Below the pieces are notes generated by a model that worked only from the letters and a program-made list of their open reading frames with translations, was not told the origin of the DNA and ran no database searches. Below, piece by piece: positions 1-14,756 of a DNA stretch of 14,756 nucleotides. The DNA lies in NCBI GenBank assembly GCA_002706585.1, contig PALU01000043.1:4325-19080 (forward strand). The letters run 5' to 3'. The DNA is from Rickettsiales bacterium. GTDB taxonomy: Bacteria > Pseudomonadota > Alphaproteobacteria > TMED127. The stretch's first letter is position 1. Each line of letters begins with the position of its first letter. Made by a program: the position numbers and the translations under genes.

Positions 1-119
1 CAACCCCTGAACATATAAGACAAATGAGATATGCAAGTTTAAAAATACCCCCACGAAAACCAATAAAAAAAAGTGAAATATTAAGACTTTCTGGATTAGA
101 AGCGTTTAATTTTAAGTGA
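1..119 (+). CDS. metH: C-terminal end of homocysteine S-methyltransferase half of methionine synthase (partial)
   Basis: The reading frame is open from the window edge to a TGA at 117-119 (codons counted from base 3). It gives 38 residues starting [11 protein letters not shown] and ending [12 protein letters not shown]. The TPEHIR stretch and the LSGLE-F ending are characteristic of the C-terminal end of the homocysteine-binding barrel of cobalamin-dependent methionine synthase, the part that binds zinc and homocysteine. Only the last part of the gene is in the window, so the zinc-ligand cysteines cannot be checked. One base separates its stop from the ATG of the next gene, which carries the remaining domains. 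The enzyme is therefore encoded as two polypeptides, an arrangement known in Alphaproteobacteria. The two genes are almost certainly co-translated. Confidence 0.85.
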
Positions 120-120
120 A

Positions 121-2766
121 ATGAAACAAAATATAAAATTTATTAATATTGGTGAAAGAACAAATATTACGGGTTCTCAATTATTCAAAAAACTAATTTT
201 AGAGGATAATTATGACGAAGCAGTTTCTGTAGCAAAAGAACAAATAGATAATGGTGCACAAATAATTGATATTAATATGGATGAGGGATTATTAGATTCA
301 AAAAATGCAATGATTAAATTTTTGAATTTAATTTCATCTGAACCTGATATTTCTAAAGTTCCTTTTATGTTAGATTCTTCAAAATGGGAAGTTATAGAAG
401 CGGGTTTAAAATGTGTTCAAGGAAAATCTATTGTTAATTCAATCAGTTTAAAAGAAGGTGAAAATATATTTTTAGAACAAGCTGAGCTTATAAAATCTTA
501 TGGTGCAGCAGTTGTCATTATGGCATTTGACGAAGAAGGACAAGCAGATAATAAAGAAAAAAAATTCAAAATATGTGATAGAGCATATTCGACTCTAAAA
601 AAAATTGATTTTCCATTACAAGATATAATTTTTGATCCAAATATTTTTGCTGTTGCTACTGGAATAGCAGACCATAATAATTATGCTTTAGATTTTTTTG
701 AGGCTACAAAATTAATAAAAGAAAACCTACCATATGCAAAAGTTTCTGGAGGTTTGTCGAATGTCTCCTTTAGTTTTAGGGGAAATAATTATGTTAGAGA
801 GGCTATGCATTCATGTTTTCTTTATCACGCCATAAGAGCAGGCCTTGATATGGCAATTGTTAATGCAGGACAAATTACAATTTATGAACAGATTCCAGTT
901 GATCTAAAAAAATCTATTGAAAATGTTCTCTTTAACAGAGGTGATGATTCTACTGAAGCTTTAATTGAAGTTTCAAAAAAATACAGTAAAAATGTTGAGC
1001 AAAAAAAATCTAAAAAGTCTTGGCGAAAAAAGAATACAGAAGAGAGGGTTAAATATGCTTTAGTAAATGGGATCAATGAATTCATAGAAAAAGATACAGA
1101 ACTCTTGAGAAAAAAATTTAAAAAACCATTAGAAATTATAGAGGGACCACTTATGGATGGCATGAATGAAGTTGGAGATTTATTTGGATCCGGAAAAATG
1201 TTTTTACCACAAGTTGTCAAGTCGGCTCGAGTAATGAAACAATCGGTTGGCTATCTACTTCCTTTTATGGAAAAAGATCAAACAGAAAAAGAAACTAAAA
1301 AGGGAAAAATTCTTTTAGCAACTGTAAAAGGTGATGTTCATGATATAGGTAAAAATATTGTAGGTGTAGTTTTACAATGTAATAATTTTGAGGTGATTGA
1401 CTTAGGTGTTATGGTACCTGCTCAAAATATTATTGAAGCTGCTGTAAAAGAAAATGTTGATTTAATTGGTCTTTCAGGTTTAATAACACCTAGTCTTGAC
1501 GAAATGTGTTTCGTTGCAAGTGAATTAAGCAGAAATAATATTAACAAACCACTTCTCATTGGAGGTGCTACAACTTCAAAAATCCATACTGCAATAAAAA
1601 TTGAGCCATTGCTTGAATCAGGTGTATGCCATGTAACAGATGCTTCTAGAGCTGTTTCGGTCTCCACCAACTTAATTTCAAAAAACAAATGCAGACCATT
1701 TATTGAATTATTAAAAAAGGAATATTCAGAAATAAGATCAAACTTTGGGAAAAAAAAAGATATTTCAAAAGATAATAATTTTGAAAAATGTAGATCAAAC
1801 AAATTTAAATTTAATTGGAAAAATTACACTCCTCCAAAACCTAAACTTAAGAATATAAAAATATTTAATGACGTTAAAGTTCAAGAAATATTACCTTACA
1901 TAGATTGGAAACCATTCTTTCAAGCTTGGGAATTGCATGGAAAATTTCCTGAAATTTTAAAAGATAAAATAGTTGGTGATGCAGCATCTGAACTTTGGAA
2001 AGATGCCAATATAATGTTAAAAAAAATAATAAAAGATAATCTTATAAAGCCAAAAGCTGTTATTGGTTTTTGGCCCGCAAATTCAGTTAATGAAGATGTT
2101 GAAATTTATAATAATATCTCTAGGCAAAAAACTATCGCCAAGTTTTATTTTTTAAGACAACAAATGCAAAGAAACTCTTCTCATAGACCTAATTTTTGCC
2201 TAGCAGATTTTATTGTTCCTAAAGAAGAAAAAATTAACGATTACCTTGGTTGTTTTCTAGTAACAGCTGGAGATGAAATTGAAAAAATGGCTCAATCTTA
2301 TGAAAAAAAAAAAGATGACTATAACTCTATTTTAATTAAATCACTGGGAGATAGAATTGCTGAAGGTTTTGCTGAAAAGATGCATAAAGATGTGAGAGAA
2401 AAATTTTGGGGATATTCTCCAAAAGAAAATCTAAAAAATGATGATTTGATTATGGAAAAATATCAGGGCATAAGACCTGCACCAGGTTATCCAGCTTGTC
2501 CTGACCATACAGAAAAAGAAACACTTTTTAAATTACTTGATATAGAAAATAATATAAAGGTATCCCTAACTGAGTCTTATGCAATGTACCCCTCGAGTTC
2601 TGTTGCAGGTTTATATTTTTCAAATCCAAAATCTTCTTATTTTGGTGTAGGAAAATTAAAAAGAGATCAGGTTGAATCCTATGCAAAAAGAAAAGGAATT
2701 AGTTTAAAAGAAGCTGAAAAATGGCTAGGACCTAATCTTGATTATTCTCCAAAGCAAGCCGCGTAA
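121..2766 (+). CDS. metH: Cobalamin-dependent methionine synthase, folate/B12/activation subunit (MetH2)
   Basis: This protein transfers a methyl group from 5-methyltetrahydrofolate via cobalamin to homocysteine, making methionine in the cytoplasm. Its 881 residues match E. coli MetH without the N-terminal homocysteine domain. Domain order: a pterin-binding barrel (about 5-265, with GERTN at 11-15), a helical cap of the cobalamin module (about 305-390), the B12-binding Rossmann domain (about 395-530) and the S-adenosylmethionine-dependent activation domain (about 570-881). The B12 domain has DVHDIG at 405-410; His407 is the expected lower axial cobalt ligand. LSGLITP at 451-457 and GGATTS at 481-486 are the other cofactor-contact segments. 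The activation domain has [12 protein letters not shown] at 785-796. The missing homocysteine domain is supplied by the gene just upstream. The stop TAA shares its last A with the uvrD start. The host should need or make cobalamin (inference). Confidence 0.96.
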
Positions 2767-4910
2767 TGCAAAGTGATATTGATAAGATAAGTTTGCCAGA
2801 ACCCGATTTTTTAGAAAACTTAAATAGTCAACAAAAAGAAGCGGTAACCAATATTGATGGCCCTCTTTTAGTACTTTCAGGCGCTGGAACAGGAAAGACA
2901 AGAGTTTTAACTACAAGATTGGCAAATATTATCTTTAATAAAAAGGCTAAAATTTCAGAGATTTTATCTGTAACTTTTACAAATAAAGCTGCATTTGAGA
3001 TGAAACAAAGAGTCGAGAAAATTCTTAAGTTTCCAATTGAGGGAATGTTTATTGGAACCTTTCATTCAATAGGGGTTCGAATTCTAAGAAAGCATGCTGA
3101 ATTACTCGGTTTAAAAAGTGATTTTACAATTCTTGATAAAGAAGATCAATTGAGACTAATAAAACAGGTCTTATCCTCTATGAATCTTGACACAAAGAAT
3201 TACGTACCAAAGAATTTTTTGTATATGATTGATCAGATGAAAAACTTAGGATTTTCTCCTGATGAAATTTCAAATCATGAGTTTGAGATAAAATCTAATG
3301 GTAAATTAAGCGAAATATATAGTTTTTATCAAGAAAGGCTTAAAAATTTTAATTCTGTTGATTTTGGTGACTTGATTCTTTTGCCACTTAATCTAATGAG
3401 AAAAAATAAAGAAATATTAGAATTCTACTCAAATAAATTTAAGTATATTCTTGTAGATGAATACCAGGATACAAACTCCACGCAATATATGTTGCTAAGG
3501 TTACTAGCTGGAGTTAAAAAAAATATTTGTTGTGTAGGTGATGAAGATCAATCTATATACGGTTGGAGGGGAGCACAACTAAAAAATATTCTTAATTTTG
3601 AAAAAGATTTTGAAAATGCAAAAATTGTAAGACTAGAACAAAACTATAGATCAACAGCAAATATATTAGGAGCAGCAACAAGTTTGATTTCTGAAAATAA
3701 AGAAAGAATAGGAAAAAAGTTGTGGACAGTTGATCAATTAGGTAAGCCAGTCGAAATAATAAATATTGATAATGATGAATTAGAAGCGTCTTTTATTTGT
3801 AATAAAATTTCTGAATTTCAAAATAAAGGAATTAAATTATCAAATATTGCAATTTTAACCAGAGCAAGTTTTCAATTTAAGGATTTAGAAGATAGATTTA
3901 TAAAAGAAAGTATTAAATACAGAGTTGTTGGAGGATTAAGATTTTATGAACGTAGGGAAATAAAGGATGCAATTGCATATTTTAGACTGTTAGTGAATAA
4001 ATCAGATAATTTATCATTAGAAAGAATTGTAAATGTTCCGAAAAGATCTATTGGGCCTTCAACAATAAAAAAACTTTATGAAATCTCAAAAAATAATAAT
4101 ACATCACTTTTTGAATCTATAAAATTTGGTGTGTTAGAAAAAGTATTTACAAATAAAATAGAGAAAAATCTAATTCAATTTTTATCAATTATAGAAAAAT
4201 ATACCATGATGCTTGAAACTACTGATCATTCTGATGTAGCTGGTTCATTACTAGATGATTCTGGATATACTGAAATGTTACAAAAAGAGAAATCACCTGA
4301 GTCTGAAGGTAGACTTGAAAATTTAAAAAAGCTAGTAATTGATATTAGAAATAGAGACTCATTAGGTGATTTTCTTGAGGAAGTAAGTTTGCTTACAGAT
4401 ATTATGGACAATAATTTAAATTTAGAAAAAGTGTCTTTAATGACATTACATAGTGCTAAAGGACTAGAATTTGATTATGTTTTTTTACCCGGATGGGAAG
4501 AAGGAATTTTTCCAAATCAAAGAAATATAGATGAATATGGAACTAAGGGACTAGAGGAAGAGAGAAGATTAGGGTATGTAGGAATTACTAGAGCAAGAAA
4601 AAATCTAATAATTTCCTACGTAAATTTTAGAAAACAATATAACTATAGTTTTTATAGATCTTTGCCATCACGTTTTATAAGTGAATTACCAAAAAAAAAT
4701 TGTAAAATTGTGGTTTCTGAAGAAAAAAAAGCTGAAAAAAATAAACTCTTAAATTATTCAAATATTAACTTTTCTGTTGGTGACAAAGTTCTGCATAGTG
4801 AATTTGGAGAAGGCCAAATTTTAGGTATAAATGATAATAAGCTTCAGATTAGATTTAATAATAGTTCAGAAATAATAAAAATTTTCTCTGATTTTGTAAA
4901 AAAGATATAG
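2766..4910 (+). CDS. uvrD: UvrD/PcrA-type superfamily 1 DNA helicase
   Basis: This is an ATP-dependent 3'-5' DNA helicase of the UvrD/PcrA/Rep group, acting in nucleotide excision repair, mismatch repair and clearing of stalled replication or transcription complexes. Its 714 residues are normal for the family. Visible motifs in order: SQQKEAV near the N-terminus (Q-motif region); Walker A GAGTGKT at 39-45; motif II DEYQDT at 231-236; motif III GDEDQSIYGWRGA at 258-270; LEQNYRS (motif IV); TLHSAKGLEF at 560-569 (motif V); and GYVGITRAR at 603-611 (motif VI). The last 45 or so residues contain GDKVLHSEFGEGQILG, the small Tudor-like C-terminal domain through which UvrD/PcrA contacts RNA polymerase. 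This supports UvrD/PcrA over Rep. The start ATG overlaps the metH2 stop (TAATG) and has no clear Shine-Dalgarno sequence, so translation is probably coupled. Confidence 0.96.
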   Translation: MQSDIDKISLPEPDFLENLNSQQKEAVTNIDGPLLVLSGAGTGKTRVLTTRLANIIFNKKAKISEILSVTFTNKAAFEMKQRVEKILKFPIEGMFIGTFHSIGVRILRKHAELLGLKSDFTILDKEDQLRLIKQVLSSMNLDTKNYVPKNFLYMIDQMKNLGFSPDEISNHEFEIKSNGKLSEIYSFYQERLKNFNSVDFGDLILLPLNLMRKNKEILEFYSNKFKYILVDEYQDTNSTQYMLLRLLAGVKKNICCVGDEDQSIYGWRGAQLKNILNFEKDFENAKIVRLEQNYRSTANILGAATSLISENKERIGKKLWTVDQLGKPVEIINIDNDELEASFICNKISEFQNKGIKLSNIAILTRASFQFKDLEDRFIKESIKYRVVGGLRFYERREIKDAIAYFRLLVNKSDNLSLERIVNVPKRSIGPSTIKKLYEISKNNNTSLFESIKFGVLEKVFTNKIEKNLIQFLSIIEKYTMMLETTDHSDVAGSLLDDSGYTEMLQKEKSPESEGRLENLKKLVIDIRNRDSLGDFLEEVSLLTDIMDNNLNLEKVSLMTLHSAKGLEFDYVFLPGWEEGIFPNQRNIDEYGTKGLEEERRLGYVGITRARKNLIISYVNFRKQYNYSFYRSLPSRFISELPKKNCKIVVSEEKKAEKNKLLNYSNINFSVGDKVLHSEFGEGQILGINDNKLQIRFNNSSEIIKIFSDFVKKI

Positions 4911-4916
4911 TCTGAA

Positions 4917-5730
4917 TTGAAGAAAATTAAATTAAAATTAGATCAGGAGATTGAATTAAAAAATATTCTAGAATATTTTGAAAATGTAGCCTTTTTTAAA
5001 AAAGATAAAATTTGGAATTTAGATATTTTTTTTTTCTCAAAAATTGAAGAAATAATTGCAAAGGAATATTTAAAGGACAAAAATCTAAAATTTTTAAAAA
5101 TAGAAAAAAAAAACTGGATTCAAAAAAATATTCAAAAGGATAATGTAAGTTCTACTAAATTATTCTCTTTTTCTCAGGGATTAAAAAAAAATATAAGAAA
5201 AAAAAAAAAATCATCTTTATTTTCCAGCTGCAGAGGCTTTTGGAACTGGATCACATATTTCAACACTTTTAGTTATTCAAAATATTGAATATCTTTTTAA
5301 AAAATTAAAATTTAACTCTTATCTAGATCTTGGGGCTGGAACTGGAATTCTTTCATTTGTAATAAAAAAGCTTACTAAAAGGAAAATATTTTCTTCAGAT
5401 AACGACAAAAAAGTAGAAGATATATTTAAAAGAAATATGAAAATTAATCATTTACATGGATTTACATTCGTAAGATGTAATAATTTTAACCACAAAATTA
5501 TAAGAAATAAAAAATATGGGTTGATTGTTTCAAACATTCTTTATACTCCTTTGAAAAAATTGTGTAGAGATTTTTTTTTTAGGTTAAATAAAAAAGGATA
5601 TCTTATACTTTCTGGGATATTGATCAGCCAGTCTTCTTCATTAATATCGTATTATTTCAAGTTTAATTTTAGAGTTGTAAAAATAAATAAATTTAATGGC
5701 TGGGTTTCAATAATTTTTAAAAAGGTGTAA
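4917..5730 (+). pseudogene. prmA: Ribosomal protein L11 methyltransferase, split by a +1 frameshift at a poly-A run
   Basis: PrmA methylates ribosomal protein L11 using S-adenosylmethionine. The upstream frame (TTG at 4917, stop TGA at 5286-5288) carries the N-terminal L11-recognition domain, including KIEKKNWIQKN, like the family's IE-DW segment. It loses similarity after a run of 13 A at 5198-5210. The frame open from 5197 to the TAA at 5728-5730 continues the protein: AEAFGTGSHIST (family motif AFGTG-H-TT), LDLGAGTGILS (SAM motif I), an acidic motif II (SSDNDKK), SNILYTPL (family ANIL--PL), LSGIL and a final GW. That frame has a TAA at 5194, so the shift must lie after it, almost surely in the A run. 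Removing one A restores a protein of about 270 residues. All catalytic motifs are intact, so this is a sequencing error, a very recent mutation, or a gene read by polymerase slippage. TTG is the only plausible start; no in-frame ATG lies upstream of the A run. uvrD ends 6 bases before and pepP begins 10 bases after. Confidence 0.88.
5198..5210 (+). other. 13-A homopolymer at the prmA frame break (candidate slippage site)
   Basis: Thirteen consecutive A bases follow AG at 5196-5197. A second run of 9 A lies just upstream (5183-5191). The A run is the only sequence between the last stop in the downstream frame (5194-5196) and the start of recognisable PrmA catalytic sequence (about 5224), so the frame change must occur here. 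Poly-A runs of this length are known to provoke RNA polymerase slippage in AT-rich bacterial genomes, giving mixed mRNA lengths of which some restore the frame. They are also prone to replication slippage and sequencing error. The sequence alone cannot separate these. Confidence 0.7.
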
Positions 5731-5740
5731 CAAGTAAAAT

Positions 5741-7480
5741 ATGTATAACAAAATTGAATCTCTCTTAAATCAAATGCTAGAATATAAATATGATGCTTAT
5801 ATAATTCCTTCAACTGATGAGTTTTTAAATGAATATGTCCCATCTCAAAATAAAAGGCTGTTATGGATAACAAATTTTAGTGGATCTAACGGTATAGCAA
5901 TAATATCTAGAAAAAAAAAAATATTATTTACTGATGGCAGATATTTACTTCAAGCTAGAAAAGAACTACCAAAAAATTTTGAGATTATTGATATTAGTCT
6001 TGTAAATTTCAATGATTATTTGAAAGAGAATTTTAAAAAAAAAAAAATTCTCTTGGATACAAAGCTGTTTAAGATAGATTTTCTTGATAGACTTATTTTT
6101 AATTTAAAAGCAGTCAATAGTTCTATAACTCATGATAAAGTGCAAATAATTGATAAGCTTTGGGTTAATAGGCCTGTAGAAGAAAAATATAAAATTTTTC
6201 AGTTAAGTCAAAAATTATCAGGTTGTTCAACCACAAAAAAAATCAGCCAAATATTAAAAATTTATAGCAATATGGATTTTATTATTATTAGTTCTCCAGA
6301 ATCAGTTTGTTGGTTGCTGAATATAAGAGGTAAAGATCTTGAGCATACTCCTATTGTAATGAGTAGGATGATTTTATCAAAAAAAGAGGTTAAGATCTTT
6401 ATTGATAAATCAAAAATTCAAAATAAATTATATTCGTCTTATAATAATTTTTCATTTTATGAAATTGAATTATTTGAAAATCACTTAGGAAAAATTCCTA
6501 AATTTAGCAATGTTTATATCGATCATGAATTATCATATTTTCATTTTAAATTATTAAATAAAAAATCTAGGAAATTAAAGATTGGAATAGATCATTGCAA
6601 ACTACTAAAGTCAGAAAAAAATTCTGTGGAAATAAAATCAGCAAAAAAAAATCACGAATTTGATGCAATTTCTCTTATAAACTTTTTTTATTGGATTGAT
6701 AATTTAGATTTTAAAAAAAAAATTACTGAATATGAAGCATCAAAAAAACTTGAATACTTTAGAAAACAAAATAACAATTTTTTTTCACCTAGTTTTCCGA
6801 CAATCTCTGCAGTGGGATCTAATGGTTCAATAATTCATTATGAACCTAGGAAGAAAAGTAAAGTTATGACTTTGGGTAATTTATATCTATGTGACTCTGG
6901 AGGACAATATTATGGAGCTACAACTGATGTAACCAGGACAGTTTTTCTTGGAAAAAATCCTAATAAAATAATTAAATCATTGTATACATTAGTTTTAATA
7001 GGTCATTTAAACATTTCCATGCTTAAATTTCCTATTGGAACTCGAGGGCATCAAATAGACAGTATTGCAAGATACCCTTTATGGATGAAAGGTTTAGACT
7101 ACAATCACGGAACGGGTCATGGTGTTGGAAGTTTTTTAGGAGTTCATGAAGGACCATACAATATTTCTAAAAAATTTAATAAATTTCCCCTAAAACCAGG
7201 AATGATCTTTTCAAATGAACCTGGATACTATAAGAACGGAAAGTATGGAATTAGAATTGAGAACTTAATATTAGTTGTTAAATCGAAAGTTTCGGGTTTC
7301 CTTGAGTTTGATACTCTTACTTTATATCCATATGAAATAGATCTTATTGATAAGAGTATGCTAACTAAACTTCAAATAAAATGGATTAATGATTATCATG
7401 CTAAAATTTTTAAGAATTTATCTCCAAAAATTGACAAAAAAACTAAGTTTTGGCTTAAGTTAAAAACAAAGAAAATTTAG
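5741..7480 (+). CDS. pepP: Xaa-Pro aminopeptidase (aminopeptidase P, peptidase family M24B)
   Basis: This enzyme is a cytoplasmic dinuclear-metal peptidase that removes the N-terminal residue from peptides with proline in second position. Its 579 residues match the long form of aminopeptidase P, with two creatinase-like N-terminal domains (about 1-150 and 160-320) before the catalytic pita-bread domain (about 325-540). The five metal ligands are in place: Asp385 (in CDSGGQYYG), Asp396 (in TTDVTRT), His460 (in HGTGHGVG), Glu493 (in NEPGYY) and Glu507 (in IRIENL). His469 in VHEGP is the usual active-site histidine. AAGGTG at 5722-5727 could be a distant ribosome binding site. The gene contains runs of 11 A (5911-5921) and 13 A (6035-6047) but stays in frame, unlike prmA. 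It is the last gene of the plus-strand string, and its stop overlaps the recN stop on the other strand. Confidence 0.95.
   Translation: MYNKIESLLNQMLEYKYDAYIIPSTDEFLNEYVPSQNKRLLWITNFSGSNGIAIISRKKKILFTDGRYLLQARKELPKNFEIIDISLVNFNDYLKENFKKKKILLDTKLFKIDFLDRLIFNLKAVNSSITHDKVQIIDKLWVNRPVEEKYKIFQLSQKLSGCSTTKKISQILKIYSNMDFIIISSPESVCWLLNIRGKDLEHTPIVMSRMILSKKEVKIFIDKSKIQNKLYSSYNNFSFYEIELFENHLGKIPKFSNVYIDHELSYFHFKLLNKKSRKLKIGIDHCKLLKSEKNSVEIKSAKKNHEFDAISLINFFYWIDNLDFKKKITEYEASKKLEYFRKQNNNFFSPSFPTISAVGSNGSIIHYEPRKKSKVMTLGNLYLCDSGGQYYGATTDVTRTVFLGKNPNKIIKSLYTLVLIGHLNISMLKFPIGTRGHQIDSIARYPLWMKGLDYNHGTGHGVGSFLGVHEGPYNISKKFNKFPLKPGMIFSNEPGYYKNGKYGIRIENLILVVKSKVSGFLEFDTLTLYPYEIDLIDKSMLTKLQIKWINDYHAKIFKNLSPKIDKKTKFWLKLKTKKI
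6024..6054 (+). repeat. Perfect 11-bp inverted repeat with an all-A loop inside pepP
   Basis: The arms AAGAGAATTTT (6024-6034) and AAAATTCTCTT (6044-6054) are perfectly complementary and flank nine A bases. The A run reaches 13 because it includes the four A of the right arm. In the mRNA this forms a moderately stable hairpin within codons for an N-F-K-rich stretch. It is not followed by a T run, so it does not look like an intrinsic terminator. In so AT-rich a sequence it may be coincidental. Confidence 0.5.
7436..7461 (-). terminator. Weak candidate intrinsic terminator of the minus-strand string
   Basis: Read on the minus strand, AACTTAAG (7461-7454), loop CCAAAA and CTTAGTT (7447-7441) form a 7-bp stem with one bulged base. 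The transcript then continues in T, seven in all at 7442-7436, two of them within the stem. It lies about 16 bases past the recN stop and inside the pepP coding sequence. The stem has only two G-C pairs, so the call is tentative. The same hairpin has no T run on the plus strand and would not stop pepP transcripts. Confidence 0.35.
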
Positions 7481-9135
7481 TTATAAGTATCAATTAATTT
7501 TCTTGCAGCAACCTGAGCCTCATCTGTAATTGTTGTTCCAGACAACATTCTTGCAATTTCTTGTACCCTATCATTATATTCAAGTCTCTCGATGAAAATC
7601 TTAGTATTTTCTTCTTTGATTTCTTTTTTTACTAAATAGTGATCATTTCCAAGAACAGCTACTTGCGGTGAATGAGTAACTACTAAAACTTGTCTATTAT
7701 TTCCAAGCTGTCTTAATCTAATACCAACTGCAGTTGATACTGCTCCACCTATGCCACTATCAACCTCGTCGAATACAATTTGTGATTTACTATTTTTTTG
7801 TGAAATTACTCTTATGGCTAAAGCTATTCTGCATAACTCTCCACCAGAAGAAATATTTTTAATTTCATCCATATTAGATTTTGGGTTGGTTTGTATTTTA
7901 AAAATAACTTTATCAAAACCTTTTTCACTATCATTTTCTTTTTCAATAAAGGTCTTAAATTTTGCATTTTCTAATTTAAGCGCAGGAAGTTCTAGATTAA
8001 TTTTTTGGTCCATTTTATTAGCAAATTCTTTTCTTAAAGATGAAATTTTTTTTGCCTGAGATTCATACTTTTCCTTATTTTTATTTAAAATAACTTTAAG
8101 ATTTTTTAGTGTACTTTCATAATTATCAAGATTTTTTAAATCTTCTCTTAATTCTTCTTCAAGATCATTTAAGCTATCTTCATTAATTCTATGCTTTCTT
8201 GAAATTTTTTTGTATAAAAACATTCTTTCATCTATTTGATCTAAAGATAATTCATTGCTCTTATTATCTGAAAAACTTCTAATTGATTTAGAAATATCAG
8301 ATAAATCAATTGATAATGATTCAAGTGATTGAACAATTTCTTTTTGATCTTCGGTAAGTAATTCATATATTTTTGAAAACAAACTTAAATTTTTAGACAT
8401 TAGTTTTTCTATTCCACTTGGTTCATCTGAAATAAAATTGGTAATAATTTGGTTTATACTTTCGTTAATTTTTACGGAATTTTGAAGAATCTTCTTTTTT
8501 TTGCCCAAATCTATGAATTCATCTTTTATAGGGTTTAATTCCTTTAACTCATTAATGTCATTAATTAATTCTTCTTTTTTTGCTAATAAACTTTCACTTT
8601 TTTCAATGAGGTCAGAATATTTTTTTTTACTATCTTTCATGATTTCCCATTGTCTATTTAATTCAATGAGTTCATCTTTATAATCCCCATATTCATCTAA
8701 ATTATCAATGTGAGTTGATGTATCAAGAAGTCCTTGTTCTGAAAATTGACTTTGTATTTCAAGAAGTTCTTTAGTTATTGATTTTAAAACACCTAAACTA
8801 ACTAAATCATCATCTATAAAAGATTTGCTCTTACCATCACTTGATATTACTCTTTTAATTAAAATTTCTTCCTCGGGCTCTATTCCAAGTTCTTCAAGTA
8901 TTTTTTTAACATTATTAAAATTCTTTATATCAAATAATGCTGTAATGCTAGTTTTTATTCCTTCTGGTGGTTTTAAAGTATTTCTCGCTCTATTCCCAGA
9001 AATTAGGCTCAATGAATCCAAAATCATCGATTTTCCAGCTCCAGTTTCTCCAGTAAGAACACATAAGCCTTGATTGAAAACAAAATCAATCTGGTCTATC
9101 AGTAATAAATTCTTTATAGATAAATGTTTCAACAT
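7477..9135 (-). CDS. recN: DNA repair protein RecN
   Basis: RecN is an SMC-like ATPase that acts early in recombinational repair of double-strand breaks. The 552 residues are the family's normal length. The N-terminus MLKHLSIKNLLLIDQIDF leads to Walker A GETGAGKS at 29-36. The middle (about 150-400) is Lys/Glu/Leu-rich and predicted coiled coil, shorter than in SMC proteins. The C-terminal ATPase half has the ABC signature SSGGE at 429-433, Walker B with the catalytic acidic pair VFDEVDSGIGG at 454-464, and the switch histidine His488 in VTHSPQ. It ends with the RecN-type ARMLSG segment. The start lies one base after the bamD stop (TGA-G-ATG), so translation is likely coupled. It is the last gene of the minus-strand string; its TAA at 7477-7479 overlaps the pepP stop on the other strand. 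Confidence 0.97.
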   Translation of the reverse strand: MLKHLSIKNLLLIDQIDFVFNQGLCVLTGETGAGKSMILDSLSLISGNRARNTLKPPEGIKTSITALFDIKNFNNVKKILEELGIEPEEEILIKRVISSDGKSKSFIDDDLVSLGVLKSITKELLEIQSQFSEQGLLDTSTHIDNLDEYGDYKDELIELNRQWEIMKDSKKKYSDLIEKSESLLAKKEELINDINELKELNPIKDEFIDLGKKKKILQNSVKINESINQIITNFISDEPSGIEKLMSKNLSLFSKIYELLTEDQKEIVQSLESLSIDLSDISKSIRSFSDNKSNELSLDQIDERMFLYKKISRKHRINEDSLNDLEEELREDLKNLDNYESTLKNLKVILNKNKEKYESQAKKISSLRKEFANKMDQKINLELPALKLENAKFKTFIEKENDSEKGFDKVIFKIQTNPKSNMDEIKNISSGGELCRIALAIRVISQKNSKSQIVFDEVDSGIGGAVSTAVGIRLRQLGNNRQVLVVTHSPQVAVLGNDHYLVKKEIKEENTKIFIERLEYNDRVQEIARMLSGTTITDEAQVAARKLIDTYN

Positions 9136-9136
9136 C

Positions 9137-9967
9137 TCAAATCAAATCAAATGCTCTTGAATCTAACTTTTCTAAATCTAGCTCTTTCTTTTTGTATTTT
9201 TTAAGATTTCTATTTATCTTATGTACTTTTAAAAGATCTAATGCTTCCTTTTTCCAGATAGATTTTGGAAAATTATAATTTAGAATCTTGTAAAGATATA
9301 TTGATTGATTTCTTAAACCAAGAGATATATAGCATTCGATAACTCGATAAATTGACTCTGGAACATGAACTGTTCTCCTATAATCTTTTAAAATAACCTT
9401 GTACCTTTTTATGCCGGCTAATAAAAAACCTTCCTTTTGATAATATTTCCCAATTTGCATTTCTTTAGAGGCTAAATGATTCTTTAGTGTTTTTATATGC
9501 TTTTTTGATTTTTTAGCATAAGGAGAATTAGGATATCTATTCTCAAGTTCAGAGAAAACATCATGAGCTTTAACGGAAAATTTTTGGTCTAGTGTAACAT
9601 CTGGCATTCTCTCAAAATAGGAGTAACCTTTTAGATATAAAGCATAAGGTAATAATGGATGATTTGGGTTAAGTTCAACAAACTTGCTTAATGTTAGTAT
9701 TGCTTCATCGTATTTATTCAAAGAATATTGTGCAAATCCAGCCATTACTTGTCCCCTTGAAGCTAATTCAGAATATGGATGTTGAAGTTCTAATTCATTA
9801 AGAATTTCTATAGATTCTTCATATTCCTTTGATTTGATATATCCCATTGCTTCATTGTACATTGCAACATCATTATCTAATTGGACATTAAAATCAGTTT
9901 TTTCAGAGCTAGAACATGACAAAAGTAGAAAACTTAAAAATATAGAAATTAAATTGCGCAATATCAT
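9137..9967 (-). CDS. bamD: Outer membrane protein assembly lipoprotein BamD (ComL/YfiO)
   Basis: BamD is an essential lipoprotein of the BAM complex; with BamA it folds beta-barrel proteins into the outer membrane from the periplasmic side. The 276-residue product starts with a hydrophobic signal peptide (about 5-17) and a lipobox LLSC with Cys18 as the lipidated residue. TPR-type helical repeats follow from about 33 to 245, for example YNEAMGYIKSKEYEESI, then AGFAQYSLNKYDEAI. The family segment EMQIGKYYQKEGFLLAGIKR is well conserved and distinguishes BamD from generic TPR proteins. Its place after lpxC and before recN is the usual alphaproteobacterial order. The 48-base gap to lpxC shows no terminator or clear promoter, and no Shine-Dalgarno sequence precedes the ATG. 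Confidence 0.94.
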   Translation of the reverse strand: MILRNLISIFLSFLLLSCSSSEKTDFNVQLDNDVAMYNEAMGYIKSKEYEESIEILNELELQHPYSELASRGQVMAGFAQYSLNKYDEAILTLSKFVELNPNHPLLPYALYLKGYSYFERMPDVTLDQKFSVKAHDVFSELENRYPNSPYAKKSKKHIKTLKNHLASKEMQIGKYYQKEGFLLAGIKRYKVILKDYRRTVHVPESIYRVIECYISLGLRNQSIYLYKILNYNFPKSIWKKEALDLLKVHKINRNLKKYKKKELDLEKLDSRAFDLI

Positions 9968-10015
9968 TGTGATATTTTTAAATGATTTTAGCTCTAAATA
10001 AAGTAAAATTTTAAA

Positions 10016-10951
10016 TCAATTAGAACAGACTAACTTCCAATTAGATGAAGACTCAAAAATTTTATCAATAAGTTTAACATTTAACTCATGACCACTAGAG
10101 GAAGTATAGAAAGAACCAAGTAATCTGTATCCTGCTAAAGATATATCACCAATAAAATCTAAAACTTTATGTCTTACAAATTCATCAGAAAATCTTAACC
10201 CATCTGGGTTAAGCACAGAATCCTTGTCAAGAACAACAGCATTTTCCAGACTTCCACCTAGAGCAAGACCTTTTTTTCTAAGTGCATCAACTTGGTCTAA
10301 AAATCCAAACGTTCTGGCAGAGCTTATTTGGGTTTTGTAAATTTCTGGTGTTAAAAGCATTGATATAGACTGTTTACCTATTACTTTATTTTCAAAATTT
10401 ATATCTGATGTAATTAATGTCTGGTCAAACGGAGAGACTCTGACTAATTTATTGCCTTGCTTAACTTCTACAGTTTTTAATATTTTAATATATTTTTTAA
10501 AAACATCTTGCTCTTCGAAACCAACTCTTTCAAATTCATTAATAAAAAATTTTGATGATCCGTCATAAACTGGAATTTCAGTACTATCAATTTCAATGAA
10601 AATGTTATCAATTTCGTATCCATACAGAGCAGATAAAATATGTTCTACAGTTGAGACGTAATCTCCAGAAGAATTTGACAATAATGTACACATGTTAGTT
10701 GATTTTACATTCTTATGAGACGCCTTAATTTCAGTTAACTCTCCTCTTCTATTTTTTTTTCTAAAAACAAAACCAGTATCAGGTGGAGCTGGTTTCAATG
10801 TCATTTTTATTTTGTTTCCACTGTGGAGACCAATACCAGAAAAGGAAAGTGTTTTTTTTAAGGTCTTTTGTTTTTTTGCCAGAGAAATCTTAGGTAAATT
10901 ATGACCTATAAAGTAATTTTCTGCATTAAGATTGTATTTATGCTTTAACAT
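10016..10951 (-). CDS. lpxC: UDP-3-O-acyl-N-acetylglucosamine deacetylase LpxC
   Basis: LpxC is the zinc amidase of the first committed step of lipid A synthesis, so the host should make lipopolysaccharide. The 311 residues include GIGLHSG at 39-45 and STVEHILSAL at 100-109, with Glu103 (general base) and His104 (zinc ligand). PVYDGSS and the segment FVRHKVLDFIGD at 258-269 follow, giving zinc ligands His261 and Asp265. His288 in SGHELN is the catalytic histidine. All residues known to be needed in E. coli LpxC are present. The ATG at 10951 is the only ATG before the conserved region and leaves about 25 residues more at the N-terminus than E. coli LpxC. No GTG or TTG start lies between, so the extension is probably real unless a rare start such as CTG is used. 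The gene directly upstream is ftsA; the usual upstream neighbour ftsZ is missing. Confidence 0.96.
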   Translation of the reverse strand: MLKHKYNLNAENYFIGHNLPKISLAKKQKTLKKTLSFSGIGLHSGNKIKMTLKPAPPDTGFVFRKKNRRGELTEIKASHKNVKSTNMCTLLSNSSGDYVSTVEHILSALYGYEIDNIFIEIDSTEIPVYDGSSKFFINEFERVGFEEQDVFKKYIKILKTVEVKQGNKLVRVSPFDQTLITSDINFENKVIGKQSISMLLTPEIYKTQISSARTFGFLDQVDALRKKGLALGGSLENAVVLDKDSVLNPDGLRFSDEFVRHKVLDFIGDISLAGYRLLGSFYTSSSGHELNVKLIDKIFESSSNWKLVCSN

Positions 10952-11015
10952 TAGACAAATAATAGCTTAACTCGTTATTATTCTCTATTCACAAAAAATT
11001 TCAGTTTGTTACATT
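10952..11015 (-). other. 64-base ftsA-lpxC gap where ftsZ would be expected
   Basis: This is the longest intergenic stretch in the window. It holds no ORF of note and no recognisable ftsZ remnant. A weak A/T-only inverted repeat pairs 10958-10964 with 10976-10982. On the minus strand TATTAT lies close to the lpxC ATG and resembles a -10 box, but no -35-like hexamer sits at the right distance. A separate lpxC promoter is possible but not shown. Confidence 0.5.
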
Positions 11016-12236
11016 TTATGCATAGCTATCTTCAATCCAATTCTCAATTTTATCAAATACTGAAACTACTTTACTACCGGCAATTTGTTCATTAATTTCT
11101 GAAATTTGGTGATTTCTTGATAATTCAACGAGGCCTAATAATGAGCTAAACTCTGGCTTATTATGAAAAAAACTAGAGGCATCTTCAATTTTACCAATCC
11201 TACTTTTTCTATTAAAAAGTTGTGAAGAAAGAGATTCTAATCCATAAATTTTACTTGCTCCACCAGTTAAAACAATATTATTAATTCCTATCCTAGCATG
11301 TAGATTATCGAACAAATTGTCTCTTATTATTTCTAAAATTTCCTCATATCTTGGTTTAATAATACCTAGTAATAAATTTCTACTTATTTTTTTCTTATTC
11401 TGCGAATCAGAACCAATTTCAATTGTTTCGTTATAAGATGAGTGAAGATTTCCATGCATTATTTTGGTTAACTCAGCATCTTCCTCAGAAATTTCTAGAC
11501 CTTTAGATAAATCTTTTGTTACATCTATCCCAGCAAGAGGGATATTATCAGTGTAAATGATTTTGTTTTTCAAAAAAACAACGACTTTAGATGAATAATA
11601 ACCAATATCAATACAAACGGTTCCTGAGTTTTTTTCGTAATCACTTAAATTAGCTAAAGAAGCGGCTACGCCAGAATCATAAAAATTTTTGATTTTTATT
11701 TTATTTTTGTAATAACATTGTTCAAACCCATTAATTAATGGTGTGTCAACAAAAACATTAAAACTAGAAAAACCAATATTGTTACATTTTTTTCCTATTG
11801 GATCATCAACAACCTCTTTATTATTTAAATAAAAACTATATGGAAAAGAATGAATAAGCTGTTTGTTTTTTATATTGATATCAGAAATATTTTTTTTATA
11901 AATTTCTCTAATTATTTTTTTTGTAATACCTAGCTTGCCAGTTTTTAATTCTGAGTAGTTTTTCTTTGTATAAATATTGTTATCAGTAATACTAGAAAAG
12001 AATCTATCTCCCTTTTTTATAATTTCAGATTTATTTGCAATCTGAAAAACACTATTAATTTCTTTAGAAAGTAATTCATAATTGTGAATTTTATTTTTTA
12101 TAATCCCTTTACTTCTTTTATGCCCCAGACCAAGAATTTTTGTTTTATTTACTTCAATCCTAAAAATCAAACAAGTGATTTTACTATTGCCTATGTCAAA
12201 AATAGTTATGGGGTTATCTTTTTTTAAGTTAAACAT
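11016..12236 (-). CDS. ftsA: Cell division protein FtsA (divergent)
   Basis: FtsA is an actin-like cytoplasmic ATPase that tethers FtsZ filaments to the inner membrane and recruits later divisome proteins. The 406 residues fit the family. Phosphate-1 motif FDIGNSKI (13-20), FtsA-type segments FPYSFYLNN and DDPIG (about 131-147), the adenosine motif VLTGGASKIYG (322-332) and the conserved IKPRYEEIL (293-301) are all present. The C-terminal SVFDKIENWIEDSYA (392-406) resembles the amphipathic membrane-targeting helix that ends FtsA. The phosphate-2 motif is unusual: where the family has DIGGGT, this protein has DIGYYSS (210-216). The ATG lies inside ftsQ, giving a 13-base overlap. The next gene downstream is lpxC rather than ftsZ. 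Position, length and the conserved ends make FtsA much more likely than MreB or DnaK relatives. Confidence 0.9.
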   Translation of the reverse strand: MFNLKKDNPITIFDIGNSKITCLIFRIEVNKTKILGLGHKRSKGIIKNKIHNYELLSKEINSVFQIANKSEIIKKGDRFFSSITDNNIYTKKNYSELKTGKLGITKKIIREIYKKNISDINIKNKQLIHSFPYSFYLNNKEVVDDPIGKKCNNIGFSSFNVFVDTPLINGFEQCYYKNKIKIKNFYDSGVAASLANLSDYEKNSGTVCIDIGYYSSKVVVFLKNKIIYTDNIPLAGIDVTKDLSKGLEISEEDAELTKIMHGNLHSSYNETIEIGSDSQNKKKISRNLLLGIIKPRYEEILEIIRDNLFDNLHARIGINNIVLTGGASKIYGLESLSSQLFNRKSRIGKIEDASSFFHNKPEFSSLLGLVELSRNHQISEINEQIAGSKVVSVFDKIENWIEDSYA

Positions 12237-12919
12237 TTTTTTTTACTTAAATAAATTCTTCCTTTTATTCTTAAGTCTATACTTTTATATTCATTATAAA
12301 CTTCTAAACCTTTAATTTTTTTTAAAATTTTCATTGATTTTTCAAAATCCTTAACTGGAATTAAAAAGCATTTTTCATTATCAAGCAAAAATCTCCAACC
12401 AACATTTTCAATAAAATATATTTTTTTTAAATTTTCAAAAATTGATTTTTGATATTTGTCAATATTGGAAATTTTTGAAATGTGTTTGTTAGCATTTTTA
12501 CCATAGATTGTTATCAAATTTTGAAATGAAAAATTATATCTTAGGGTCTCACCTTTCCTATCTATATAGCTATAATTATTATCATTGTTCCAAAGCATAA
12601 ATGGGTATTTTTCATCAATAAAAATGTCAAGAACTCCTGAAGGGTGTAATATAAATTCAAAATTACTTATTTCATTAACGTTGTTCAAATTTTTTTTTAA
12701 TTTTTTAGAACTAAAAGACCAATAGTTTTGATTCAAATGGATATCCAAATAATTCATTAAATATTCTTTATCTAAATATCTAAGATTCAGGAAGTTTATT
12801 TTAGTAATTTTTTTTTGAGGAAAAAAACTAACCCAGTTAATTTTTGAATATGAATGTATTTGATTTATTCCAAATAATGTAATGATAAGTAGTAATGAAA
12901 AAATTAAAAATTTACGCAT
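12224..12919 (-). CDS. ftsQ: Cell division protein FtsQ (divergent)
   Basis: FtsQ is a bitopic inner-membrane protein that links the cytoplasmic division ring to periplasmic septal peptidoglycan synthesis through FtsL and FtsB. The 231-residue product has a short basic start (MRK), one membrane helix (about 4-22) and a periplasmic part. The first section (about 38-110) has the layout of a POTRA domain and ends in IDEKYPFMLW, like the family's P-A-W segment. YIDRKGE follows, matching the D--G turn that opens the FtsQ beta domain. The C-terminal IDLRIKGRIYL matches the family's DLR ending. Sequence similarity is low and the protein is shorter than E. coli FtsQ (276), so the call rests on topology, these motifs and the place between ddl and ftsA. 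It overlaps ddl by 16 bases and ftsA by 13. Confidence 0.87.
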   Translation of the reverse strand: MRKFLIFSLLLIITLFGINQIHSYSKINWVSFFPQKKITKINFLNLRYLDKEYLMNYLDIHLNQNYWSFSSKKLKKNLNNVNEISNFEFILHPSGVLDIFIDEKYPFMLWNNDNNYSYIDRKGETLRYNFSFQNLITIYGKNANKHISKISNIDKYQKSIFENLKKIYFIENVGWRFLLDNEKCFLIPVKDFEKSMKILKKIKGLEVYNEYKSIDLRIKGRIYLSKKKCLT

Positions 12920-13824
12920 TCAGGGTTAGATAAAATAATTTCACATAATTCAAGAAAATTTAAACCTTTTGAAGCTGCCATTTCTGGAAGTAGTGAGTTT
13001 TTGGTTAAGCCTGGTTGAGTATTAACTTCAAGTAAAAAAATTTTTTCATTTTCTGCACTGTACCTAAAGTCTAGTCTACTGACGCAATTGCAATCCATTT
13101 TGTTATGAACATTTTCAGAAATAGATTTTAACATATTCAAAATTTTTTTAGGCAATTTAGGATTTATCTCATGTTTGGCAATTTTAAGGTACTTATTATT
13201 ATAATCATAAATTTCATCATCAAAAATAATTTCCATCACACCACATACTTTATTATCTAAAATACCAACTGTAAGTTCTCTTCCTGGAATAAATTTTTCA
13301 TACATAAATTTTTCTAAGAATTGTTGTTTCTTGTTAAGAAAAGAGTTTAACTCACCATTATCATTAATCTTGTAAAGTTGGTTACTTGATCCACCACAGA
13401 TAGGTTTTACAATTAATGGGAATTTTATTGTTTTTTCAAGATTTATATTTGCAATTAAATTTCCCATTGGAGTTTCTACACCAAGTTTCTCAAATAAAAT
13501 TTTTGAAAAATGTTTGTTCATTAAAATTGAAGACGCAAGAACTCCAGAATGTGTATATGGAATTTGTAAATAATTTAAAATAGATTGTATTTGTCCATCT
13601 TCACCAAAATAACCATGTAGACAATTAAAAATTATATCAGGTTTACTTTTTTTAATGTCTGAAATTAATTTAGTACAATCTCTGTTTACATCTATTAATG
13701 TAACATCGTATTTATTTTTAAGTGCTTTATAAACTTCTTGTGCTGAAAGCAAAGAAATTTCTGACTCGTCAGAAATTCCGCCCTGAAGAATAGAGATCTT
13801 CTTATATTTTTTTAAAAGATCCAA
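12904..13824 (-). CDS. ddl: D-alanine--D-alanine ligase
   Basis: Ddl joins two D-alanines with ATP to make the dipeptide that MurF adds to peptidoglycan precursors. It is an ATP-grasp enzyme of normal length (306). Landmarks: QGGISDESEISL near 14-25, with Glu22 in the place of E. coli DdlB Glu15; LHGYFGEDGQIQ (69-80); ATP-binding Lys104 and Lys140; and the GGSS loop with Ser146. YDYNNKY (206-212) is the serine-loop partner, Arg250 and Asp252 lie in SRLDF, and the magnesium ligands Glu266 and Asn268 are in LEVNTQPGLT. The residue pair after GSS is NQ rather than the usual VG. The start is TTG at 13824: a TAG lies in frame three codons upstream, no ATG lies near the conserved start, and GGGAG sits 10 bases before the TTG. 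It overlaps murB by 23 bases and ftsQ by 16. Confidence 0.95.
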   Translation of the reverse strand: MDLLKKYKKISILQGGISDESEISLLSAQEVYKALKNKYDVTLIDVNRDCTKLISDIKKSKPDIIFNCLHGYFGEDGQIQSILNYLQIPYTHSGVLASSILMNKHFSKILFEKLGVETPMGNLIANINLEKTIKFPLIVKPICGGSSNQLYKINDNGELNSFLNKKQQFLEKFMYEKFIPGRELTVGILDNKVCGVMEIIFDDEIYDYNNKYLKIAKHEINPKLPKKILNMLKSISENVHNKMDCNCVSRLDFRYSAENEKIFLLEVNTQPGLTKNSLLPEMAASKGLNFLELCEIILSNPECVNF

Positions 13825-14710
13825 TTCTTTCTATCTCCCATTCTAGATTAACTTTATATTGTTTTTTTACTTTTTCTTTTATTTCTTCACCAAGCAATTC
13901 TATATCAAGAGATGATGCGTTATTCTCATTAATTAAAAAATTAGAATGTTTTTGAGAAACTTTTGCTCCTCCAAGTTTTTTTCCTCTATACCCAATACTA
14001 TCTATTAATCTCCAAGCTGATTGTTTGTTATTAGGATTTTTAAATGTACTTCCACCAGTTCTTATGGCAAATGGTTGAGTATTTTTTCTTAAAGTTGATA
14101 TTTTATCTAGGTTTTTTTTGATCAAGGAATTTTTTTTAAAACTAAATTTAAATTCAGCGTCTATAATAGTTAAATTTTTATTAATAGATGTGTTTCTGTA
14201 ACTAAATTTTATATCCTCTTTTGTCAATTTCTTTATTCTGGAATTTCTATCTATTACCCTACAAGAAATAAAAAAATCGCTTATTTCATTTCCATAACAA
14301 CCTGCATTCATTTTAATATTTCCTCCAATTGTTCCTGGAATACCTTTGAGAAATTCTAACCCACTTATATTATTATTTTGACAAAATTTTGCTAATTCTG
14401 AATCTTTAACTGCACTACCAACCAGAATTCTGGAATTATTTTTATTGACCTTAATTTGTGAAAATTCTTTTCCTAATTTTAAAACTATTCCTTTATAACC
14501 TCCATCTCTAATAATTATATTTGAACCTGCTCCTAAAACAAAAATAGGAATTTTTTTTGGTAAAAACTTTAAAACAATAATTAATTTATTTAGTGTATTT
14601 ACCTTAATAAAAACAGATGAATTTCCTCCAGCTCCAAACCAAGTTTTTTTTCCTAAATCGTAGTTGATTTTTAAATTTGAAGGTTTTTTTTCTAAATTTG
14701 TAAAAATCAT
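13802..14710 (-). CDS. murB: UDP-N-acetylenolpyruvoylglucosamine reductase MurB
   Basis: MurB is the FAD-dependent cytoplasmic enzyme that uses NADPH to reduce UDP-GlcNAc-enolpyruvate to UDP-N-acetylmuramate. The 302-residue product has the type II (short) layout. The FAD-binding section includes GAGSN (60-64) and GLEFLKGIPGTIGGN (117-131). Catalytic residues line up as Arg172 (SYRNTS), Ser221 (GGSTFKNP) and Glu292 (LEWEIERIG). The LGGAKVSQKHSNFLIN segment (247-261) is also typical. The ATG lies one base after the stop of the probable murC gene, and the 3' end overlaps ddl by 23 bases, so translational coupling is likely. No Shine-Dalgarno sequence is visible. Confidence 0.97.
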   Translation of the reverse strand: MIFTNLEKKPSNLKINYDLGKKTWFGAGGNSSVFIKVNTLNKLIIVLKFLPKKIPIFVLGAGSNIIIRDGGYKGIVLKLGKEFSQIKVNKNNSRILVGSAVKDSELAKFCQNNNISGLEFLKGIPGTIGGNIKMNAGCYGNEISDFFISCRVIDRNSRIKKLTKEDIKFSYRNTSINKNLTIIDAEFKFSFKKNSLIKKNLDKISTLRKNTQPFAIRTGGSTFKNPNNKQSAWRLIDSIGYRGKKLGGAKVSQKHSNFLINENNASSLDIELLGEEIKEKVKKQYKVNLEWEIERIGSFKKI

Positions 14711-14711
14711 A

Positions 14712-14756
14712 TTATTTAAAAATTTTTGTAAACCTATCTGCTATTTTACTACTTAA
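14712..14756 (-). CDS. murC: C-terminal end of an upstream gene, probably murC (partial)
   Basis: Only one of the three minus-strand frames is open from the window edge. It codes LSSKIADRFTKIFK and ends with TAA at 14714-14712, one base before the murB ATG. UDP-N-acetylmuramate--L-alanine ligase (MurC) normally precedes murB in this cluster, so murC is the likely identity. Fourteen residues are too few to prove it, and the MurC C-terminus is poorly conserved. The existence of a coding end here is more certain than its name. Confidence 0.5.
   Translation of the reverse strand, partial: LSSKIADRFTKIFK

Follow-up and report, generated by a model that had tools for sequence, protein, structure and literature searches.

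It has been reported that 12-50% of the transcripts of poly(A)-frameshifted genes in insect endosymbionts are corrected (PMC5009743, in the available part of that paper, citing earlier work), and a figure of about 30% for such endosymbiont transcripts is given in the accessible text of PMC3017870, which also cites earlier work. Genes of this kind are known from Buchnera and Blochmannia, and 'pseudo pseudogenes' have been described for AT-rich bacteria (Baranov et al. 2005). According to the excerpted text of PMC1088944 (Baranov et al.), a run of thirteen A is within the slippage-prone range, and a slippery run that homologues conserve in both place and length is a criterion for purposeful slippage. 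In the available portion of PMC5574713, Buchnera homopolymer deletions also increase with run length, transcription slippage on A/T runs gives mainly insertions, mostly of one base, and a restored reading frame was detected in no case. A literature search for transcriptional slippage in Pelagibacter found no paper. One set of metagenome-assembled genomes (MAGs) from Tara Oceans was produced, as the accessible part of its description states, by a pipeline that includes a second, contig-merging assembly step (PMC5769542).

The window considered here is the whole stretch of DNA that was analysed, 14,756 nucleotides with 26.7% GC and no ambiguous letters. Its plus strand carries metH-like, uvrD/pcrA-like, prmA and pepP-like genes, and its minus strand recN, bamD, lpxC, ftsA, an unnamed ORF, ddl and murB; the unnamed ORF is presumably, by its position, ftsQ. 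Scans of the window against Rfam (gathering threshold) and for tRNA genes gave no matches. The methionine synthase gene (121-2766) matches the MetH model only from position 338 or 355, so that the first part of the protein is missing; this part may be encoded by a separate gene upstream of the window.

The prmA gene lies between uvrD and pepP, as it does in relatives in which it is intact, and its N-terminal and catalytic domains are in different frames in this contig (Table 1). By ORF reading, the N-terminal frame extends from a TTG at 4917, which is also TTG in the sister contig L001 and is matched by an initial L in the relative P0004, to a stop at 5286-5288. The catalytic frame, which is +1/-2 relative to the N-terminal one, is open from the TAA at 5194-5196 as far as 5730. 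With this stop on one side and recognizable homology from about 5224 on the other, the frame switch must lie between 5197 and about 5224, in or at the run of thirteen A. The preliminary description had placed the two frames of prmA, the switch at 5198-5210 and the stop at 5194 in just this way, and the reading of ORFs and sequence bears it out. A -1 programmed ribosomal frameshift of the dnaX type was considered and rejected, as the downstream domain is in the +1/-2 frame and the third frame is closed at 5270. The possibility that the catalytic half is an independently translated gene was likewise ruled out: its first ATG, GTG or TTG is the ATG at 5437, past the motif-I region, and the half is therefore not expected to be made alone. 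In the protein database this part of the window appears as P0005, with a start at an ATT codon, which is a choice of the gene caller and no evidence of a real start.

Table 1. Features of the prmA locus in the window, and loci at which the survey of long A/T runs found split genes.
Feature	Position or loci	Strand or genome	Remarks
UvrD/PcrA-type helicase gene	2766..4910	+	upstream neighbour of prmA
prmA N-terminal frame	4917..5288	+	TTG start; ends out of frame past A13
A9 run upstream of switch	5183..5191	+	relative P0126 cut off here (from the P0126 protein)
TAA closing catalytic frame	5194..5196	+	just 5' of A13
A13 run, site of frame switch	5198..5210	+	+1 type; flanks G5197 and T5211
PrmA catalytic domain	5212..5730	+	PF06325 positions 139-295; first ATG/GTG/TTG at 5437
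Aminopeptidase-P-like gene (pepP)	5741..7480	+	downstream neighbour; weak NCBIfam aminopeptidase matches
Second A13 of window	6035-6047		in frame within pepP-like gene; internal control for run length
Split-gene loci	L139, L140, L147, L150, L153, L158, L159, L165, L168	G001	A/T runs 12-14
Split-gene loci	L295, L300, L316, L327	G003	A/T runs 12-14

The catalytic half is recognized by the Pfam PrmA profile with an E-value of 1.2e-31 and 110.8 bits (cut-off 22), over positions 139-295 of 296. The N half alone finds no Pfam or NCBIfam family at E 1; it does align with the N half of full-length PrmA relatives. There are 131 relatives of the catalytic half in the protein database, and among the 120 of them that were listed the nearest full-length PrmA proteins are P0003, P0004 and P0006 (87, 86 and 76% identity to the catalytic half), which have 271-273 residues and cross the linker in a single frame. 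A search of viral contigs for relatives found none.

How far the two halves have been preserved can be judged from L001 (PAYV01000025.1, from the MAG 'Rickettsiales bacterium SP91'), which in one scan of the genome contigs has the same gene order as the window. Its prmA is in one frame, with a run of thirteen A that has an ambiguous base at its leading edge. The proteins of the window are 91% (metH), 92% (uvrD) and 91% (lpxC) identical to those of L001; the values are 68% for the N half of prmA, 75% for its catalytic half, 78% for pepP and 75% for recN. For this pair the N half has a dN/dS of 0.27 and the catalytic half one of 0.21, with 0.15 for pepP and 0.05-0.09 for metH, uvrD, recN, bamD and lpxC, the stop count for L001 in this comparison including codons with ambiguous bases. 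The window retains all 40 of the 40 PrmA columns in which at least 14 of 15 relatives agree, and apart from the break at A13 neither half shows a stop, a further frameshift or the loss of any conserved residue. The alignments suggest that constraint has been preserved on both halves and that, at the least, function was lost no earlier than the very recent past. Constraint on both halves and the 40 conserved columns together reject an old pseudogene, as the preliminary description had held. Its further statement that both halves look functional stands as regards constraint and fails for the catalytic half as a separate product, given the late start codon noted above. Similarly, its claim of no second lesion is correct for stops and frames, and needs amending in that the catalytic half has somewhat more private substitutions than its sisters. 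There are nine such outgroup-supported substitutions in the window's catalytic half, against three and four in P0003 and P0004, and none in its N half, against two and five; the concentration in the catalytic half gives a Fisher p of 0.019, on three ingroup sequences and small counts. It may hint at relaxed constraint after the run, and it should be noted that in six of the nine cases the new residue is present in other PrmA proteins.

Frame breaks in prmA are found in near relatives too. A protein search with the N half returned seven proteins: the window's own, P0124, P0125, P0126, P0038, P0127 and P0128. P0124 and P0125 have an out-of-frame tail in common with the window's N half, which implies a break of the same sense at the same run; as read from the proteins, their shift is +1. 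P0126 is cut at the A9 upstream of A13, and P0038 is in frame at the linker run and cut later, at another A run. The cluster to which these proteins belong thus holds noisy short contigs, with breaks at other A runs of prmA as well. P0125 differs by one residue before the run from the intact P0006, and so very close relatives exist both with and without the break. In P0127 and P0128 the PrmA N-terminus is joined to unrelated proteins, and these are probably chimeric contigs. A search for frame-broken N halves with an alignment that included P0127 and P0128 gave no new PrmA fragment among the best 120 of 4969 matches; all but ten of those 120 are other proteins, mostly aminotransferases.

A long A run as such is not unusual in this group, since runs of thirteen A are present in all 32 genomes of the related family and the window itself has a second one. 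The thirteen A at the break exceed the minimum of nine by which a pseudo pseudogene is recognized. Over 20 family loci, A runs in the PrmA linker have a maximum length of 4-15 bases, which is at least 12 in four of the loci (L081, L084, L088 and L093), each time in frame; a 21st linker locus, L094, has a run of 11. In the near relatives the run is about 9 to 16 bases, in and out of frame, as deduced from the protein sequences with AAA taken as the codon throughout. The preliminary description had proposed a comparison of run length across relatives, and its outcome is that the length is not conserved. Purposeful slippage by the criterion of PMC1088944 would call for a conserved run; as neither the length nor the presence of the linker run is conserved, programmed slippage on a conserved run was rejected. 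Comparison of the place and length of the run across near relatives and family loci gave no supporting evidence for programmed slippage.

The gene itself is not universal in the family. PrmA matches are present in 22 of the 32 genomes of the family of L001, the best match of each being without internal stop and one of them partial at a contig end. Four of the ten genomes with no PrmA match have a nearly full-length uvrD: in G005, G010 and G011 (L251, L250 and L253) pepP is the next gene after uvrD, prmA being absent there, and in G006 the contig ends after uvrD. Elsewhere in G005, G010 and G011 the PrmA profile finds weak partial matches (best 28, 44 and 23 bits), where the true PrmA of G001 and G017 scores 126-127 bits by the same profile. 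PrmA thus seems dispensable in the family, within the limits of draft genomes. About halfway along the pepP homologue of G010 the frame changes (L250:813-820, minus strand), not far from a run of eleven A; this is perhaps a further homopolymer frame break.

The question of whether such breaks depend on the kind of assembly was addressed by a survey of four genomes. Two are MAGs, G001 (SP91) and G003 (TMED13), which we assume to be products of the sort of Tara Oceans assembly work mentioned above. Two are labelled single-cell-style here: G002 (AG-915-O07), whose record bears the tag 'MAG' and whose AG-915 prefix we take to denote a single-cell genome series, and G004 (AG-911-L17). Other AG-911 genomes are GORG-Tropics single amplified genomes according to the available part of PMC12416821, in which AG-911-L17 itself is not named. 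Each A/T run of at least 12 was classed as lying within one open frame, as a frame-switch candidate or as other. The respective counts were 62, 11 and 8 in G001 (all 80 listed sites, 81 runs, one site via L001), 48, 8 and 23 in G003 (78 of 85 sites, 79 runs), 49, 1 and 8 in G004 (58 of 98 sites, with 70 of the 98 listed; 58 runs) and 59, 1 and 12 in G002 (72 of 87 sites, 72 runs). Breaks were confirmed by profile searches of the pieces flanking each run, which were kept separate.

Ten of the 11 candidates in G001 and four of the eight in G003 were confirmed. In G001 the broken genes are aroA, coaE, ubiG, trmJ, gmd, hom, an ispE-like kinase, a glycosyltransferase, an acyltransferase and a NeuB-like gene, and in G003 a murG-like gene, queA, a PdxH-like oxidase and a Ctp-like protease; some of these names are presumptive, being based on the matched families. 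L140, L147, L300 and L327 were confirmed by differing N-part and C-part domains of one expected protein, and the other ten by adjoining parts of one profile. L157 in G001 and L292, L309 and L325 in G003 were not counted as confirmed and were kept in the denominator. Among loci rejected as frame breaks, L176 and L293 are adjacent genes and L244 is the in-frame end of truB; the single candidates of G004 and G002 proved, by profile searches, not to be breaks.

Confirmed breaks at genic runs of at least 12 therefore number 14 of 129 in the MAGs and none of 110 in the single-cell-style genomes, neither of which is of the window's own genus (Fisher p 1.4e-4; the denominators exclude the 8, 23, 8 and 12 'other' runs of G001, G003, G004 and G002). 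G003 alone, with 4 of 56 against the same 0 of 110, gives p 0.012. The 20-kb prmA loci of G003 and G002 are collinear with about 84% nucleotide identity, so that lineage alone does not explain the excess in MAGs. For runs of 8-11, used as a control with profile-unchecked candidates, the candidate rate is alike in all four genomes (18 of 562 in G001, 13 of 302 in G003, 7 of 185 in G004 and 9 of 297 in G002). A 9-base run of the window was flagged as a candidate in the scan, and we take it to be the A9 just 5' of the same prmA break. The fetched stretches contain 587 and 2491 ambiguous letters in the MAGs G001 and G003 and none in G004 and G002. The shift is +1 in eleven of the 14 confirmed cases (p 0.057), a lean that simple stutter need not give. 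As the breaks in aroA, coaE, hom and murG are absent from the single-cell-style kin, they are best read as assembly artefacts, and such comparisons argue that the frame breaks in assemblies of this type would mostly not be real alleles.

On these grounds, the run of thirteen A is probably a one-base length error in the metagenome consensus. We infer that the window's contig is such a metagenome assembly and that the cause of error is the same. The error would arise from polymerase or PCR stutter in short-read data or, alternatively, at the point where reads or contigs that differ in run length were merged. The organism itself, an uncultured AT-rich alphaproteobacterium whose relatives point to a marine habitat, most likely has a normal prmA in one frame; the product would be the methyltransferase of ribosomal protein L11, its two domains joined by a lysine-rich linker. 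A length error is favoured by the difference between the two MAGs and the two single-cell-style genomes, by the full-length single-frame PrmA of near relatives, by contigs of the same cluster that are broken at this run, at A9 and at a later A run, and by the dN/dS of both prmA halves. It is disfavoured by a window that has no ambiguous letters and in which only one of the two A13 runs, its two longest, is off frame, by the lean of the sign to +1, to which P0124 and P0125 add, and by the private substitutions in the catalytic half, with their hint of relaxed constraint. The preliminary description had named a one-base homopolymer error as the main rival to its own proposal; in the light of the survey it is the better explanation.

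That proposal was rescue by slippage. If the run is real, RNA polymerase would be expected to slip on it, a minority of mRNAs, with one A fewer or two A more, would be back in frame, and these would yield some full-length PrmA, the gene being a 'pseudo pseudogene' like those of AT-rich bacteria. We consider this unlikely. The sign of the shift is against it, for one inserted base does not bring back the prmA frame; as single-base insertions dominate and prmA needs the loss of one base or the gain of two, rescue is expected to be weaker than in the opposite phase, and -1 ribosomal frameshifting would be no help where the needed change is +1 or -2. Nor was any break seen in the two single-cell-style genomes, whose long runs are similarly numerous. 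On the other side are the length of the run, the endosymbiont correction rates and the dependence of Buchnera deletions on run length, the signs of purifying selection in either half, and P0124 and P0125, in which this run is broken with the same sign. Rescue by slippage can thus be envisaged, but neither the unconserved run, the +1 sign nor the survey lends it positive support. A second reading of a real allele is that it is recent and inactivating, with prmA on its way out and no meaningful rescue. The lack of prmA at this place in three genomes of the family and the private substitutions concentrated after the shift speak for this; the otherwise undamaged sequence, the occurrence of most of the private residues in other PrmA proteins and the stop-free matches in 22 family genomes make it quite improbable. 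The tract might also behave like a contingency locus, with frequent replication slippage giving a population in which PrmA-on and PrmA-off cells are mixed and slippage acts as a buffer; the varied runs of the near relatives and the near identity of P0006 and P0125 up to the run could be cited for this. It is very improbable that it does, as the run is not kept in the family, where the long linker runs are all in frame, and other prmA runs vary too (P0126, P0038), as noise would. The specific form of it, in which a fast-changing linker tract flips cells between full-length PrmA and a free substrate-binding domain and slippage by RNA polymerase gives low enzyme in 'off' cells, is hardly credible; if it held, ribosome modification would be subject to a poly(A) contingency locus in ocean bacteria that are probably free-living.

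The main lesson at present is one of caution: in this AT-rich family roughly a ninth of the genic A/T runs of at least 12 are confirmed as off frame in the two MAGs surveyed, against none of 110 in the two single-cell-style genomes, and frame breaks at such long runs should not be called pseudogenes or recoding without reads. Were the thirteen A real, the off-frame run would be of a sort known from other AT-rich bacteria, and slippage-tolerated frameshifts would be extended from insect endosymbionts to ocean bacteria.

The likeness of the locus to PrmA (PF06325) lies in the catalytic profile match, the alignment of the N half and the placement between uvrD and pepP, and it differs in having the halves in separate frames and an N half that alone has no curated family score. 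With the poly(A)-frameshifted genes of Buchnera and Blochmannia it has in common a single indel in a long A run, in a gene otherwise intact and apparently constrained and in an AT-rich genome. It differs from them in a sign that is not the one rescued by single-base insertion and in that two single-cell-style relatives of the window have no such breaks; we presume, moreover, that the window's relatives are free-living ocean bacteria. Thermus dnaX, a case of transcriptional slippage, also has an A run inside a coding region, with short and long products possible. In dnaX, as the available text of PMC1088944 has it, the zero frame leads to the long product and the short product is functional; in prmA the run length is not conserved. 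With the homopolymer indel errors of metagenome assemblies, finally, the locus shares a break confined to one of the window's two longest runs, and breaks of this sort occur in several core genes of the two MAGs and not in the two single-cell-style genomes.
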